Shown: in pieces, positions 1 through 64,000 of the stretch
How positions within the stretch are numbered: the stretch's first letter is position 1
Layout: the number at the start of each line of letters is the position of its first letter
Assembly: GCF_000020725.1 (NCBI RefSeq)
Contig: NC_011146.1
Span: forward strand, 1,549,501 to 1,613,500
Origin: Citrifermentans bemidjiense Bem
GTDB taxonomy: Bacteria; Desulfobacterota; Desulfuromonadia; Geobacterales; Geobacteraceae
Reading direction: 5' to 3'
Length of the DNA stretch: 64,000 nucleotides
The notes under the pieces: model-generated
What the model was told of the DNA's origin: nothing
Seen by the model: only the letters and a program-made list of their open reading frames with translations
Database searches by the model: none
Program-made: the position numbers and the translations under genes

Positions 1-1
1 G

Positions 2-799
2 GTCGTTGCCGCCGTCGAAGGTGGCGCCAAGGTGCTCGTCTGCGGGGCGGGACTCCCCTTGACCTTGCCGGGACTGACCGCGCACGCTCCCGACGTGGCG
101 CTGGTGCCTATCGTATCCTCCGTGCGCGCCGCGCAGTTGATCGCCAAAAAATGGGACAAGGCCTACAACCGACTCCCGGATGCCGTGGTAGTAGAGGATC
201 CCGACACCGCCGGCGGCCACCTGGGTGAAAAGATAGAGAACATCGGCAACGGCGATTACGACCAGTACGAGACCGTGCGCGGCGTAAAGGAGTTCTTCCG
301 TACCGAGTACAACCTCGACATCCCCATCATCGCCGCCGGCGGGATCTGGGACCGCGCCGATGTGCTGCACGCCCTTGCCGAAGGGGCGGACGGGGTGCAG
401 ATGGCGAGCCGCTTCGTGACCACCGTGGAGTGCGACGCTGAGGACGCCTTCAAGCAGGCCTATCTGGATTGCAAGAAGGAGGACATCGGTCTCATCATGA
501 GTCCGGCAGGTCTTCCGGGGCGCGCCATTCTCACCAACCAGCAGGGGATCATCGACTATGACCGGGACCGGGGTTCCTCCTGCAGCCACGGCTGTCTCAA
601 GAAGTGCTCCTACAAGGAAAGCGGCGAGCGGTTCTGCATCGTCAGGTCCCTGGACCGTGCGCAGCGCGGCGAGGTCGACAGCGGCCTGATCTTCTGCGGC
701 ACCAACGCCTACAAGGCGAACCGCATCGAGACCGTGCAGGAGATTTTCGACGAACTGTTCGCCGAAACCGGCGCCGTCTCTCACGAGGAAGCCGCGTAA
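2..799 (+). CDS. Nitronate monooxygenase-like FMN protein, 5' end cut by the window
   Basis: The reading frame is already open at the window edge, so the start lies outside; the in-frame GTG at 32 is internal. The visible part is the C-terminal half of a TIM barrel of the nitronate monooxygenase/2-nitropropane dioxygenase family (also related to FabK). It shows the VVEDPDTAGGHLG segment and the FMN-phosphate segment IIAAGGIWDRADVLHALAEG followed by GADGVQMASRF. A Cys-rich stretch near the C-terminus (SSCSHGCLKKCSY) is typical of a subgroup found in anaerobes. The true substrate cannot be read from sequence, and nitroalkane oxidation is only the family annotation. A strong terminator follows the stop codon, so this is the last gene of its transcript. 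Confidence 0.85.
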   Translation, partial: VVAAVEGGAKVLVCGAGLPLTLPGLTAHAPDVALVPIVSSVRAAQLIAKKWDKAYNRLPDAVVVEDPDTAGGHLGEKIENIGNGDYDQYETVRGVKEFFRTEYNLDIPIIAAGGIWDRADVLHALAEGADGVQMASRFVTTVECDAEDAFKQAYLDCKKEDIGLIMSPAGLPGRAILTNQQGIIDYDRDRGSSCSHGCLKKCSYKESGERFCIVRSLDRAQRGEVDSGLIFCGTNAYKANRIETVQEIFDELFAETGAVSHEEAA

Positions 800-848
800 C
801 ACGGCCAAGTAGCAGCGGCAGTCCTGCCGCGATAACCGACTGATAATC

Positions 849-890
849 AAGATCCCCCTGTCGCCATTGAGCCGCAGGGGGATCTTTTTT
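849..890 (+). terminator. Rho-independent terminator after the nitronate monooxygenase-like gene
   Basis: A 12-bp perfect stem (AAGATCCCCCTG pairing with CAGGGGGATCTT) with a 14-nt loop is followed by a T run. It separates the first gene from the regulator downstream. Confidence 0.9.
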
Positions 891-957
891 GGGGTGAAGG
901 AAAATTGGAGCTAAATAATTCATCTTTGCGCTTGATGCCGGTCCTTGCATATGCTAT

Positions 958-973
958 ATCAAGAAAACTTGAT
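958..973. promoter_or_regulatory. Putative ArsR/SahR-type operator (ATCAAG-N4-CTTGAT)
   Basis: A perfect 6-4-6 inverted repeat, ATCAAGAAAACTTGAT, lies 21 bp upstream of the preferred start codon of the ArsR-methyltransferase gene. It matches the ATCAA-N6-TTGAT pattern typical of ArsR-family operators. Likely role: autoregulation of the downstream regulator and perhaps of ahcY. No second copy was seen immediately upstream of ahcY. Binding is inferred, not shown. Confidence 0.55.
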
Positions 974-994
974 TTAATAGAACCGTCAGGGTTG

Positions 995-1918
995 ATGGAC
1001 ATGATCGATTTACTAAAAGCTCTGGCTGATCCTTGCCGCCTCCGTCTGGTGGGGGCGCTTCTGCGCGCCGAACTCACGGTGCAGGAGCTGACCCAGATCC
1101 TCGGCATGGGGCAGTCGCGCATCTCGCGGCACCTGAAGATCCTCACCGAGGCGGGGGTCCTGTCGGTCAAGCGCCAGGGAACCTGGAGCTACTACCGGGC
1201 GGGAGAGGGAAACGCCTTTTTCTGCGCCATCCGTCCCCAGTTCGAGCTGGAGTTGGAGCGGCTTCCTGAGCGAAACGACGATCTCGCGGCGGTGGCGCTG
1301 GCCCTGGAGGCAAGGCGCAGGCGCAGCCTTGAGTTTTTCGACCAGCACGCGGCGCAGTGGGATGTCCTGTCGCGCACGCTGCTGCCGGTTCCGCCCTACC
1401 TCGACCGTCTGCTGGGCCGGATTCCTGCCGTGGAAACCGTGCTTGAGATCGGCGTCGGCACCGGCGCGCTCTTGCCCGAATTATGCTTGCATGCAGCAAA
1501 GGTTATCGGCGTGGATCATTCGCCGGCCATGCTCGAAGAGGCGCGCCAGCGCATCACCAGCGGCGGAAACCAGGGAGCCGAGCTGCGGCTGGGCGAGATG
1601 ACGCATCTCCCCATAGCCGACGGCGGGGCGGGGTGTGTCATAGCAAACATGGTGCTGCACCATGCCGCCGATCCTATGACAGTACTGGGTGAGATTCAGC
1701 GGGTGCTCCAGCCCGGCGGGGCGCTGGTCATGGCTGACCTGGCACGCCATGAGCGGGAATGGGCTCGCGAGCAGTTGGCGGATCAGTGGCTGGGTTTCGA
1801 GGAAGAAGAACTGAAGGGTTGGATCGCCGCAGCCGGTTTCGGCGCGGTAGAGATAGAGCGGATAGCCGCCGGGGCCGGGCAAGAACCCGTCCTGCTGGTA
1901 AAGGCGGTAAAGGAATAA
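995..1918 (+). CDS. ArsR-family regulator fused to a SAM-dependent methyltransferase domain (SahR-like)
   Basis: Residues about 3-75 form a winged helix-turn-helix of the ArsR type (LLKALADPCRLRLVGALL, then QSRISRHLKIL as recognition helix). Residues about 120-300 form a class I methyltransferase fold with motif I VLEIGVGTGALLPEL and VIGVDHSPAMLEEA. ATG 995 is chosen because it places the ATCAAG/CTTGAT inverted repeat upstream of the gene; an in-frame TTG at 905 would add 30 residues that look unlike the family. The gene precedes ahcY. ArsR regulators of S-adenosylhomocysteine recycling (SahR) are known in Proteobacteria, so the C-terminal domain may serve as an SAH/SAM sensor rather than an enzyme. 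That role is inferred. Confidence 0.8.
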   Translation: MDMIDLLKALADPCRLRLVGALLRAELTVQELTQILGMGQSRISRHLKILTEAGVLSVKRQGTWSYYRAGEGNAFFCAIRPQFELELERLPERNDDLAAVALALEARRRRSLEFFDQHAAQWDVLSRTLLPVPPYLDRLLGRIPAVETVLEIGVGTGALLPELCLHAAKVIGVDHSPAMLEEARQRITSGGNQGAELRLGEMTHLPIADGGAGCVIANMVLHHAADPMTVLGEIQRVLQPGGALVMADLARHEREWAREQLADQWLGFEEEELKGWIAAAGFGAVEIERIAAGAGQEPVLLVKAVKE

Positions 1919-1966
1919 AAGGGGACAGGCTACTTTTTCAAACGAAAAAGTAGCCTGTCCCCCTTA
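1917..1966. repeat. GGGGACAGGCTAC palindrome, copy 1
   Basis: A 19-bp perfect inverted repeat (arms 1921-1939 and 1944-1962, loop AAAC) sits directly after the regulator stop codon. The arm GGGGACAGGCTACTTTTTC recurs nearly identically at 19655-19702 and 19835-19885. The long stem with flanking A/T runs should act as a bidirectional terminator, here between the SahR-like gene and ahcY. It looks like a dispersed genomic palindrome family, not a gene-specific terminator. Confidence 0.85.
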
Positions 1967-2010
1967 AATGACGAATTGTTGCAGATAACCCACCAAAAGG
2001 AGAAGCATCG

Positions 2011-3408
2011 ATGAAAGAAAACGATTACATCGTAAAGGACATGTCGCTGGCGGCCTGGGGCCGCAAAGAGATGATCATCGCCGAGACCGAAATGCCGGGC
2101 CTCATGGCGATCCGCGAGGAGTACGCCGCGAGCCAGCCGCTCAAAGGGGCGCGCATCGCAGGCTCGCTGCACATGACCATACAGACCGCAATGCTGATCG
2201 AGACCCTCACCGCTCTGGGCGCCGAGGTCCGCTGGGCTTCCTGCAACATCTTCTCTACCCAGGATCACGCGGCTGCGGCCATCGCGGCTGCAGGGATCCC
2301 GGTCTTCGCGCACAAGGGCGAGACGCTGGCGGAGTACTGGGATTACACCCACAAGATCTTTGAGTGGCACGACGGCGGCGCCCCCAACATGATCCTCGAC
2401 GACGGCGGCGACGCCACCTTGCTGCTGCACCTGGGAAGCGACGCGGAGAAGAACCCCTCCGTCATCGCCAACCCCACCTGCGAGGAGGAGCAGTTCCTCT
2501 TCGCCGCCATCAAGAAGCGCCTGGAGACAAACCCCGGCTGGTACTCGAAGACCGCGGCCAGCATCAAGGGCGTCACCGAGGAAACCACCACCGGCGTGCA
2601 CCGCCTGTACCAGATGCACGAGAAAGGGACGCTCAAGTTCCCGGCCATCAACGTCAACGACTCGGTGACCAAGTCCAAGTTCGACAACATCTACGGCTGC
2701 CGCGAGTCCCTCATGGACGGGATCAAGCGCGCCACCGACGTCATGGTGGCGGGCAAGGTCGCGGTCATCTGCGGCTACGGCGACGTGGGCAAGGGTTGCT
2801 CCCAGGCGATGCGCGGGCTGCAGGCCCAGGTTTGGGTGACCGAGGTCGACCCGATCTGCGCGCTCCAGGCGGCGATGGAAGGCTACAAGGTCGTGACCAT
2901 GGAATGGGCCGCCGACAAGGCGGACATCTTCGTGACCACCACCGGCAACATCGACGTCATCACCCATGACCACATGAAGGCGATGAAGCACAACGCCATC
3001 GTCTGCAACATCGGCCACTTCGACAACGAAATCGAGGTCGCGAAACTGAAGCAGTACCAGTGGGAGAACATCAAGCCGCAGGTGGATCACATCATCTTCC
3101 CGGACGGCAAGCGCATCATCCTCCTGGCGGAAGGGCGTCTGGTCAACCTCGGTTGCGCCACCGGCCACCCCTCCTACGTCATGTCCTCCTCCTTCGCCAA
3201 CCAGACCCTGGCGCAGATGGAGATCTTCTGCAACCCCGGCAAGTACCCGGTCGGCGTCTACACCCTTCCGAAGGAACTGGACGAGAAGGTGGCGCGCCTG
3301 CAGCTGAAGACACTGGGCGCCATGCTCACCGAGCTCACCGACGCTCAGGCTGACTACATCGGCGTGAAGAAGGACGGGCCGTACAAGTCGGAGCACTACC
3401 GCTACTAA
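2011..3408 (+). CDS. ahcY: Adenosylhomocysteinase (S-adenosyl-L-homocysteine hydrolase)
   Basis: Cytosolic NAD-dependent enzyme that splits S-adenosylhomocysteine into adenosine and homocysteine, clearing the product inhibitor of methyltransferases. The 465-residue protein is full length and shows the substrate-domain segments [15 protein letters not shown] and [14 protein letters not shown], the NAD-binding loop [15 protein letters not shown], and the C-terminus [10 protein letters not shown] typical of the family. The start ATG has an AAGGAG box 7 nt upstream. The upstream gene is a SahR-like regulator, which fits control by SAH. An IS481-type element is inserted about 30 bp after the stop codon, inside the palindrome that probably served as the original terminator. 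Confidence 0.97.
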
Positions 3409-3438
3409 AACGCGGATAGACTCCCCCTCCCTTGACGG

Positions 3439-4707
3439 TGTATAGACTGGGGACATGGTTTACAAATGTTCGGGGACATAGTTAACACTTTTGCCAAGAA
3501 TGACCTTTCCTCGGAGGAGGGAGACCATGCCTTGGCGACCGGTGGATACTATGACCCTGAGATTCGAGTTCGTTCATTTGGCGTTGCAGGAAGGCAGCAA
3601 CATAGCCTTCCTTTGCAAACGCTTTAACATCAGCCGTCCGACCGGCTACAAATGGATTAGCAGGTTCCTTGAAACCGGCGTCGAAGGCCTAATTGACTTA
3701 TCTCGCAAGCCACTGACCTGTCCACATAAGACGGTCACTGCGACCGAAGATGCTATTCTCAAGCTTCGCGAAGAACATCAGGCTTGGGGAGCACGTAAGC
3801 TACGTAAGCGTCTTGAAAAACTTGGGCATCAGGGGGTGCCTGTACCTTCGACCATAACAGCAATCTTGCGCCGCAACGGCTGCATTGATCCAGCTGAGTC
3901 AGATAAACATACTGCTTTCCAACGGTTCGAGCACCCATACCCAAACGACCTATGGCAGATGGATTTCAAGGGCAGTATTCCGATGAAGCATCATGGTCGC
4001 TGTCATCCGTTGACTGTTCTGGATGACCATTCCCGGTTTAGTGTGGTGCTTGTAGCCTGTGCCAATGAGCGAACAGAAACGGTTAAAGCTGCTTTGATTG
4101 AGGCATTCAGGCAATATGGATTGCCATATCGAATGACCATGGACAATGGCAGCCCATGGGGTAACGATCAATACAACGACCTTACGCCATTAACGGTCTG
4201 GCTTATCAGAAACGAGATACGGGTCAGCCACTCTCGCCCCTATCATCCTCAAACACAGGGTAAGGACGAGCGGTTTCACAGAACTCTGGTTGCAGAAGCA
4301 ATCGCTGGAAGAGTCTTCGAAGACCTAGCTGACTGCCAGCTTAGATTCGACACCTTCAGGCATTGCTACAACTTGGAGCGCCCACACGAATCACTAGGTA
4401 TGGAAACTCCGATGACGCGTTATAAGCCTAGCCGGCGGACTTACTCAGAAATACTGCCCGAGATTCAGTACGCCCCAGACGACGAGATCCGAAAGGTCCA
4501 GGCCGAGGGTAAGGTGTCATTCAAAGGCCGATGTGTGCGCCTCGCGAAGGCGCTCAGGGGGCAGCCGGTGGCATTTCGGCCAACCATACGCGATGGCGAA
4601 TATGGCGTTTATTTCTGCAGCCAGAAAATCGCAGAAGTCGATCTCAAAGAACAAAAAGTGTAAACCATGTCCCCGAACAACTGTAAACCTTGACCCCGGT
4701 CCATACA
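3439..4707 (+). mobile_element. IS481-family insertion sequence, apparently intact, with 5-bp target duplication
   Basis: The element begins TGTATAGACTGGGG and ends CCCCGGTCCATACA. The terminal inverted repeats are 54 nt long (3439-3492 and 4654-4707) with about 46 matching positions; each holds two direct copies of a GGGGACATGGTTTACA-like box, probably transposase binding sites. The target GACGG is duplicated on both sides (3434-3438 and 4708-4712). One full-length DDE transposase gene fills the interior and its stop codon lies inside the right repeat. Intact ends, an intact gene and a perfect target duplication indicate a recent insertion. Confidence 0.92.
3527..4663 (+). CDS. IS481-family DDE transposase
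   Basis: A 378-residue transposase. Residues about 10-60 are a helix-turn-helix (FNISRPTGYKWISRF) and residues about 135-300 an rve/integrase catalytic core. The probable DDE triad is D146 (WQMDFKG), D206 (TMDNGSPWG) and E248 (GKDERFHRTL), with the LTVLDDHSRF signature between them. ATG 3527 is chosen because GGAGGAGGGAGACC precedes it; an in-frame start at 3491 lies inside the left inverted repeat. The GC content is visibly lower than in neighbouring genes, which fits recent acquisition. It is predicted to move the surrounding IS; nothing indicates inactivation. Confidence 0.95.
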   Translation: MPWRPVDTMTLRFEFVHLALQEGSNIAFLCKRFNISRPTGYKWISRFLETGVEGLIDLSRKPLTCPHKTVTATEDAILKLREEHQAWGARKLRKRLEKLGHQGVPVPSTITAILRRNGCIDPAESDKHTAFQRFEHPYPNDLWQMDFKGSIPMKHHGRCHPLTVLDDHSRFSVVLVACANERTETVKAALIEAFRQYGLPYRMTMDNGSPWGNDQYNDLTPLTVWLIRNEIRVSHSRPYHPQTQGKDERFHRTLVAEAIAGRVFEDLADCQLRFDTFRHCYNLERPHESLGMETPMTRYKPSRRTYSEILPEIQYAPDDEIRKVQAEGKVSFKGRCVRLAKALRGQPVAFRPTIRDGEYGVYFCSQKIAEVDLKEQKV

Positions 4708-4855
4708 GACGGGAGGGGGCAGGGGGGTGGGTGAAGTCGCCAATGTCGCAGGTGGTGGCATCCTCCCCCACCCCTAGCCCCTCCCGCAAGGGGAGGGGGA
4801 CCTCATTCCCTGTTTCCCAAGCTTCAGCTTTAAGCTAAACATCACACGCAAAAGG

Positions 4856-4890
4856 AAAGGGCGCCTGGTTTTCAACCGGCGCCCTTTCTC
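4856..4890. terminator. Hairpin with T run between the repeat and the 29-codon gene
   Basis: A 10-bp stem (AAAGGGCGCC with GGCGCCCTTT) and a 12-nt loop. An A-rich left flank and T-rich right flank allow termination in both directions. It probably serves the small minus-strand gene upstream of it. Confidence 0.8.
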
Positions 4891-4951
4891 AGTTTTCCTG
4901 CTCTTTCTTCTCTTTTTTCCCCCGGTCCCCGGGGGCGCACGATGGCGACAT

Positions 4952-5041
4952 TCAAGTCTGGACCCCAAGCTTGGGGAGGATGTAGCGCTGCAGCACTACC
5001 CAGAAAACAAAGAAGCCGACCAGCATCAATAGTTCGTTCAT
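4952..5041 (-). CDS. 29-residue putative membrane peptide
   Basis: Reads MNELLMLVGFFVFWVVLQRY followed by ILPKLGVQT. Nearly the whole peptide is one hydrophobic helix, with a short polar C-terminus. An AGGAGG box lies upstream of the ATG (spacing about 11 nt), and a hairpin terminator follows about 60 bp after the stop. It is too short for ordinary gene callers. The strong ribosome site, the single membrane helix with a clean start and the terminator support a real gene. No function is recognised; small membrane peptides often bind or stabilise larger membrane complexes, but nothing here names a partner. It is followed on the same strand by no other gene before the insertion sequence. Confidence 0.55.
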   Translation of the reverse strand: MNELLMLVGFFVFWVVLQRYILPKLGVQT

Positions 5042-5127
5042 GTTCGGGTTCACCTCCTGAGATGCGAGCACTATAACTCATATTCAGGAAAAGGTATATA
5101 GCAAAAAGAGAATGGATTCCCCCGGCT

Positions 5128-5604
5128 CTACGACTCGCCGCGACGGTAGGTCCCGCTCTTGCCCCCTTCCTTGAACATCAGCACCACTTCCGCTATCGCT
5201 ATCGACTTGTCGCTCCCCTTGCACATGTCGTACACGGTGAGCGCCGCGACCGAGGCGGCTGTCATCGCCTCCATCTCGACGCCGGTCCGCTCGAAGGCCC
5301 GAACCGTCGCCTCTATCCTCAACTCGCCTGTGGCCGGGTCGTGCCGGAACTCTATGGCGGCGTGGTGGATCGCCAGCGGGTGGGAGAGGGGGATCAGGTC
5401 GGGGGTCTTCTTGGCCGCGGCGATGCCGGCCAGGCGGGCGACGCCCAAAACGTCCCCCTTGGCGACCGAGCCTTCCAGGATGGCGGCCAGGGTTGCCGGT
5501 TTCAGCAGCACCCGGGCCTGTGCGGTCGCGGTCCTGAGCGTGCAGGTTTTGCCGCTCACGTCGACCATGATGGCCTGTCCCTGCTCGTCGAAGTGGTTGA
5601 ACAT
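5128..5604 (-). CDS. moaC: Cyclic pyranopterin monophosphate synthase
   Basis: Second step of molybdopterin synthesis: converts the MoaA product (3',8-cyclo-GTP) to cyclic pyranopterin monophosphate. The protein is 158 residues, normal for MoaC. Family segments are MVDVSGK near the N-terminus, PDLIPLSHPLAI in the middle, RTGVEMEAMTAASVAALTVYDM and the Lys-containing MCKGSDKS near the active site. ATG 5604 has AGGAG 6 nt upstream; an upstream in-frame start at 5739 would run far into moeA and is rejected. It lies 23 bp after moeA on the same strand, so the two are probably co-transcribed. Confidence 0.96.
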   Translation of the reverse strand: MFNHFDEQGQAIMVDVSGKTCTLRTATAQARVLLKPATLAAILEGSVAKGDVLGVARLAGIAAAKKTPDLIPLSHPLAIHHAAIEFRHDPATGELRIEATVRAFERTGVEMEAMTAASVAALTVYDMCKGSDKSIAIAEVVLMFKEGGKSGTYRRGES

Positions 5605-5627
5605 GGTTTCTCCTGTTTCGCCTGCGG

Positions 5628-6851
5628 CTACGAGGTGGTTTCCGGCACCAGCTCCACGTCCCTCAAGAGGACCAGATCGACCTCGCTTCCTGCCGGGACG
5701 AAGGTGGCCTCGGAGGGGAGGGCGGCGAGCCCGTCGCACCTGGTCATGGTGCTCAGTATTGCGGTGTGCTGGTCTCCGGCGCAGTAGGCGACGTAGCGGC
5801 CATGCCTCTTCTTGACGGTGACCCGGATGAAGTGGGTCTTTCCTTCCTTCTTGTGGGCATCCTCCGCCAGTATCCCCTTCATGAACGGGCGCACCACCTT
5901 CCGGTAGCCCATCATCTTCAAGAGCGCGGGTTTGACCAGCAGTTCGAAGGTGATCATGGTGGACACGGGGTTGCCGGGAAGCGAGAAGACGGGCCTTCCA
6001 TCCTGGAGGGCGAATGCGGTCGGGCCGCCGGGCTTCATGGCGACCTTCCAGAACTGCTCCTGCGCCCCGAGCTCTGCCAGAACTTCCCGGACCAGGTCGC
6101 GGTCTCCAGCCGATACTCCGGCCGAGGTGATCAGGGCGTCGAACCGGAACCCCTGCTGTATCTTCTCCCGGTGGCTCTCGATGTCGTCCCTGGCGATCCC
6201 CAGCAGCACCGGCTCGGCTCCCGCCTCGCGCACGGCGGCGGCAAGCGAGAGGGCGTTGGAGTTTATCACCCGCCCGGGGGACGGGGCTTCGCCCAATTCA
6301 ATCAGCTCGTCGCCTGTGGAAAGTATCGCCACGCGGACCTTTCTGTGGACCGGGACCAGCGCCTGCCCCATGGCCGCCAGCATGCCGATTTCGGCGGGGC
6401 GTACCGTGGTGCCGGCCTCCAGGATCGGCGCTCCCGCCGCGACGTCGGAACCTTGATGCCGGATGTGTTGCCGCGGCTGCACTTTCTGCCGGATCACCAC
6501 ACGGTCGCCCATCTCCTCGGTTTCTTCAATGGGGACCACCGCGTTGCATCCTGGGGGAATAGGGGCGCCGGTCATGATGCGTACCGCGCACCCTGTCTCT
6601 AGTGCGGCCGGCCCGTCACCGCCGGCCGGCAGGAACCCTGTGACGCTAAGCTCCGCCGGAACCTTGCTGCAATTAGCGGCGCGAACGGCGAAGCCGTCCA
6701 TGGCGGAATTGTCGAACTGAGGCAGGTCCCAGGGGGCGACGACGTCCCGTTTCACCACCCGGCCCACGGCCTCCAGGAGGGGAACCATCTCTTCTCCCAG
6801 GGGGTGCACGTTGGCCAGGATGATATCGCGTGCTTCTTCAAAGCTTGGCAT
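5628..6851 (-). CDS. moeA: Molybdopterin molybdenumtransferase
   Basis: Inserts molybdate (or tungstate in tungsten users) into adenylated molybdopterin. The 407-residue length is normal. Visible segments are QFDNSAMDGFAV in the N-terminal domain, the MoCF-like domain with ILSTGDELIELG and SAGVSAGDRDLV, FSLPGNPVSTMITFELLV, and a C-terminal beta domain with HFIRVTV. It sits upstream of moaC. Given the nearby aldehyde ferredoxin oxidoreductase, the metal could be tungsten; organisms of this type often carry several MoeA paralogues for the two metals. That choice is inference. Confidence 0.95.
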   Translation of the reverse strand: MPSFEEARDIILANVHPLGEEMVPLLEAVGRVVKRDVVAPWDLPQFDNSAMDGFAVRAANCSKVPAELSVTGFLPAGGDGPAALETGCAVRIMTGAPIPPGCNAVVPIEETEEMGDRVVIRQKVQPRQHIRHQGSDVAAGAPILEAGTTVRPAEIGMLAAMGQALVPVHRKVRVAILSTGDELIELGEAPSPGRVINSNALSLAAAVREAGAEPVLLGIARDDIESHREKIQQGFRFDALITSAGVSAGDRDLVREVLAELGAQEQFWKVAMKPGGPTAFALQDGRPVFSLPGNPVSTMITFELLVKPALLKMMGYRKVVRPFMKGILAEDAHKKEGKTHFIRVTVKKRHGRYVAYCAGDQHTAILSTMTRCDGLAALPSEATFVPAGSEVDLVLLRDVELVPETTS

Positions 6852-6960
6852 TTGATACCTCGCGTTTCTCTCAGGCGGAGTTCGCGCCTATTTCCAGCTC
6901 TCCCTCTCCCTCAAGGCTCCTCCGGGAAATCACGGGAAATCACGGGAACGTCGCTCTTGG

Positions 6961-7117
6961 TCCCCCCTCACCTTGCGGGAGGGGGTTAGGGGGTGGGGTA
7001 AGGTGCCATCGTTTCCATACTTTGCGACTTCACCCACCCCCCGTCCCCCTCCCGTCTAGGGAGGGGGGGCTGTTATCCCCGCAAATCCCGGAAGAGCCTC
7101 CCGCAAGGGGAGGGGGG
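6961..7117. repeat. Interspersed GC-hairpin repeats between moeA and the ThiF-like gene
   Basis: The 310-bp gap between the two genes holds no gene. Positions 6961-7070 are a reverse-complement copy of the two-hairpin element found at 3421-4801. They share GACGGGAGGGGG, GGTGGGTGAAGTCGC, GGTGGCA-like and CCCTCCCGCAAGG blocks. A solitary half copy of the CCTCCCGCAAGGGGAGGGGG hairpin lies at about 7099-7117. A short tandem of GGGAAATCAC (two and a half copies) occurs at about 6926-6950. The hairpins may attenuate or terminate transcription between the ThiF-like gene and moeA. Confidence 0.7.
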
Positions 7118-7162
7118 ACTTTGACCGGTTGCCCCCGGCCAGGTTATGCAGCCCGCGCCGCA

Positions 7163-8017
7163 TTATGCCGCGACGACCAGTTCGACCGGGGGCACCTTCG
7201 GGTAGGAGATCTCGTGAACCTCCATCTCCAGCAGGTCGATGCTCAACTTGCGGTCGCGCAAAAGCTCCCCTTTGCCGAGGAGGATCTTGCAGGCCTCGGC
7301 CACCTCCAGGCTCGCCACCACGGCCGGGGTGAAGGCGGGGTTTCCCAATTGCTGCTCGATACCTTTTCCCGCTACCCAGTGGCGGTAGATGCTCTGCACC
7401 GTGGTGTCGCCGGGAAGCTGGGTCGCCACGTGGCCGTACCAGCCGCCGATGGCGCCGTGGACCATCGGTATCCCTGCCACGGTGCAAAATTCTGCCAGTT
7501 CCAACCGGTAGGGGATGCTGTCGAGGGCATCGACCGCTACCATGGCGCCGGCCAGTTGCTCGGAGCCGTTGGCGAGGCAGAAGTAGTCCTTGATGGGGGT
7601 AACCGTGACGGCGGGGTTGATCTCGGCCACACGGTCGACGGCGGCCTCAACCTTGGCCTTGCCGAGCGTCGCCGGGGTGGAAAGGATCTGGCGGTTCAGG
7701 TTGTGCTCCTCGAAGATATCGGGGTCAATGGCCACGATATGGCCGACGCCGATGCGGGCCAGCTCTTCGATGACGTACCCTCCGAGCCCCCCGCAGCCGA
7801 TCACCGCCACGCGGCTACGGAAAAGCTTCAGCTGCTCCTCGATCGAGATCATGTTCCGGTTGCGCTGGTAGCGTGCCGGGAAGATCCCGTTTTCCAGGGC
7901 CAGCGCCTCGACCTCGTGGTACCTCAGGCCGAACCGGGCCACGGCCTGGCTCTGCGCGCTCCAGGAGAGCATCCCCGCTTGGGTGGATTCCTTGAGAAAG
8001 GTGACAGCTTTGAGCAT
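7163..8017 (-). CDS. ThiF/MoeB-family sulfur-carrier activating enzyme
   Basis: E1-like adenylyltransferase expected to activate the C-terminal glycine of the MoaD/ThiS-like carrier encoded just upstream. The nucleotide-binding loop VIGCGGLGGYVIEEL lies at residues 73-87, followed by VAIDPDIFEEHNLNRQIL with the conserved Asp and Asn-x-x-Arg-Gln. About 60 residues precede the Rossmann domain. The two CxxC zinc pairs of MoeB are not seen, nor is a rhodanese domain, so it belongs to the shorter HesA/ThiF-like group. The ATG lies 1 bp after the carrier stop codon, and its GGAGGAGG box is inside the carrier's last codons, so translation is probably coupled. Its place between the AOR and moeA-moaC suggests pterin-cofactor synthesis for AOR. 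Confidence 0.9.
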   Translation of the reverse strand: MLKAVTFLKESTQAGMLSWSAQSQAVARFGLRYHEVEALALENGIFPARYQRNRNMISIEEQLKLFRSRVAVIGCGGLGGYVIEELARIGVGHIVAIDPDIFEEHNLNRQILSTPATLGKAKVEAAVDRVAEINPAVTVTPIKDYFCLANGSEQLAGAMVAVDALDSIPYRLELAEFCTVAGIPMVHGAIGGWYGHVATQLPGDTTVQSIYRHWVAGKGIEQQLGNPAFTPAVVASLEVAEACKILLGKGELLRDRKLSIDLLEMEVHEISYPKVPPVELVVAA

Positions 8018-8018
8018 G

Positions 8019-8243
8019 TTAGCCTCCTCCTACCAATGGAAACAGTGAAAGGGTGTCGTGGTCGGAGAGTTTGGAGTCGAGTTCCCCGTGCCTGCCGTTC
8101 AGCATGACGATGCCGATCTCCTCCTCGGTGAGTCCGAGGCTCAGCACTACCGCCCGCACGTCGGTCCCTTCGGGGAGTTCCTGCTCTGCCACCTTGAACC
8201 TGCCGTTTCTAAATGTCGCGAAAAGCTTGAGCGTGATCAGCAT
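8019..8243 (-). CDS. MoaD/ThiS-like ubiquitin-fold sulfur carrier
   Basis: A 74-residue beta-grasp protein ending in LFPLVGGG. The terminal Gly-Gly is adenylated and thiocarboxylated in MoaD, making it the sulfur donor for the molybdopterin dithiolene. The start is ATG 8243; the longer frame reaching 8366 runs into the AOR terminator and is rejected. It is followed directly by its probable activating enzyme and preceded by an AOR gene. No moaE is seen in the window, so the large subunit of molybdopterin synthase must be encoded elsewhere. Confidence 0.9.
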   Translation of the reverse strand: MLITLKLFATFRNGRFKVAEQELPEGTDVRAVVLSLGLTEEEIGIVMLNGRHGELDSKLSDHDTLSLFPLVGGG

Positions 8244-8272
8244 GTGGCACCTGCGAATTCGTGTGTATAAAC

Positions 8273-8307
8273 GAAAAAGCCCGGCGTGACTTTTGGTCAC
8301 GCCGGGG
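8273..8307 (-). terminator. Terminator downstream of the AOR gene
   Basis: An 11-bp perfect stem (CCCGGCGTGAC with GTCACGCCGGG) and a 5-nt loop, followed on the minus strand by CTTTTTCG. It lies between the AOR stop codon and the MoaD-like gene, so part of the transcription should stop here. Confidence 0.88.
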
Positions 8308-8320
8308 AGTGGAGCGGTTA

Positions 8321-10051
8321 TTAGAAGTTCCAGAACTCGTCGATCTCTGCGTCGGTGAAGTCCCACACCGCATTGTGCGGCGCCACCGGCTCGTTCTTGA
8401 AGAAGTCCGGGAGGCGGTCGTGCACGTTGGTGAGCCCTGCTTCCTGGTTGAACTTGCGCTCAAGCTTCAGGACATGCTTGCCCAGGTTGGTGACGTCGTC
8501 GCCGGTAAGGGCGATGCCGAAGCGGGCGTTGATCATGTCGATCAGGGCCGGGAGGCACTCCGGTATGTCGAGAGCCGGGAAGGCCACGAAGATGCACATG
8601 CCGGTGGAGTCGACCGCAGCGGTCGCGATCTGCAGGTTGCGAGAGAGTTCTACTTGGCCGTCCTTCTTGAGCGGATCGACGTAGCCGCCGACGTTCAGGA
8701 TGTTGGTGGCGATGGTGTAGCCGGAGGTGTGGTCGGCGCCCATGGTGCTGGTCGCGTAGGTGATGCCGATACCCTTGACGGAGCGCGGGTCGTAGGCCGG
8801 GATCGCCTGGTTCTTGACCACCGGGACGCGGGTGACGCCGTAGGTACGGCCGACGGAGCCGGCGCCGCCGCCGAGGATGCGGCCCAGGGCAGTCCCTTTG
8901 CCGATCTCTTCGGTCAACAGGCGGAGCATTTCCTTGGAATCGCCCCAGTTGAGGATGCCGGCTTCCATGGCGACGCCGAACATGACGGCGGTCTCGATGG
9001 AGTCGATCCCGATGTCGTCCATCAGGTTGTCGGCGCGGGCGATGTCGTCCAGGTTGTCGATGCAGCAGTCAGCGCCCAGGCCCCAGATGGTCTCGTACTC
9101 AAAGCCGGAGGTGACGTACTTGCCGTCCTTGTCGTTATAGACCTGCGAGCACTGGATGATGCAGCCTGCATGGCAGCCGTGCTTCACCTTGCCGCCGCGT
9201 GCCGCGATGGTGTCGTGCATGGTCTCGCCGGAAATCTTGTCGTGCCCTTCGAACTGGCCGGTGGTGAAGTTCCTGGTCGGAAGACCGCCTGCTTCGTTGA
9301 GGATGTTGACGAGGACGTTGGTGCCGTAGGTCGGCAGGCCTTCGCCGGAGACCGGGTGGTCGAGAAGCGCCTTGGAGAACGCCCTTGCCGCGGTCTTGAA
9401 TTTCTCCGGATCTGCTATGGTCACGGGTTTGGAGCCTTCACCGTCGATGGAGATGAATTTGATCTGCTTGGAGCCCATGACTGCGCCCAGGCCGCCACGG
9501 CCGTGGCTGCGGATCTTGCTGTCCGGGTCCTTAACAGAGATGTTTGCCGCGGTCATCTTCAGTTCACCGGCGATGCCGATGGTGAGGACGCCGGTCTTCT
9601 TGCCCAGGCGCTGCTCCACTGCGTCGATGACGGCGAAGTTGCCGACGCCTAAGAGTTCCTTCTCTTCGTTGATGGTGACGCCGTTGATGCCTACGGAGAG
9701 GTTGTACCAGGTGCCGGATTTCGGAGCGCCTTCGATGATGAGGGCCTTGATGCCGAGTTTAGCCAGCATCTGCGCGGCGGTGCCGCCGGCGTTGGACTCC
9801 TTGATGCCGCCGGTGAGGGGGCTCTTGGCGCCTGCGGAGAGGCGGCCGGAGTTGGCTGCGGCGGTGCCGGTCAGAAGGCCCGGTGCGAAGCAGAGGACGT
9901 TCTGCGCGGAGAGCGCATGACAGGTCGGCGGTACTTCAGCGGCCACGATGGTGGAGGTCAGGGCGCGGCCGCCCAGGCCCGCCCAGGCTGCCGGAACTTC
10001 TTCGATCTTCGTGGTGAGGTCGGTCATGTTGACGCGAAAAATCTTATCCAT
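8321..10051 (-). CDS. aor: Aldehyde:ferredoxin oxidoreductase, tungstopterin type
   Basis: Oxidises aldehydes to carboxylic acids and reduces ferredoxin, or works in reverse, using a tungsten bis-pterin and a 4Fe-4S cluster in the cytosol. The 576-residue protein has the AOR family layout. The N-terminal domain contains TGGIKESNAGGTAAQMLAKL and IRSHGRGGLGAVMGSK; the cluster motif HGCHAGCIIQC (CxxxCxxxC) lies near the middle; a later Cys in the C-terminal part would complete the cluster. ATG 10051 is preferred over a TTG at 10060 because of the GGGAG box. A Moco-riboswitch-like leader lies between this gene and the alcohol dehydrogenase upstream, and the flanking genes make pterin cofactor. 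Confidence 0.95.
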   Translation of the reverse strand: MDKIFRVNMTDLTTKIEEVPAAWAGLGGRALTSTIVAAEVPPTCHALSAQNVLCFAPGLLTGTAAANSGRLSAGAKSPLTGGIKESNAGGTAAQMLAKLGIKALIIEGAPKSGTWYNLSVGINGVTINEEKELLGVGNFAVIDAVEQRLGKKTGVLTIGIAGELKMTAANISVKDPDSKIRSHGRGGLGAVMGSKQIKFISIDGEGSKPVTIADPEKFKTAARAFSKALLDHPVSGEGLPTYGTNVLVNILNEAGGLPTRNFTTGQFEGHDKISGETMHDTIAARGGKVKHGCHAGCIIQCSQVYNDKDGKYVTSGFEYETIWGLGADCCIDNLDDIARADNLMDDIGIDSIETAVMFGVAMEAGILNWGDSKEMLRLLTEEIGKGTALGRILGGGAGSVGRTYGVTRVPVVKNQAIPAYDPRSVKGIGITYATSTMGADHTSGYTIATNILNVGGYVDPLKKDGQVELSRNLQIATAAVDSTGMCIFVAFPALDIPECLPALIDMINARFGIALTGDDVTNLGKHVLKLERKFNQEAGLTNVHDRLPDFFKNEPVAPHNAVWDFTDAEIDEFWNF

Positions 10052-10095
10052 GCTTTTCAAGCTCCCTTTTAATTAGTTTCCGGCATCGGTGCCGG

Positions 10096-10192
10096 CGCTC
10101 CTTTCCAAGAGGGAGGCTCCGCCGTTTCCAGCGAAACCCGTTGGCCTGGCTCCGTGAGGGTGGTCCCTTTTAGGCGGCGCATGGCTCGGAGA
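10096..10192 (-). promoter_or_regulatory. Candidate Moco/Tuco riboswitch in the AOR leader
   Basis: Read on the minus strand, the leader contains GCCTCCCTCTTGGAAAGGAG. This closely resembles the conserved 3' portion of the Moco RNA motif (GCCUCCCGUAUCUGGAAAGG in the E. coli moaA leader as recalled). A CTCCGAGCC segment at the 5' end could close the outer helix with GGAG, and a GGCC precedes a hairpin in the middle. The third helix appears short, as described for variants linked to tungsten cofactor. The position, directly before an AOR that carries the cofactor, fits feedback control. A CCGGCA/TGCCGG hairpin follows before the ribosome site. Covariation was not tested. Confidence 0.55.
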
Positions 10193-10195
10193 TTC

Positions 10196-10223
10196 AAAAC
10201 CCCTCCCCCGCCAGGGGGAGGGG
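10196..10223 (-). terminator. GC-rich hairpin between the ADH and AOR genes
   Basis: A 10-bp stem (CCCCTCCCCC with GGGGGAGGGG, loop GCCA) is followed on the minus strand by TTTTG. It resembles the half hairpins of the interspersed repeat family and can terminate or attenuate transcription leaving the alcohol dehydrogenase gene. The AOR leader begins right after it. Confidence 0.65.
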
Positions 10224-10248
10224 AGCTTTGCTGCTATGCTGCTGGTTC

Positions 10249-11412
10249 TTACATTGCGTCCTTGAAGATCTGGACGACCTGCTCAAGGGTTGCCTTGCGC
10301 GGGTTGGTGAACTGGCAAGCGTCCTTCTTCGCGTTCTCAGCCATGATGGTGAGGTCGGCTTCCTTGACGTTGAGGGCCTTGAGGCCGGTCGGGATGCCGA
10401 TGGAAGCGGAGAGGGTGCGGATCCTGTCGATTGCCTTCTGGCCTGCTTCGGTCACGGAGAGGCCGTCGATGTTCTCGCCGAGGGCTTTCGCGATGTCGGC
10501 GAAACGCTTCGGGCAAGCGATCAGGTTGTACTGGCTGACGGCCGGGAGCAGGATGGCGTTGCAGACGCCGTGCGGCAGGTTGTAGAAGCCGCCCAGCTGG
10601 TGAGCCATGGAGTGAACGTAGCCAAGCGATGCGTTGTTGAACGCCATGCCGGCCAGGTACTCGGCGTAAGCCATCTTGTCGCGCGCCTCGAGGTCTTCGC
10701 CGTTGGCAACTGCCTTGGAGAGGAACTCGGCGATCAGCTCGATTGCCTTGATGGCGCAAGCGTCGGTGATCGGGGTAGCGATGGTGGACACGTACGCCTC
10801 GACGGCGTGGGTCAGTGCGTCCATGCCGGTTGCCGCGGTCAGTGCCGCCGGCTTGCCGACCATGAGCAGCGGGTCGTTGATCGCGACGTTCGGGGTGCAG
10901 CGCCAGTCGACGATCGCCATCTTCACGTGGGTGTCGGTGTTGGTGATGATGCAGAAACGGGTCATTTCGGACGCGGTGCCTGCGGTGGTGTTGATGGCCA
11001 CGAATGCCGGCATCGGCTTGGTGGTCTTGTTCACGCCTTCGAGATCGCGGATGTGGCCGCCGTTGCCGATGACCATGCCGATGCCTTTAGCGCAGTCATG
11101 GGAGGAACCGCCGCCCAGGGAGATGATCGCGTCACAGCCGTTGTCCTGGTACACCTTCACGCCGTCGTGCACGTTGATGTCGGTCGGGTTGGGCTCTGCG
11201 CCGTCGAAGATGACTGCGGAAACACCGGCCTCTTCAACCTGGGATTTGATCTTGTCGGCAACGCCCATGGCCGAGAGGCCTTTGTCGGTAACGATCAGCG
11301 CCTTGGATGCGCCCAGTGCCTTGATCTGGCCACCGGTCTCTTTAGCGGAACCAATACCCATCAGTGATACTGTCGGAATGTAGAAACCGTACGTCTGCTC
11401 TCCTAATGCCAT
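10249..11412 (-). CDS. Iron-containing alcohol dehydrogenase
   Basis: NAD-dependent group III alcohol dehydrogenase of 387 residues. The nucleotide-binding segment is ISLGGGSSHDCAKGIGMV. Metal ligands are expected in the helical domain: DALTHAVEAYVS, then HSMAHQLGGFYNLPHGVCNA, which holds the conserved His residues. It oxidises primary alcohols such as ethanol to aldehydes, or reduces aldehydes. The aldehyde:ferredoxin oxidoreductase immediately downstream would oxidise the aldehyde to the acid, a pairing known for ethanol oxidation in anaerobes. The actual alcohol cannot be read from the sequence. Confidence 0.95.
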   Translation of the reverse strand: MALGEQTYGFYIPTVSLMGIGSAKETGGQIKALGASKALIVTDKGLSAMGVADKIKSQVEEAGVSAVIFDGAEPNPTDINVHDGVKVYQDNGCDAIISLGGGSSHDCAKGIGMVIGNGGHIRDLEGVNKTTKPMPAFVAINTTAGTASEMTRFCIITNTDTHVKMAIVDWRCTPNVAINDPLLMVGKPAALTAATGMDALTHAVEAYVSTIATPITDACAIKAIELIAEFLSKAVANGEDLEARDKMAYAEYLAGMAFNNASLGYVHSMAHQLGGFYNLPHGVCNAILLPAVSQYNLIACPKRFADIAKALGENIDGLSVTEAGQKAIDRIRTLSASIGIPTGLKALNVKEADLTIMAENAKKDACQFTNPRKATLEQVVQIFKDAM

Positions 11413-11923
11413 TTGTCTTTCCCCCTGTTGTTGTGTCCGGATTTCAAGCCCGGTTGTTTAACCATTGCGTAGGTCCAAGTTGCATACACTGTCCTAAAAC
11501 GGTTTTCTAGGTTATCGCAAACCCCATACCAGAATCTGCCAGAGTCGCATTTTTTTCGGCATCTGTTATTTTTTTGTCAGATACCGTATACTTAACGCAC
11601 ACCATGTTTACACGACTTCTCCCCCCCGTTTTGGGGCTCGTTCTGAAAAGGAACAAAGGTCGTGTTCCATTATGGAGCGATTGCTCCGTTGTGGTACGTC
11701 TGTTTTGGTCAGCGATACATCATCTCATCCCTGCCTCGAAAGCTCCCCTGCAGCAGCGCGAAAAACCTTTGTTCCTCATGTATTCACTATGTTAGTGCCT
11801 CATCTCCCCATGACGCCGCACTTTTGTCCGACGTTTTGTCGCAGTTGGTATCGATATTGCCTTTGTATACAAACAGGCAGTACACGAGGCGGATCCCTTT
11901 ATTAAGAATTTGGGAGTTGCGGC
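11413..11923. other. Divergent intergenic region between ADH and moaA with two inverted repeats
   Basis: About 510 bp with no convincing gene, lower in GC than the flanks. It holds two adjacent inverted repeats, GGAACA-N7-TGTTCC (11650-11668) and GGAGC-N4-GCTCC (11674-11687), and the related blocks CCATTATGG and CCGTTGTGG. These may be regulator sites for one of the two divergent genes. No clear sigma-54 or sigma-70 promoter could be assigned with confidence. Confidence 0.4.
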
Positions 11924-12904
11924 ATGGCACTGATCGATGCCTACGGCAGGCGCATAAACTATTTGAGACTCTCGGTCACCGACCGCTGCAACATGCGCTG
12001 CAGCTACTGCATGCCGGCGCAAGGCGTGGAGAAGCTCGAGCATAAAGAGATGCTGAGCTACGAAGAGCTCTACCGGGTAGCCGGCGCCTGCATCGCACAG
12101 GGGATAGAGAAGATCCGGGTGACCGGCGGGGAACCGCTGGTGAGGAAGGGAATCGTGCCTTTCTTGGAGCGTCTGGCGAGGGTGCCTGGCTTGAAGGAGC
12201 TGGTGCTGACCACCAACGGACTGCAACTGGAGGAGATGGCCCAGCCCTTAAAGCGCGCCGGGGTGGCGCGGCTCAACATCAGCCTCGATTCGCTCAGGCC
12301 CGAGGTCTTCGCCCGCATCACCCGTGGGGCGGACCTGAAGCGGGTGCTCTCCGGGATAGAGGCAGCAGAAAAGGCGGGTTTCGCGAACCTCAAAATAAAC
12401 ATGGTAGTGATGCGCGGGGTTAACGACGACGAGATCCTGGACTTCGCCGCCCTCAGCATCGAAAAGCCGTACACGGTGCGCTTCATAGAGTACATGCCGA
12501 CCCTGCAGGACGAGGGGTGGAACGCGCAAAGCATGCCGGGGAGCGAGATCCTCGCGCGGATCGCCGAGCGCTATCCGCTCCTCCCCATGGTGGGTGCAGA
12601 GATGGCGGGACCGGCCCGCAACTTCAAGATAGAGGGCGCGGCCGGGGCCATCGGGATCATCACCCCGGTTTCCGGGCACTTCTGCGAGAGCTGCAACAGG
12701 ATCCGGGTCACCGCCGCCGGCAGGATGCGCGGCTGCCTCTTCTCCGACCAGGGTGTCGATCTCAAACCGCTGCTGCAGAGCCTCGATCCCTACCGGCTGC
12801 AGGAAGAGATCCGGCGCATCGTGACGCACAAGCCGGGGCGGCATCACATTGCCGAGCCGGAAGCGGAGAAGATAACGGTCAACATGTCCCGCATCGGTGG
12901 GTGA
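11924..12904 (+). CDS. moaA: GTP 3',8-cyclase
   Basis: Radical SAM enzyme for the first step of molybdopterin synthesis: GTP to 3',8-cyclo-GTP. The 326-residue protein shows the N-terminal cluster motif VTDRCNMRCSYCMP, the SAM-binding GGEPLVRKG, a second cluster site with CESCNRIRV and a later GCLFSD, and a C-terminal Gly-Gly (RIGG) as expected for MoaA. GGAG lies 9 nt before the ATG. It is transcribed away from the ADH-AOR unit but serves the same cofactor pathway. The next gene encodes a MOSC protein. Confidence 0.97.
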   Translation: MALIDAYGRRINYLRLSVTDRCNMRCSYCMPAQGVEKLEHKEMLSYEELYRVAGACIAQGIEKIRVTGGEPLVRKGIVPFLERLARVPGLKELVLTTNGLQLEEMAQPLKRAGVARLNISLDSLRPEVFARITRGADLKRVLSGIEAAEKAGFANLKINMVVMRGVNDDEILDFAALSIEKPYTVRFIEYMPTLQDEGWNAQSMPGSEILARIAERYPLLPMVGAEMAGPARNFKIEGAAGAIGIITPVSGHFCESCNRIRVTAAGRMRGCLFSDQGVDLKPLLQSLDPYRLQEEIRRIVTHKPGRHHIAEPEAEKITVNMSRIGG

Positions 12905-12922
12905 AGCAGGGGCTGGAACTGC

Positions 12923-12996
12923 AGGGGCTGGGGGCTGGGGGCTAGGGGCCAGGGGCTAGGGGCTAGGGGCTAGGGGCTAGGGGCTAGGGGTTGGGA
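12923..12996. repeat. Heptamer tandem repeat (GGGGCTA) between moaA and the MOSC gene
   Basis: About ten units of GGGGCTA and close variants (GGGGCTG, GGGGCCA, GGGGTTG). The central five units are perfect. Each unit has a run of four G, so the plus strand could form G-quadruplexes. The repeat lies in the putative moaA-MOSC transcript and would also be prone to length change by slippage. Confidence 0.9.
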
Positions 12997-13053
12997 ACAG
13001 CGAACAAGCCTTCAGCACCTGGATCAGGGACAGGGATTACGGAGGAAAGAGAT

Positions 13054-13485
13054 ATGTCCGGTTCGATAGTCGCGGTAAGCGTGAGCAAGAGCAAAGGGGA
13101 GAAAAAGACTCCGATGGAGTCGGTGCATGTCCGGGAAAACTTCGGCATCATCGGTGACGCCCATGCTGGCGATTGGCACCGCCAGGTGAGCCTCCTGGCC
13201 CAGGAGAGCATCGATAAGATGGTCTCGCTGGGGCTCTCCGTGGGGCCCGGCGACTTCGCGGAGAACATAACCACCCGCGGAGTGGATCTGGTCAACCTCC
13301 CGATCGGCTCGCGGCTGGCCATAGGCCCGGTGGTGCTGGAGATTTCCCAGATCGGAAAGGTCTGCCATACCCGCTGCGCCATCTTCTACCAGGCCGGCGA
13401 TTGCGTCATGCCTAAGGAAGGGGTATTCGCCACGGTGGTGAGCGGCGGAGTGGTAAGACCCTCAGACGAGATCGAGCTGCTGTAA
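13054..13485 (+). CDS. MOSC-domain protein
   Basis: A 143-residue stand-alone MOSC (molybdenum cofactor sulfurase C-terminal) domain. Seen are GIIGDAHAGDWHRQVSLL near the N-terminus, then VGPGDFAENITTRGVDLVNL, and the conserved Cys in QIGKVCHTRCAIF. MOSC domains bind sulfurated metal-pterin or carry sulfur to it. The protein probably helps mature or handle molybdenum/tungsten cofactor, consistent with moaA just upstream; the exact reaction is unknown. ATG 13054 is set by GGAGGAAAGAGAT directly upstream; a longer frame from 12991 starts inside the heptamer repeat and is rejected. Confidence 0.92.
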   Translation: MSGSIVAVSVSKSKGEKKTPMESVHVRENFGIIGDAHAGDWHRQVSLLAQESIDKMVSLGLSVGPGDFAENITTRGVDLVNLPIGSRLAIGPVVLEISQIGKVCHTRCAIFYQAGDCVMPKEGVFATVVSGGVVRPSDEIELL

Positions 13486-13526
13486 CAGGCAGCATAAAAA
13501 AGGAAGCAGCAAGCAAGGGGGAGTGT

Positions 13527-13715
13527 ATGAAGGACCGGAGCCAGAAGAAAGCCAACATCATCTCGATCCGCATGAGCGACGACGAGAGGGACGCCATTCA
13601 GCAGCTGATGGACAGCAAGGGGAAGAAAGCTTCTTCCATCATGCGCGAGGCATTCGCCCTGTTCAAGGAGCAGTGGGAGATTTCCAAGCGCATGGAAGCG
13701 CCGCTGGAGCAGTAA
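13527..13715 (+). CDS. Small ribbon-helix-helix-like protein
   Basis: 62 residues. The segment KANIISIRMSDDERDAIQQL looks like the beta strand and first helix of an Arc/CopG-type ribbon-helix-helix DNA-binding fold, followed by a second helix (KASSIMREAFALFKEQWE). A GGGAG box precedes the ATG. It stands at the head of the etfB-etfA-oxidoreductase series on the same strand, so a role as a local repressor is plausible but unproven. No toxin partner of the usual size is adjacent, so a toxin-antitoxin role is not supported. Confidence 0.7.
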   Translation: MKDRSQKKANIISIRMSDDERDAIQQLMDSKGKKASSIMREAFALFKEQWEISKRMEAPLEQ

Positions 13716-13732
13716 CGGCCACTAAAAGCTTT

Positions 13733-13777
13733 GGTGGACCACATGGACTCTATGGACCTGGTGGACCCGATGGACGT
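13733..13777. repeat. Nonamer tandem repeat NNTGGACNN, copy A (before etfB)
   Basis: Five 9-bp units: GGTGGACCA, CATGGACTC, TATGGACCT, GGTGGACCC, GATGGACGT. It ends 45 bp before the etfB start codon. A second five-unit array with matching unit order lies before etfA (14650-14694). The arrays are non-coding. Confidence 0.85.
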
Positions 13778-13822
13778 GGCTGAGAGCAGATAAAAGTTAA
13801 CTGGAGAGAGAGGTTTTAGCCC

Positions 13823-14635
13823 ATGTACGTGGTTGCTTGCATTAAACAGGTTCCGGACACTACCCAGGTGCAGATCGATCCGGTGACCAACACGCTGGTG
13901 CGCGACGGTATCCCCTTCATCATCAACCCCTACGATACGCACGCGCTGGAGGAGAGCCTGCGCATGAAGGGACGCTACGGCTTCAAGGCCGCGGCTCTCT
14001 CCATGGGCCCGCCCAACGCGGAAGCGGCCCTCAGAAAGGCGCTCGCGCTCGGCGTGGACGAAGCCATCCTCCTTTCCGACCGCGCCTTCGGCGGCGCCGA
14101 TACCCTTTCCACCAGCAACGTCCTCGCTGCCGCCATCAGCAAGCTGGCGCAGGACGATGAGGTGGGGATCGTGTTCTGCGGCAAGCAGACCATTGACGGG
14201 GATACCGCGCAGGTCGGCCCGGGCATTGCGATACGGCTCGGTTTTTCGCAGCTTACCCTGGTGGACCGCATCGAGCACCTGGATTTCCTGGCAAAGAAGA
14301 TCAGGGTCAGGCGCAAGCTGGAAGGGCGCTACGAGATCGTGGAAGCGAAACTCCCCGCCATGATCACCGTGGTGCGCGAACTGAACCGCCCCCGCTACCC
14401 AACGGTGCCGATGCGCCTGAAGGCTTCCAAGGGCGAGGTGAGGGTCTGGGACAACAGCGAGCTGAAGCTCGATCCCAACAGCATCGGGCTCAAGGGGTCG
14501 CCGACCTGGGTGAGCAGGATCTTCTCTCCCGAGCGGAGCAAGGGCGAGATGCTCGGCGACGGCCTGAACGACCCGAAGGGGACCGCGCGCCTCCTGGTGG
14601 AGCGGCTTTTGGCCAGGGACATGCTGGCGGTGTAG
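13823..14635 (+). CDS. etfB: Electron transfer flavoprotein, beta subunit
   Basis: 270 residues. The start MYVVACIKQVPDTTQVQIDP and the segment FCGKQTIDGDTAQVGPGIA are characteristic of EtfB, where the second forms the AMP/FAD-contacting loop. It pairs with the alpha subunit encoded next to make a heterodimeric ETF that takes electrons from acyl-CoA dehydrogenases. The membrane FeS oxidoreductase two genes down is the probable electron acceptor on the way to menaquinone. Spacing to etfA is 79 bp and includes the second nonamer array. Confidence 0.95.
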   Translation: MYVVACIKQVPDTTQVQIDPVTNTLVRDGIPFIINPYDTHALEESLRMKGRYGFKAAALSMGPPNAEAALRKALALGVDEAILLSDRAFGGADTLSTSNVLAAAISKLAQDDEVGIVFCGKQTIDGDTAQVGPGIAIRLGFSQLTLVDRIEHLDFLAKKIRVRRKLEGRYEIVEAKLPAMITVVRELNRPRYPTVPMRLKASKGEVRVWDNSELKLDPNSIGLKGSPTWVSRIFSPERSKGEMLGDGLNDPKGTARLLVERLLARDMLAV

Positions 14636-14649
14636 TCACTAACAAACCT

Positions 14650-14694
14650 TGTGGACTGAATGGACGCCATGGACTTGGTGGATGTGATGGACGT
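14650..14694. repeat. Nonamer tandem repeat NNTGGACNN, copy B (before etfA)
   Basis: Five 9-bp units: TGTGGACTG, AATGGACGC, CATGGACTT, GGTGGATGT, GATGGACGT. Units 4 and 5 correspond to units 4 and 5 of copy A, so the whole 45-bp array seems to be one mobile or conserved element. It ends 20 bp before the etfA start. Confidence 0.85.
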
Positions 14695-14714
14695 GACCGA
14701 AAGTGGGGAGAATG

Positions 14715-16073
14715 ATGAGTGAGGCAAAACCTAAACTGAAGAAGCCGCGCGGGAAGGTTCGGCTCCTAGAGGGCAAATGCATCGCCTGTGGCGCGCGCTG
14801 CCAGAGCAGCTGTCCGGTAGACGGCATCCAGATGAGCGATGCGGGTGAGCCGCAAATAGAACTCTCCAAGTGCATCGGCTGCCTTAAGTGCGTGAAGGCC
14901 TGCCCGGGCTCCGCCCTGGAGATCTTCTACACCAAGGAAGAGCTGGAGATCCTGGCGGCTCTCGCCGGGCAGCAGGACCTTGCCGAGGACGAGGCGGACC
15001 CGGAGGAGCTGGCGCGACGCGAGTACGTTGCCGGTTACCAAGGCGTCTGGGTCTTCGTGGAGCAGACTGAAGGCGAAGCGGCCCGTGTCTCCTGGGAACT
15101 GATGGGGAAGGGGAAGGAACTCGCCGCGAAGCTCGGCGTGGAGCTCTGCGCCGTGGTCATGGGGCACAAGGTGGAGCACCTCTGCCATGAGGCCTTCACC
15201 TATGGCGCCGATAAGGCGTACCTACTGGACCAGCCCGTGCTGGAGTACTACCGCACTTACCCGTACCTCGACGCGCTTTGCCACCTGATCGAGCGCTACA
15301 AACCGGAGATCGTCCTCATGGGCGCGACCGGCATGGGGCGCGATCTGGCAGGCGCTGTGGCGACCCGGGTGAAGACGGGGCTCACCGCCGACTGCACCGG
15401 CCTCGATATCGACCCCAAACGGAACCTGATGCAGACCCGCCCTGCCTTCGGCGGCAACATCATGGCGACCATCATGTGCGACCGCTTCCGTCCCCAGATG
15501 GCGACGGTGCGCTCCCACGTGATGCCGATGCCCGCGCAGACGGCCGGCCGCAGCGGCAAGATCGTCCATGCTTCCTTCCCCTTAAGTGAGTCCGACGTCT
15601 TCACCAAGGTGCTGCAGGTGATCCGCGACAGCAAGGCGGGGCACGTCGACATCGCCGGGGCTGAATTCATCGTCTCCGGCGGGCGCGGCATGATGGCCAA
15701 GGAGAACTTTGCCATCCTGCAGGAGCTTGCCGATGAACTCGGAGGCGTGGTCGGTGCATCCCGCAGCGCGGTAGACGCGGGTTGGATGCCGGGCGACCGG
15801 CAGGTGGGACAGACCGGTAAGACGGTGCGCCCGAAGATCTACATAGCCTGCGGCATCTCCGGCGCCATTCAGCATCTGGTGGGGATGCAGGACTCCGATC
15901 TCATCATCGCTATTAACCGTGACAAGGAAGCCCCCATCTTCGAGGTGGCGAGCTACGGCATCGTGGGCGACCTGTTCGAGGTCGTCCCCGCCATCACCGC
16001 CACGCTGCGCGAGCTGAAGGCCGCGAAGAACCCGGGCGGCCAGCCCGCCGACCGGGACGTCGAGGCGGCGTAA
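14715..16073 (+). CDS. etfA: Electron transfer flavoprotein, alpha subunit with N-terminal 2x[4Fe-4S] ferredoxin domain
   Basis: About 453 residues. Residues about 15-75 carry two cluster motifs: KCIACGARCQSSCPVDG and KCIGCLKCVKACPGSA. The remainder is a standard EtfA, with the FAD-binding C-terminal part containing SGGRGM and GASRSAVDAGWMPGDRQVGQ and then GISGAIQHLVGM. Ferredoxin-fused EtfA proteins occur in anaerobes, where the clusters may relay electrons to or from the flavin. Two adjacent ATG codons (14712 and 14715) follow the GGGGAG box; the second has the better spacing. It is followed by the EMO-like oxidoreductase after a repeat-filled gap. Confidence 0.95.
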   Translation: MSEAKPKLKKPRGKVRLLEGKCIACGARCQSSCPVDGIQMSDAGEPQIELSKCIGCLKCVKACPGSALEIFYTKEELEILAALAGQQDLAEDEADPEELARREYVAGYQGVWVFVEQTEGEAARVSWELMGKGKELAAKLGVELCAVVMGHKVEHLCHEAFTYGADKAYLLDQPVLEYYRTYPYLDALCHLIERYKPEIVLMGATGMGRDLAGAVATRVKTGLTADCTGLDIDPKRNLMQTRPAFGGNIMATIMCDRFRPQMATVRSHVMPMPAQTAGRSGKIVHASFPLSESDVFTKVLQVIRDSKAGHVDIAGAEFIVSGGRGMMAKENFAILQELADELGGVVGASRSAVDAGWMPGDRQVGQTGKTVRPKIYIACGISGAIQHLVGMQDSDLIIAINRDKEAPIFEVASYGIVGDLFEVVPAITATLRELKAAKNPGGQPADRDVEAA

Positions 16074-16099
16074 GGGGGGTAACCCGGTTGGGGCGCTGC

Positions 16100-16275
16100 C
16101 CTCACCCTAACCCTCTCCCAGAGGGAGAGGGGACTTTAACAGCACGACATGGCCCGTCCATCCCTTCTCCCTCTGGGAGAAGGTGCCCCGGAGGGGCGGA
16201 TGAGGGATTCGCCCCGGCGTAAGCGTGAGCACCGCCCTCACCCTGACCCTCTCCCGGAGGGAGAGGGGACTTAAC
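16100..16275. repeat. Composite of three interspersed hairpin repeats between etfA and the FeS oxidoreductase
   Basis: Two direct copies of CCCTCACCCTAACCCTCTCC plus GAGGGAGAGGGGACTT (about 16100-16138 and 16235-16273) flank a different palindrome. The middle element reads CCCTTCTCCCTCTGGGAGAA and then GGTGCCCCGGAGGGGCGGAT. Such repeats are widespread in GC-rich bacterial genomes. Located inside a probable operon, they may lower read-through to the downstream gene. Confidence 0.8.
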
Positions 16276-16294
16276 TTCGAGAAGGGATATTACT

Positions 16295-18271
16295 ATGCAA
16301 CCTGATCCTGTTATCTTTACGCCGCTTCTGGCTGCGGCCTGCACCATCTTCCTTTGGAGCTGCTACCGCCGTTTCAGCCTGGTCACCGTCGGCGCCGCCG
16401 AGGACCGCTTCTCCAACACCTGGGACCGGTTGCAGGCGATGTTCGTCTACGCCTTCTTGCAAAAGAGGGTGGTGAAGCGTCCCTTCGGCGTCAACCACGT
16501 GTTCATCTTCTGGTCCTTCCTGATCCTGGCCGTGGCCAATACGGAATTCCTCATCTGCGGCGTCTTTCCGGCGGCGAAGCTTTCCCTGCTGCTCCCGGCG
16601 GCGCTCTACCAGCCGCTACTGTTTGCGTTCGACCTGGTCTCGCTCTTCGCCCTGGGCGCCGTCGTCATCGCCCTGGTCCGCCGAGCGGTAGCCCCGCCGT
16701 ACAAAGGGGCGCGCACTGGTGAAGCGTTCGCCATCCTTTCCATGATCGGGACGCTGATGCTGGCCTATTTCGGCTTTCATGCCGCGGAGATCGCTCTGGG
16801 CCACGAGCCCGCGGCTCACGTCATGCCGCTTTCCTCGTTGCTCGCCGCCGCTCTCTCCAGCCTGAGCCCGGCAACGCTCGGCACCGTGGGGGTAGCTTCC
16901 TGGTGGCTCCACGCCGGGGTGCTTCTATTCTTCCTCAACTACCTCCCCTACAGCAAGCACATGCACATCCTCGCCGCCATCCCCAACTGCTACTTCAAGG
17001 GGCTCGGTACGCCCAACACCCAGGCGCGGGAGGAGTTCGCCGAAGGAAACGTCTACGGCGCAGGGAGCATCGAAAACTTCACCTGGAAGGACCTCTTCGA
17101 TTCCTTCTCCTGCACCGAGTGCGGCCGCTGCGAAAACGCCTGTCCCGCGGCCGCTACAGGGAAACCGCTCAACCCGCGCCTTGTAATGCATGACATCAAG
17201 GTGAACCTCCTGGCCAACGGCGCGCAGCTGCAGCGCGGCGGCGTGGCGACGGTTCCGGTGATCGGGGAAGGGGAGGGGAGCGTGGAAGTCGACGCCCTCT
17301 GGTCCTGCACCACCTGCGGCGCCTGCCTTAACGCCTGCCCGGTCTTCATCGAGCAGATGCCCAAGATCAACAAGATGCGCCGGCACCTGGTCCAGATGGA
17401 GGCGGATTTCCCCGAGGAGCTTTTGAACCTCTTCGAGAACATGGAACAGCGCTCCAACCCGTGGGGGATCGCCCCCGGCGACCGCGGCAAATGGGTCGGC
17501 GGCCACGAAGTAAAACCGTTCGAGGCGGGCCAGACCGAATACCTCTTCTACGTCGGCTGCGCCGGCTCCTTCGACTCCCGCGCCAAGCAGGTGACCCTTT
17601 CCATGGCGCGGATCCTCGACGCCGCTGGCATTTCCTGGGGAATCCTCGGCAAGGAAGAGAAGTGCTGCGGCGACAGCGTGCGCAGGCTGGGTAACGAATA
17701 TGTCTTCGACAAGATGGCGCGCGAGAACGTGGCCATGTTCCAGGAGAAGAAGGTGACCAAGGTGATCACCCAGTGTCCGCACTGCTTCAGCACCCTCAAA
17801 AACGATTACCGGCAGTACGGCCTGGAACTGGAGGTCATCCCGCACGCCGAGCTGATCGAGCAGTTGCTGGGGGAAGGGAAGTTGCAGCTTGATATGCACG
17901 AGGCCACGGGCGGGAACATCGTCTTCCACGACTCCTGCTACCTCGGGCGCCATAACGGCGTCTACGAGGCGCCGCGTAAGGTCATCGCCCAGGCGACCGG
18001 TACCGCCCCCGCGGAGATGCCGAGAAACCGCGAGAATTCCTTCTGCTGCGGCGCCGGCGGCGGCCGCATGTGGCTTGAAGAGCACCTGGGGGAGAGGATC
18101 AACCTGAACCGCGTCAACGAGGCGCTGGCCGGATCCCCCGGCACCATCTGCGTCACCTGCCCGTACTGCATGACCATGATGGAAGACGGCCTCAAGGACC
18201 GCGCCAGCGGGCAGACCAAGGTGAAGGACATCGCGGAAATCGTTGCAGAGGGATTGAAAGGTAGGGCTTAG
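16295..18271 (+). CDS. Membrane FeS oxidoreductase of the ETF:menaquinone oxidoreductase (EMO) type
   Basis: 658 residues. The N-terminal about 240 residues hold several hydrophobic segments resembling the heme-b membrane part of NarI/DUF3483 proteins. Two 4Fe-4S motifs follow (CTECGRCENACPAAATGKP and CTTCGACLNACPVF). The C-terminal half has two CCG domains of the HdrB/GlpC kind (KCCGDSVRRLG and FCCGAGGGRMWLEE). Proteins of this build next to etfBA pass electrons from ETF to methylmenaquinone in fatty-acid and aromatic-acid oxidising anaerobes. Context and domain order support this role; heme binding was not verified residue by residue. Confidence 0.92.
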   Translation: MQPDPVIFTPLLAAACTIFLWSCYRRFSLVTVGAAEDRFSNTWDRLQAMFVYAFLQKRVVKRPFGVNHVFIFWSFLILAVANTEFLICGVFPAAKLSLLLPAALYQPLLFAFDLVSLFALGAVVIALVRRAVAPPYKGARTGEAFAILSMIGTLMLAYFGFHAAEIALGHEPAAHVMPLSSLLAAALSSLSPATLGTVGVASWWLHAGVLLFFLNYLPYSKHMHILAAIPNCYFKGLGTPNTQAREEFAEGNVYGAGSIENFTWKDLFDSFSCTECGRCENACPAAATGKPLNPRLVMHDIKVNLLANGAQLQRGGVATVPVIGEGEGSVEVDALWSCTTCGACLNACPVFIEQMPKINKMRRHLVQMEADFPEELLNLFENMEQRSNPWGIAPGDRGKWVGGHEVKPFEAGQTEYLFYVGCAGSFDSRAKQVTLSMARILDAAGISWGILGKEEKCCGDSVRRLGNEYVFDKMARENVAMFQEKKVTKVITQCPHCFSTLKNDYRQYGLELEVIPHAELIEQLLGEGKLQLDMHEATGGNIVFHDSCYLGRHNGVYEAPRKVIAQATGTAPAEMPRNRENSFCCGAGGGRMWLEEHLGERINLNRVNEALAGSPGTICVTCPYCMTMMEDGLKDRASGQTKVKDIAEIVAEGLKGRA

Positions 18272-18304
18272 ACGCTCGAAGGATTGAATCAGAGGAAGAT
18301 CACC

Positions 18305-19642
18305 ATGCGACAATGTACCGCTGCCGCGTTTTCCCAATTCCAGGCAACAGAGCCCGCTTTCCTGGAGTACCCCTCCAAGCTGTTCGTGGAGGCGACCAGC
18401 CGCTGCAACCTGAACTGCGTCATGTGCATGAAGCAGAATTCCGGCGGCAGCGTGCGGGACGGCGATCTCTCCCCGGAGATCTTCCAGGCGCTGGAACCGG
18501 CGCTCGCGAACCTCGACGCCCTGGTGCTGAACGGCGTCGGTGAGCCGCTGATAAACACCCGGCTGGAGCAGTACATAAGCCACGCCAAGAGCCGCATGCC
18601 CAACGGGAGCTGGATCGGGTTCCAATCCAACGGCCTGCTCCTCTCGCACCTGCGCGCCATATCGCTCCTCGACGCGGGGGTGGACAAGATCTGCCTCTCC
18701 ATGGACGGGGTCGACGCCTCGACCTTCAGCGCCATCCGCGCCGGAAGCGAACTCGCCGACCTGGAGCACGCCTGCAAGGCGCTTCTATCCGCGAAGGTCG
18801 CCTGCCGCCGTCCCGAGATGGAAATCGGCGTGGAATTCGTGGTCATGCGCGACAACCTGGCGCAGCTGCCGGCGGCGCTTTCCTGGGCCGCGGAACGGGG
18901 CGTAGCCTTCGCCATCGTTTCCCATCTGCACCCCTTCGACGAACCGCACCTGGAAAACTGCAGCTACGACCTTTGCAGCGACGAGGCGATCACGCTGTTC
19001 CAGTGCTGGCAGAGTAAGGCAGACCTTAAGGGGGTGGAGATAGGGCGCTACTTCGACATCCTCTGGAATTACAAGAAGTCCACCGAGGAGCGGCGCATAA
19101 TCGATTTCGTGGCGGCCATGAAAGCGGACGCGCAGCAGCGCGGCATCACGCTCGATCTGAAAAGGCTCTTCGCCATGAACACCGCCCGCATCGAGCAGAG
19201 CCAGGGGATATTCGAGGAGGCGGTCCAGGTGGCGCGCAATACGGGGATCGACCTGAGACTTCCCGAGATAGCGCGCAGGGAGAAGAGAGGCTGCGGTTTC
19301 GTCGAAAAAGGGAGCGCCTTTGTCTCCTGGGACGGCGGCATGCACCCCTGCTATCACCTCTGGCACCCCTGCCGTTCCTTCGCCAACGGCTGGGAACATG
19401 CCGTGCAGCCACGGGTCTTCGGCAACGTCGCCGAGCGCGGCGTGCTGGAGATCTGGAATTCCGAGGAGTTCCTACGTTACCGGCAAAACGTGCTGCGCCA
19501 CGACTACCCTTCCTGCGCCGAATGCAACACTTCTCCCTGCGACCTGGTCCAGGCCGAGCGGTTCGAGCAGGACTGCTACGTCAACACCGAGCCGTGCGGC
19601 AGCTGCCTCTGGAGCTCCGGGGTGTTCCGCTGCCTGGATTGA
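18305..19642 (+). CDS. Radical SAM/SPASM-domain protein
   Basis: About 445 residues. The radical SAM cluster motif is TSRCNLNCVMCMKQ near residue 30, followed by NGVGEPL, the SAM-binding region. The C-terminus is Cys-rich (DGGMHPCYHLWHPC, SCAECNTSPC, CGSCLWSSGVFRC) as in SPASM proteins with auxiliary 4Fe-4S clusters. ATG 18305 follows AGGAAG; a TTG at 18284 is the alternative. It lies 33 bp after the EMO-like gene and probably in its operon. It may modify a peptide or mature a metalloenzyme, but no substrate peptide is visible nearby. A decayed copy of its 3' end lies just downstream. Confidence 0.9.
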   Translation: MRQCTAAAFSQFQATEPAFLEYPSKLFVEATSRCNLNCVMCMKQNSGGSVRDGDLSPEIFQALEPALANLDALVLNGVGEPLINTRLEQYISHAKSRMPNGSWIGFQSNGLLLSHLRAISLLDAGVDKICLSMDGVDASTFSAIRAGSELADLEHACKALLSAKVACRRPEMEIGVEFVVMRDNLAQLPAALSWAAERGVAFAIVSHLHPFDEPHLENCSYDLCSDEAITLFQCWQSKADLKGVEIGRYFDILWNYKKSTEERRIIDFVAAMKADAQQRGITLDLKRLFAMNTARIEQSQGIFEEAVQVARNTGIDLRLPEIARREKRGCGFVEKGSAFVSWDGGMHPCYHLWHPCRSFANGWEHAVQPRVFGNVAERGVLEIWNSEEFLRYRQNVLRHDYPSCAECNTSPCDLVQAERFEQDCYVNTEPCGSCLWSSGVFRCLD

Positions 19643-19654
19643 CCTCTTTACTGA

Positions 19655-19702
19655 AAGGGGGACAGGCTACTTTTTCAAATCAAAAAGTAGCCTGTCCCCT
19701 TT
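19655..19702. repeat. GGGGACAGGCTAC palindrome, copy 2
   Basis: Arms GGGGACAGGCTACTTTTT (19658-19675) and its complement (19682-19699) with loop CAAATC. It lies 13 bp after the radical SAM stop codon and can terminate that transcript. Confidence 0.88.
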
Positions 19703-19720
19703 AGCTCCCTTTAGCCCATC

Positions 19721-19821
19721 GATCTGGCCCAGGCCGAGCGTTTCGAGCAGGAGTGCCACTTAAACTCCGAGCCCTGCGCAGTTATCTCTGTAGTCCCGAG
19801 GTGTTCCGCTGCCTGGATTGA
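19721..19821 (+). pseudogene. Decayed 3' end of a second radical SAM/SPASM gene
   Basis: This 101-bp stretch aligns at an offset of 180 bp with the last 102 bp of the intact radical SAM gene (19541-19642). The first part encodes DLAQAERFEQECHLNSEPC against DLVQAERFEQDCYVNTEPC, with several synonymous and a few amino-acid differences. A 1-bp deletion then shifts the frame, and the last about 25 bp plus the following palindrome are nearly identical to the intact copy. It is a remnant of a diverged homologue or a duplicated tail partly corrected by recombination. No start, promoter or upstream gene body remains. Confidence 0.8.
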
Positions 19822-19834
19822 CCTCTTTACTGAA

Positions 19835-19885
19835 AAGGGGGACAGGCTACTTTTTCAAATCAAAAAGTAGCCTGTCCCCCTTTTT
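19835..19885. repeat. GGGGACAGGCTAC palindrome, copy 3
   Basis: Same 18-bp arms as copy 2 (19838-19855 and 19862-19879). Runs of T on the plus strand and A on the left side make it a bidirectional terminator. It abuts the stop codon of the minus-strand gene beginning at 20292, so it probably ends that operon too. Confidence 0.88.
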
Positions 19886-20292
19886 TAAAGATCTCCCGTC
19901 ATCTCCTGCAGCAGATAAAGCTTCACGTTCACCTTTTTCACGCAGTCGATCACCTCGCGCAGCTTTTCCTCGTCGAGGCCGCATTCCTCGTCGATACCCT
20001 GGAAGTAGGGGTAGCCTTTGGGGAGCGGGGTCAGAGCTCCGTCGCGCAAAAGCATGACGTCGACCAGGTCGTTTACCCGCCCATCCGCTTCCCACGGGTC
20101 GCGATAGTTGAACTGGCGCGCCACCACGTGAAGCCCCATCCCGTTTTCGAAAAGCGCCTTTACCTCGAAGGAAAATTCCCTCGGAGCGCTGTAGCTGTCA
20201 CTCCTGCCGGACCTGACCATCACCTCGGCCCCGGCTTCCCTCAAAAGCTCCCCCACCGATTCGGCTGTCATCGGCTGCACTGTATCTTTCAT
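19885..20292 (-). CDS. Hypothetical protein, last gene of the MoxR-VWA operon
   Basis: 135 residues, soluble, acidic, with no signal peptide or membrane segment. Features are an N-terminal helix (TAESVGELLREAGAEVMVRS), a central predicted strand region (EFSFEVKALFENGMGLHVVA) and a C-terminal helical part. No family is recognised. The gene starts 4 bp after the VWA gene stop, so the two are almost certainly co-transcribed and may act together. The palindrome at its 3' end should terminate the operon. Confidence 0.75.
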   Translation of the reverse strand: MKDTVQPMTAESVGELLREAGAEVMVRSGRSDSYSAPREFSFEVKALFENGMGLHVVARQFNYRDPWEADGRVNDLVDVMLLRDGALTPLPKGYPYFQGIDEECGLDEEKLREVIDCVKKVNVKLYLLQEMTGDL

Positions 20293-20296
20293 TAGC

Positions 20297-21457
20297 TCAA
20301 ACCTCCAGTCTCAGTTCGACGCCCCAGGGCGCCGGCTTCTCCCCCTCGGCGGTCAGCACCCAGAGGGTCGGCAGTTCCATCTGCTCGGGAACGGGCCCGA
20401 TGCCGTCGGTCAGGTAGATCACCGCTGCGGGAACGGGATGCATGGCCCTCGCATAGGCGAACACCGGCCTTAAATCGGTGAAGCCGCCGCCGTCGTAGCG
20501 TTCGGGGGCGAAGGCACTCCCCTTGAAGGCTTCCACTTCCTGTATTTTGCTGTTGGCGTAAAGGACGGTGATGGAGGCGTCGCGGCCCCGCGCAATCTGG
20601 ACCAGTTCCCTGGCGAACGCCTCGCGCAGCTCCACCGAATTGGTTGAGTCGCTCACGTCGATGCCGACCAGCAGGTTGAGGCGGTGGCGCTTACGGGTTC
20701 CGGGGGTGACATGCGCGAAGCGGCGATGCTCCCTCATCCAGGTCCCCTCCCTCCCCAGCCGTCCGGCGGTGGCGACGAACTGCCGCAGCACCTGGCGCCA
20801 GGGGATGGGGGAGGGACGCAAAAGCCCTTCAACTACCTCCCTGATCTCGGGTGGAGCTTCGCCATCGCTGCCGCGCAGGCTTTCTCGGGTGAGCGTAGCC
20901 AGCATCTCCTGCGCCAAGGGAAGCGGCGTGCTGTCGGCGTCGCTCCAGAGGGCGTGGTCGTCGAGGGTCGAGGCGGCGGGGTCGCCCTTTCCGGCGCCCG
21001 CGGCACCTTCCCGTTCCTTTTCCGCGTCGCCAAACCCGCTTCCATCCAGGTTGCCGATGTCGAAGGGGGGGACCAACTGCTGGTAGTACTCCTCGGCGGC
21101 GAGGCCGTCGGGCATCTTGTACTGAGCGGGGTACAGCGCGTCGGCGGGAAGCCCTGGACTCCCCGGATTGATGGCGAGGTCGCAGGCGACGTCCCAGTCG
21201 TGCGCGTTGCGCCCTTTGCCGCGCAGCATGTGCAGGTGCAAAAGGTGCTTTACCAGGTGCTCCAAAAGTGCCTGTTGCTCGGTCGCCGAAAAGGCCCCGA
21301 AAGAGGCCGGGTCGACGGCCAGGATAGGGGTGCCGTTTCGGATGGTGACTCCCGCGGGTTTTCCCCGAAGCGGCCGCTCCTCGCGGCGCAGGTTCAGGAG
21401 GAAGTGCCCGTAAAAGGGGCGCTCGCGTAACAGCCTGACCACGGCGTTTTCCAGCAT
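20297..21457 (-). CDS. VWA-like protein with N-terminal metallopeptidase-like domain (DUF2201 type)
   Basis: 386 residues. The N-terminal part has the layout of the metallopeptidase-like domain that accompanies MoxR ATPases, but the expected HExxH reads HLVKH (in ALLEHLVKHLLHLH), so the catalytic Glu is missing. It continues with WDVACDLAIN. The C-terminal about 150 residues are a VWA-like domain with an intact MIDAS: GIDVSDSTNS, the Thr in GGGFTDLRP and the Asp in YLTDGIGP. ATG 21457 lies 17 bp past the MoxR stop; a GTG at 21478 overlapping the MoxR stop is an alternative. It is probably the metal-binding partner of the MoxR chaperone. Confidence 0.82.
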   Translation of the reverse strand: MLENAVVRLLRERPFYGHFLLNLRREERPLRGKPAGVTIRNGTPILAVDPASFGAFSATEQQALLEHLVKHLLHLHMLRGKGRNAHDWDVACDLAINPGSPGLPADALYPAQYKMPDGLAAEEYYQQLVPPFDIGNLDGSGFGDAEKEREGAAGAGKGDPAASTLDDHALWSDADSTPLPLAQEMLATLTRESLRGSDGEAPPEIREVVEGLLRPSPIPWRQVLRQFVATAGRLGREGTWMREHRRFAHVTPGTRKRHRLNLLVGIDVSDSTNSVELREAFARELVQIARGRDASITVLYANSKIQEVEAFKGSAFAPERYDGGGFTDLRPVFAYARAMHPVPAAVIYLTDGIGPVPEQMELPTLWVLTAEGEKPAPWGVELRLEV

Positions 21458-21474
21458 GCCTGCGGACACCTCGG

Positions 21475-22536
21475 TCACCCCGCCTGCTGGTTGATGGCGC
21501 GGATCGCGTCGTAAATCACGTGGTCGTGCTTGTCGCGGACCAGGCGGAGGGCTACTTCGGGGATCTTCAGTAGCGTCTTCACGAATCCGAAGCGGAGGTC
21601 CCGCGGCAGCAGCGCGATGTAGGCGACGAGATTCTCCTCCTGCTCGTCGCTCAACTCCGGGAAAACCTGCAGGGTCGCGGTGAGGTCGTTGATGGTCGCC
21701 GCCTGCACGTCGTCGCGCTGCACTTCGGCCCGCTTTGCCACGGCCGGCCAGTCGTTCAGGACTTCGGGGGCGGTTAAGGGACGCCCCTGGCGGTCGGAGA
21801 GCCAGCGCATGAACGCGATGGCCGCTTCCCTCCCCACCACTCCGGCGTAGACCTCCATCTCCAGCTCGGCGGGGAAACTGCAGTTTTGCTTCAGGGTGCT
21901 CACCATCTCCCAGGCCCGCTCGCTCGGCTCGACCTGCAGGTCCATGGGCATACCCTGCTTGGCCAGGAGGTTCTGGTTTCCCCCCAGGAACTGCCGCACC
22001 TCGCCGGCGAGGTCGCGCCTTTGCGCGTATCGGGCCCAGCACTGATAATCGGTCTCGACGTAAAGCATCACCATGCGGTCCACCAGGGCGCGGTCGAGCG
22101 TCGCCACCTGGTAGCTCCCGTCGGGAGGGTTGATGCTTACCACCACCTTGTGGCGGCGGGAGAGCTTGTGGGTATGGATGGCGCGAAGCATCCCCTCGGC
22201 GGGGGGCTCGACAAACTGGAAGATCGCCTGCAGGGTGTCTTCCTGCTGGGCGCGGTTCAACTCGTCGCAGTGGATCACGGTCGGGGGCTCGTCGCCCCCG
22301 GGGATCCAGGACGGGCGCGACCACTGCATCACCTCGCCGCTGCGGAAGGGGATGCCCACCAAGTCGCCGACCTCCATCTGCCCCAGGCGCAGCGAAACGT
22401 AGCGCCGCTCCAACTCGCGGCAACTCTGGATGATGCCGGCGCTCTTCCCGACGCCGCGGTGTCCCACGATGCAAGGGGTGAGGTCGGTCTTGGAGAGGAT
22501 CTCCTTCACGACGATCTTCATTTGTTCGACGTTCAT
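21475..22536 (-). CDS. MoxR-family AAA+ ATPase
   Basis: 353 residues. Walker A is GHRGVGKSAGIIQS, Walker B VIHCDELNRAQQED, and the segment VVVSINPPDGSYQVATLDRALVDR fits sensor 1 and the arginine finger region. MoxR ATPases act as chaperones that assemble metal cofactors or complexes together with VWA proteins, and a VWA gene follows directly. ATG 22536 has a GGAAAG box; an upstream in-frame start at 22602 is less likely. The target of this pair is unknown. Confidence 0.9.
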   Translation of the reverse strand: MNVEQMKIVVKEILSKTDLTPCIVGHRGVGKSAGIIQSCRELERRYVSLRLGQMEVGDLVGIPFRSGEVMQWSRPSWIPGGDEPPTVIHCDELNRAQQEDTLQAIFQFVEPPAEGMLRAIHTHKLSRRHKVVVSINPPDGSYQVATLDRALVDRMVMLYVETDYQCWARYAQRRDLAGEVRQFLGGNQNLLAKQGMPMDLQVEPSERAWEMVSTLKQNCSFPAELEMEVYAGVVGREAAIAFMRWLSDRQGRPLTAPEVLNDWPAVAKRAEVQRDDVQAATINDLTATLQVFPELSDEQEENLVAYIALLPRDLRFGFVKTLLKIPEVALRLVRDKHDHVIYDAIRAINQQAG

Positions 22537-22617
22537 GGCAGCTTTCCTTCCTGTGTCCTTATTAGAGGGGAAACGACATCTTACACATAAGCTGCGTGTC
22601 ATAAAAGAGGTAAAACC

Positions 22618-22773
22618 GTGAAACCGTTAGCCACGCAGAAAAAACTGAGGAAACCGGAACGGCCAAAAGCTCAAGCTAAAACCGTTGGCAACCAACTTAA
22701 AGCAGGCAAAGGAAAGGAAAATCCTGGCGCAGAAGAAAAGGCTTTACATTTGAAGAATTTAATTTTGTGGTAG
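22618..22773 (+). CDS. Possible 51-residue basic peptide
   Basis: Starts at GTG (VKPLATQKKLRKPERPKAQA, then TVGNQLKAGKGKE) with AGAGG 7 nt upstream, and ends 44 bp before the YtxH gene. It is Lys-rich, lacks a recognisable domain and has a weak start. It could be a genuine small basic protein, or a chance frame in the leader between the divergent moxR and YtxH genes. Confidence 0.25.
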   Translation: MKPLATQKKLRKPERPKAQAKTVGNQLKAGKGKENPGAEEKALHLKNLILW

Positions 22774-22817
22774 TATTACCGCTGTAATTAAAACCACCCG
22801 GATCAAGGAGAAAACTA

Positions 22818-23162
22818 ATGGGACACAAAGAAAGCTGCACAGGAGGGGATGCCGTCTTTCTGTTGGTCGGCGGCTTGATCGGTGCCGGGCTGGCGCTCCT
22901 GATGGCCCCGCAGGCGGGAAAGAAGACCAGGCAATACCTCTCTTCGCTGGCCGAAGAGGTGACCGGCAAAGCTAATGAAGCTGTTTCGGATTTCGCCGAA
23001 ACCGTCTCGGATTTCGTCGATACCGCGACCAGCCGCGCCACCGAATTCGTGGAGGAGAAGGCGAACCTCAGCAAGGATTCCAAAAAGATGCTGCTGTCCG
23101 CCCTCGACATGGCGCTGGAAAAGCTGGAAGAGCAGAGGAAGAAGCTCGAGAAGAGCATATAG
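22818..23162 (+). CDS. YtxH-domain protein
   Basis: 114 residues with one N-terminal hydrophobic segment (AVFLLVGGLIGAGLALLMAP) followed by QAGKKTRQYL, the usual YtxH start, and a long amphipathic helical tail rich in Ala, Glu and Lys. Such proteins are anchored to the inner membrane and are often linked to envelope or general stress. A second YtxH protein is encoded at 53386. GGAGAAAACTA precedes the ATG. The following gene, 41 bp away, encodes a small ferredoxin. Confidence 0.85.
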   Translation: MGHKESCTGGDAVFLLVGGLIGAGLALLMAPQAGKKTRQYLSSLAEEVTGKANEAVSDFAETVSDFVDTATSRATEFVEEKANLSKDSKKMLLSALDMALEKLEEQRKKLEKSI

Positions 23163-23203
23163 GCGTCGTAGCAAAACCAATCCAAAAACGAGGAGGTATT
23201 ACC

Positions 23204-23395
23204 ATGGCACGAGAGCCTTGGGTCGATCAGGATGTATGCATCAGTTGCGGTCTTTGCACGGACAACGTGCCGGAAGTGTTCAGGTTCGCCGACAACGGCA
23301 AAGCCGAATGCTATGATCAGACTGGCGCATCGGAAGAGGAGATACAAAACGACGCCATCGACGTCTGCCCGGTCTCCTGCATCCACTGGCGTTGA
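23204..23395 (+). CDS. Small single-cluster [4Fe-4S] ferredoxin
   Basis: 63 residues. Cluster ligands are C12, C15 and C18 (VCISCGLC) and C55 in DVCPVSC. The acidic body and length match one-cluster ferredoxins of anaerobes. It is a low-potential carrier in the cytosol and could accept electrons from the AOR, but its actual partners are unknown. An AGGAGG box lies upstream and a strong terminator downstream. Confidence 0.92.
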   Translation: MAREPWVDQDVCISCGLCTDNVPEVFRFADNGKAECYDQTGASEEEIQNDAIDVCPVSCIHWR

Positions 23396-23445
23396 CCAAT
23401 CGTGAACGGCAGGGGCGCCTCCGTCCCTGCCATCGCTCCAACTGA

Positions 23446-23482
23446 AAAAAAGGCCGCTTCCGGTGTCGGATGCGGCCTTTTC
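23446..23482. terminator. Bidirectional terminator between the ferredoxin and L,D-transpeptidase genes
   Basis: Stem AAAGGCCGC with GCGGCCTTT around a 14-nt loop, flanked by A and T runs. It serves the two convergent transcripts. Confidence 0.88.
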
Positions 23483-23523
23483 CGTATATCCTGCCTTTCG
23501 TTTGTCCTTTTTCCCAAATAACT

Positions 23524-24369
23524 TCAGGAAGGAGGCCTGCCGGTGATGAGAACCAGCGGGCCGTTTTTTATCTTGTGGAACTCTCCCGGGTCGCTCGCCG
23601 CAGGCACCACCCACTGGTACAGGGTCTTCGCGTCCTCCAGGAAGGGGCGGGTGAGCGGGCGGTACTTGTCCCGGTACACCTTGCGGTCGTAGCTGCGGTA
23701 ATAGTCGTACTGCATCTCCTCGTCGTAAAGGCCGATGCAGCCGTGGGAGGCGGGGTGGCCGGGAAGGTCCCTGCCGTGGATCCAGTAGGTCGGCCAATCC
23801 TCCTTGCTCTTGTCGACCCAGAACCTGAGCCCGTAGTGCATGGGGTAGGGGCGGCCGATTTCCTCCACCTGGTAAAGGTTCGACTGGTGGCGCCGGTCGG
23901 CGGCGTCGATGCGGAAGGTGCCGTTGGGAACCATCTTCCCCTGGATGCCGAGCGCGATGGGGAAGGAGTACACCAGCTTGCCGTACTCATAAGCCCCAAG
24001 GAACATCTCGGCCTGGTCCACCATGATGAACTTCGGCTCCTTAGCAGCATCCGGGTAAGTGAGCGGCATCGGGTTGAAGTCCCTGACCTGCGCCAGGTTC
24101 TTCGGCACCTTGACCTTCGCCCCGCCCAGGAAATGGCGCCGGTCCAGCCGGTTGAAGCGGAGCACGTCCTTCCAGTGGTCGCCGAACAGCGCCTGCGGCG
24201 TATCGCCCCACTTGAGCTTCACGCAACTCCAGGGGATGCGCGAGTCGCTGGGGTAGTTGATCTCGCAAAGAGAGCGGAGCTTGGCGGCGCCGGCTGACGC
24301 AGCGCACAATAGCAGCGCTATAACCGCCGTCGAGGCGATTCTTCCCAGGTACCTGACACCGGTTCCCAT
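23524..24369 (-). CDS. L,D-transpeptidase (YkuD) with signal peptide and LysM-like region
   Basis: 281 residues. Residues 1-29 are a signal peptide (YLGRIASTAVIALLLCAASA). A LysM-like stretch follows (WGDTPQALFGDHWKDVLRFN, then LGGAKVKVP). The YkuD catalytic domain contains IMVDQAEMFLGAYE, an IHG segment and the catalytic HPASHGCIGLYDE with the active-site Cys. It should cross-link peptidoglycan or attach proteins to it in the periplasm. The gene starts 2 bp after the hydrogenase cytochrome b gene and thus appears to be the last gene of the hydrogenase operon, an unexpected partner. Confidence 0.92.
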   Translation of the reverse strand: MGTGVRYLGRIASTAVIALLLCAASAGAAKLRSLCEINYPSDSRIPWSCVKLKWGDTPQALFGDHWKDVLRFNRLDRRHFLGGAKVKVPKNLAQVRDFNPMPLTYPDAAKEPKFIMVDQAEMFLGAYEYGKLVYSFPIALGIQGKMVPNGTFRIDAADRRHQSNLYQVEEIGRPYPMHYGLRFWVDKSKEDWPTYWIHGRDLPGHPASHGCIGLYDEEMQYDYYRSYDRKVYRDKYRPLTRPFLEDAKTLYQWVVPAASDPGEFHKIKNGPLVLITGRPPS

Positions 24370-24371
24370 AT

Positions 24372-25544
24372 CTAACCGTCCTCGAATTTTGTTCCTTTCC
24401 GGCACCAGCGGCCGCCGCTGACGATGGAGGAGAGAGCCCCCTCGCGCTCCACCGTATCGGCGCGGATGGAGAGGTAGACGTGGATCGGGATGAAGGCGAG
24501 GAAGATCCACATGATCAGTTGGTGGGCAAGGCGCAGGTACTGCACGCCGAACAGATCGTCGAACCAGACGAAGTAGCGCAAAAGCCAATGGTCCGGTGCG
24601 TAGAGCGCGTAGAGCGCGAACCCGGTGAAAAGTGCGGCGAGGCCGACGCCGAAGATGGCGGTATAGGCGATCTGCTGCAGCGGGTTGTGGCCGATGTAGT
24701 GGGGGGGGCGCTCGAAACGGCAGAAGAGGTAGTTCTGCACCACCTGTACCAGGTTGTTCAGGTCGCGCTTTTTCACCGGGAAGAGGGCGTACCAGCGCTG
24801 AAAGCGGTTGGAGGCGAGAAAGAGCCCGGCTATGCGCAGGATGGCGGCGCAAAGAAGGAACCACCCCGCGACGAAGTGGGTGAGCCTGAGCCAGCTCAGG
24901 TAGTTGGAATACCCTTCCGTAACGCCGTAGATGAACCGGCTGCTCCCCATTAAGAGGCCCGTGAGCGACAGCACCAGTATCAGGAAGACCGAAAGCCAGT
25001 GCAGTACGCGCAGTTGCCAGTCCCAGACGGTGACGTAGTTGAAGTCGGCGGGCTCTTCGCTGTGCGTGCTTTTATGCCGCGTGGCGCGGACCGGGATGTA
25101 CCCCATGAAGGTCCAGCTCTCGTTCCCCTTCGGCTCCGGCTTAGCCTTGGCGATCCCGAGCGCGCGGTAGCCGCGGGTCATCCTCATCTCGGCCTGCAAC
25201 TCCGCCCGGAAGCGGGTCGCCTCGTCGGCGCGGCAGAGGTACAGGATGGCGTCGACCTCGCCGCGTGCGATCAACTCTTCCTCCTCCGTTCCCACCCGGC
25301 GCACCCGCGCGATGCTCCGCGCCAGTCGCGGCTCCAGCGGCGTGAACGCCGTCTGCTCAAAGTGCCGCAGGTCCTCTTTGCGCGAGGCCGCGCTCAACAA
25401 GGCGAGGTCGACCGGGTCCCGGGTGCCGACCGGGGCGCCGAGCGCCGCGGCCAGCATCAGCTCGCGCCGTTTCCCGCCGTCGAAGGGGGCAGGGTCCCCC
25501 AGCTCGATGCGGATCTCGTCCTCGGGGATGTCGAAGATCTTCAT
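24372..25544 (-). CDS. NiFe-hydrogenase cytochrome b subunit with N-terminal P-type-ATPase N-domain-like region
   Basis: 390 residues. Residues about 167-365 are a four-helix di-heme cytochrome b of the HupC/HyaC type, with His candidates H182 (RVLHWLS), H223 (LTHFVAG), H341 (LAHQLIM) and H355 (IPIHVYLS). It should pass electrons from the hydrogenase to menaquinone. Residues about 5-155 are not part of that family. They resemble the nucleotide-binding domain of P-type H+-ATPases: LMLAAALGAPVGTRDPVDLA, FEQTAFTPLEP, ILYLC, TRGYRALGIA and WTFMGYIPV. The DKTGT, A and M domains are absent, and the expected KGAP reads RGEV. The start overlaps the large-subunit stop by 4 bp. Confidence 0.88.
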   Translation of the reverse strand: MKIFDIPEDEIRIELGDPAPFDGGKRRELMLAAALGAPVGTRDPVDLALLSAASRKEDLRHFEQTAFTPLEPRLARSIARVRRVGTEEEELIARGEVDAILYLCRADEATRFRAELQAEMRMTRGYRALGIAKAKPEPKGNESWTFMGYIPVRATRHKSTHSEEPADFNYVTVWDWQLRVLHWLSVFLILVLSLTGLLMGSSRFIYGVTEGYSNYLSWLRLTHFVAGWFLLCAAILRIAGLFLASNRFQRWYALFPVKKRDLNNLVQVVQNYLFCRFERPPHYIGHNPLQQIAYTAIFGVGLAALFTGFALYALYAPDHWLLRYFVWFDDLFGVQYLRLAHQLIMWIFLAFIPIHVYLSIRADTVEREGALSSIVSGGRWCRKGTKFEDG

Positions 25545-27256
25545 CGCACTTTCACCTCAAACGCCGGCCCCCCCGGCACCAGCAGATGCACGGCGCAGGA
25601 TAGGCACGGGTCGAAGGAGTGTATGGTGCGCAACACCTCGACGGGGCGCTTGGGGTCGACCAGCGGATGCTTCTTGTCCCCCGCCAGGGCCTGCTCGTAG
25701 GGGCCCATCAGGCCGTTGGGATCGCGCCCCGAGCTGTTCCAGGTGCTGGGAACCACGCACTGGTAGCGGGCGATGCGCCCGTTTTCTATCTCCACCCAGT
25801 GCGAGAGCGTCCCGCGCGCGGCCTCCAGGTAACCCATTCCCTGCGCTTGTTTGGGCCAGCTTTCCGGCTCCCAGAGTTCGGCGTTGAAGGTGGAGACGTC
25901 GCCGGACCTGATCCGCTCGTTCAAGGCCGCGAACCATTCCTCCATGCGCCGGGCGAGGATGACCGATTCCAGGGCGCGGCAGTAGGTGCGCCCGAGCGTG
26001 GAATTGAGCGCCTCGACCCCGGCTTTCAGTTTTCCCAGGTCCCGGTTGGCGAGCTGCACCGTATCTGGGTGCCCCTGGGCGTAGGCCAGCATGATCCTCG
26101 CGTTGGGGCCGACCTGGACCGGGCGGCCGTCGTAGCGCGGCGCCTTGCACCAGGTGTACTTCTCCTGGTCGGAAAGCTGGCGGTAGGGGGGCTTGGGACC
26201 GGTGTAGTTGGGCTCCGTCCTACCCTGCCACGGGTGCAGCCCCTGCCGGTCCCCCTCCGGATAGAGGTACCAGGCGGAGGAGACGTACTCGGCGACCATC
26301 CTGGGGTTGAAAGGGTGTGAGGTTCGGTAGTCGCCGTCCATGAGGAGACCTGCTGCGACCGGCTTTCCGGCCGGCGTGCCGGCGCAGGAGAAGGCGCTCT
26401 CGCCTACGGCCATGAGGGTGGGGGAGGAGACGCCGATGGAGGCGTATTCGGGGTAGAAGCCGGCGATGGCCATGACGTCGGGGTAGTACACCTCGTCGAC
26501 GAAGCGGCGTGCTTCCCGGATCAGTTCCCCCAACTGGTCCAGACGCACCTTGTTGATGGTGAGCTGGTTGTCCAGGTTGATGGAGGTCGCCATCCCCCCC
26601 ACCAGGTAGTTGGGGTGGGGGTTCTTCCCGGCGAAGATGGTGTGGAGCTTGATGATCTCGCGCTGCCACTTGAGCGCCTCCAGGTAGTGGGCGACCGCCA
26701 TCAGGTTCGCCTCGGGAGGGAGGCGGTAGGCGGGGTGCCCCCAGTAGCCGGAAGCGAAGATCCCGAGCCCTCCCTTGGCCGAGGTCGCGACCCGCTGCTG
26801 CACCTCCTTGAACCAGGAGGCGGAGTTGTTGGGCCAGGGGGAGACGGAGGCGGCAAGGCGCGAGGTGGCGGCTGGGTCGGCGGCAAGCGCGCTCATCACG
26901 TCCACCCAGTCAAGGGCGTGCAGGTGGTAGAAATGCATGACGTGGTCCTGTAGGGTCGCCATCCCGGAGACCAGGTTCCGGATCAACTCTGCCGACTCGG
27001 GGATGCGGCATTTGATGGCGTCCTCGACGGCCCGTATCGAGGCGATGGCGTGGACGCCGGTGCAGACCCCGCAGATGCGCTGCGCGAAAGCCCAGGCGTC
27101 TCGCGGGTCCCGTCCTTCGAGGATCTTTTCGATTCCCCGGAACTGGGTGGCGCAGGCCCAGGCGTTGCCGATTCTCCCCCCCTCCGCCTCAAGCTCTATT
27201 CTCAGGTGCCCCTCGATCCTGGTGATCGGGTCAATGACGATGCGCTCTGTTGCCAT
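25541..27256 (-). CDS. NiFe-hydrogenase large subunit
   Basis: 571 residues. Nickel-iron ligands are C62 and C65 in QRICGVCTG and C551 and C554 in DPCLSCAVH. The 14 residues after H557 would be removed by a maturation protease. The N-terminus IVIDPITRIEGHLRIE is typical of group 1 uptake hydrogenases. It has no signal peptide and should be exported with the small subunit through Tat. Gene order small-large-cytochrome b is normal for a membrane-bound periplasmic uptake enzyme. No endopeptidase gene is found in this operon within the window. Confidence 0.96.
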   Translation of the reverse strand: MATERIVIDPITRIEGHLRIELEAEGGRIGNAWACATQFRGIEKILEGRDPRDAWAFAQRICGVCTGVHAIASIRAVEDAIKCRIPESAELIRNLVSGMATLQDHVMHFYHLHALDWVDVMSALAADPAATSRLAASVSPWPNNSASWFKEVQQRVATSAKGGLGIFASGYWGHPAYRLPPEANLMAVAHYLEALKWQREIIKLHTIFAGKNPHPNYLVGGMATSINLDNQLTINKVRLDQLGELIREARRFVDEVYYPDVMAIAGFYPEYASIGVSSPTLMAVGESAFSCAGTPAGKPVAAGLLMDGDYRTSHPFNPRMVAEYVSSAWYLYPEGDRQGLHPWQGRTEPNYTGPKPPYRQLSDQEKYTWCKAPRYDGRPVQVGPNARIMLAYAQGHPDTVQLANRDLGKLKAGVEALNSTLGRTYCRALESVILARRMEEWFAALNERIRSGDVSTFNAELWEPESWPKQAQGMGYLEAARGTLSHWVEIENGRIARYQCVVPSTWNSSGRDPNGLMGPYEQALAGDKKHPLVDPKRPVEVLRTIHSFDPCLSCAVHLLVPGGPAFEVKVR

Positions 27257-27284
27257 CTGGTTTCTCCTTGCCGCTCGGGAAGGC

Positions 27285-28460
27285 CTAATCCTTTTCCTTC
27301 TCGTCAGCTTCCTTCCTGTCTCCCAGTACCGCCAGCGGCAGGCTTTCCGGCTCGGCCCGGCGCGCCCGGTGCTTCGCTATCACCGTCGCTGCGGAGTGGA
27401 CCGCGACCGCGGCGACCGAAGCGGCGACGGCCGCAACGCCTATGGTGTTGGCGGTCGCTTCCACCCCGAGCCCCGGGACCACGATGCCGGGGAGGCGCCG
27501 GTAGAATGGGGTCATCCGGTCGTAGAAGTGGCGCTCGGTGCAGCCGAGGCAGGGATGCCCCGCCTTGATCGGGAAGCTCAACCCGTCGTTCCATTCGATG
27601 GTGGCGCAGGGGGCGAAGGTGGCCGGCCCCTTGCACCCCAGCCGGTAGAGGCAGTGCCCCAGGCGGGCGTTCTGGTCGTCGAAGCGCTCCGCGAACTGCC
27701 CGGCGTCGAAACTTGCGCGCCGGGGGCACTTGTCGTGTATGCGCTGGCCGTAGGCGAAGAGCGGGCGTCCCAGCCCGTCCAGAGGCGGCGTGCGGCCGTA
27801 GGCGAGGTAGTAGGTGAGGGTGGCGCTGATGGTCTCGGCGATGGGGGGGCAGCCGCTTACGTTCACCACCGGGCGGTCCCTGATCACGTCGGCTACCCCC
27901 ACGGCGCCGGTGGGGTTGGGGGCGGCGGCCTGGACGCAGCCGTACTCGGCGCAGGCGCCTATGGCAACGACCGCGGTGGCGTTGGCCGCTGCGCGCTCGA
28001 GCACGTCGCGCGCGGAGCGGCCGCCGATGGTGCAGTAGACCCCGCCGTTTTTGAGCGGCACCGAGCCGTTCACCAAGAGGAGGTGCGGCTTTCCTTGTGC
28101 TGCGGCGAGCGCCTGTTCGGCCGCCTCTCCCGAGGGAGCCATCAGGAGCTCGTTGTAGTCGAGCGAGATCTGCTCCAGGACCAGTTCCTCGACCGGGGTG
28201 CTCGCGGAACGGAGCAGGCTCTCCAGACAGCCGGTGCACTCCTGCAACTGCAGGTAGACCACGCTCGGGCGCCGCGCCCCTTCCAGCCGCCCGGCGAGTT
28301 CCTGCGCCCATGCGGTCCGGCTTCCCGCGAAGACCCCGCCGGTGCCGATCAGCGCCGCCATCTTGCCGCAAAAGGAGAGGAATTCACGCCTGGTTACCCC
28401 CCGCCGTTTCAGCAAATCCCCGAAGGTGTCGCCCTCTGCCCACTGCTGAAGATCTTTCAT
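27285..28460 (-). CDS. NiFe-hydrogenase small subunit, Tat-exported
   Basis: 391 residues. A twin-arginine signal TRREFLSF lies at residues 23-30, followed by a hydrophobic stretch. Cluster ligands include LQECTGCLES for the proximal cluster, HDKCPRR with HCLYRLGCKGP for the distal one and GHPCLGCTE for the medial one. A C-terminal hydrophobic segment (IGVAAVAASVAAVAVHSA) anchors the protein to the membrane. ATG 28460 has GGAG upstream; the frame extends to 28541 but that part is not hydrogenase-like. It transfers electrons from the active site to the cytochrome b encoded downstream. Confidence 0.95.
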   Translation of the reverse strand: MKDLQQWAEGDTFGDLLKRRGVTRREFLSFCGKMAALIGTGGVFAGSRTAWAQELAGRLEGARRPSVVYLQLQECTGCLESLLRSASTPVEELVLEQISLDYNELLMAPSGEAAEQALAAAQGKPHLLLVNGSVPLKNGGVYCTIGGRSARDVLERAAANATAVVAIGACAEYGCVQAAAPNPTGAVGVADVIRDRPVVNVSGCPPIAETISATLTYYLAYGRTPPLDGLGRPLFAYGQRIHDKCPRRASFDAGQFAERFDDQNARLGHCLYRLGCKGPATFAPCATIEWNDGLSFPIKAGHPCLGCTERHFYDRMTPFYRRLPGIVVPGLGVEATANTIGVAAVAASVAAVAVHSAATVIAKHRARRAEPESLPLAVLGDRKEADEKEKD

Positions 28461-28723
28461 GTCCCATGCTCCATCCGGCCCTGGACCGGTGCCACAAAAC
28501 GGAGACGATTCTGCCGAGGGAGTCCTTCCGAGGCAGAACATTTCCGGCTCGATATTACGGACAGTTGAATGTTAACCCGCTCGCCTGGGGTGTCAAATTA
28601 GAGCCGCAGTAACTTTTTTTTCCGATTACGCCTGTTATGCTTAGGAAATTATAATCTAAGGCGTCGTCGGCTCTGCTTCTCATGGGAAATCACTGCGCCG
28701 GTACGTCTTGAGAAGAGGGAGCC
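28461..28723. other. Divergent promoter region between hydrogenase and pilY1-like genes
   Basis: No gene seen. It contains TATAAT at 28650-28655 within the inverted repeat CTTAG-N11-CTAAG, a candidate -10 box with operator for the plus-strand gene. No good -35 box was found, and no minus-strand promoter could be assigned. Confidence 0.4.
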
Positions 28724-29554
28724 ATGAAAAAAGGTAGAGTGGTCTGCACCGCGTTGCCCCGTGTCCTGTTTTGGCTCTGCATTCTGAACGTCTGCCTGCT
28801 GGCTGTCGCGGGGAGGCTCTTCGCAGCCGATGCATTTCCCGGACTCCCCTACTGCAGCGTCCCCCCGTCGGCAGGAGCCGGGGTAAAGCCCAACCTGCTG
28901 CTCATGCTGGACAACTCCGCTAGCCTCTACGACCTGGCCTATACCGATCCCAACGCCTATTGCATCGACGACACCTACTCCGACTCAAAGTCGTACTCCG
29001 GATACTTCGACCAAGGGGTCGTCTACAGCTACGACTTGGCAGCCGGCGGCTTCAAGACCACGAGCGCAAAACTTCCAGGCGGCTGCAACACGGTGGACAA
29101 GGGCTATCTCTGCGTCGGGATGGCGGCTGACGTCGATCAATCGAAACCTCGCACGGTGGACCGCTTCCTCGCCAGCGGCAGGTTCCTCAACTGGCTGTCG
29201 ATGTCGAAACTGGACCTGCAAAAACGGGTGCTGACCGGCGGCAAATACATCGAAAACACCGGCAGGTTACAGGCCGAAAGCCGTGGCTGCCGGGGGGGAG
29301 AAGTACATCAAGGTCGCTACCGAGGCCTCCCAGGTCACCTTCGCCGTGCGCGGCCCTGCCGCCTCCGACACGGACTACCAGGGCCCCGAGCGTGCCGGCG
29401 GAGCGACCCGGATCGAAATCTACGACAGACCGTACAACGCCAAGGCCTGCGCCCAGGCGATGAGGGATTTCCAGGCTGGGAAGATCAAGGACCGCCTGCG
29501 CATCGGGGGCTTAAGCTGCCTCGGCGCGAACAACTGGTGGCAGGGTGTAGATGA
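28724..29554 (+). CDS. PilY1-like protein, 5' part before the frameshift
   Basis: Encodes a signal peptide (VLFWLCILNVCLLAVAGRLF, cleavage near AADA) and the start of a VWA-like domain with the MIDAS pattern LMLDNSASL. The PilY1 match runs to LQAESRGC near 29290; beyond that this frame gives unrelated sequence up to its stop at 29554, and the family sequence continues in another frame. Removing one base at TGC-CGGGGGGG (29288-29298) joins the two into one protein of about 1,485 residues. This could be true inactivation, slippage-based phase variation, or a sequencing error. Confidence 0.8.
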   Translation: MKKGRVVCTALPRVLFWLCILNVCLLAVAGRLFAADAFPGLPYCSVPPSAGAGVKPNLLLMLDNSASLYDLAYTDPNAYCIDDTYSDSKSYSGYFDQGVVYSYDLAAGGFKTTSAKLPGGCNTVDKGYLCVGMAADVDQSKPRTVDRFLASGRFLNWLSMSKLDLQKRVLTGGKYIENTGRLQAESRGCRGGEVHQGRYRGLPGHLRRARPCRLRHGLPGPRACRRSDPDRNLRQTVQRQGLRPGDEGFPGWEDQGPPAHRGLKLPRREQLVAGCR

Positions 29555-32500
29555 AGAGGGGAAGAAGATCCCAAGCGCCTACAGGACCTACAACGACGCC
29601 ATGACCAGCTGCTTTTTCGGCCGTCTTCTCGAACCCAAGAAATTTTTCACCACCATGGTCGCGGACGACTGCAGGCTCAGAATAATTAACATCTACAATG
29701 AGGAACCCGACAGGGCGGAGTTCTACGACCGTATCTGCGGCAGTAGCAAAACTTATCCCTATTTGGGCGAGTTCTGGGACGGGCACGGCATAGAGGACGG
29801 AGGTGAAACGGAAATAAAGGCGAAGGAGTTCTGTCAGGAGGCGGTAAAGGAGGCGCCCGCCACCGATCCTTTGGACAGCGCCGGCATGTCGGGAAACATG
29901 GAAGTCCCGGCCTACCTCCTGGAGCTGGGGCTTCTAAACCTCGGGACGGTGACGGGAACGCTACAGGCACAGGTAGTGCTCCCGTCGCCGCCGGCCGGGG
30001 TGATCCAGGAATTCTCCTCGGCCATCAACATCGGAGCCATGATCTTCAACGACAGCGGCGCAGCTTTCGACTGCAAGGCGGCCGGGGAGCTCGCCTACGG
30101 GGATATCCCCTGCAAGGTGAAGCACTGCGTGAAGGGCGGGGTGGATTCGGGACGGTCATGCAAAAGCTCCTCCGATTGCGAAGAACAGTACAGCTGCGTA
30201 GAACACGCGGTGGGAAGCGACGGGGGAAAGGTTGTGGCCGCCGTAGCCCCCGAGGTGGGAAATCATCTTTCCGGCTTGATAGCGACGGTCGACCAGATCA
30301 GGGCCGATGCCTGGACCCCTCTCGCCGAATCCTTCTACAACGCCATGGGCTACTTCTCCGGCCGCAGCGATCTGCGCCTGCAAGAGGGCGATTTTGGGAC
30401 GAGTCCTTCCCGCTACACCTGCCAGAAGAACAACGTCCTCATCCTGACGGACGGCACTTCGTCCGCGGATCTGCATAAGGCGGTCAATGACTTGGTAGCC
30501 GACGCGGTCATGCGCTGGGGAGGCGGGAAGGGGATGCCTGCCTCGTTGACGACCGTCGGGAAAGAGCGTCCACCGTTCCAGGGAAGCTACAACCTCGACG
30601 ACCTCGCCTGGATTGCCCGGCATAAGAACATCACGGACTTCTCGCAATCGCTGGTGAACAACAAGGACTACATCTCGACCTACGTGGTCTATACCGGCCC
30701 CCCCTGTGCGGAGCGGGACGCGGCAGGGGGATGTCCCGGCACGGAGGCGGTCCCGGAAAAAATGATGCAGATGACAGCTGCCAACGGGGGGGGGAAGATT
30801 GCCAACGCGCAGGACATGGCGGAGTTGGAAAAGGCGTTGCGCGGCATGATGCAGGACATAGCCGGAGGTTCCGGCACCTCGCCCGCCATGCTCTCCACCG
30901 GCGAGCGCAACGGTGCCCTGTATCTGCAGGACGAGTTCCACCCCTTGAAGAGCTTCGACCAGGGGAAGACCTCCGCCGCCTGGATCGGGGAGATGCAGGC
31001 CCTCTGGTACTACATCGACCCTCTCATCGGGATCATGAGCGGGGAGAAGAACACCATCCGCGAGGATACGCCGGAGCAAAAGACGCTGAAGCTCAAGGAA
31101 AACCTGGTGCTGGACCTTGTCTATGACAGCTCCGGAAACGAAAGCCATGCCTATTTGCTCAAAGACAAAAACGGCGACGGCATCGGCGACAGCACCCCGG
31201 CGCACGAGGACAGATTCATCACGGACCAGCCCGCGGAGGTCTCGCTGGACGACGTGCGGAGCCTTTGGCGCGCGGGGCGGAGCCTGTGGCTTAGGCGCTC
31301 GTCGACGCGCACCATTTACACGCAGCTCTCCGGCGAACTGGTCGAGTTCAGCACCGCCGCTCTCGATACCTCCGCGAACAGTACCGGTATCCATCGGCTT
31401 TTGCAGGCAGGGGGGGCTAAGGAAGCCGACGACATAATTGAATACATCAGGGGGCGCAAGATCGCCGGGTACAGGAACCGCAGTCTAGCCGTCCCGGGGG
31501 TGAACCAGGACAAAACCTCGGTTTGGAAACTGGGGGACATCATCTCCTCCTCGCCTCAAATGCAGTCCGCGGTGCCGCTGGGAAGCTATCAGCTGCCGGC
31601 GCCAAGGGGGTACGGCGACACAAGCTACGGCGAATTCACAGACACCGCTTCCTACAAGGCGCGCGGCATGGTGTACGTAGGCGCCAACGACGGGATGCTG
31701 CACGCCTTCCGGTTGGGGACGCTCGACCCCGATGTCACCGGCGACACGCTCGCTCGCCTCAAAGGGGAGAGCCTGGGCAAGGAGGAATGGGCTTTCATCC
31801 CCAAGAACGCTCTTCCCTACCTCAAGTACCTGACCCATCCCGACTACCGCCACCTCTATTACGTCGACGGCGGTATCACCCTCGCCGACGTGCAGATCGG
31901 AAGCGGGGACGGGAGCGACAGCTGGCGCACCGTCCTCATCGGTGGAATGGGGCTTGGGGGCGCAACCTGCGTTAGCGGCGCCAACTGCGTTCCCTTGCCT
32001 TCCGGCACCGCCGCGGACAAGGTAGGCTATTCCTCTTATTTCGCCCTGGATATCACCGACCCGGAAAAACCGAAGCTCCTCTGGGAGTTCAGCGACCCGC
32101 AGCTTGGCTTCGCCACGGCCGGCAGCGCCATCGTGCGCTCCGGCGGCAATTGGTTCGCCGTCCTCGGCTCGGGGCCGACCGGCCCGGTCGACACCGGCTC
32201 ACAGCAGTTTCTCGGGCGCTCCAGCCAGCCGCTCAGGTTCTTCGTCCTCGACCTTGCCACCGGAAAACTCTTGCGGACCATGGAAACAAATGTAGAGAAG
32301 GCCTTTGCCGGTTCCTTGAACGGAGGAGGGATCGACGCGGACAAGTGGGATAGCAGCGCCTTGGGCAACTACCAGGACGACGCCCTCTACGTCGGCTACA
32401 CGAAAAAGCACGAAACCTCCGGCACCTGGAGCGACGGCGGGGTGGGGAGGATCGTCACCAGGGAAAGCAAGAACCCGGCGGAGTGGGTCTGGAACCCGCT

Positions 32501-33182
32501 GATCGACGGCATCGGCCCGGTGACGAGCGGTGTGGCGCGGCTTCAGGACCGCAAGGATAAGAACCTCTGGCTCTTCTTCGGAGGGGGGAGGTACTTCTTC
32601 AAGGAGGACGGCCTCAATGGTCCGGACAAGCCGCGGCTCGCCCTGTACGGGGTGAAGGAGCCCTGCTATCCGAAGGCGGAGGGAAGCTTGAAAAAAGACA
32701 GGTTCGACGCCACCTGTCTTGCCCAGCCTGGGGAGAAGACCAAAGTCCTCACCTCCGATCTGGCGGATCAAAGCGGGGAAACCGCAGAGATGAAGGACAA
32801 GAAGGGATGGCGCATCGATCTTGACCGCGCCTCCGGGACGCTGGGAGACGAGAGGCTTCTCACCTCCGCGACTGCCAGCGCCAGCGGGGCCGTCTTTTTC
32901 ACTACCTTCAAGCCCAGCACCGACCCTTGCCAGTTCGGCGCCTCCTCGCTTTGGCGCGTCTATTACAATACCGGCGCCCAAACACCGGATGGACTGATCA
33001 AGGGGAGGGCGCTGGTGCGGGTGGCGACCGGTAGCCTGCAGTCGTTGGATCTCGGGGAGGGGTTCAAGCAAAGGGACAACAGGCGCAGCGGCGGCGTGGT
33101 CGGCAAGCCGGGCGGCATCAGGCTTGTGTCCAACAGCGGGCTGCGTCCGGTGAAGAAGATCGTCCACATCCAGGAACGCTGA
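29283..33182 (+). CDS. PilY1-like pilus-tip/adhesin protein, main part after the frameshift
   Basis: In-frame from GTG 29283, but its natural start is at 28724 in another frame. It holds the rest of the VWA-like region and the C-terminal PilC/PilY1 beta-propeller with MVYVGANDGMLHAF, WAFIPKNALPYLKYL and LYYVDGGITLADV. A Ca-binding-like loop DKNGDGIGD lies between. PilY1 proteins prime type IV pilus assembly, regulate retraction and act as adhesins. Pilus-related functions are central to surface contact in this family of bacteria. A G9 tract lies in frame at 30786-30794. The gene is followed 24 bp later by the delta-60 repeat protein. Confidence 0.88.
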   Translation: MAAGGEKYIKVATEASQVTFAVRGPAASDTDYQGPERAGGATRIEIYDRPYNAKACAQAMRDFQAGKIKDRLRIGGLSCLGANNWWQGVDEEGKKIPSAYRTYNDAMTSCFFGRLLEPKKFFTTMVADDCRLRIINIYNEEPDRAEFYDRICGSSKTYPYLGEFWDGHGIEDGGETEIKAKEFCQEAVKEAPATDPLDSAGMSGNMEVPAYLLELGLLNLGTVTGTLQAQVVLPSPPAGVIQEFSSAINIGAMIFNDSGAAFDCKAAGELAYGDIPCKVKHCVKGGVDSGRSCKSSSDCEEQYSCVEHAVGSDGGKVVAAVAPEVGNHLSGLIATVDQIRADAWTPLAESFYNAMGYFSGRSDLRLQEGDFGTSPSRYTCQKNNVLILTDGTSSADLHKAVNDLVADAVMRWGGGKGMPASLTTVGKERPPFQGSYNLDDLAWIARHKNITDFSQSLVNNKDYISTYVVYTGPPCAERDAAGGCPGTEAVPEKMMQMTAANGGGKIANAQDMAELEKALRGMMQDIAGGSGTSPAMLSTGERNGALYLQDEFHPLKSFDQGKTSAAWIGEMQALWYYIDPLIGIMSGEKNTIREDTPEQKTLKLKENLVLDLVYDSSGNESHAYLLKDKNGDGIGDSTPAHEDRFITDQPAEVSLDDVRSLWRAGRSLWLRRSSTRTIYTQLSGELVEFSTAALDTSANSTGIHRLLQAGGAKEADDIIEYIRGRKIAGYRNRSLAVPGVNQDKTSVWKLGDIISSSPQMQSAVPLGSYQLPAPRGYGDTSYGEFTDTASYKARGMVYVGANDGMLHAFRLGTLDPDVTGDTLARLKGESLGKEEWAFIPKNALPYLKYLTHPDYRHLYYVDGGITLADVQIGSGDGSDSWRTVLIGGMGLGGATCVSGANCVPLPSGTAADKVGYSSYFALDITDPEKPKLLWEFSDPQLGFATAGSAIVRSGGNWFAVLGSGPTGPVDTGSQQFLGRSSQPLRFFVLDLATGKLLRTMETNVEKAFAGSLNGGGIDADKWDSSALGNYQDDALYVGYTKKHETSGTWSDGGVGRIVTRESKNPAEWVWNPLIDGIGPVTSGVARLQDRKDKNLWLFFGGGRYFFKEDGLNGPDKPRLALYGVKEPCYPKAEGSLKKDRFDATCLAQPGEKTKVLTSDLADQSGETAEMKDKKGWRIDLDRASGTLGDERLLTSATASASGAVFFTTFKPSTDPCQFGASSLWRVYYNTGAQTPDGLIKGRALVRVATGSLQSLDLGEGFKQRDNRRSGGVVGKPGGIRLVSNSGLRPVKKIVHIQER

Positions 33183-33206
33183 CCTATCAAACCGGAGACG
33201 ATTAAG

Positions 33207-36200
33207 ATGAAGCCAAGACCGCTTTTGCTCCTGCTGGTCGCACTTATTCTCTCGCTTTTCGCCGGCCGCGCCCAAGCCGCCGTCTCGTCCCTGCGTGACG
33301 GCTTCGACATCTACAGCAGCGTCAAGATAAGCGGCGCCGGGATCCGCTCCGTCGCGGTGCAGCCGTGGGACGGCAAGGTGATCATCGGCGGCTCCTTCAC
33401 CCTGACCGGCGGCACTCCCGTGACCACCAGGGTCAATCTGGCCCGGTTGAACCCGGACGGCACCCTCGATACCACCCTCAATTACAATCCCCAAGGGAGC
33501 GTGAACGCCATCGCCATCCAGTGGAACCAGGCGAATTCCGCCTTGAGCTCCATCTTCATCGGCGGGGCGTTCGCCAAGATCGCCACGCCTGAAGGGGACT
33601 TGGATCGCAATGCCTTGGCGCGGATAAGAAGCGGCGACGGCTTTCTAGAGGACTTCGATCCTATCACCTCGGCCGCGGCCGTAGTGAACGCGCTGGTCCT
33701 CCCCCAAGGCTCCAGCGACATCGTCGTCGGCGGGAGCTTCAGCCAGGTCTCCCACACCGCCCCGTGCAGCAACATCGCCAAAATCTCGCTCGCCGACGGG
33801 ACCCTTAAATCCAGCTTTTCGGGGGGGGTAAGCGGCGGCCAGGTCTTCGCCATCGCGCTGCAAAACGGGAAGGTGGTGGCGGGCGGGAGCTTCACAGGGA
33901 GCGCCGGGTACCTGGCCCGTTTCACCAGCGCCGGTTTACCCGATCCCAGCTTCAGCGCCTATCCCGACGGGCCGGTACGGGCGCTGGCGGTGCAGGTGGA
34001 CGGCCGGCTGGTGCTAGGGGGGGATTTCACCGGTATCCATATCGGCCCGGGGAGGGTATTCCACCCCCGCGAGCACCTGGCGCGCACCGCGGGCGACGGG
34101 ACCATAGACGATTTCAATCCCGCTCCCGACGGCGGCGTCGCCGCCGTGGCGCTGCAGCCGGACGGCAAGATCGTCATCGGCGGGGAATTCACCAAGATAG
34201 CTAAACCCGGCCCTGCCCTCCCTGCTTCCTCCCGCAACCATGCGGCCCGCCTCAATATCGACGGCACCCTCGACGGTTTCGACCCCGCCCCGGACCTGAA
34301 GGTGGCAGCCGCCCTGGTGCAGTTGGATGGCAAGATCCTTATCGCCGGCGACTTCGATAATGTAGCAGGCGCCCCCCGCACCAAGCTGGCCCGGTTTTAC
34401 CCCGAGGGGCATCTCGATGAGGATGCGGTCGCGATCGGAACCAAGATAGTCTCGCTCATGGATACCGCCGACATTGGCGCCAACATCCTCACCTTCTACG
34501 CCCACCCGGACGGGAAAATGGACATAGGCGGACTCTTCAGCAACGTAGACGGCACACTCAGAAACCGTTTCGCCAGGCTGGAAAAGGACTGGAGCCTCGA
34601 CTTGGATCCGCCGGGAAACCTGAAGCTGAACAACGGCGTCCTGGTGATAGCGCCCTATCTGAACGGGGACATTCTCGTTGCAGGGCAATTCGGCGCCATG
34701 AACGGGGCGCCGCAAAACCAGGTGTTCCGCCTTAAATCGAACGGCGATCTCGACTTAGATTTCAATGCCAAGATGAACCTGTTGATCGCGGGAGAGGTTA
34801 TGCCCGGCCTGCAGATGGCCCGCGCAGTCGGGATGACGCCGACGGGCGATACGCTCCCGGACCAAACGCCGAAGATGGATATCTTCATCGCAGGCGGCAG
34901 CTCCGACCCCGCATATGACGAATTCGGCGCCGAGCTGAACCCTCGTTTTTTCCTGGCGAAAGTGGACCACGCGGGCGATCTCGACGCCGCCTTCGCGGCA
35001 AACGTGTACGCCTTGCCCCCCTCCCTGATCGGCGGGGAGATCACGGCTTTGACGGTGCAGGGGCGGAAGGTCGTGATCGGGACCACCGAAGGGGTGGTGC
35101 TGCGCCTGAACGAAAACGGGACCCAGGACGAAAGCTTTAACGAACTGCAGCTCGGCTCCGGCATGATCAACACCATCCAGCAGACCGCCGACGGCAAACT
35201 GATGGTGGCCGGCACCTTCACCTCCACCTATACCGGCCCCGACGGCAAGAGCTGGAAAAGGCACATCCTCAGGATCGATAACAACGGCGCCATAGACAAC
35301 ACCTTCAACGTCGAAACCACATACATCAGGCCTGACGGGAGGGAGCTCACCGGCTCCTTCTACGCCATCGCCGTGCAGACCGACGGCAACATGGTCGTGT
35401 CCGGGAACTTCAACACGGTCAGAGACGGCAAGGAAACTACGGCTGCGAGATGGCACATCTCCCGCCTGACCCCGGAGGGGGTGCTCGACCCGGACTTCGA
35501 CTACGGCTTCCTCGGCGGCAAGAGGGCCGATTACAACCTCAACATGGTGAATGCAGTCGGCAAGCAGCTCGACGGCAAGCTGGTGATGGCGGGCGCTTTC
35601 CGCAGCATCGGCGACGATATCGAGAAGAGGGTTTTGGAGCGCTTCAGCGACGGGTGGGCGCCGCAAGAGGTGGCGGTACAGCCGGACGGCAAGGCGGTGC
35701 GCTGGGAGCGGCGCGGGACGGGCCCGGAATTTGCCCGGGTGACCTTCGAGCATTCTCCGGACGGCGTGGAGTGGCTCCCCCTGGGGCCGGCTGAGAGGGT
35801 CGCCGGGACGGCGAACTGGGAGCTCTCCGGAAACGGCTTCGACCTCGGCGCTTCGGGTACGCTTGCCACCCGTTTCCTGCGCGCCCGGGGGTACATGACC
35901 AACCACAGGGGCGGGGCCGGCCCGATCATGGAAACCATCCGGGTTTTCTATCTCAACCCGGCGCCGGTCAAGCAGGAGCAGACCATCGATCCCGGCGATT
36001 TCAGCGACAAGACCTACGGCGACCCCGACTTCGACCCGGGCGGAAGCTCAACCAGCGGCCTGCCGCTGACCTACACCAGTTCCGACCCCGGGGTCGCCGT
36101 TGCGGTCGGGGGAGAGATACAGATCACCGGCGCCGGGACCGCCACCATCACGGTTTCGCAGGGGGGGGACGACAGCTTTGAGCCCGCGGAAGATGTCACC

Positions 36201-37973
36201 GTCTCCTTTACCGTCGCCAAGGCTCCGCTTCGCGTCGTCGCCGACGACAAGGTCCGCGCTTTCCTGACGCCCAACCCCGCGCTCAGCGCGAGTTACCTTG
36301 GGTTCGTCAAGGGGGAAGGGGTGTCGGTTCTTTCGGGGAGCCCCTCGCTCTCGACCGCGGCCTTATTTGAGAGCAGCGTCGGGGAGTATGCCATCGCGGC
36401 CGCCCTGGGGACGCTCTCTTCGCAAAACTACCGTTTCCTGCCGGTCGACGGCACGTTGCGCATCTTCAGGTCCTGCCAGGAGATCTACTTCCCCCCCATA
36501 CCGGAGCGGACCTTCGGCGACCCCCCCTTTACTATTGTCGCCTCGGCCTGCAGCGGACTCACCTTGAGCTTTGCGAGCTCGGATCGTGAGGTGGCGCAGG
36601 TGAACGGGCAGACAGTCACCATAACCGGCGCTGGAAGCGCGGTGATCACCGTGTCGCAGCCGGGGACCGGGAGCCTGGAACCGGCGCCCGAAAGGTTGCA
36701 GCCCCTGGTGGTGCACAAGAGCGGGCAGGGGGTCTCCTTTTCCTCGCTGGCCCAGAAGGTGGTGGGGGATCCCCCCTTTCCCCTCCAGGCAAGTGCCACT
36801 AGCGCCCTTCCCGTGAGCTACGCGAGTTCCGATCCCCTGGTCGCCGAAGTGACCGGGAACATGGTCACCATCGTCGGGGCGGGGACCTGCGTCATCACCG
36901 CGCGGCAAACAGGCAACAACGACTTCGAGCCCGCTCTCCCGGTTTCCCAGCCGCTGACCGTAGCCAGCGAGGGGGTGGCGCCGGAGCTCTCCCTCTCCAC
37001 GCTCTCGGACGGGGCCGTGACCTCGAACCCGGTGCTGAGCCTCATGGGAAAAGCATCCGACCTCTCCGGCATCGCCACCCTCACGGTGAACGGGGAGGAA
37101 GTGACCGCCGAGGCGGCATCTTTCAGCTCCGCCGTCGTTCTCGCCCCCGGGTCCAACTCGGTCAGCGTCTCCGCCCTCGACCGTGCCGGGAACCGGACCA
37201 CCCGGACCCTCAACATCACGCTTGCCCCCCTGGCGCCGGTGATCTCGGTGGTTTTCCCGGCGGACAATAGCGTCACCGACACCCCCTCCTGCGCCGTGAA
37301 AGGGAGCGTCACCCCGGGGAGCGCGGTCACCCTCTGGTTGAACGGGTCGTCGCCGCAGTTGCTGGGGGTGGAGCAAGGTAGCTTCACCGGCAGCGCCTAC
37401 CTTTCCGAAGGGGTGAACACCATCGAGATCTCGGCCGAGCTCTCCGGGCGGAGTTCACGGGTGAAGCGGAGCGTGACGTTATCGCCGGGCGGACCTGCCA
37501 TAGCGATCACAGAGCCGGCACAGGACCTGCGCACCGAGCGGCAGTCGCTCACCATCCGCGGCAGCACGACCCTGCAGCAGCCGGGGAGCGTCACCCTCGA
37601 GGTGGATGGGGTGCCGTTCACCCCGCTGATCTCGGCGGGTGGGTTCGAGCAGCAGGTGACGCTTTCACGGACCGGCGTGATCCGTATCAGGGCCAGGGGG
37701 GGAGGCGGAGCGGGAGAATCGGTCGTGGCGCAGAGGAACCTGATCCGGGTCGAGATGATACCGGGGGACCTGGACGGCAACGGCAGCGTCGACCTGCAGG
37801 ACGCTGCCCGGCTGCTGAGGGGATCGCTGGGGCTAGAGCCCATGAGCGCGGAGCTTTTCGCACGCGGCGACCTGGCCCCGCTGGTGAACGGAATTCCGCA
37901 GCCCGACGGTGTCGTCGATGTGGGCGACGTCCTTGTGCTGCTGCGCAGGATCGTCGGGCTGGTCGATTTCTAG
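33207..37973 (+). CDS. Giant secreted protein: delta-60 repeats, MBG-like and Ig-like domains, dockerin-like C-terminus
   Basis: 1,588 residues. A signal peptide ends at about AQAA. Residues about 40-830 are delta-60 beta-propeller-like repeats (forms of AVQPDGKIVIGGEFT and ARLNPDGTLD). Residues about 920-1255 are three MBG/Ig-like modules sharing YGDP or GDPPF, a SSDP or SSDR core and ITGAG. Residues about 1260-1510 are further Ig-like beta domains. The last about 70 residues contain GDLDGNGSVDLQDAARLL and PDGVVDVGDVLVLLRRI, two Ca-binding dockerin-like repeats. It is probably exported and surface-bound. It is adjacent to and probably co-transcribed with the pilY1-like gene, suggesting a joint surface role. 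Function unknown. Confidence 0.9.
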   Translation: MKPRPLLLLLVALILSLFAGRAQAAVSSLRDGFDIYSSVKISGAGIRSVAVQPWDGKVIIGGSFTLTGGTPVTTRVNLARLNPDGTLDTTLNYNPQGSVNAIAIQWNQANSALSSIFIGGAFAKIATPEGDLDRNALARIRSGDGFLEDFDPITSAAAVVNALVLPQGSSDIVVGGSFSQVSHTAPCSNIAKISLADGTLKSSFSGGVSGGQVFAIALQNGKVVAGGSFTGSAGYLARFTSAGLPDPSFSAYPDGPVRALAVQVDGRLVLGGDFTGIHIGPGRVFHPREHLARTAGDGTIDDFNPAPDGGVAAVALQPDGKIVIGGEFTKIAKPGPALPASSRNHAARLNIDGTLDGFDPAPDLKVAAALVQLDGKILIAGDFDNVAGAPRTKLARFYPEGHLDEDAVAIGTKIVSLMDTADIGANILTFYAHPDGKMDIGGLFSNVDGTLRNRFARLEKDWSLDLDPPGNLKLNNGVLVIAPYLNGDILVAGQFGAMNGAPQNQVFRLKSNGDLDLDFNAKMNLLIAGEVMPGLQMARAVGMTPTGDTLPDQTPKMDIFIAGGSSDPAYDEFGAELNPRFFLAKVDHAGDLDAAFAANVYALPPSLIGGEITALTVQGRKVVIGTTEGVVLRLNENGTQDESFNELQLGSGMINTIQQTADGKLMVAGTFTSTYTGPDGKSWKRHILRIDNNGAIDNTFNVETTYIRPDGRELTGSFYAIAVQTDGNMVVSGNFNTVRDGKETTAARWHISRLTPEGVLDPDFDYGFLGGKRADYNLNMVNAVGKQLDGKLVMAGAFRSIGDDIEKRVLERFSDGWAPQEVAVQPDGKAVRWERRGTGPEFARVTFEHSPDGVEWLPLGPAERVAGTANWELSGNGFDLGASGTLATRFLRARGYMTNHRGGAGPIMETIRVFYLNPAPVKQEQTIDPGDFSDKTYGDPDFDPGGSSTSGLPLTYTSSDPGVAVAVGGEIQITGAGTATITVSQGGDDSFEPAEDVTVSFTVAKAPLRVVADDKVRAFLTPNPALSASYLGFVKGEGVSVLSGSPSLSTAALFESSVGEYAIAAALGTLSSQNYRFLPVDGTLRIFRSCQEIYFPPIPERTFGDPPFTIVASACSGLTLSFASSDREVAQVNGQTVTITGAGSAVITVSQPGTGSLEPAPERLQPLVVHKSGQGVSFSSLAQKVVGDPPFPLQASATSALPVSYASSDPLVAEVTGNMVTIVGAGTCVITARQTGNNDFEPALPVSQPLTVASEGVAPELSLSTLSDGAVTSNPVLSLMGKASDLSGIATLTVNGEEVTAEAASFSSAVVLAPGSNSVSVSALDRAGNRTTRTLNITLAPLAPVISVVFPADNSVTDTPSCAVKGSVTPGSAVTLWLNGSSPQLLGVEQGSFTGSAYLSEGVNTIEISAELSGRSSRVKRSVTLSPGGPAIAITEPAQDLRTERQSLTIRGSTTLQQPGSVTLEVDGVPFTPLISAGGFEQQVTLSRTGVIRIRARGGGGAGESVVAQRNLIRVEMIPGDLDGNGSVDLQDAARLLRGSLGLEPMSAELFARGDLAPLVNGIPQPDGVVDVGDVLVLLRRIVGLVDF

Positions 37974-38071
37974 CTCCAGCGGTCTCTCGACTCGGGAAAG
38001 GTTAGGTTTTCCTTGCCTTTCGGGGCGACTTCGTATAGACGAATCTACTGTCTTTACGGGAGGAGCACCTG

Positions 38072-39583
38072 ATGAGACCACTGCGCACCCTTTTGGGCAG
38101 CTTCGCACTCCTTGCCCTTTCCCTGTCCGCAGGGTGCGGCAGCCCCGGCGAGCTGCCGCGCCGGATCCAGCAGGACCTGGACACGGCCCTTCTCGGCGAA
38201 AGCCGGCAACTGCTCTACGTCGATGCCGTCAGCCCCGCATCGACGGGCGCGGCGCTATACCCGCTGCAGCGCGGCCTCCTTGGGTGGCAACTGGCTGCGC
38301 CGCCGGTGCCGGTGAATCTGGGTAGAAACGGGGTGGCCCCTCCCTTCGAGAAGCGTGAGGGAGACGGGCGCACCCCATCCGGCCTTTTCCCGCTGCGCCG
38401 GGCCTTCGGCTACCAGGGGGAATTCAAGGGTCGCTTTCCGTACCAGCGGGTGGACAGCCAGGACCTCTGGGTGGACGACGTCCATTCCCCTGATTACAAC
38501 CTTTGGGTGCGGCGCGGCCAGACCATGGCCTCTTCCTACGAGGAACTTCTCCGTCCGGATCCCCTATATAAATATGCGCTGGCGCCGGAGTACAACGAGG
38601 CGCCGGTGGTGCGGGGCCTCGGAAGTGCCATCTTTATCCATGTCGAGAGCAAAAGGAAGCCGGAAACCTCGGGGTGCATCTCCATGCCGGAAAAGGAGCT
38701 GGTGCAGGTGATGCAGTGGCTGGACCCGGAAAAGGAGCCGCAACTTTTGGTGGCGATCGCGCCCGCGCTGGAGCTGGCGAGCCAGTGGATCGAGTCGCAA
38801 CTGCCGGCCGATCTCCCGCCCGAAATGGCCCTGCGCCTCACGCAGGCCTCGCGCCTTTTGGCGCTAAAGAGGAAGAGCGGTTTCTTTGCGGCCGCGGTGA
38901 CGCTCCCCCCGCAGGTGAGCCAGCGGATGCTGGAGAAGGGTTCGTGGCGCCCGGAGTGCCCGGTCCCCCTCGAGGAACTCTCCTACCTGGTCACTTCGTA
39001 TTGGGGATTCGACGGCCGGCCGCATTACGGGGAACTGGTGGTTCATGCCTCGCTTTGCGCCTTCGTTATGGACTCCCTGCACCACGCCTTCAACGGCCGC
39101 TTTCCCATAGAGCGCATGGAGTTGGCCGAGGCCTTCGGCGCCGACGAGTTCCTTTCCATGGCTGCCAACAACACCTCCGCCTTCAACTGCCGCGAGGTCC
39201 CCGGGCGTCCCGGCGTCTTCTCCACGCACAGCTATGGCGCCGCCATTGACATCAACCCACGGCAGAACCCTTACCTGCAGGTAAACCCCGAGGCCTACCC
39301 GGTCCCTTCCGGTGACGCCGCCAGCGGCAGCTCCGGCGACACGGCTCTTGCCGCGGCCGATTTTTGCCGCAATAACGGCTCGCTTTGCAGCATACTGCCG
39401 GCCGCTTCGGCTTCCTTCCTGGACCGGGGAGACCTGCGGCCGGGGATGCTGCAGGCCGACGACCCGCTCCTCTCCGCCTTCCGGCAGCGCGGCTTTTCCT
39501 GGGGCGGCGCATGGCGCTTCCCTGATTATCAGCACCTCGAGTACGACATCCGCAAACTCAACCTTGTTTCTGGCCGGCCCTAA
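38072..39583 (+). CDS. Lipoprotein fusing an L,D-transpeptidase-like domain to an M15-type peptidase domain
   Basis: 503 residues. The lipobox LSAGC places the lipidated Cys at residue 22. Residues about 60-235 form a YkuD-like domain, with GDGRTPSGLFPLRRAF, IFIHVES and the catalytic SGCISMP with Cys near residue 201. Residues about 320-500 match zinc D-Ala-D-Ala carboxypeptidases of the M15 family: TSAFNCREV, FSTHSYGAAIDIN with the His and Asp ligands, and YQHLEYD near the end. Both halves keep their likely catalytic residues, so one envelope protein could both cut and cross-link peptidoglycan. GGGAGGAG precedes the ATG. A strong terminator follows. Confidence 0.88.
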   Translation: MRPLRTLLGSFALLALSLSAGCGSPGELPRRIQQDLDTALLGESRQLLYVDAVSPASTGAALYPLQRGLLGWQLAAPPVPVNLGRNGVAPPFEKREGDGRTPSGLFPLRRAFGYQGEFKGRFPYQRVDSQDLWVDDVHSPDYNLWVRRGQTMASSYEELLRPDPLYKYALAPEYNEAPVVRGLGSAIFIHVESKRKPETSGCISMPEKELVQVMQWLDPEKEPQLLVAIAPALELASQWIESQLPADLPPEMALRLTQASRLLALKRKSGFFAAAVTLPPQVSQRMLEKGSWRPECPVPLEELSYLVTSYWGFDGRPHYGELVVHASLCAFVMDSLHHAFNGRFPIERMELAEAFGADEFLSMAANNTSAFNCREVPGRPGVFSTHSYGAAIDINPRQNPYLQVNPEAYPVPSGDAASGSSGDTALAAADFCRNNGSLCSILPAASASFLDRGDLRPGMLQADDPLLSAFRQRGFSWGGAWRFPDYQHLEYDIRKLNLVSGRP

Positions 39584-39625
39584 CTTTGGGCCGAAGTTCG
39601 TCGTCCCACCTCCTTTAGGCAAAAC

Positions 39626-39665
39626 AAAAGGGCGCGCCACCTGTTAAGTGACGCGCCCTTTTTTG
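39626..39665. terminator. Bidirectional terminator between the M15 fusion gene and flgM
   Basis: Stem AAAGGGCGCG with CGCGCCCTTT, flanked by A and T runs, between two convergent genes. Confidence 0.9.
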
Positions 39666-39681
39666 TTGGAAACTGCCCGCT

Positions 39682-39960
39682 CTAGATCCCGGAATCGCCG
39701 GAGAGCATCTTCTGCGCCACCAGCCGTGCATCCACCTGGTAGGTTCCCGCCTTTATCTGGGACTTGATCGAAGCGACCCGCTGCGCCTGCAACTGTTCCT
39801 GCTGCACGGTACTCTGCTGGTCCAGCGCCGTGGAGAGCTCGACCACATCTCCTCCCTTGCGCGGCGCTGCCGCCGTCCTTTCCTTGGCCGCTGGGCTCTT
39901 CGATTCCTTTTCCTCTACCTGCTGCAACTGCGCCGGGTGTGCTATATCCGATACTTTCAT
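39682..39960 (-). CDS. flgM: FlgM-family anti-sigma-28 factor
   Basis: 92 residues. The N-terminal half is polar and probably disordered; the C-terminal half shows the FlgM pattern VELSTALDQQ, RVASIKSQIKAGTYQVDARL and VAQKMLS. FlgM binds and blocks FliA until the flagellar hook is complete. No other flagellar gene lies in the window, so the gene is separated from the main flagellar cluster, or this is a paralogue. The ATG is at 39960, with only a weak upstream box. Confidence 0.8.
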   Translation of the reverse strand: MKVSDIAHPAQLQQVEEKESKSPAAKERTAAAPRKGGDVVELSTALDQQSTVQQEQLQAQRVASIKSQIKAGTYQVDARLVAQKMLSGDSGI

Positions 39961-40225
39961 AGTTTTACTCGCTTTTTTATGTTGAGGTGAAACTGTGGAA
40001 ATAATATGCCCTTTGGCCTTAAAAGCCCACTGATTTTTGTCTCATGATATTTCCGCCACTTGCCGCCAAGGCTTCCTGCCTGCAAATGTCTGCTAACACG
40101 CTGCCGCCAAGATCGTTCCCTTTCACGTCACGACTACGGCTACGACAACCCCTGTCACTGCATCGAGATTGTCTGACTGAACGATGTGAATTGTCATCCA
40201 ACCGCGGCAGATATCACTCTCTGGC

Positions 40226-40253
40226 TTGACATTAAATTTCTTTAAGATATTTT
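40226..40253 (+). promoter_or_regulatory. Putative sigma-70 promoter of the Q/T-rich protein gene
   Basis: TTGACA at 40226-40231 and TATTTT at 40248-40253, with 16 bp between, in an AT-rich stretch. The leader to the gene start is about 160 nt with no obvious structure. The region 39961-40225 shows no gene. Confidence 0.5.
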
Positions 40254-40419
40254 TGTTGGGTGCTGCGGCACGAGGCAGGGAAAATTTAACGCCTCAGTCA
40301 GAGCACGTTCTATCAACACTGTATCGCTCCCTTCACATTATCACAGAGACAATGGCGCTTGTGACGCCAAAGGCTACCGCGACAAGGTGGAGCGGCAGGA
40401 TCTGTCAAGGAGGCACGCG

Positions 40420-40668
40420 ATGCCAGAGACCCAGGCACAACCGCAGACGCAGCCGCAAACACAACCGCAGACGCAAACACAGACGCAAACACAGGCACAG
40501 ACACAGCCACCCGTTCATGTTGTCAAATCGCATTCTTTTGGAACATTCGCCCTAGGCCTCACATTCTTAATCGTCCTGGCAATCTTCTGCGTGGTTTATC
40601 TCAGCATCAGGCGCAAAAGAGGGCCAAAGCACGTGGACGAAAAAGCGGGGGATGAGGGAGAGGACTAG
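40420..40668 (+). CDS. Small membrane protein with Gln/Thr-rich N-terminus
   Basis: 82 residues. Residues 1-30 are a low-complexity run of PQTQ and TQTQ units encoded by a CAGACGCA-like nucleotide repeat. One transmembrane helix follows (FALGLTFLIVLAIFCVVYLS), then a charged tail (RRKRGPKHVDEKAGDEGED). AAGGAGG lies before ATG 40420; an upstream frame start at 40387 lacks a ribosome site. No family is recognised. The rhodanese gene begins 9 bp after the stop, so the two probably form an operon. The repeat may vary in length by slippage. Confidence 0.7.
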   Translation: MPETQAQPQTQPQTQPQTQTQTQTQAQTQPPVHVVKSHSFGTFALGLTFLIVLAIFCVVYLSIRRKRGPKHVDEKAGDEGED

Positions 40669-40677
40669 GAGGGACGG

Positions 40678-41046
40678 ATGGAGCGCGATCTGGCGGTCAG
40701 CACGGAGTGGGTTCGGGAGCTGATCAAGGCGGACGAGCCGCTGTTTTTTATCGAATTGCGGCATGCAGGCGACGCCGACTTCACCCTGCGAAAGGTGCGC
40801 GGAGCCCTGCTGTTGACGGATGACGAGGCGCGCAGGCACCTGCCGGAGATACCTGACGGGCGCACCGTTGTGATCTGCTGCGCCACGCCGGGGGACGAAC
40901 CTGCGCTGGAACTGGCGCGGACCCTCACGGAGCGCGGTCTCCGTGCCTGCGCCCTGTCGGGGGGGCTCAAGGCCTACCTCAGTGCCGGATTGCCTGTCGA
41001 GGAGGTCGGGCAGGGGAGGGAGATGACCCGAGTGCGCGGCCTTTAG
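40678..41046 (+). CDS. Rhodanese-like single-domain protein
   Basis: 122 residues. The layout is that of a rhodanese: FIELRHAGDADFTLRKVRGA, a later VVICCATPGDEPALELARTL holding the active-site Cys, and ACALSGGLKAYLSAGLPVE near the C-terminus. The usual CR..G loop is altered to CCATPGDEP, so thiosulfate sulfurtransferase activity is not certain. It follows the Q/T-rich membrane protein gene closely. Likely role is persulfide carrying or sensing in the cytosol. Confidence 0.8.
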   Translation: MERDLAVSTEWVRELIKADEPLFFIELRHAGDADFTLRKVRGALLLTDDEARRHLPEIPDGRTVVICCATPGDEPALELARTLTERGLRACALSGGLKAYLSAGLPVEEVGQGREMTRVRGL

Positions 41047-41082
41047 TAATGAATAGAAATATTAGTTGCCGCTCATGTAGTG

Positions 41083-41110
41083 TTGACACCTCATGGATTA
41101 CGTATATATT
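41083..41110 (+). promoter_or_regulatory. Putative sigma-70 promoter of the OmpA-like gene
   Basis: TTGACA at 41083-41088 and TATATT at 41105-41110, 16 bp apart. Transcription would start near 41117 and give a leader of about 170 nt. Confidence 0.65.
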
Positions 41111-41116
41111 AGTATC

Positions 41117-41284
41117 CGTTAATTTTAGAAAGGGGTGCAGGGCGCCGCAACCCACGGAACTGCTTAAAGGAATTGCCAGCCGCCGGTCCGGCAGGCCGGA
41201 AACCGAAACCGGGTCCGCCATAATGGCGGGACTCCAATTTACCGGAAGGATCAGGAGATCTTTCCGAACCAAGGAGGAAACAGG
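41117..41284 (+). promoter_or_regulatory. Structured 5' leader of the OmpA-like gene
   Basis: The leader is GC-rich and holds several potential hairpins. One is GTCC-GCCA with TGGCGGGAC (about 41211-41232). Another, GGAAGGATC with GATCTTTCC (41244-41265), lies just before the AAGGAGGAAAC ribosome site. No known riboswitch family could be matched with confidence. It may bind a small RNA or protein, as is common for outer-membrane protein mRNAs. Confidence 0.4.
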
Positions 41285-42691
41285 ATGAAAAAACTCACCA
41301 GCATTATCTGTCTAATGGCCTTGGCCGTGATGGCGCTAGCCAGCATCGCGCAGGCCGGGGAAAGAGCGGGGGCGTTTTCCATCTCCCCCTTTGTCGGCGG
41401 CTACGGGTTCGATGACGACCGCCAAGCCTATTTCAAGCAGAACCGCCCGTTAGGCGGCTTGCGATTGGGTTACGACTTCACCGATCACTTCGCGGCGGAA
41501 CTGGTCGGTACTTACATGAAGGCTGAGTACAAGGCAACCAAACACAACGTCGGCGTCTACTCGTACCGCCTCGACCTCGTCTACAACATCCTCGCTGACT
41601 CTCAGGTCGTTCCCTATCTAGCATTCGGCGGCGGTGGGACCACCATCAGGGACGAACGCGGCAACTCCCATGATGGCACCGCCGAAGCGGGCGGCGGCGT
41701 CAAGTTCTTCATGACCGACAACGTGGCCCTCAGGGCAGACGGGCGCTATCTCGTCGATTTCATGTCCAACCACCTGAGTCGCGGCCGTGACCTTGCCCGT
41801 AACTGGGAATACTCCCTCGGCTTGACCTTCCTGTTCGGCGGCAGGGAGCGCGCTGCGGCTCCCGCCGAGACCGTTGCCACTCCAGTCGAGCAGCCCGCTG
41901 CGGTTACCCCTGCCCCCGAGCCCCCGCTTGAGGTTCCGGCAGCCGAGCCGACCCCTGATCACTACAAGTATTGCATCACCCTGCATGGTGAGTTCGACAT
42001 CGACAAGGCCATCATCCGCCCTGAATACAAGGAGGAGATCGCCCAGGTCGGCAACTTCATGAAAAAGTACCCGACCACCACGGCCGTCATCGAAGGGCAC
42101 ACCGATAACGTCGGCTCCTACAATCACAACCAGGATCTCTCCCAGCGCCGCGCCGAGGCGGTGGTGAACTACCTGGTCGAGCAGTACGGGATCGAGCGTT
42201 CCCGTCTTTCCGCCAAGGGGTACGGTTTCACCCGCCCCATCGCCGACAACGCGACCGACGAGGGTAAACAGAAAAACCGCCGCATCGAGGCGATCATCGA
42301 CTGCGCCTTCGACGTGCAGCAGGTTACTCCGCCGGACAGGCTCTGCATGGCGCTGGTGCTGGATTTCGATGCCGGCAAGGCGGACGTGAAGTCGCAGTAC
42401 CGCAACGAGATCGCCAAGGTGGCTGACTACATGAAGCGCTACAACACCACCACCGCCGTGATCGAGGGGCATACCGACAACACCGGCTCCCCCGAAAAGA
42501 ACATGAAGCTCTCGCAGCAGCGCGCCCAGAACGTGGTCAACTACCTGGTGGACAACTTCGGCATCGAGCGCTCCCGCCTTTCCGCCAAGGGGTACGGCGC
42601 GACCCGCCGCATCAGCTACAACAACACGCCCGAAGGGCGCCAGAAAAACCGCAGGATCAACGCGGTCATCGACTGCGTCGTCACGAAGTAG
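41285..42691 (+). CDS. OmpA-family outer-membrane protein with two OmpA C-terminal domains
   Basis: 468 residues. The signal peptide ends at AQAG. Residues about 24-185 are an eight-strand beta-barrel with an N-terminus like FSISPFVGGYGFDDD and a final YSLGLTFLFGG. A Pro/Ala-rich linker (about 188-223) follows. Two OmpA-like peptidoglycan-binding domains come next, at about 225-340 and 350-468; each has AVIEGHTDN, LSQ(R/Q)RA, GIERSRLSAKGYG and QKNRRI. The two domains are clearly an internal duplication. The barrel sits in the outer membrane and the domains hold the cell wall. Transcription starts from a good sigma-70 promoter with a structured leader. Confidence 0.93.
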   Translation: MKKLTSIICLMALAVMALASIAQAGERAGAFSISPFVGGYGFDDDRQAYFKQNRPLGGLRLGYDFTDHFAAELVGTYMKAEYKATKHNVGVYSYRLDLVYNILADSQVVPYLAFGGGGTTIRDERGNSHDGTAEAGGGVKFFMTDNVALRADGRYLVDFMSNHLSRGRDLARNWEYSLGLTFLFGGRERAAAPAETVATPVEQPAAVTPAPEPPLEVPAAEPTPDHYKYCITLHGEFDIDKAIIRPEYKEEIAQVGNFMKKYPTTTAVIEGHTDNVGSYNHNQDLSQRRAEAVVNYLVEQYGIERSRLSAKGYGFTRPIADNATDEGKQKNRRIEAIIDCAFDVQQVTPPDRLCMALVLDFDAGKADVKSQYRNEIAKVADYMKRYNTTTAVIEGHTDNTGSPEKNMKLSQQRAQNVVNYLVDNFGIERSRLSAKGYGATRRISYNNTPEGRQKNRRINAVIDCVVTK

Positions 42692-42760
42692 CCGCAGACC
42701 AGGTGCAACCGGGTAGTCGGCAGCACCCTGGCCTCTGGCAACGGTAACCACGGTGCCACG

Positions 42761-42795
42761 AAAATAGCCCATAGACGATATGGGCTATTTTTGTT
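42761..42795 (+). terminator. Terminator after the OmpA-like gene
   Basis: A 13-bp perfect stem (AAAATAGCCCATA with TATGGGCTATTTT), loop GACGA, followed by a T run. Confidence 0.92.
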
Positions 42796-42827
42796 GGCGC
42801 CGTGCCCCTGCAACTGGAGGTAGAGAG

Positions 42828-43025
42828 ATGAAAAAAGCTAAGTTGACCCTGCCGCAGCTGTCGGCAATAGCGGTGACGAGAGTGGTCCTTGGAGCGGGGC
42901 TTGGGCTGCTGTTTGCCGACCGGTTCAGCCCCAGGGGGCGCAGGGCGGCAGGGTGGGGCCTGTTCATGGCGGGAGTCGCCAGCACCATCCCGCTGGTGAG
43001 ACTGGTATTGGACAAAAGGTGCTAG
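42828..43025 (+). CDS. Hypothetical small membrane protein
   Basis: 65 residues. Begins MKKAKLTLPQLSAIAVTRVV, with two hydrophobic segments (GAGLGLLFA and GLFMAGVASTIPLVRLVL) separated by a basic loop RFSPRGRRAAGW, so it probably forms a helical hairpin in the inner membrane. GGAGG precedes the ATG. It lies between the OmpA terminator and the aldo/keto reductase, 18 bp before the latter. No family function is recognised. Confidence 0.7.
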   Translation: MKKAKLTLPQLSAIAVTRVVLGAGLGLLFADRFSPRGRRAAGWGLFMAGVASTIPLVRLVLDKRC

Positions 43026-43043
43026 TAAGGTCAGGAGGCGGAT

Positions 43044-44039
43044 ATGCACAAACGGAAACTGGGGCAGCAGGGACTCGAAGTTTCGGCGCTGGGGCTTGGC
43101 TGCATGGGGATGTCCTATGTCTACGGGCACAGGGACGACGCTGCATCGATCAACGTCCTGCGCCGGGCGGTGGAGCTGGGAATTACCTTCTGGGATACCG
43201 CCGAGGTCTACGGTCCCTTCTGCAACGAGCAGCTTTTGGGGCGCGTGCTGAAGGAGGTGCCGCGCCAGCGGCTGGTTCTGGCCACCAAGTTTGCCTGGAG
43301 GTTCGGCCCCCACGGCCGGGAGATCGGCCTGGACAGCAGCCCCGCCCAGGTGCGCCGCGCCATCGACGGTTCACTCAAGAGGCTCGGTACCGACTACATC
43401 GACCTCTACTACCAGCATCGCCTCGACCCCGCCGTCCCGATCGAGGAGACGGTAGGCGCGCTGGCAGAACTGGTGCAACAGGGAAAGGTCCGCTACATAG
43501 GCCTTTCCGAAGTGGGGCCGGGCATCGTGCGTCGGGCGCATGCGGTGCATCCGCTGAGCGCGGTACAGTCCGAGTTTTCCCTGTGGGAGCGGGGGGTGGA
43601 GGACAAGCTTCTGCCGGTGCTGCGGGAGCTGGGGATCGGGTTCGTCGCCTACAGCCCGATGGGGCGCGGGTTCCTGGCGGGCAAGATCAGGACCCCTGAA
43701 GACCTTGAGCCCTGCGACTGGCGCCGCAAGAACCCGCGCTTTCTGGCGGAGAACCTGAGCCACAACTTCAGGCTGGTTTCCATGGTGAACGACATCGCCC
43801 GCGCCCACGACGCGACCCCGGCCCAGGTGGCGCTTGCCTGGATACTGGGCCGCGGCGGCGACCTGGTCCCCATACCCGGCACCAAGCATCTGCGCTACCT
43901 GGAGGAAAACGCCCAGGCGGCGGGGCTGAAACTCTCCGAGGAGGTCTGGGCCGACCTGGACCGCTCCGTGGCCTGCTTCAAGGTGGCGGGAGAGCGCTAC
44001 CAGGAGGAGGCACTGCGCTTCATCGACAGCACCGAGTAG
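43044..44039 (+). CDS. Aldo/keto reductase
   Basis: 331-residue (beta/alpha)8 NADPH-dependent oxidoreductase. The catalytic tetrad is visible: D51 and Y56 (WDTAEVYGP), K82 (LATKFAW) and H125 (YYQHRLD). The NADP-binding segments are VAYSPMGRGFL and PIPGTKHLRYLEENA. Sequence style is that of the AKR13/YakC group, which reduces small aldehydes. The natural substrate is unknown. It follows a small membrane protein gene and precedes the transketolase gene on the same strand, separated by 115 bp that probably contains a promoter. Confidence 0.94.
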   Translation: MHKRKLGQQGLEVSALGLGCMGMSYVYGHRDDAASINVLRRAVELGITFWDTAEVYGPFCNEQLLGRVLKEVPRQRLVLATKFAWRFGPHGREIGLDSSPAQVRRAIDGSLKRLGTDYIDLYYQHRLDPAVPIEETVGALAELVQQGKVRYIGLSEVGPGIVRRAHAVHPLSAVQSEFSLWERGVEDKLLPVLRELGIGFVAYSPMGRGFLAGKIRTPEDLEPCDWRRKNPRFLAENLSHNFRLVSMVNDIARAHDATPAQVALAWILGRGGDLVPIPGTKHLRYLEENAQAAGLKLSEEVWADLDRSVACFKVAGERYQEEALRFIDSTE

Positions 44040-44154
44040 CTCAACATGTCTTCATCTTTGCTCCATCACTTGCTATAGTGGCTCGGGGCGGCAGCGCCAG
44101 GGAAACACCTTGGCCCCCCCACAACCCCACAACTTCATGTGAAGGAGCAGCGCC

Positions 44155-46290
44155 ATGACCATCGAATTAAATCCGGGCAGCGCCGGGAACCTGGACCAGC
44201 TCTGCATCAACACCTTGCGTTTCCTGGCGGTGGACGCCATCCAAGAAGCCAACAGTGGCCATCCCGGCATGCCGATGGGGGCAGCCCCCATGGCATACCT
44301 GCTCTGGACCCGATTCCTGAGGCACAATCCCGCCTCCCCGGGTTGGTTCGACCGGGACCGCTTCGTCCTCTCCGCGGGGCATGGCTCCATGCTGCTTTAC
44401 TCCCTGCTGCACCTGACCGGCTACGACCTCCCCCTGTCGGAGCTGAAACGCTTCCGACAGTGGGGAAGCCGCACCCCCGGACACCCGGAGCGGGGGCTTA
44501 CTCCGGGGGTAGAGCTGACCACCGGGCCTTTGGGGCAGGGGTTCGCCGGCGCCGTCGGCATGGCGATAGCAGAATCCCATCTTGCCGCCCGCTATAACCG
44601 GCCGGGGTTCACGCTCGTGGACCACTTCACCTACGCCCTTGTCGGTGACGGCGACCTCATGGAAGGGGTGGCGGCCGAGGCGGCCTCGCTTGCCGGGCAC
44701 CTGCGCCTTGCAAAGCTCATCTGCCTATACGACGACAACCGCATCACGCTCGCCGCCGCAACCGATCTGAGCTTCACCGAGGACCGCGGCGCGCGCTTCA
44801 GGGCCTACGGCTGGCAGGTGCTCGAGGTTGCCGACGGCAACGATCCGGAGGCGATCGGGTGGGCCTTGGAGGAGGCGCGGGCGGAAAAAGAGCGCCCCTC
44901 CCTGGTCATGGTGCGCACCCGGATCGGGTTCGGCTCGCCGCAGAAACAGGACAGCTTCGAGGCGCACGGCGCACCCCTTGGGGTGGAGGAGGTGCGCCGC
45001 ACCAAGGATGCGCTCGGATGGCCGCAGGAGCCGCAGTTCCACATCCCGCCCGAGGCGCTGGCGCGGTTTCGCGAGGCGCTGGTGAAAGGCGCCGTGGAGG
45101 AGCGGGCCTGGGAGTCGGTCATGGCGGGTTACGACGCGGCGTACCCGGCTGAGAGCGCCGAACTGACGCAGGTTCTGGCTGGGGAGCTGCCGCAGGGGTG
45201 GCAGGAGGCTCTGCCGGAATTCCCCGCCGACGCCAAGGGGATGGCGACGCGGGTAGCCTCGGCAAAGGTGCTGAACGCCTTGGCCCAGAGGGTGCCGCAA
45301 CTTTTCGGCGGCTCCGCCGACTTGAACCCCTCGACGCTCACCGCGCTCGCCGGCAAGGGCGACTTCCAGCCCGAAAGCTTCGACCCGCTGGACAGGCAGG
45401 GGGCGGTGGGGGGGGCATGGGGGCGCGCCGGGGCGAACCTGCACTTCGGCGTCCGCGAGCACGCCATGGGGGCCATCCTGAACGGAATGGCGGCGCACGG
45501 CGGCACGCTTCCCTACGGCGCCACCTTCCTCACCTTCTCCGATTATCTCCGCCCCGTGCTCAGGCTGGCGGCGCTGTCGCGGCTCAAGGTGATCCACATC
45601 TTCACCCACGACTCCATAGCGCTGGGGGAGGACGGGCCGACCCACCAGCCGGTGGAACAGCTGGCTTCCCTGCGCGCCATCCCGCGCCTGGTGGTATTTA
45701 GGCCTGGGGACGCCAACGAGTGCGTTGAGGCCTGGCGCGCGGCGCTCCAGGTCGAGGGGCGGCCGGTGGCCCTCGTGCTCTCGCGCCAGGCGCTGCCCAC
45801 TTTGGACCGTGGGGAGCTGGGCGCGGCGGCGGGGGTGCTCCGGGGAGGCTACGTCCTCGCCGAGGCGCGGCAGGGGGCGCCTCGCCTGATCCTCATCGCC
45901 ACTGGATCCGAGCTTTCCCTGGCCCTGGCTGCGCGCAATTCGCTTGAGGAGCGCGGCCTCGCGGTCCGCGTCGTCTCTCTCCCCAGTTGGGAGCTCTTCG
46001 ACGAGCAGCCGCAGGAGTACCGGGACTTCGTGCTGCCGCCTACGATGACGGCGCGGCTGGCGATCGAGGCGGGGGCGACCCAGGGATGGCACCGCTACCT
46101 GGGGTCGGGGGGGATAGTCTTGGGAGTCGACGATTTCGGGGCCTCTGCCCCGGGAGAGGTCGTCTTGAGGGAGTATGGTTTCACCGTGGACCATGTTTGT
46201 GGCATGGCGCTGCAATTGACAGGGGGCGCGGGCCCCGGCCTGGGCGCGGCGCCCGAAAAACCGCCGGAGGCACCCTCTCCGAAACCGTAG
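44155..46290 (+). CDS. tkt: Transketolase
   Basis: 711 residues, thiamine-diphosphate enzyme of the non-oxidative pentose phosphate pathway, transferring two-carbon units between sugar phosphates. Seen are [36 protein letters not shown], the cofactor motif [14 protein letters not shown] through [14 protein letters not shown], the active-site segment [14 protein letters not shown] and [17 protein letters not shown]. All catalytic-region motifs look intact. The transaldolase-like gene starts 9 bp after the stop, so the pair forms an operon. An Ala/Pro-rich tail ends the protein. A G8 tract lies in frame near 45408-45415. Confidence 0.96.
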
Positions 46291-46299
46291 GAGCGAGAC

Positions 46300-47424
46300 A
46301 TGAGAGAAACGCCGCTTACCAACCTGGTGCAGTGCGGACAGAGCGTCTGGCTCGACGGCATCAGCCGTCCCATGCTGCTCTCCGGGGCCCTGATCTCGCT
46401 GGTCCAGGACGGGGTCAGCGGCGTCACCTCGAACCCGGCCCACCTTGAGCGGAGCATCGCCGCGGGCCACGATTATGACGCTGCCATCGCCCTCTTGGCA
46501 CGGCAGGGGCAGGACGCGCAAGGGATCTACGAGACGCTGTCGACCGAGGATGTACGGCTGGCCGCCGACCTCCTGCATCCCCTGTACCTGCGGCTGGACC
46601 GCAGGGACGGTTTTGTAAGCCTTGCCCTTTCCCCGCACCTGGCGCATGACGGCGCCGCGATGCTCGCGCAGGCAAGGCGGCTTTGGGAGCTGGTCGACCG
46701 CCCCAACCTCCTGGTCGAGATCCCCGGCACCTGCCAGGGGGTAGCCGCCTTGCGCCAGTTGGTCCGGGAGGGGATCAACGTCAACGTGACCCTCGTTTTC
46801 GCCGTCTCCCGCTATCTGGCCGCGGCTGAGGCCTACCAGGACGGGCTCTCGGAGCGCGCCGCCCGCGGGCTTCCCCTAGCCGGAGTCGCCTCGGCGGCCA
46901 CCCTCACCGTCGGCCGCATCGATGCCATGGTGGATCCGTTGCTTTCCAGGCTGGCGCAGAAGGAGGGAGGCGAGGCGAGGATGGCGGCGGCGCTAAAGGG
47001 TGAGGTGGGAGTAGCGTGCGCGAAGGTGTTTCGCAAGGTGAACCGCGAGATCCATTCCGGCGGTCGCTACCTGGCCCTTGCCGCGCAAGGGGCGAGGCAG
47101 CAGCGGCTGGTTTTCGCCGGTGCCAGGACCGGGGGGGACGCTGCCGGCCTGAGGAACCGGGAAGGGCTGCTGGGCCCAGGGACCGTCGACGCCATGCCCC
47201 TGGAAGCCATCGCCGCCTACCGGGACCACGGAGAAAGGCCGGCGGGGCGCCTCGACGAGGGGGTGCAGGAGGCTCTGACCACACTGGAGCGGCTTCATGG
47301 CCTTGGGGTCGATCTGAACCAGTTGGCTCGGCGCCTTGAGGCCGAGGGGGTGGAGCGTTCTGCCCGCCCCTACGACGGCCTTTTGCGCAACATCGAGCTC
47401 AAGCGGATCGCAGCCCTCGGCTGA
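46300..47424 (+). CDS. tal: Transaldolase-family protein lacking the Schiff-base lysine
   Basis: 374 residues, full length for the longer bacterial transaldolases, with good family motifs: SVWLDGISRPML, GVSGVTSNPAHLERSI, ADLLHPLYLRLDRRDGFVSL, SPHLAHD and INVNVTLVFAVSRY. The segment that normally reads NLMIKIPAT, where the Lys forms the covalent intermediate with fructose 6-phosphate, reads NLLVEIPGTCQG here, with Glu at residue 140. The codon GAG is clear in the sequence. As encoded, standard transaldolase chemistry should be lost unless another residue takes over. It is co-transcribed with transketolase. Confidence 0.85.
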   Translation: MRETPLTNLVQCGQSVWLDGISRPMLLSGALISLVQDGVSGVTSNPAHLERSIAAGHDYDAAIALLARQGQDAQGIYETLSTEDVRLAADLLHPLYLRLDRRDGFVSLALSPHLAHDGAAMLAQARRLWELVDRPNLLVEIPGTCQGVAALRQLVREGINVNVTLVFAVSRYLAAAEAYQDGLSERAARGLPLAGVASAATLTVGRIDAMVDPLLSRLAQKEGGEARMAAALKGEVGVACAKVFRKVNREIHSGGRYLALAAQGARQQRLVFAGARTGGDAAGLRNREGLLGPGTVDAMPLEAIAAYRDHGERPAGRLDEGVQEALTTLERLHGLGVDLNQLARRLEAEGVERSARPYDGLLRNIELKRIAALG

Positions 47425-47438
47425 ACCGCCGCGTACTT

Positions 47439-48296
47439 CTAATTCTCTTTCCCGTCCTGCTCTGGCGCAGCGATCATGGCCGCCAGTTTCCGGTAGCTGC
47501 CGTTCATCAAGGTTTTTCCCAGGTAGAGTGCCAGCGGGTTTATCCTGCAGTGCGCCGGCAGCGTCATCATCCGGCATCCCCTCATCATCTTGGCGCGGTC
47601 CAGGCTCTCCTTGCCGCTGGGAAACCCCCTGAAGAGCATGCGGGCGTCGCTGCGGCTCGCCTGCTCCCTCAGGACGTGCAGCATGAAATCGGTGACCTTC
47701 AACTGCTGGCTCAGGGAATCGGAAAAAAATACGTCCTCTATGATGAGATCCTCGACCTGGTAGGAGATGTCCACGGCGCTCAGCCTCTCCTGCCGGTACG
47801 CTCCCGTCACCTTCACCTTCGGGTTGCTGTAGATCGTCCTTGCCCACTGCGCGAAAAACCTTTCGGCGGTCCGCTCGCTCTTGTAGAAGTACTTGGTCCG
47901 CTCATAGAAAGAGCGGTAGACCGGGTACGCCTGCTCGATGAAGAGTTCGACATCGGTCAAGCGCTCGGCACGGAAGGACTCCATCGACTTGCGCACCACC
48001 CACCTCGACTTCTTGTCCATCCCCTCCAGTGCGTAGCCGGCAATGTCTTGGTAGAGAAAGAGGTTCATGTTGCTGTTCGCCGGCACTTGCTCCGGGACCA
48101 GATGCAGCACCCCCCCCACCAGTGACTGCGCGGGATAGTTGGCCACCCGGGGATTTACCCGGCTTAGCGGGAAGAGCGGCCTGAAAAAGAAGGGGCGCGC
48201 CTCAACCCACCAGGTATCCTTGATCTTCACCACGCGGTCGCCGTCATTTCGCTTAAAGGCCGCATATTCCTCTATGCTCATCCGTTCCCAGGTCAT
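47439..48296 (-). CDS. Hypothetical protein, possibly FemAB/GNAT-like
   Basis: 285 residues, soluble, rich in aromatic residues. The segments KSRWVVRKSMESFRAERLTD, FIEQAYPVYRSFYERTKYFY and KVTGAYRQERLSAVDISYQV resemble the general layout of FemAB-like or GNAT acyltransferases, but no diagnostic motif is clear. It has no signal peptide. A GAGGGG box precedes the ATG. It stands alone, convergent with the transaldolase gene, and 624 bp of sequence separate it from cheD. The function is not known. Confidence 0.6.
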   Translation of the reverse strand: MTWERMSIEEYAAFKRNDGDRVVKIKDTWWVEARPFFFRPLFPLSRVNPRVANYPAQSLVGGVLHLVPEQVPANSNMNLFLYQDIAGYALEGMDKKSRWVVRKSMESFRAERLTDVELFIEQAYPVYRSFYERTKYFYKSERTAERFFAQWARTIYSNPKVKVTGAYRQERLSAVDISYQVEDLIIEDVFFSDSLSQQLKVTDFMLHVLREQASRSDARMLFRGFPSGKESLDRAKMMRGCRMMTLPAHCRINPLALYLGKTLMNGSYRKLAAMIAAPEQDGKEN

Positions 48297-48920
48297 GCTC
48301 GTATCCCCTCGTCAGCGGCGCTGAAGCGCACGCCTTCATTCGAGATGATTGGTTCAGCTTAATAGACGGAAAATGCTACCATGCTTTCCCTCACCCTCAA
48401 CTATGCTTTCCCGCTGGCACTTTTGTCCAAAAGCGTCCCTGAAAGGTATCTCCCCGGCCCAGCTCTTAGTTCACATTAGCACACAAACGTTAACATATGT
48501 CAATGATATGGCGTTACGCCAAAAAACGGCAGGAAAGTGCATAAATTTTCCAGGCTGGAAGCTAGCGCCAAGCTCAACGCGGCTTCGCTATACACAATTT
48601 GGTGGATAACGCTGTGGATAACTTTTGTCTGGTCGGCCATATCCCACCATGGATCATGTATTTTTACCGTTTTGCATATTAATTGTGCAGGTTTGCCGTC
48701 TCCCACAAGCTGACGGCAGCACCTTGCCGTAACGCGCTCAAATTGCATCTCAGGGAATCGTACTACAGGATTGCAGATCTTTTTGCCGCACCGTCCGTAG
48801 CAGGAAGCCATGGGGTGGAATGTTGTGGTGACCGTGCAGGAAGGTAGCTATCAAGAGGCGCTCAAGGCTGAGGCCGTTCGGCGAGGTGGGAGGGACGAGC
48901 AGCTGCCGGGCAGCGTACCA
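48297..48920. other. Long intergenic region without recognised genes
   Basis: This stretch is less GC-rich than its surroundings, especially 48470-48700. It contains GGCGTTACGCC, a short perfect palindrome near 48510, but no frame with a convincing start and codon use. It could hold the promoter of the minus-strand gene ending at 47439 and the 3' region of cheD. Confidence 0.45.
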
Positions 48921-49526
48921 TTACCAAAGGTCGATCTCGGTGAGGGCGGCTTGCTGCTGCTCGATCGCCGTTTGCCAGCAGTACCGGTCGCGCTTGGCCA
49001 GCTTGTCGCTGCGAAGCGAATCCACTTTCCTGCGGTGCACCGCGAAATCCCCGTTGGAGAAGTGGATCACCCGGCCGAAGTCTCCCCCCAGGTCCATGGC
49101 GTCGACCGGTATCGCCTCCTTCTCCAGGTACTGCAGGATGAACCTGCAGTTCACCTGTCCCACGCAGAAGAAGTTGTCGTGCGGCGAATCCGGGTTGATG
49201 ATGGTGGCGCCGCCGAAGACCTTGGCCCGCAGCTCGTGACGGCAGGTGCCCTTCTTCATCATGGCGTTGATCAGCAGGTCCATGGCGTGGATCCCATAGC
49301 GCCCCGCGTCCGTGGTGTTCAACGGCAGATCCCTGGAGTAGCGGGGGTTGCTCAGCATGAAGTGGTTCATCCCGATCAGGCGCCGCCCGCGGTCATAGAG
49401 GCAGACGGCGATGCAGGAGCCGAGCAAAGTGGAGATCACCCCCGGCTTTGCCGTCACATAATATTCGCCAGGGGAGATGGTCACCCGCTCCCCTTTTTGA
49501 TACTCTTCAATCTTCACGATCCTCAC
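48921..49526 (-). CDS. cheD: Chemoreceptor glutamine deamidase CheD
   Basis: 201 residues. The catalytic pattern of CheD is present: STLLGSCIAVCLYD with the nucleophilic Cys and IGMNHFMLSNPRY with the His. A later FGGATII and GDFGRVIHFSNGDFAVHRR complete the family. CheD deamidates glutamines in chemoreceptors and, with CheC, tunes CheA activity. The gene lies 42 bp after a hybrid histidine kinase gene on the same strand, so the two form an operon. No other che gene is in the window. The start is GTG 49526, with AAAGGG just upstream. Confidence 0.93.
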   Translation of the reverse strand: MRIVKIEEYQKGERVTISPGEYYVTAKPGVISTLLGSCIAVCLYDRGRRLIGMNHFMLSNPRYSRDLPLNTTDAGRYGIHAMDLLINAMMKKGTCRHELRAKVFGGATIINPDSPHDNFFCVGQVNCRFILQYLEKEAIPVDAMDLGGDFGRVIHFSNGDFAVHRRKVDSLRSDKLAKRDRYCWQTAIEQQQAALTEIDLW

Positions 49527-49568
49527 CCGGCCCTTTCCGTTCCTGTAGTCTTCGCCGCCATCACCGTC

Positions 49569-52115
49569 TCAGTTTCCCGCCAGTATCTGTCCGATTTTCT
49601 CTCCCAGTTCGCGAAGGTCCAGAGGTTTTTGGATGTACTGCATCCCCTGTTCCAGGATGCCGCGCTGCACCACGTCGTCAGAGGTGTAACCGGACATGAA
49701 GAGCACCTTCTGATCGGGGCGGGTCTGCTTGATCTTCGCTACCATCTCGCTGCCGTTCATCTCCGGCATCACCACGTCGGTCAGGATGAGGTCGAGGTTC
49801 AGTCCCGGGTCCTCGCAGATCGCGATCGCCTCCCGCGGGCCCGGCGCCTGGATCACGCTGAACCCCAGCTCCTCCAAAAGCTTCGTCGCCAGCCAGAGCA
49901 GCATCTCCTCGTCCTCGACGAGCAGTACCGTTCCCGACAGCGCCGGCGCCGCCTGCTCCTGGCCGGAAGCCCCATCGGCCTGGTCCGCCAGTCGCGGCAG
50001 GTTGATCCTGAACACGGTCCCCTGGCCCGGTTCGCTGTACACGTTGATGAAACCCCTGTTCTGGGTGACGATGCCGTAGACGGTCGCAAGCCCGAGCCCC
50101 GTCCCCTTGCCCAGTTCCTTGGTGGTGAAAAAAGGCTCGAAGATGTGCTCGACCGTCGCCTTGTCCATCCCCTGCCCGGTGTCGCTCACCGTCAGCTGCA
50201 CGTAATCACCGGGATGCGCGTCGGGGTGGACGTGGCTGCAATCGCCGGTCAGGCGGAGGTTCCTGGTCTCTATGCTGAGCCTGCCGCCGTTGGGCATGGC
50301 GTCGCGGGCGTTCACCGCCAGGTTCATCAGGATCTGGTCCACCTGGGAAGGGTCGATAGAGACGAGCCAAAGCCCCGGGTCGGGAGTGAAAGAGAGGTTT
50401 ATGTCCTCGCTGATCAGCCTGGCCAGGATCTTGTTGGACTCCCGGATCAGCTGGTTCAGGTCCAGCGGACGGGGCGAAACTACCTCCTTGCGCGAGAAGG
50501 CGAGGAGCTGCCGGGTGATCTCGCTGGAGCGCTTGGCGGCGTTGGTGATCACCTCCAGGTAGGCGTCTATCGGCTCGCCTTCCTCCAGCTTGCGTCTGCT
50601 CAATTCCGCGGCTCCCAGGATGACGCTCAGCATGTTGTTGAAGTCGTGCGCCACCCCCCCGGCCAGCCGCCCCACCGATTCCATCTTCTGCGACTGGCGG
50701 TACTGTTCCTCCAGGCGCTTGCGGTCCGTGATGTCGATGAAGGCGACGACTGCGCCCACCACCTTCCCCCCCTTCACCTGGGGATGGGACCAGTACTCGA
50801 CCGGAAAGCTGCTACCGTCCGCGCGCCAGAAGACCTCGTCGTTCACGTGGCATCCCTGCTCCTCCCGCAAGGTCTGGTGCACCATGCACTCCTTTCGGGG
50901 CATCGGGGTGCCGTCGGGGTAGGAGTGGTGGATGATCTCGTGCATGTTGCGCCCCAGGTACTGCTCCGGGGAGTCGGCTCCCAGCATCCTGAGGCAGGCT
51001 TTGTTGCAGAAGGTGCAGTTTCCCTCAAGGTCTATGCCGTAGATCGCCTCCCCCGCTGAATCGAGCAAGAGGCGCAGTCTTTCTTCGCTTGCCCTAAGCG
51101 CCTCTTCCGCCTGCCAGCGTTCGTCGATCTGCTCCTCCAGAAGGACCGCCTGGTCCTGCAGATGCTCCTGCGCGGCCTTGCGCTCCCTGACCTCCTGCTC
51201 CAGCGTCATCGCCTGCTCTTTGAGCGCCTCCTCGACCCGCCTGCGCTCGTCCATCTCGCGCTTTAAGTTCCACAGGGTGTAGCCTAGCCCCGGGACCAGC
51301 GCCAGAGAGAGGAACTTCAAAATCATGAGGCGCCACTCGGAGCCGGTCTCATACCTCTCGATGCGCAGCACGACGCCGCTGTCCTCGGGGGTGATGAGCA
51401 CCTCCTTGGACAGGTTTTTGTCCAGGGTCCCCTGGACTGGGTAGGACGCCAGCACCGAATCGTACCTGTCGACCAGGCTCAGGTGGTATAAGCGCGGACG
51501 GACCTGCGAGACCAGCTGTTCCAGCAGCTTTTCGCAGGAGTAGACCCCGGCGAACAGGCCCAAAAAGGTGTCGTCCCGGTAGACGGGAACCCATACTTCA
51601 AAGGAGGTCACTCCCTGTATGGCCTGGAAGGGGCTGGTGTAGACCGGCAGGCGCAGGTCCCTGGCGAGGCGTGAGGCGCGCTTGGGCTCCGGCAAGTCCA
51701 CATGCAGCCCCAGTATCTGGCGGTTCTGGGCCAAAGGTGCCACGTCGCGGATGAACATGCCGGCGTCCACCCAGGTGATGTTGATCAGTTCCGGGTGTTC
51801 GTTGATGTAGCGGCTGGCCCGCTGTTGGAACAGGGGCCGGTCCAGTTTCCCTGCGGCCTGCTCCAGGGCGAGCATGCCCAGGTAGCTCTCGTTCCCATCC
51901 AGGGTGAGTTGCACCGTTCCGCCGATGGTTTTCGCCCTGGAACTCAGGTCGCTCTGCTTGCTCTTCCGGTTGTTCCCTTCGATGAACCAGATGATGACGG
52001 CGAACACCAGCAGCAAGGCGCCCAGCATCAATAAAGGGCTCAGCCACAGGCCAAGCGAGCGCGATTTGCTTTGGAAGGCGCTGCCGATTTTTGGATCTGG
52101 AGTTCTCTGTGACAC
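49569..52115 (-). CDS. Hybrid sensor histidine kinase with C-terminal receiver domain
   Basis: 848 residues. TM1 is at about 21-45 (LSPLLMLGALLLVFAVIIWF); an external sensor region of about 230 residues follows, then TM2. A coiled coil (about 300-345) and a PAS domain with a PAC tail (about 345-465) precede the kinase core. The HisKA box GGVAHDFNN puts the phospho-His near residue 490. The HATPase has NARDAMPNGG, SDTGQGMD and GTGLGLATVYG. The receiver domain (about 728-848) has VLLVEDEE, phospho-Asp DVVMPEMNG and KPLDL. GTG 52115 is chosen because GGAGGAAAGA precedes it. It is in an operon with cheD; the signal is unknown. Confidence 0.93.
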   Translation of the reverse strand: MSQRTPDPKIGSAFQSKSRSLGLWLSPLLMLGALLLVFAVIIWFIEGNNRKSKQSDLSSRAKTIGGTVQLTLDGNESYLGMLALEQAAGKLDRPLFQQRASRYINEHPELINITWVDAGMFIRDVAPLAQNRQILGLHVDLPEPKRASRLARDLRLPVYTSPFQAIQGVTSFEVWVPVYRDDTFLGLFAGVYSCEKLLEQLVSQVRPRLYHLSLVDRYDSVLASYPVQGTLDKNLSKEVLITPEDSGVVLRIERYETGSEWRLMILKFLSLALVPGLGYTLWNLKREMDERRRVEEALKEQAMTLEQEVRERKAAQEHLQDQAVLLEEQIDERWQAEEALRASEERLRLLLDSAGEAIYGIDLEGNCTFCNKACLRMLGADSPEQYLGRNMHEIIHHSYPDGTPMPRKECMVHQTLREEQGCHVNDEVFWRADGSSFPVEYWSHPQVKGGKVVGAVVAFIDITDRKRLEEQYRQSQKMESVGRLAGGVAHDFNNMLSVILGAAELSRRKLEEGEPIDAYLEVITNAAKRSSEITRQLLAFSRKEVVSPRPLDLNQLIRESNKILARLISEDINLSFTPDPGLWLVSIDPSQVDQILMNLAVNARDAMPNGGRLSIETRNLRLTGDCSHVHPDAHPGDYVQLTVSDTGQGMDKATVEHIFEPFFTTKELGKGTGLGLATVYGIVTQNRGFINVYSEPGQGTVFRINLPRLADQADGASGQEQAAPALSGTVLLVEDEEMLLWLATKLLEELGFSVIQAPGPREAIAICEDPGLNLDLILTDVVMPEMNGSEMVAKIKQTRPDQKVLFMSGYTSDDVVQRGILEQGMQYIQKPLDLRELGEKIGQILAGN

Positions 52116-52382
52116 TCTTTCCTCCAGTGGCAATTGCAAGACAGTGCTGTCTTAATCGGCAGATGGCGTAAAAAGTTGAGTGGATGTGCACAGATGCCGG
52201 TTCGCAGGAACAACTGTGATAGTAGCATCAAATACGGCTGGGACAAACCGGCCTCGAAGCCTGCATCGATCGCTCTCTCAATACAAGCCTTGCAATGCCC
52301 GGTGAAAACTTCTAACATTAAACTGTGCACAGAAATAACGCGGCTGTTGCTGGCCTGCTCTAGGTGACAAAAGGAGGCAGCC

Positions 52383-52829
52383 ATGCCAGAAAAGGGTGAG
52401 AAATCGATAGGCGAACTGGTTTCTGAGTTGACGCAGGAAGTGCGCATGCTGTTCAGGCAGGAGATGGAGCTTTTCAGCGTCGAGATGAAAGGGAAAGCAC
52501 TCCATGCTGCAAAAGACGCAGCCGCAATAGGCGTAGGCGGTGTTTTACTGTACTCGGGGTTGCTGGTGTTGCTGGCGGCGATCGTGCTGGGGCTGGCGAC
52601 GGTAATGCCCGCCTGGGGCGCGGCGCTGCTGGTCGCTTTTGTCTGCATCGGGGCGGGGATAGCGCTGGTGCTCAAGGGGCAAAAGGATCTGGCGCACATG
52701 AAGGTGAAACCTGAACAGACGGCGGAAAGCGTGAAGGAGACGGCACAATGGGCGAAAACATTAAAATTAACGAGCAGTCATCGGCGGACAAGCTTCGGGA
52801 GCAGATCAGACATACGGAAAGCGATATAA
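52383..52829 (+). CDS. YqjE/phage-holin-like family membrane protein
   Basis: 148 residues. An N-terminal amphipathic helix (SIGELVSELTQEVRMLFRQE) is followed by two hydrophobic helices (GVGGVLLYSGLLVLLAAIVL and WGAALLVAFVCIGAGIALVL). This is the usual pattern of the DUF1469/YqjE family. Despite the holin label there is no phage gene nearby. The last 27 codons overlap the next gene in another frame. With the DUF3618 and YtxH genes it forms an envelope cluster like the yqjCDEK locus of enterobacteria. Confidence 0.85.
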   Translation: MPEKGEKSIGELVSELTQEVRMLFRQEMELFSVEMKGKALHAAKDAAAIGVGGVLLYSGLLVLLAAIVLGLATVMPAWGAALLVAFVCIGAGIALVLKGQKDLAHMKVKPEQTAESVKETAQWAKTLKLTSSHRRTSFGSRSDIRKAI

Positions 52830-53335
52830 CCGAAACGGTGCAAACCATAGAGCAGAGGCTCTCGCCAAATCACCTGCGCCGGGAGGGGGTACGCAAGGCG
52901 AAAGGGCTCGCCTGGAGGGGCGTGGCCAAGGTGATGGAAGTGGTGCAGCAAAGGCCGCTTCAGCTGTCGCTTTTAGGTGCGACAGCAGCAGTGGTCATGA
53001 TGAGAAGGAGCAGTAAGGGGCACAAAAAAGAGCAGGCGAAGCAGCTGGCCGTTGAGAGCACCGGCAGCGCCGCGACGGCGCTGGGGATGAGCGCGCTCGG
53101 CATACTGTTGCGCAGGGCGCTGGCAAAAAGAGGTATCATTCGGCAGCAGGCACGTCCGATAGGCGGGGTCGCACTGGCGGCCACTGCGGCAAAGGCGTTT
53201 TTAAGCGGTGCCCGGGACTCGAAGAAAAGCGGCACGACCCGCCCGGGCAGGAAGCAGGCGTGGCGCAGCTTGGCCAACGCTATAGGCGCGGCTCTCGGCA
53301 CAAGCTGGTACAGCCACAGAGGGCACAGGATTTAA
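52748..53335 (+). CDS. DUF3618-type membrane-associated protein
   Basis: 195 residues. The N-terminal SSADKLREQIRHTESDITET followed by VQTIEQRLSP is the DUF3618 signature. A short hydrophobic segment and a basic C-terminal half with small-residue helices follow. The ATG has AAGGAG upstream, and the conserved region begins about 10 residues in. The start is therefore sound even though it overlaps the upstream gene by 82 bp. It is probably bound to the inner membrane with YqjE- and YtxH-like partners; molecular role unknown. Confidence 0.82.
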   Translation: MGENIKINEQSSADKLREQIRHTESDITETVQTIEQRLSPNHLRREGVRKAKGLAWRGVAKVMEVVQQRPLQLSLLGATAAVVMMRRSSKGHKKEQAKQLAVESTGSAATALGMSALGILLRRALAKRGIIRQQARPIGGVALAATAAKAFLSGARDSKKSGTTRPGRKQAWRSLANAIGAALGTSWYSHRGHRI

Positions 53336-53385
53336 CGAGCGGGTAGCAGACAAATCGGCGAAGAGAGATCGCCGGGGAGGTAGCC

Positions 53386-53658
53386 ATGAGAAGGCATCAT
53401 ACGAGCACCACGGCCGAGGTGGTTAGCTTTTCAGCCGGGGCGTTGGTGGGAGCAGGGCTTGCACTTCTTTACGCCCCCAAAACCGGGCACGAAATGCGCG
53501 AGAAAGTATCCGATGTGACCGGTGACGCCATTGCGAAGATGAAAGGGATGACCGCCGAGGCACAGGAGAAGTTCAGCCAGAAAATGCAAAGAGGCCGTGA
53601 GTTCGCCGAGGAAAAAGCAGCCGAATTCTCAGAGTCCAAAGAGGAGCTCTACCACTGA
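53386..53658 (+). CDS. YtxH-domain protein, second copy
   Basis: 90 residues: a hydrophobic segment FSAGALVGAGLALLYAPKTG followed by HEMREKVSDV and a helical tail with Ala, Glu and Lys. The AGALVGAGLALLYAPKTG motif is the YtxH core. Third gene of the YqjE-DUF3618-YtxH series, 50 bp after the DUF3618 gene. Probably a stress-related envelope protein. A terminator follows 35 bp later. Confidence 0.88.
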   Translation: MRRHHTSTTAEVVSFSAGALVGAGLALLYAPKTGHEMREKVSDVTGDAIAKMKGMTAEAQEKFSQKMQRGREFAEEKAAEFSESKEELYH

Positions 53659-53693
53659 CATAGGGGCTGACCGCAACCGGGTCAGGCGAAGGG

Positions 53694-53727
53694 AAGGGGG
53701 ACCGCTGAAAAGCGGCCCCCCTTTTTT
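53694..53727 (+). terminator. Terminator of the YqjE-DUF3618-YtxH cluster
   Basis: Stem AAGGGGGACCGCT with AGCGGCCCCCCTT around a GAAA tetraloop, then a T run. It may also serve the convergent AEC transporter gene. Confidence 0.9.
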
Positions 53728-53732
53728 CAGCT

Positions 53733-54641
53733 TCACGCCGCAAGCCTCGACAGCCAGAAGATCGCCGGTAGGGTAGCAAACGAAACTATTATGCCGATCC
53801 CGATCAGGGCCACTGCCAGATCGGGATCCATCCCGGCGACGACTGCCAGGGCGCCTGCGGTAACCATAGGAGGCATGGCCGCTTCCAGTATCGAGACGTC
53901 GACCACCATCCCGCTTATGCCGGCCAGCCGGCAAACAAGCAAGGCGGCCAGGGGAGCGATCAAAAGCTTGATGCCCAATCCGAATCCAAGCGGGGCGACT
54001 ACCGTTGCCGGAAGCCTGAACCTCAGCTGCAGCCCTATGGCGGTCATGACGACTGGGACCAGGGTGGTTGCGACGCTCTCAAGGCACTGCACGAGTATTT
54101 TCGGATAGGGACAGAATCGGCAGGCAAGGCCGACGATCAGGGCCAGCGTGGGCGGGAACAGCAGGGCTTTTCTGGCCACAGCGGAGAGGTTCAGCGCGCC
54201 GTTTTTCCCGTACGCCGCAAGAATGAAGGAGCCGTAGGTTGCCATGATGACCATGGTGCCGATCTGGTCGTAGATGATCAGGTAGGGAAGCCCTGCCGGT
54301 CCGAAGAAAGCCTGTACCATCGGGATGCCGAGAAAAGAAGTGTTTCCCAGCGGCACGACCAGAAGCAGCACTCCGGTAACCGGCCGCTCCCAGTTCCAAA
54401 GTCTCGCCGCCAAAAGCACCAGAGAGGCGGAAAAAGCAAGCAACCCCCACGGAAGCGCCGCCGCAATGGCGATCTCTGGAGAAAAGACGATCTGCGGCAC
54501 CTTGAGCAGTATCACCGCCGGCAGTGATACGTAAAGGGCGAAGATGTTGAGTACCTGGGCTGAATCTTTTGGAAAAAACCCGGTGCGGCGAAAGAGCATC
54601 CCCAAAAGGACAAAGGCCCCGATCATGGCGAAATTTTCCAT
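53733..54641 (-). CDS. AEC-family transporter
   Basis: 302 residues with about ten hydrophobic segments. The N-terminus is MENFAMIGAFVLLGMLFRRT. Family features include VPLGNTSFLGIPMVQAFFG in the first half and a mirror-like second half with EAAMPPMVTAGALA. AEC proteins are auxin-efflux-carrier relatives that export organic acids or malate-like anions. ATG 54641 is preferred; the open frame extends to 54776 across the azlD gene and that part is rejected. It lies 17 bp after azlD and probably shares its transcript. Confidence 0.9.
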   Translation of the reverse strand: MENFAMIGAFVLLGMLFRRTGFFPKDSAQVLNIFALYVSLPAVILLKVPQIVFSPEIAIAAALPWGLLAFSASLVLLAARLWNWERPVTGVLLLVVPLGNTSFLGIPMVQAFFGPAGLPYLIIYDQIGTMVIMATYGSFILAAYGKNGALNLSAVARKALLFPPTLALIVGLACRFCPYPKILVQCLESVATTLVPVVMTAIGLQLRFRLPATVVAPLGFGLGIKLLIAPLAALLVCRLAGISGMVVDVSILEAAMPPMVTAGALAVVAGMDPDLAVALIGIGIIVSFATLPAIFWLSRLAA

Positions 54642-54658
54642 CAGCGTGTCCCCGCCAT

Positions 54659-54970
54659 TTACGGCGTCAACCTGCGGGCGGCGAAGATCACCGCCATTCC
54701 CAACACCATGGCCAAAAGCGTGTTGCGTGTCCGCAGCATGACGACAGCCGTCAACCCTGCGGCAACTACCCCCCATGCCCCTTCTGCCACGATCGAGGGA
54801 ATTACCAGCGCGAACAAAAGCGACCCCGGCAAGGCGTCCATCCCCTGGCGAAAGCGCCCGGTCCGCGGAAAGCGCGCGGAAAGAAGCAGCCCACCCAGGC
54901 GCAAGGAGTAGGTGACCAGCGCGGCCAGTGTTATCGCCAGCACCGCCTGGGTGTCAACTTGCGGGAACAT
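54659..54970 (-). CDS. azlD: AzlD-family branched-chain amino acid exporter subunit
   Basis: 103 residues with four hydrophobic segments; begins MFPQVDTQAVLAITLAALVT and contains LPGSLLFALVIPSI and VVMLRTRNTLLAMVLGMAV, typical of AzlD. It works with AzlC to export branched-chain amino acids or analogues across the inner membrane. The start overlaps the azlC 3' end by 17 bp, showing translational coupling. Confidence 0.93.
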   Translation of the reverse strand: MFPQVDTQAVLAITLAALVTYSLRLGGLLLSARFPRTGRFRQGMDALPGSLLFALVIPSIVAEGAWGVVAAGLTAVVMLRTRNTLLAMVLGMAVIFAARRLTP

Positions 54971-55664
54971 GCTCGCCCTCCTTCGAGGCCGGTGTCTTAG
55001 GCGCTGCCAGCATCGCTGTTATGGCGCCTCCCACCCCTCCGATGACGATATACCACTTCCCGGGCAGGAAATGGTGCGCGATAAGCGCCAGGGCGCCGGC
55101 CGCGAGCCAGGGGGGGATGTCCTTCTTCCCCTGGAATAAGCCTACTGCAAGCGCGGTGAATATGGCGGTAAAGGCGAAATCGAGCGCGTAGTATTCCGGA
55201 TGGGAGACGAGCCCTCCCCCCATAAGCCCCGCCAGCGTTCCGCTGCACCAGCAGAGAAAGACCATCACGCCGCCTCCGAAGAGAAACCAGACGCTTGCCG
55301 TTCCCTTGCGCTGTTCGGTCATGGTGACGGCCCAGTTCTCGTCGGCGACAAGATGCATCAAAAAGACCTTGCACAGAAGGCTCCGTCCGCTGAAAAGCGG
55401 CCCCAGCGAAGCCCCCACCAGCAGGTAGCGCAGGTTTATCACCAGGACGGCAAAAGCCATCTCGATCACCGGCAGGTGCTTAGACCACATGTCCACCATG
55501 ACGAACTGCGCCGAACCGGCGAAAACCGCCGAGTTCATCAACAGAAGATCGAGCCAGGAAAGTCCTTTTTGCGCGGCGAGCATCCCCAGCACGCTGCCGT
55601 AAGCCGCGACGCTCGCCGCTATCGGGACGTTGGCGCTGGCGCCCCTGTAGAAATCCGCCTTCAT
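54954..55664 (-). CDS. azlC: AzlC-family branched-chain amino acid exporter subunit
   Basis: 236 residues with multiple hydrophobic segments. The signature SVAAYGSVLGMLAAQKGLSW followed by LLMNSAVFAGSAQFVMVDMW and the DENWAVTM segment are characteristic of AzlC. It is the larger part of the AzlCD exporter and is followed by azlD and an AEC transporter gene. GGGAG precedes the ATG. No regulator gene (Lrp type) is adjacent. Confidence 0.94.
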   Translation of the reverse strand: MKADFYRGASANVPIAASVAAYGSVLGMLAAQKGLSWLDLLLMNSAVFAGSAQFVMVDMWSKHLPVIEMAFAVLVINLRYLLVGASLGPLFSGRSLLCKVFLMHLVADENWAVTMTEQRKGTASVWFLFGGGVMVFLCWCSGTLAGLMGGGLVSHPEYYALDFAFTAIFTALAVGLFQGKKDIPPWLAAGALALIAHHFLPGKWYIVIGGVGGAITAMLAAPKTPASKEGEHVPAS

Positions 55665-55956
55665 TTAAAATCTCCCTGTTCGCAATAGCAGATCCTGTCA
55701 TGTCATGGAAAGGCAGGGATCCCCCCTCGACGTCGTTGGCCGGACCCATGGAACTCCCGCGAACGGTTTTACAAGTAGCGTATCCCGAAGGATTGCCAGG
55801 TAGGCAAGGGGATGTGAAACATACTATCGGGCGGGGCAGAATTCAAGAGCTGATTGGCAGATGTGAAAAAGACCCGACTCCGGCGCTGGTCGCTTCTGCG
55901 CCTCTTACCGTGGCGGTCCGGGTTGACCGAAGGAGTGGCAGGGCAAGTCGTTGGGG

Positions 55957-56136
55957 TCAGTGTGAAGTGGTAATCGGAAGGGGGATGTCATCTTCTTCAG
56001 CTGCCGGGACTTCATCGGAATCGTCCTGCGTCGAAGCAGTCTCCCTTTCCTGCTTGCGTTGCATCTTTTCGTCCTGCTTCTTTTTTCTATCCAGTTCTTT
56101 CTGGCGCTTTTGAAATTTGAAATTGGGCTTTGCCAT
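55957..56136 (-). CDS. Small highly charged protein
   Basis: 59 residues. Begins MAKPNFKFQKRQKELDRKKK, continues with a helix rich in Lys, Arg, Gln and Glu, and ends with an acidic stretch (DEVPAAEEDDIPLPI). The pattern MAKPN-F-KRQKEL-KKKK is shared by small proteins in many proteobacteria, of unknown function. GAGGAG lies 6 nt before the ATG. It may bind nucleic acid or ribosomes, given its basic N-terminus, but this is a guess. The stretch 55665-55956 upstream of azlC shows no other gene. Confidence 0.7.
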   Translation of the reverse strand: MAKPNFKFQKRQKELDRKKKQDEKMQRKQERETASTQDDSDEVPAAEEDDIPLPITTSH

Positions 56137-56199
56137 ATGATCTCCTCAAATGTATGAAGCGGGGCTATTGTCTATGACAAATGATGCAATAGCAAGTTG

Positions 56200-56460
56200 A
56201 TTTGAAATTCCCTCATCTTTTTTGAAAAAACCGATTCCGTTTCTGTATGTTAAATGGCTGTTATCAATCATTAAATAAGATGCGCTATGAGCTTAGTAAA
56301 GCCCTTCCCGTGACTTGAAACTAAGGGGGTGCAGCTTTCAAAGCGCGCCAGGGAGGGTTTAACGATATTTAAATAGCTTGCTATGTAGATTCGAAGCTGT
56401 TACGATGAGATTCAATCTGGAACAACTCCGGGTAAATTCAGAAATTTTGGAGATATAAAG
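56200..56460 (+). promoter_or_regulatory. AT-rich upstream region and leader of the cold-shock gene
   Basis: About 260 bp of AT-rich sequence precedes the cold-shock gene. Long AT-rich 5' untranslated leaders are usual for CspA-type genes and fold differently with temperature. No exact promoter or cold-box could be assigned by eye. Confidence 0.35.
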
Positions 56461-56462
56461 TA

Positions 56463-56663
56463 ATGGCAAACGGAACTGTAAAATGGTTTAACGACAGCAA
56501 GGGTTTTGGTTTTCTCGAGCAGGAAAACGGCGACGATGTTTTCTGCCACTTCTCCGCTATCACTGGCGAAGGATTCAAATCCCTTGTTGAAGGCGACAGC
56601 GTCACCTTCGACGTAGTCAGGGGGCCGAAAGGTCTTCAGGCTGCCAACGTGACCAGGGTCTAG
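56463..56663 (+). CDS. Cold-shock protein, CspA family
   Basis: 66 residues, a single OB-fold cold-shock domain. It starts [20 protein letters not shown], containing RNP1 (KGFGFL), followed by RNP2 written DVFCHF instead of the common DVFVHF. It ends [10 protein letters not shown]. It acts as an RNA chaperone or transcript antiterminator. TTGGAG precedes the ATG and a strong terminator follows. Confidence 0.96.
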
Positions 56664-56719
56664 ATTCAGCCACCTGGCAGGACCATTGGTTCCTGCACCG
56701 TCATACGGCTCACTAACGG

Positions 56720-56757
56720 ACGAGGCCCCTGTCAATAAAACAGGGGCCTCGTCTTTT
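56720..56757 (+). terminator. Terminator of the cold-shock gene
   Basis: A 13-bp stem ACGAGGCCCCTGT with ACAGGGGCCTCGT, followed by CTTTTG. Confidence 0.92.
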
Positions 56758-56955
56758 GTAGCGGTTCCCGTAGTCGTTCCTACCTTTTAGCCTTGCTGTC
56801 ACGGCCACTTCGAGCATCTCTTAGCAGCTACGGAACCATTTCCCGTCACGATAACGTTCGAACCCGCTTTCGACCTCGCAAGCCGCCGGCATGCGTATGG
56901 TAGCGATCCGGGTCATTCGAAGTAAACGTTGCTAACCAGGTAAGGGAGAATCGAG

Positions 56956-57225
56956 ATGTCCATCAGAAGAGGAGACGTAGTCAGCCATTGCTCTGCAGTT
57001 GAATGGGGGGTCGGAAAAGTGGTCGAGGTCAGCGATTACCGCGTATCTATCCACTTCAACGACGGGACCACCCGCAAGATCGCCAGCACCCATTTTGCCA
57101 GCCTGGTGCCGGCCGAGCCCGGTTCGTATATTGCGGCCAATCCGGTGGTCGAAAAAGATGGGATCAAGGCCAAGGCTCCGCGCAAAAAGGCTGTTACCGC
57201 CAAGCAGGCGGCCGGCGCCAAATAA
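56956..57225 (+). CDS. DUF3553-like small protein
   Basis: 89 residues. The N-terminal about 60 residues (RRGDVVSHCSAVEWGVGKVV, then YRVSIHFNDGTTRKI) form a small beta-barrel-like domain resembling DUF3553. The tail is Lys/Ala-rich (KAPRKKAVTAKQAAGAK) like histone-H1-type tails, suggesting nucleic acid contact. No function is established. AAGGGAG precedes the ATG. The preceding stretch 56758-56955 contains no gene. Confidence 0.78.
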   Translation: MSIRRGDVVSHCSAVEWGVGKVVEVSDYRVSIHFNDGTTRKIASTHFASLVPAEPGSYIAANPVVEKDGIKAKAPRKKAVTAKQAAGAK

Positions 57226-57246
57226 CCCGACCTAAAACACGATGAC

Positions 57247-57305
57247 AAGGGGGCAGCCTCTGGCATGACGCATTTGTCCTGCCAGTTGGCCGCCCCTTTT
57301 TTTTT
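57247..57305 (+). terminator. Terminator after the DUF3553-like gene
   Basis: An imperfect long stem (AAGGGGGCAGCC...TGGCA with TGCCA...GGCCGCCCCTT) ending in a run of about ten T. Confidence 0.8.
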
Positions 57306-57449
57306 CGCCCACGACAGGCGGGAGGGGGGGGGAGCCGCAAAGCGTTCTTCCTGGAGAGGAGTTGGAATTAGGGAAGAGCGAAAAAAATTTCTTGCCATCG
57401 GGGAAGGTGTTTGTAGTATTGGATCAACTTAATCAAGGAGGTGGTTCGC

Positions 57450-58064
57450 ATGCCTGGAAATCATGATAGCCATTCCGAAGTGATTGCGAAATCCGCTGCG
57501 CTGACTGAGGTGTTCACCGAGGAAAAGTTCGCCTACATGCTGTCGCTGTGTCCCAATCCCGAGAGCTTGGGCACCGACCACAATCGGTACGAGGCGACTT
57601 ACACCGCCTCGCTGAAAGGGGATCCGGAAAAGGTGAAGGCGTGCGAGGCGGAGCGCGTGGTCATGACCCAGAACCTCGCCATTCTCCACGGCATCGCCAA
57701 AGTCCTTTCGGTAAAAGATCCGACCGTGATGGAGAAACTTGGTTTCGGCAAACCTCCGGAGAAGGCCGCCATCGCTTCCCACATCATCGACTCTCCTCAC
57801 GGATTCAAGGTCTTTTTCGATCCAAAAGGTAACCTGTTCGCTACGCTCGGCAAGGTTGAGGGCGCAAAGGGATATGAGCTTTGGGCTTGTGACGGCGACC
57901 CGAACGTCGAGTCCAACTGGAGACTTGTGCTATTCTCGCTTAACTGCAAAAAGATTCCGATAACCGGGTTGAACCGCACCAGGACCAACTGGCTTAAGAT
58001 CAGGGGCATCCGAGGCAATATTACCGGCCCTTGGTCCTATTTGCAAAGCGTCAACCCTGCCTGA
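57450..58064 (+). CDS. Hypothetical protein
   Basis: 204 residues, soluble, no signal peptide. The N-terminal half is helical (SEVIAKSAALTEVFTEEKFA, then KVKACEAERVVMTQNLAILH). The C-terminal half is more beta-like (GFKVFFDPKGNLFATLGKVE; WRLVLFSLNCKKIPITGLNR). No family is recognised. ATG 57450 is preferred to GTG 57441 because AAGGAGG lies just upstream. It stands alone on the plus strand and is followed by the A-tract tandem repeat array. Confidence 0.75.
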   Translation: MPGNHDSHSEVIAKSAALTEVFTEEKFAYMLSLCPNPESLGTDHNRYEATYTASLKGDPEKVKACEAERVVMTQNLAILHGIAKVLSVKDPTVMEKLGFGKPPEKAAIASHIIDSPHGFKVFFDPKGNLFATLGKVEGAKGYELWACDGDPNVESNWRLVLFSLNCKKIPITGLNRTRTNWLKIRGIRGNITGPWSYLQSVNPA

Positions 58065-58175
58065 AGTTCTCCCCACCCCATGCCCCTTTGGAGATCGAGT
58101 CCAAAGGGCGTGTTTTTAGTTTCTCCGTCCGCGCTTCTCCTTCCTGAACCAAAGATAGCTTTTCCCGCGGAGATT

Positions 58176-58475
58176 ATCACTTCATCCCCAAAAAAAAATG
58201 ATTTTCGTGAGCCAAGCGTTTCTGTTTCAGTAAAAAACGTCATTTTCCCCGCTCAGATGTCACTTTCCTCTCGCAAAGTAACGCTTGGCAGAAAAAAACG
58301 TCGCTTTCTGCGTCCAAAGCATCACTTGGAACGAAAAAATATCACTTGAAGCAAAAAAACGTCACTTTTTGCGCCCAAAAGCATCACTTGGAGCAAATAA
58401 ACATCACTTGGGCGTAAAAAATGATCACTTGGACGCAAAAAATGTCGTTTCGTGGGGGAATGTCACTCGCCGGAA
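58176..58475. repeat. Degenerate 20-22 bp tandem repeat with phased A-tracts
   Basis: About 14 units of the type TCACTTGGAGCAAAAAAACG. Each has a TCACTT-like start, a middle TGG(A/G)(C/G)GC and a run of 5-7 A. Units differ at several positions, and the best conserved lie at 58322-58440. The spacing is near two helical turns, so the A-tracts are in phase. No open frame across it looks like a real gene, and there are no unique spacers. Confidence 0.85.
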
Positions 58476-58658
58476 AACAGCATCTGGCTAAAAAAAGTCC
58501 CGCATGCGCACTGAAAGTGTCGAAGCCATTGGGTTTCGGTCGGGGAGCGAATCAGGCAAGCGTTGCGGCATGATCCTTTTAAATTGTATAATGACCAATG
58601 GGATGAAGTTAATAATGTGACCGGCGTAGATAGCACGGAACGTCAAAAGGAGAAAGCT

Positions 58659-58793
58659 ATGAAACGCAAAATTGCAGGTGCAATCGTTGTCCTGGCCTAT
58701 ATGGTGACCATGTCAGCCTGCCATACCGTGAAAGGTGTCGGCCAAGACATGCAAAGCGGCGGAAGATCCATAGAGAATTCGTCCGGGAAGTAG
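58659..58793 (+). CDS. Entericidin-like small lipoprotein
   Basis: 44 residues. The signal sequence (KRKIAGAIVVLAYMVTMSAC) ends in a lipobox with Cys at residue 21. The mature part HTVKGVGQDMQSGGRSIENS matches entericidin A/B peptides, which are small outer-membrane lipoproteins linked to stress and, in enterobacteria, to programmed lysis. AAAGGAG precedes the ATG; a longer frame from 58563 lacks a signal and is rejected. A strong terminator follows. Confidence 0.9.
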   Translation: MKRKIAGAIVVLAYMVTMSACHTVKGVGQDMQSGGRSIENSSGK

Positions 58794-58824
58794 TTCCTAG
58801 CTGGTGTCAAGTCGAAGCTCGAAT

Positions 58825-58866
58825 AAAGGGGGAGATCTGGTTTTGCCGACGGATCTCCCCCTTTTT
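58825..58866 (+). terminator. Terminator after the entericidin-like gene
   Basis: Stem AAAGGGGGAGATC with GATCTCCCCCTTT, ending in TTTTT. Confidence 0.92.
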
Positions 58867-58978
58867 CGTCGGAGGGTGAACCGATTTCGCAGCCATTCCT
58901 TTGCTGTTACCGTCTGCGGCTGAATGGGGTTTGCTGTAAACTTGTTCGGTTTGACAATCCAGTGAATGCGGGGGCGTC

Positions 58979-59695
58979 ATGGATAGGTATGGTACCGTTG
59001 TCAATTGTAAAGGGGTGACAAAATCCTACGGTACCGGTGCTGCTCGTGTGCATGCATTGCGGGGCGTGGATCTTGAAATTCGCTACGGGGAAGTGCTTAT
59101 GCTGGTCGGGCCTTCCGGCAGCGGTAAGACTACTCTTCTTTCACTGATATCCGGAATCCTCGATCCGGATGACGGGGAGTGTGCGGTTCTCGACCACGTG
59201 TACCGGGATTTCAGCGCGACCGAACGAGCCCGTTTCCGGGGCAGGGCCATCGGCTTTGTGTTTCAAGCGTTCAATCTACTGCCATCGCTTACTGCCGCGG
59301 AAAACGTCGCGGTGCCGATGCTGATCAACGGGATTTCGCGTAGGGACGCTGCCTTGAAAGCCCGGCGCATGTTGGATGCTATTGGCCTCGGCGGGAGAGT
59401 GGATGCGCTACCGGACCAACTGAGCGGTGGAGAGCAGCAGCGGGTGGCGGTAGCGCGTGCGTTGGTGCATGGCCCTAAAATTCTCCTTTGTGACGAGCCT
59501 ACCAGCAACCTCGACCATGCCTCGGGGGACCACGTGATGGAGATGCTGCGTCGCGAGGCGCTCGCGCCGGACCGGGCAGTGGTTGTGGTGACACACGATA
59601 TCCGCCTGTTCCGGTTTGCCGACCGCATCACCCATTTGGAAGACGGCATGCTCGTCGAGTCGAACCCGGGACGGACGCGGGAGACGTCACCGTGA
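58979..59695 (+). CDS. ABC transporter ATP-binding protein (LolD/MacB/DevA type)
   Basis: 238 residues. Walker A GPSGSGKTTLLSLISG, Q-loop FVFQAFNLLPSLTAAENV, signature LSGGEQQRVAVARAL, Walker B ILLCDEPTSNLD and H-loop VVVTHD are all present. This subfamily powers MacB- or DevC-like mechanotransmission permeases. It is the first gene of a four-gene export operon with overlapping ends: its stop overlaps the next gene's GTG start by 4 bp. Confidence 0.95.
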   Translation: MDRYGTVVNCKGVTKSYGTGAARVHALRGVDLEIRYGEVLMLVGPSGSGKTTLLSLISGILDPDDGECAVLDHVYRDFSATERARFRGRAIGFVFQAFNLLPSLTAAENVAVPMLINGISRRDAALKARRMLDAIGLGGRVDALPDQLSGGEQQRVAVARALVHGPKILLCDEPTSNLDHASGDHVMEMLRREALAPDRAVVVVTHDIRLFRFADRITHLEDGMLVESNPGRTRETSP

Positions 59696-60624
59696 GCCGC
59701 CGCTATCTTCTTCCCATCCTGGCAGCCGTCGGTCTGGCTATCGGAGTAGTCGCGGTCATCAGGGAAAATCGCACTTCGCAGCCCGCCCGCCCTGCTGTGC
59801 AGCCGGCTGCTGGACCCTTTACCTCTTTCGTCGCTGGTGCCGGCATCATCGAGCCGAGCAGCGGGAATGTCGCTGTCGGGACGCCGGTGCCGGGCATTGT
59901 AAAGAGGGTTTTCGTAAAATGGGGCGACTGGGTGAGGGCGGGGGAGCCTCTTTTACAGATCGACGACCGAGACCTGCGGGCCCGACTCCCCTCGGCTCTT
60001 GCCAGAAAAAAGGAGGCGGCAGCCCGGTTCGAGCAGGCCAGGGTTCAGCTAAGGATAGCGGACAGCGTGCCCGACCGCCGGGCGATAAGCCTGGAGGAGC
60101 TAGAGACACGTCGTGCTGCCGTCGCCATAGCCTCGGCGGCTTTGGAAGGAGCCCAAGCGGAGATCGAGCAACTCAAGGCGGAGACCAGCCGCCGCACCAT
60201 CCGGGCGCCGGAACAGGGTCGAATCCTGCGGGTAGAGGTGCGACCGGGTGAATTCGCGCCAAGCGGCGCGCCCTCAACTCCGTTGCTGGAATTGGGCGAC
60301 GACCGGCAGTTTCACGTACGCGTGGACGTCGACGAGCATGACGCCTGGCGGGTGCGAGCGGGTGCTGCTGCGGTTGCTTCGGTCCCAGGCAATCCAAATC
60401 TCCGCACCTCACTGCATTTCATGCGCATCGAACCGTCTCTGGTGCGCAAAACCTCGCTTACCGGCAGCAGCACCGAGCGTGTCGACACCAGGGTGCTGCA
60501 GGTCATCTACCGCTTCGACCCAGAGCGGTTGCCGGAAGTCTATATCGGCCAGCAGATGGACGTGTGGATACAGGTTGCGCCGGAAAGTGCAGGAAGTCGG
60601 GCGCCACGGGTCGGGAAGCCGTGA
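59692..60624 (+). CDS. HlyD/MacA-type periplasmic adaptor protein
   Basis: 310 residues. An N-terminal anchor helix (YLLPILAAVGLAIGVVAVIR) is followed by a lipoyl-like half (GIVKRVFVKWGDWVRAGEPL), a coiled-coil hairpin of about 70 residues, the second half-motif with SRRTIRAPEQGRILRVEV, and a beta-barrel. It bridges the inner-membrane ABC part with the TolC-like channel encoded next. The start is GTG, overlapping the ATPase stop; the stop overlaps the next GTG. Confidence 0.93.
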   Translation: MSRRYLLPILAAVGLAIGVVAVIRENRTSQPARPAVQPAAGPFTSFVAGAGIIEPSSGNVAVGTPVPGIVKRVFVKWGDWVRAGEPLLQIDDRDLRARLPSALARKKEAAARFEQARVQLRIADSVPDRRAISLEELETRRAAVAIASAALEGAQAEIEQLKAETSRRTIRAPEQGRILRVEVRPGEFAPSGAPSTPLLELGDDRQFHVRVDVDEHDAWRVRAGAAAVASVPGNPNLRTSLHFMRIEPSLVRKTSLTGSSTERVDTRVLQVIYRFDPERLPEVYIGQQMDVWIQVAPESAGSRAPRVGKP

Positions 60625-62072
60625 CGGCGCTGCGCGGTCGCATCTTTGCCGCCGCACTCTGCCTCCTCCTTGCGGGGTGCGCGGTTTCGGCCGACTATCG
60701 GCCCCCGAGGCCGGACCTGCCGCCACGCTGGAGCATGGGGGAGGAAGCCGGTGCCCCGCTCGTGACGGCGGAAACCCCCTGGTGGACCGCATTCGGAGAT
60801 CCCCTGCTCAACGCTTTGATCGATCGCGCTCTGCGGGCGAACCCGGATGTGAGGCTGGCTGAAGCACGGGTCCTGGAAGCACGGGCCCGCAGGGGAGCGG
60901 CAACGGGTTCCTTGGCCCCCTCGCTTGATGCCAGGGGCTCCTTTACCAGGGAAAGGGAGAGCAGGAACGCGCCCAACCCCGTGCTGGTGCGACCGGGCGG
61001 GGAGGTGGAGCCTCCAGGGACGGAGAACCTCTTCCAGGCCGGTTTCGATGCCAGTTGGGAACTCGACCTTTTCGGCGGCAAGCGTCGGGCGGTCGAGGCG
61101 GTGCAGGCCGATCTCGAGTCGGCGCTCTACGAGCGCGGGGGCGTCGTCCTTACTTTAGTCGCGGAGGTGTCGAGAAACTACTTCGAATTGCGGGGAATCC
61201 AAAGGCAAAGCCGTCTCGCAGCCACGAGCGTCGCCGTCCAGAGGGACAGCCTCGCCTTGCTTCGCGCGCGATTTGCCGCCGGGATGGCAACCGATCTCGA
61301 GGTCGTGCGGGCAGAGGCAGAGGTCGAGCGGAGAGCCTCGCTGCTACCATCGCTAGACTTTTCCTACCGGAAAGCGCTGCACCGTCTGGGCGTGCTCCTG
61401 GGCGAGGCCCCAGGTGCATTTGCCGGCGAACTGCAACCGGAAAGCATCATCCCCGTCCCCTCTGGCATGCCGCCTGTCGGGGCGCCATCGGATATCCTGC
61501 GCCAGCGGCCCGACTTGCGCAGGGCCGAGAGGCAGCTAGCCGCAGCGTCGGCCAGGGTGGGGGTCGCGAAAGCTGATCTCTACCCGAGGTTCGTCGTGTC
61601 GGGTTCTCTCGCCCTGGCTAGCGAGGAGTTTGGCGATTTCTCCGACCGCGGCAGCGTGTTGTGGTCGATCGGTCCCTCCATCATCTGGCCGATCTTCCAG
61701 CGCGGCAGGATCGTGGCCAGGATCGAGGTGCGCGACGCCCAAGAGCAGCAGGCATTGATCGCGTACCGGCGGGTGATCCTGGACGCCCTGGAGGATATGG
61801 AGAATGCCCTTGCCGGGTACCGGGATGAAGCGGACAGGCGCGCAGCTCTGATAAAGGCGGTGGACGCAGATAGGCGTAATGTCGTTTTCGCACGTGGGCG
61901 GTACCAGGGCGGGCTCACGGACTTCCGTGAGGTGCTCGTGGCTGAGAGCAACCTGTTACAGGCGCAAGGCGAGCTGGCTCAGAGCGAGACCAACCTTTTG
62001 CTCGCCCTGGTTGCTTTGTACAAGGCGCTAGGCGGGGGATGGAGCGTTCCAGCCGGGGAGGGGGGTGAGTGA
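60621..62072 (+). CDS. TolC/NodT-family outer-membrane efflux lipoprotein
   Basis: 483 residues. A lipobox LLAGC puts the lipidated Cys at residue 20. The paired helical repeats of the OEP family follow: ANPDVRLAEARVLEARARRG, SWELDLFGGKRRAVEAVQAD, LRQRPDLRRAERQLAAASAR, VGVAKADLYPRF and QGGLTDFREVLVAESNLL. It forms the outer-membrane exit duct of the export complex. GTG 60621 overlaps the adaptor stop by 4 bp, which decides the start. Confidence 0.95.
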   Translation: MTALRGRIFAAALCLLLAGCAVSADYRPPRPDLPPRWSMGEEAGAPLVTAETPWWTAFGDPLLNALIDRALRANPDVRLAEARVLEARARRGAATGSLAPSLDARGSFTRERESRNAPNPVLVRPGGEVEPPGTENLFQAGFDASWELDLFGGKRRAVEAVQADLESALYERGGVVLTLVAEVSRNYFELRGIQRQSRLAATSVAVQRDSLALLRARFAAGMATDLEVVRAEAEVERRASLLPSLDFSYRKALHRLGVLLGEAPGAFAGELQPESIIPVPSGMPPVGAPSDILRQRPDLRRAERQLAAASARVGVAKADLYPRFVVSGSLALASEEFGDFSDRGSVLWSIGPSIIWPIFQRGRIVARIEVRDAQEQQALIAYRRVILDALEDMENALAGYRDEADRRAALIKAVDADRRNVVFARGRYQGGLTDFREVLVAESNLLQAQGELAQSETNLLLALVALYKALGGGWSVPAGEGGE

Positions 62073-63267
62073 AGTGATCTACGTTGCTCTCAAGATGCTC
62101 TTCGGCGACCGGGGAAAATTCGCCGGACTCGTCTTCGGTATCGCCTTCACATCGTTTCTAGTCACCTTCGCGGCCTCGTATTTTGCCGGTTTCATGACGA
62201 GGGGATTCGCGCTACTCACGGAGAACGGAACCGCAGACGTCTGGGTCATGGACCCTGCGGTGAGTTCGGTCGACCAGGCATGCAACATGCCGTGGTCCGC
62301 GCTGAACCGCGTGCGCAGCGTCGCCGGTGTGAAAGCCGTGGTGCCGCTCGCCTTGGGGACGGCGGAGGTGCGCTTTCCGAACGGGCGCTTCCAGCCCTTC
62401 CAGGTGATCGGAGTCGATGACGCTACCCTTGCCGGCGTGCCTCCCATAGGGAATGGCGTTTCTTCACGCCTGCTCCGCCAGCCCGATACCGTGGTAGTCG
62501 ATCCCGGCGGTACCAGTGGAAAGCTGGCTACTCCTGGCAACTCCGCCGACCAGTGGCCGCACGACGGTCCGCATCTCGAAGTGCCGAGCAGGGAATTGCG
62601 GTCCGGCGATGATTTGCTGGTCAACGACCATCGCGTCGTCGTGGTGGGAGTGTCGCAGGGGGTGCCGCGTTTTCCGCCGCGGCCGCTGATCTATCTTACC
62701 CTCGGCAACGCCGAAAGGATCTTGCCGCCTGAGCGGCGCAGACTGACCTTTGTCCTTGCCAGCGCCGCACAGGCAGTAACCGCCCCGGAGTTGGCCCGGC
62801 GCATTCAGGAGGCGACAGGTTTCCGGGCCCGCACCTCGGCCGATTTCAAGGCGGATACGGTGCGCTGGCTCCTGGTCAATTCGGAAGACGTAGGCGACAT
62901 TGCGGCCATGCTTTCTTTGGCGTTGTCGGTAGGTTTCGGTGTGACAGGGATTATGTTGTACATCTTCACCCAGGAGAACCTGCGGCAGTATGCGGTGCTG
63001 ACCGCGATGGGGACTACGCCGCGGGTGCTGCTCCTGATGGTGTTTGCGCAGGCGGGGATATGCGCCTTGATCGGCACCGGGTTGGGTATCGGTTTGTGTG
63101 GTATTGCCGGCGAAGCGGCTGTCAGGGCAGGTTATCCGTTCAGAATGATGTGGTACACACCGCTGTTCGGCTCTGCCATGGTATTGGTCGTCAGTGTGGT
63201 AGCCGCTGCGCTCAGCGCGCGTCCGGTTTTAAAGCTGCGCGCGACCTCGGTCTTTGCCGCGCGCTAA
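62065..63267 (+). CDS. FtsX/DevC-like ABC permease
   Basis: 400 residues. An N-terminal membrane helix (FGIAFTSFLVTFAASYFAGF), a large periplasmic domain of about 200 residues, and three C-terminal helices (AAMLSLALSVGFGVTGIMLY, VLLLMVFAQAGICALIGTGL, FGSAMVLVVSVVAAALSARP) fit the MacB/DevC permease topology. With the three preceding proteins it completes a tripartite ABC exporter. The substrate is unknown; relatives move glycolipids, lipoproteins or drugs. GTG 62065 overlaps the TolC-like gene by 8 bp. Confidence 0.92.
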   Translation: MSEVIYVALKMLFGDRGKFAGLVFGIAFTSFLVTFAASYFAGFMTRGFALLTENGTADVWVMDPAVSSVDQACNMPWSALNRVRSVAGVKAVVPLALGTAEVRFPNGRFQPFQVIGVDDATLAGVPPIGNGVSSRLLRQPDTVVVDPGGTSGKLATPGNSADQWPHDGPHLEVPSRELRSGDDLLVNDHRVVVVGVSQGVPRFPPRPLIYLTLGNAERILPPERRRLTFVLASAAQAVTAPELARRIQEATGFRARTSADFKADTVRWLLVNSEDVGDIAAMLSLALSVGFGVTGIMLYIFTQENLRQYAVLTAMGTTPRVLLLMVFAQAGICALIGTGLGIGLCGIAGEAAVRAGYPFRMMWYTPLFGSAMVLVVSVVAAALSARPVLKLRATSVFAAR

Positions 63268-63288
63268 GGGCCGGGAGGCGACCCGCGA

Positions 63289-64000
63289 TTAAACTGAAGC
63301 CGGATTAACAAGCTGCTGCGTTGTCGGGTTTACCTTCAGCCATGCCGCGAAGCGCTCCCTGTTTCTTCTCGACAAGATCCGCTCGAATTTCTCCTGGTTA
63401 TAGAGATAAAGACAATGCCTGATCGAGGTGTAGGCAGTGAAGGTACGGTTGGGGTTTTCTGCGATCACATGCTCGCTGTACTCCCTGACCACCTTCAGAT
63501 TCTCGTTCAGGCACCGGTGCAGATCGGCCTTCTGCAAAGTGCCGTCCCGCTCCAGTATGTCCTGGACAAAATCGTCCACCTTTTGGTCATCGAAAGGGAA
63601 ATCCCTGAAGAAATGCCCTGCTATGGGGAGGAAGTTGAAGACGTTCACCGTTTTTGTGGCGGCAGCTGCCGCCTGCCCTGACGCTTCCACTATGCCGTCG
63701 GCGGGCTCGATCTGAGTGACCGTCGCCTGCTGCATCAGGTCCGAAGTGGCGTTCCTGATCTCCTTGAATTCGCGGTCCGCCAGTTCGAAAAGGGCGGCGA
63801 GGACATTGATCCTGCGCTTCAGATCTACGGGGATCGATCTCTTGTACTTGATCTTGTGGTCCAGCATGCTCCAGGCGTCCTGGATCAGGGACCTGATCTG
63901 AACCTCGAAGCACATCTCCGCCGCCGGGAGGTGTTTGCAGGGGTAAGCGGCATCGGGATTCAGGGTCAGGTCCATGTGCAGACCTTTGTAGCCGAAGGAA
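63289..64000 (-). CDS. RelA/SpoT-type (p)ppGpp synthetase, start beyond the window
   Basis: The frame is open to the window edge, so the N-terminus is missing. The first visible codons read SFGYKGLHMDL, followed by CFEVQIRSLIQDAWSMLDHK, the conserved segment of the RelA/SpoT synthetase domain. A helical C-terminal region of about 170 residues follows. There are no TGS or ACT domains, so this is a small or medium alarmone synthetase or relative. It makes ppGpp-type alarmones from GTP/GDP and ATP if the missing half is intact. It is convergent with the ABC exporter operon; only about 20 bp separate the stops, and no clear terminator is seen. Confidence 0.85.
   Translation of the reverse strand, partial: SFGYKGLHMDLTLNPDAAYPCKHLPAAEMCFEVQIRSLIQDAWSMLDHKIKYKRSIPVDLKRRINVLAALFELADREFKEIRNATSDLMQQATVTQIEPADGIVEASGQAAAAATKTVNVFNFLPIAGHFFRDFPFDDQKVDDFVQDILERDGTLQKADLHRCLNENLKVVREYSEHVIAENPNRTFTAYTSIRHCLYLYNQEKFERILSRRNRERFAAWLKVNPTTQQLVNPASV

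Follow-up and report, generated by a model that had tools for sequence, protein, structure and literature searches.

In strain Bem of Citrifermentans bemidjiense, an orphan PilY1 paralog has probably lost its function recently, through slippage that lengthened a run of six guanines to seven. The gene spans positions 28724-33182 of the window (i.e. the whole stretch of 64,000 nucleotides that was analysed, from a genome of a single contig of 4,615,150 bp) and is split by a single extra G in a tract that comprises CC (29290-29291) and G7 (29292-29298), with 29286-29301 reading GGCTGCCGGGGGGGAG. The 5′ fragment (Table 1) carries an N-terminal hydrophobic stretch, a DNSAS motif and family sequence as far as ...LQAESRGC before it runs out of frame, and its first 189 residues are 95% identical to the N-terminus of the intact 1,479-aa gene of C. 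bremense R1; the sequence from EKYIKV onward is held by a second open reading frame (ORF; 29283-33182, 1,299 aa). A preliminary description of this DNA had proposed that a PilY1-like gene is split at a C-G7 tract and that deletion of one base would restore a continuous protein, and both proposals are borne out: two ORFs lie in different frames where relatives have a single open frame with G6, and the one-base deletion rejoins the LQAESRGC and EKYIKV sides as consecutive parts of one gene.

Table 1. Coordinates, within the window, of the split PilY1-family gene, its G tracts and the adjoining gene.
Feature	Position	Strand	Remarks
5′ fragment, PilY1-family gene	28724-29554	+	276-aa ORF; 189 native codons, then 87 residues to the shifted-frame stop
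CC-G7 tract, one-base expansion	29290-29298	+	G6 in the two closest relatives
Remainder of PilY1-family gene, other frame	29298-33182	+	1,294 codons, no stops; includes the PilY1 beta-propeller domain
G9 tract within PilY1-family gene	30786-30794	+	In frame; length identical in C. bremense
Delta-60-repeat/DUF5122 beta-propeller surface protein gene	33207-37973	+	Intact in Bem; adjoins orphan pilY1 across the genus

The one-base break is present in the deposited sequence and, judged by alignment with related genomes, is derived in Bem, since the closest relatives have G6 and other members of the genus have no G run at the site. A relative of the split gene was found in all 19 genomes searched in a survey of the genus. 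In the closest of these, C. bremense R1 (G004), the site reads TGC CGG GGG GAG AAG (C2G6) within the single open frame of 1,479 aa, and the same C2G6 codons occur in an open frame of 1,500 aa in a second genome (G012, 75% identity); the remaining members of the genus have C-[V/Q/L/A/M]-G-[K/R] or similar. Bem and C. bremense R1 could be aligned over a syntenic 60 kb at 95-98% identity, and direct comparison of the two pilY1 sequences (95-96% identical) shows one unbalanced indel, the extra G at 29292. Comparison of tract length among relatives, which the preliminary description had put forward as a check on its switching proposal, accordingly went against it: with G6 in two relatives and no tract elsewhere, the site is not conserved as a tract whose length varies across species.

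The break looks recent, because the 1,294 codons downstream of it are intact and as strongly constrained as their counterparts in C. bremense. This is directly apparent from dN/dS of the downstream part, calculated by branch as 0.0147/0.0761 for Bem and 0.0140/0.0818 for C. bremense; parsimony counts of nonsynonymous and synonymous changes (22/38 vs 17/44) show no difference (Fisher p=0.33), and the unconstrained share of the Bem branch has an upper bound of about 0.21. An old, decaying pseudogene was rejected on the equality of the two branches, and the degradation of the downstream frame that the preliminary description had named as telling against switching is not seen. On sequence alone, a recent break, an error and a reversible change look alike.

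Assignment of the gene to the PilY1 family is supported by a match of the downstream part to PF05567 (T4P_PilY1; 43.6 bits against a cut-off of 28.1, profile positions 1-143 of 411) and by a structure match to Pseudomonas aeruginosa PilY1 (3hx6_A; E 2.4e-14, query 749-1224). A divergently oriented NiFe hydrogenase operon lies upstream of the split gene, and 25 nt downstream of it is the gene for a 1,588-aa delta-60-repeat/DUF5122 protein, followed by that for an L,D-transpeptidase-like protein. The delta-60-repeat protein, the C-terminus of which is dockerin-like by reading of the sequence, forms with the orphan PilY1-like protein a surface pair that is conserved across the genus. Minor-pilin neighbours (FimU/PilV/PilW/PilX) are a usual, though not a strict, feature of PilY1 genes, and none was found among the neighbours of the split copy. 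The genome has PilY1 genes at 1.78 and 2.72 Mb as well; both are intact, and both lie beside minor pilins of the PilV/PilW/PilX type with N-methylation motifs; the Bem genome paper calls pilY1 triplicated (PMC2996986). Of the pilus-tip adhesin envisaged in the preliminary description, then, the family membership stands, whilst a pilus-tip role for the split copy is uncertain: minor pilins accompany the two other loci but not this one, and their absence lowers the case for the pilus tip more than that for family membership. Since the two intact paralogs are accompanied by minor pilins, loss of the orphan copy need not affect ordinary type IV pili. An Rfam search and a scan for promoters and terminators at the locus gave no lead.

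G runs are where consensus sequencing errors fall, and were the extra G such an error the real gene would be intact, as it is in relatives and in keeping with the lack of visible relaxed selection; the ceiling of <1 error in 100,000 stated for the genome would, moreover, permit up to about 46 errors genome-wide (PMC2996986). We nevertheless regard an error as unlikely, given that Bem is represented by a finished Sanger sequence at 11-fold coverage, that its authors, on inspecting the frameshifts in homopolymers, considered only seven of them polymorphic (PMC2996986), and that longer G8-G9 runs in the window remain in frame. The overlap of the two frames and the conservation of the downstream one would also suit recoding, in which +1 ribosomal frameshifting or transcriptional slippage at C-C-G7 yields the full protein. 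This we consider very improbable, as the out-of-frame arrangement occurs in no relative, and so is not a conserved signal, and a recent mutation accounts equally well for the intact downstream frame. That two separate genes are present, the second beginning from GTG 29283, is hardly credible: the second ORF is uninterrupted and has a GTG close to its beginning, but it would be without a signal peptide and would start mid-family in a family that is one gene in relatives.

The preliminary description had taken the G tract for a phase-variable switch of a pilus-tip adhesin, citing poly-G variation of PilY1/PilC in Neisseria; the tract would then be a contingency locus for the surface protein. The gene family fits this interpretation, as do the intact downstream frame, the intact minor alleles of seven homopolymer-broken Bem genes (PMC2996986), and the occurrence, in 4 of the 19 genus genomes, of single-base breaks that hit either this gene or the adjoining delta-60 gene at a G run. 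Against it, G7 is short beside the G9-20 listed for Neisseria pilC tracts (PMC5953494), the tract is missing from most relatives, the longer G9 further along the gene has the same length in Bem and C. bremense, and the excess of breaks is gone once tract density is allowed for. Tracts are no denser than codon usage predicts: the pilY1 genes of 12 genomes contain 36 G/C runs of at least 7, where shuffling of synonymous codons gives an expectation of 32.4, and selection for tracts was rejected on this basis. A hypermutable tract was likewise rejected, both the length and the genome counts of G7 being ordinary: it falls short of the hypermutable length for poly-G (at least 9 by the PhasomeIt cut-off of a phasome survey; PMC5953494), the window has 37 overlapping G7 matches where shuffles predict 33.3, and there are 1,021 exact G7 runs genome-wide. 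As siaD switches at G7 (PMC5953494), length alone does not exclude switching. Overall, the shortness of G7, the lack of conservation of the tract, a tract density at codon expectation and the unchanged G9 leave on/off switching as a slim possibility, without the usual marks of such a system. Were the change reversible, Bem would offer a case of surface-protein phase variation in an environmental Fe(III) reducer, a setting for which the open papers searched document little such switching.

The four breaks are distributed equally between the two genes, affecting pilY1 in Bem (G000) and G017 and the delta-60 gene in G001 and G018. In G001 (L102:6841-6914) the tract responsible is a G8, compared with G7 in a sister of 95% identity, and in G018 (L103:5592-6207) it is a G6, compared with G7 in a relative; pilY1 of G017, a draft assembly, loses its frame about 40 codons beyond the Bem site, where a G5 run stands beside GCGC (L080:2170-2194). 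Control long genes, i.e. about 105 RND transporters (one poor draft left out) and about 36 pilY1 paralogs, contained about one break. With gene counts and lengths approximate and some genomes drafts, the excess in the pilY1/delta-60 pair has a raw P of 0.02-0.05 and a per-tract P of 0.15-0.27, and is not significant per tract; G/C runs of at least 6 are about 2.6 times more frequent per kb in the pair than in other genes. We read these breaks as those of glycine-rich genes that present large slippage targets, repeated reversible loss being an unlikely alternative. The broader proposal, that the pair constitutes a surface module of Citrifermentans and relatives repeatedly silenced, and perhaps restored, by slips in short G runs, and thus a diffuse, many-tract phase variation in a non-pathogenic metal reducer, appears quite improbable. 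Recurrent breakage across the family was rejected in an order-level survey, in which the other short frames (G019, G049, G050, G084, G098, G071) could be put down to contig ends, to an N gap, or to a large deletion or misassembly.

Elsewhere in the genome, the longest G run found is a G13 (L095:1949-1961, equivalent to G000:C1:97448-97460) that leaves the frame of its dCache-HAMP-PAS-GGDEF gene undisturbed. In relatives the tract is equally long but other bases interrupt it, and the G13 therefore arose by substitution rather than by a change in length; as a candidate site of slippage it is better than the G7. A G12 at G000:C1:4055976 was rejected as a split gene, since it falls between two genes on the other strand.

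For the recent slippage loss that we favour, the putative course of events is that replication slippage added one base to a G6 run to give G7. Ribosomes would then lose frame after codon 190 and terminate at 29554, and the resulting 276-residue product would be without the beta-propeller domain, so that functional protein is presumably absent. Type IV pili would be little affected, given the paralogs, and reversion from G7 to G6 would be expected at the low rate that is usual for short G runs. The Bem genome paper describes 27 pseudogenes frameshifted in runs of at least 5 identical bases, seven of which were polymorphic, with intact minor alleles in culture (PMC2996986); in the same way, a minority of cells may be intact at the locus described here. 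Against a simple loss, this PilY1 copy is intact in nearly all relatives, and its loss may therefore carry a cost, leaving room for reversibility. If the break is only a recent loss, in the reference stock one PilY1 gene out of three is probably inactive, a point of relevance to annotation and to work on pili and attachment in Bem.

Comparison with known systems places the split gene alongside Neisseria pilC1 and pilC2 (PMC5953494, PMC5231331), in which a PilY1/PilC gene is likewise cut short when a G tract changes by one base. The Neisseria tracts are, however, longer (G9-20) and their switching is demonstrated, with phase-variable pilC alleles found only in the pathogenic species (PMC5953494), whereas the Bem tract is a G7 that is not conserved across the genus. 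The likeness to P. aeruginosa PilY1 (PDB 3hx6; PF05567) lies in homology of the C-terminal beta-propeller, but the Bem copy is situated outside any minor-pilin operon and is paired instead with a delta-60-repeat protein. The homopolymer-frameshifted pseudogenes of G. bemidjiensis (PMC2996986) share with it both the genome and the kind of lesion, and some of them are mixed with intact alleles.

Follow-up and report, generated by a model that had tools for sequence, protein, structure and literature searches.

In transaldolases, the Schiff base is formed by the conserved lysine residue. Metabolic pseudoenzymes that partner active enzymes, for example PDX1.2 and the AdoMetDC prozyme, have kept an enzyme fold and a sequence under selection, have lost catalytic residues and are paralogues of the enzymes that they serve. 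Pseudoenzymes are well known as a class, and the transaldolase case proposed here would be new within it; a literature search, conducted for the most part outside the subscription journals, retrieved no report of an inactive transaldolase or a transaldolase pseudoenzyme. According to PMC2700814, the pentose-phosphate pathway of most Geobacteraceae is limited to its non-oxidative branch, and G. metallireducens has a pgl-zwf-gnd-rpiB cluster (Gmet_2618-2621). The main text of the Geobacter bemidjiensis genome paper (PMC2996986) makes no mention of transaldolase, transketolase or pentose.

Erosion of the active site in a long-form transaldolase homologue

The window comprises 64,000 nucleotides of the Citrifermentans bemidjiense Bem genome (G000; NC_011146.1, positions 1,549,501 to 1,613,500) and contains, directly downstream of the transketolase gene tkt, a gene for an eroded transaldolase homologue, termed here tal* (Table 1). 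Pfam TAL_FSA matches tal* over its full length (residues 16-364; E-value 1.4e-48; 166 bits against a cut-off of 27), and among proteins of solved structure, its closest relatives are two long transaldolases, that of C. glutamicum (3r5e) and that of N. gonorrhoeae. The overall architecture of tal* is similar to that of the tal_mycobact-type long transaldolases (TIGR00876/NF002881; C. glutamicum 3r5e, N. gonorrhoeae 3clm and 7bbw) with respect to full-length alignment, predicted fold and descent within the intact sequences, but tal* lacks their lysine, glutamate, SFF and phosphate-loop residues. Indeed, the AF2 model of tal* is a confident transaldolase fold, a TIM barrel with a pLDDT of 87.6, and superimposes on N. 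gonorrhoeae Tal (7bbw and 3clm) with a TM-score of 0.89 by query length. Residues 275-286, in the region of the phosphate loop, have a pLDDT below 50; however, loop 278-284 of a control model of an intact relative (pLDDT 90.3) also falls below 50, and the low confidence in tal* is therefore not evidence by itself.

Table 1. Features of the tkt-tal* locus and the second transaldolase of C. bemidjiense Bem; positions are those of the window unless a genome handle precedes them
Feature	Position	Strand	Remarks
Aldo/keto reductase	43044..44039	+	Precedes tkt; present in most members of the genus
tkt, transketolase	44155..46290	+	711 aa; Pro-rich C-terminal tail
Likely ribosome-binding site of tal*	46289..46293	+	AGGAG; overlaps the tkt stop codon
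tkt-tal* junction	46291..46299	+	9 bases; occupied by rpiB in the genus relatives that have the operon, where tkt and tal are 454-465 bases apart
tal*, long-form transaldolase homologue with eroded active site, probable pseudo-transaldolase	46300..47424	+	374 aa
Ala109 replacing catalytic Glu (TalB Glu96)	46624..46626	+	Codon GCC; SLE to SLA
Glu140 replacing Schiff-base Lys (TalB Lys132)	46717..46719	+	Codon GAG; context RPNLLVEIPGT
S201T, F203T	46900..46908	+	Altered SVASFF motif
S274G, T275A, K278G	47119..47133	+	Phosphate-loop motif WASTxTK lost
Short TalC/Fsa-type transaldolase	G000:730419-731048		Motifs IVIKLPMT and NVTLIF intact

From the family motifs, we picked 12 positions that we take to represent the active site. 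All 12 are invariant in 35 aligned intact long transaldolases, of which 16 are from relatives and 19 from the wider phylum (78 genomes of the phylum had a match, and the C. bemidjiense gene and 19 loci, L098-L116, were used; the alignments exclude two fragments, L029 and L030, and the partial second copy of G047). Six of the 12 correspond by alignment to D17, N35, E96, K132, N154 and T156 of E. coli TalB. The titles of solved mutant structures (TalB D17A, N35A, E96A, T156A, S176A, F178Y and F178Y/R181E; Francisella K135M) indicate that several of these positions are residues that have been studied by mutation.

Within tal*, seven of the 12 positions are changed (E109A, K140E, S201T, F203T, S274G, T275A and K278G) and five are kept (D19, N45, N162, T164 and R206). 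The replacement at residue 140, already noticed in a sequence-only reading of this DNA, is confirmed by the TAL_FSA match and by the alignments with 3r5e and TalB, both of which place lysine at this position (within ILIKLAST in TalB). The same reading held that the neighbouring family motifs were all well kept, which is incorrect, as the SLE, SFF and WASTxTK motifs are also altered; thus, the six further changes rule out that the lysine-to-glutamate exchange is the sole one. The five lysines of tal* are located at residues 221, 233, 242, 246 and 368, and none of them lies on a predicted barrel strand, ruling out a catalytic lysine elsewhere in the predicted structure. In addition, tal* scores below the NCBIfam transaldolase cut-offs (228.2 versus 233.75 bits for TIGR00876 and 334.5 versus 367 for NF002881). 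Five of the ten eroded sequences described below were scanned and all fail both models, whereas both of the intact genus relatives tested pass both. Loss of transaldolase activity, one of the outcomes that the sequence-only reading had considered, is strongly supported by these sequence comparisons.

Eroded transaldolases form one clade within the genus

Among 19 genomes of the genus, the long transaldolase is intact in four, eroded but full-length in nine, eroded and frameshifted in one (G011), and reduced in another to its two ends by an internal deletion (G017); the remaining four genomes (G003, G014, G018 and also G007) lack it, with tkt remaining. We note that in G007 (L095 3834-5902) tkt itself is frameshifted, reflecting either further decay of the locus or an assembly error. 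The ten eroded sequences constitute a single clade (support 100/100; stem of 0.38 changes per column) that is placed beside the intact genus sequences, and nine of them have full-length frames, the G011 row being a fragment (residues 46-374) that stands outside the codon analyses. A GGAG sequence upstream of tal* is kept in all ten members, with a tkt-tal* spacing that ranges from 9 to 57 bases.

The active site is eroded in every member of the clade, each keeping only 3-5 of the 12 positions (G011 is partial, with 10 readable), and the losses differ among three subclades. Residue 140 is glutamate in G000 and G006, glycine in G009, arginine in G001, G010 and G012, and lysine in G002, G005, G013 and G011. 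The alignment of relatives that had been proposed as a check on whether glutamate is fixed therefore gives a divided answer: glutamate is shared with the sister genome but replaced by glycine, arginine or lysine in other members of the clade. The subclade of G002, G005, G013 and G011, which retains both K140 and E109, has lost N45 (where readable), N162, T164, S201 and F203, and has R162, D164 and P203 fixed in their place at residues 162, 164 and 203. Across the clade, 17 residues are newly fixed, including C12, G20, R245, N248 and N364. Cys12 (46333-46335) is found once among the 35 intact rows, and may represent a new redox or contact site.

An oxidative pentose-phosphate operon reduced to tkt and tal*

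In the four genomes with an intact tal (G016, G008, G004 and G015), the gene order is tkt-rpiB-tal-gnd-zwf-pgl. Genes for glucose-6-phosphate dehydrogenase (zwf) and 6-phosphogluconate dehydrogenase (gnd) are present only in these four of the 19 genus genomes, as is a second rpiB, located at this locus. By contrast, rpiB, gnd, zwf and pgl were not found near tal* at the loci of the eroded clade, and neither zwf nor gnd is present elsewhere in the genomes that carry an eroded tal. Thus, tkt and tal* are the remnant of a dismantled oxidative pentose-phosphate operon. The four genes of the G. metallireducens cluster described in PMC2700814 are the same that accompany the intact tal of G016, G008, G004 and G015, whereas in C. 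bemidjiense Bem only tkt and tal* are left of the operon, with zwf and gnd missing genome-wide. Both the operon remnant and the loss of most of the active site had escaped the sequence-only reading, which overall is partly supported.

The C. bemidjiense Bem genome has two TAL_FSA genes, tal* and a short TalC-like gene. The latter belongs to the same Pfam family but, unlike tal*, keeps the catalytic lysine and the associated motifs. It is present in all 19 genus genomes, and the IVIKLPMT motif is found in each of the 16 loci read. The second functional transaldolase that the sequence-only reading had envisaged is thus represented by this gene, as judged from its motifs, and the short enzyme presumably supplies the transaldolase activity.

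The tal* protein has remained under purifying selection

Estimated with the simple method of Nei and Gojobori from pairs that share branches, dN/dS of tal* within subclades is 0.10-0.23 (0.22 for G000/G006 and 0.10 for G001/G012), the corresponding ranges being 0.10-0.26 for tkt and 0.14-0.26 for intact tal. Between subclades, it rises to 0.29-0.39 for tal*, compared with 0.18-0.22 for tkt. Neutral simulations, which were started from the same gene with a mutation spectrum taken from fourfold sites (eight pairs, 60 runs per pair), yielded mean dN/dS values of 1.19-1.61, with 0.79 as the lowest single value, and produced stop codons in 51-60 of the 60 runs per pair. Decay alone would be expected to give a dN/dS near or above 1, in contrast to the values within the subclades, and full tal* frames have persisted over a synonymous divergence of ~0.8-1.1 between subclades.

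The distribution of constraint along the protein has changed as well. For the barrel strands and loops, a core defined as sequence near predicted strands rather than by structural distances, the eroded clade has a dN/dS of 0.28 and the intact genes one of 0.11, whereas for the rest of the protein the values are 0.18 and 0.26, respectively; this shift was missing from two of 1000 codon bootstraps. Likewise, 11 of the 12 active-site positions vary within the eroded clade (223 of 362 for the other positions), compared with none of the 12 in the intact genes (316 of 361 for the others). Constraint has therefore shifted away from the barrel core and towards the remaining protein. In short, tal* combines the loss of catalytic residues with purifying selection, as pseudoenzymes do, and exhibits neither the near-neutral evolution nor the disrupted frame of a pseudogene; disruption is seen in G011 (frameshift) and G017 (deletion).

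In a tree of Tkt sequences, which was built without G007 and G011, the genomes that lack an intact tal* (G003, G014, G017 and G018) are nested inside the tal*-bearing lineage, such that the label needs three changes and tal* seems to have been lost repeatedly. Within the lineage, the gene is lost or disrupted in at least five genomes (G011, G017, G003, G014 and G018), and G007, which is unplaced in the tree, also lacks it. The role of tal* is thus not essential in all these species. Since tkt persists where tal* is gone, the survival of tkt is independent of tal*.

Alternative explanations for the retention of tal*

The repeated losses would also be accounted for if tal* were a relic without function that is in the process of being lost, having become superfluous upon loss of the oxidative branch and being either young or cheap to keep. 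Its origin as the leftover of a dismantled operon fits such an explanation, as do the frameshift in G011, the deletion in G017, the absence from G003, G014, G018 and G007, and the loss of different active-site residues in each subclade. Nevertheless, we consider a relic unlikely, given that the within-subclade dN/dS is far below the neutral means of 1.2-1.6, that simulated genes nearly always hit stops where the real frames stayed full between subclades, and that outside the barrel core the constraint is as strong as in intact genes. An origin of the glutamate as a strain-specific mutation or sequencing error, which the sequence-only reading had named as a circumstance that would overturn its view, has no point in its favour and can be dismissed with near certainty: the same glutamate is present in a 96%-identical genome (the C. 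bremense R1 record), glycine in the next relative and arginine in further ones, alongside six other changes.

Two further explanations retain an enzymatic function. That the fold, D19 and some of the pocket are conserved would be compatible with an enzyme of changed chemistry or substrate that does not depend on a Schiff base at residue 140, and the subclade of G002, G005, G013 and G011, which keeps K140 and E109 together with fixed R162, D164 and P203, possibly catalyses a changed reaction. For the clade as a whole, a new active site that is shared should be conserved, yet position 140 differs between members (E, E, G, R, R, R or K), almost all of the active-site positions vary and the barrel-core dN/dS is raised relative to intact genes. 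As the former active site belongs to the protein's more variable regions, changed chemistry is the less likely explanation and, in our estimate, improbable. The use of another residue or of different chemistry, as suggested by the sequence-only reading, is likewise not supported, because the sister genes do not conserve the changed residues. That tal* still acts as a transaldolase, via another lysine or a weak residual mechanism, would be in keeping with the overall fold and with D19, N45, N162, T164 and R206; however, with all five lysines off the predicted strands, Glu109 and the phosphate-loop residues gone and the scores under the NCBIfam cut-offs, we regard it as highly improbable.

A possible role as a non-catalytic partner

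Selection on the tal* protein in several species suggests a job other than catalysis, and we consider it probable that tal* represents a pseudoenzyme of the transaldolase family whose role is non-catalytic, derived from the dismantled operon, the rest of the protein being under selection. In this lineage, rpiB, gnd, zwf and pgl have left the locus, and zwf and gnd the genome, and the remaining tal has lost its catalytic centre, differently in the three subclades. The rest of the protein has stayed under purifying selection, with the ribosome-binding site retained. A folded, non-catalytic TIM barrel may be kept for binding, in which case tal* would act by means of a surface or of a site that senses sugar phosphates, and not through a Schiff base.

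As tkt and tal* are the operon genes that were kept together and are closely spaced, transketolase is the most economical candidate for a partner, and the gene order hints, tentatively, that tal* may be an accessory or regulatory partner of the adjacent enzyme. The Tkt of C. bemidjiense Bem has all ten motifs that were sought, a statement that applies to this protein only, the patterns being too strict for some relatives. A function as a sugar-phosphate sensor, or with another partner, is also possible. With regard to the new role next to tkt raised by the sequence-only reading, purifying selection points to some role, whereas the connection with Tkt is one of gene order. The full scenario, in which a transaldolase made redundant by loss of the oxidative branch was converted into a non-catalytic subunit or a sensor of sugar phosphates dedicated to binding and tuning Tkt, as the first pseudo-transaldolase, with the constraint shifted from the active site to new surfaces that would include the newly fixed C12, G20, R245, N248 and N364, appears doubtful as a whole. 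Like PDX1.2 and the AdoMetDC prozyme, tal* has kept an enzyme fold and a selected sequence while losing catalytic residues; these two serve paralogues, whereas the target of tal* would be an unrelated kind of enzyme, Tkt, or something else.

A single genus thus provides a natural series from an intact operon, through a remnant with an apparently dead but constrained enzyme, to a frameshifted or deleted gene and finally to its absence, illustrating how an enzyme of central metabolism may outlive its catalysis. If the role is confirmed, transaldolase would take its place among enzymes of which pseudoenzymes have been retained, and Fe(III)-reducing bacteria may possess a regulator of the transketolase step that has so far gone unsuspected. 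In practice, tal* would be taken for a working transaldolase wherever annotation or metabolic modelling relies on family membership.

Additional features of the locus

In G000 and G006, tal* is in frame with tkt, with one TAG and three codons between them (46288-46299). Read-through of the tkt TAG in these two genomes would yield a Tkt-Tal fusion; other relatives do not conserve this spacing. The C-terminal tail of Tkt (46220-46287) is longer in the subclade of G000, G006 and G009 than in relatives, and is proline-rich in G000 and G006. A second, split transketolase, the N- and C-terminal parts of which are separate matches, is encoded at G000:C1:337080-338664 and is also found in relatives. 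Convergent with tal*, a gene on the reverse strand (47439-48296) encodes a 285-aa protein that has no Pfam match and of which relatives are encoded close to the locus in several genomes of the genus. Further upstream in the window, a single protein encoded on the forward strand at 38072-39583 matches both L,D-transpeptidase (YkuD) and D-alanyl-D-alanine carboxypeptidase (M15).
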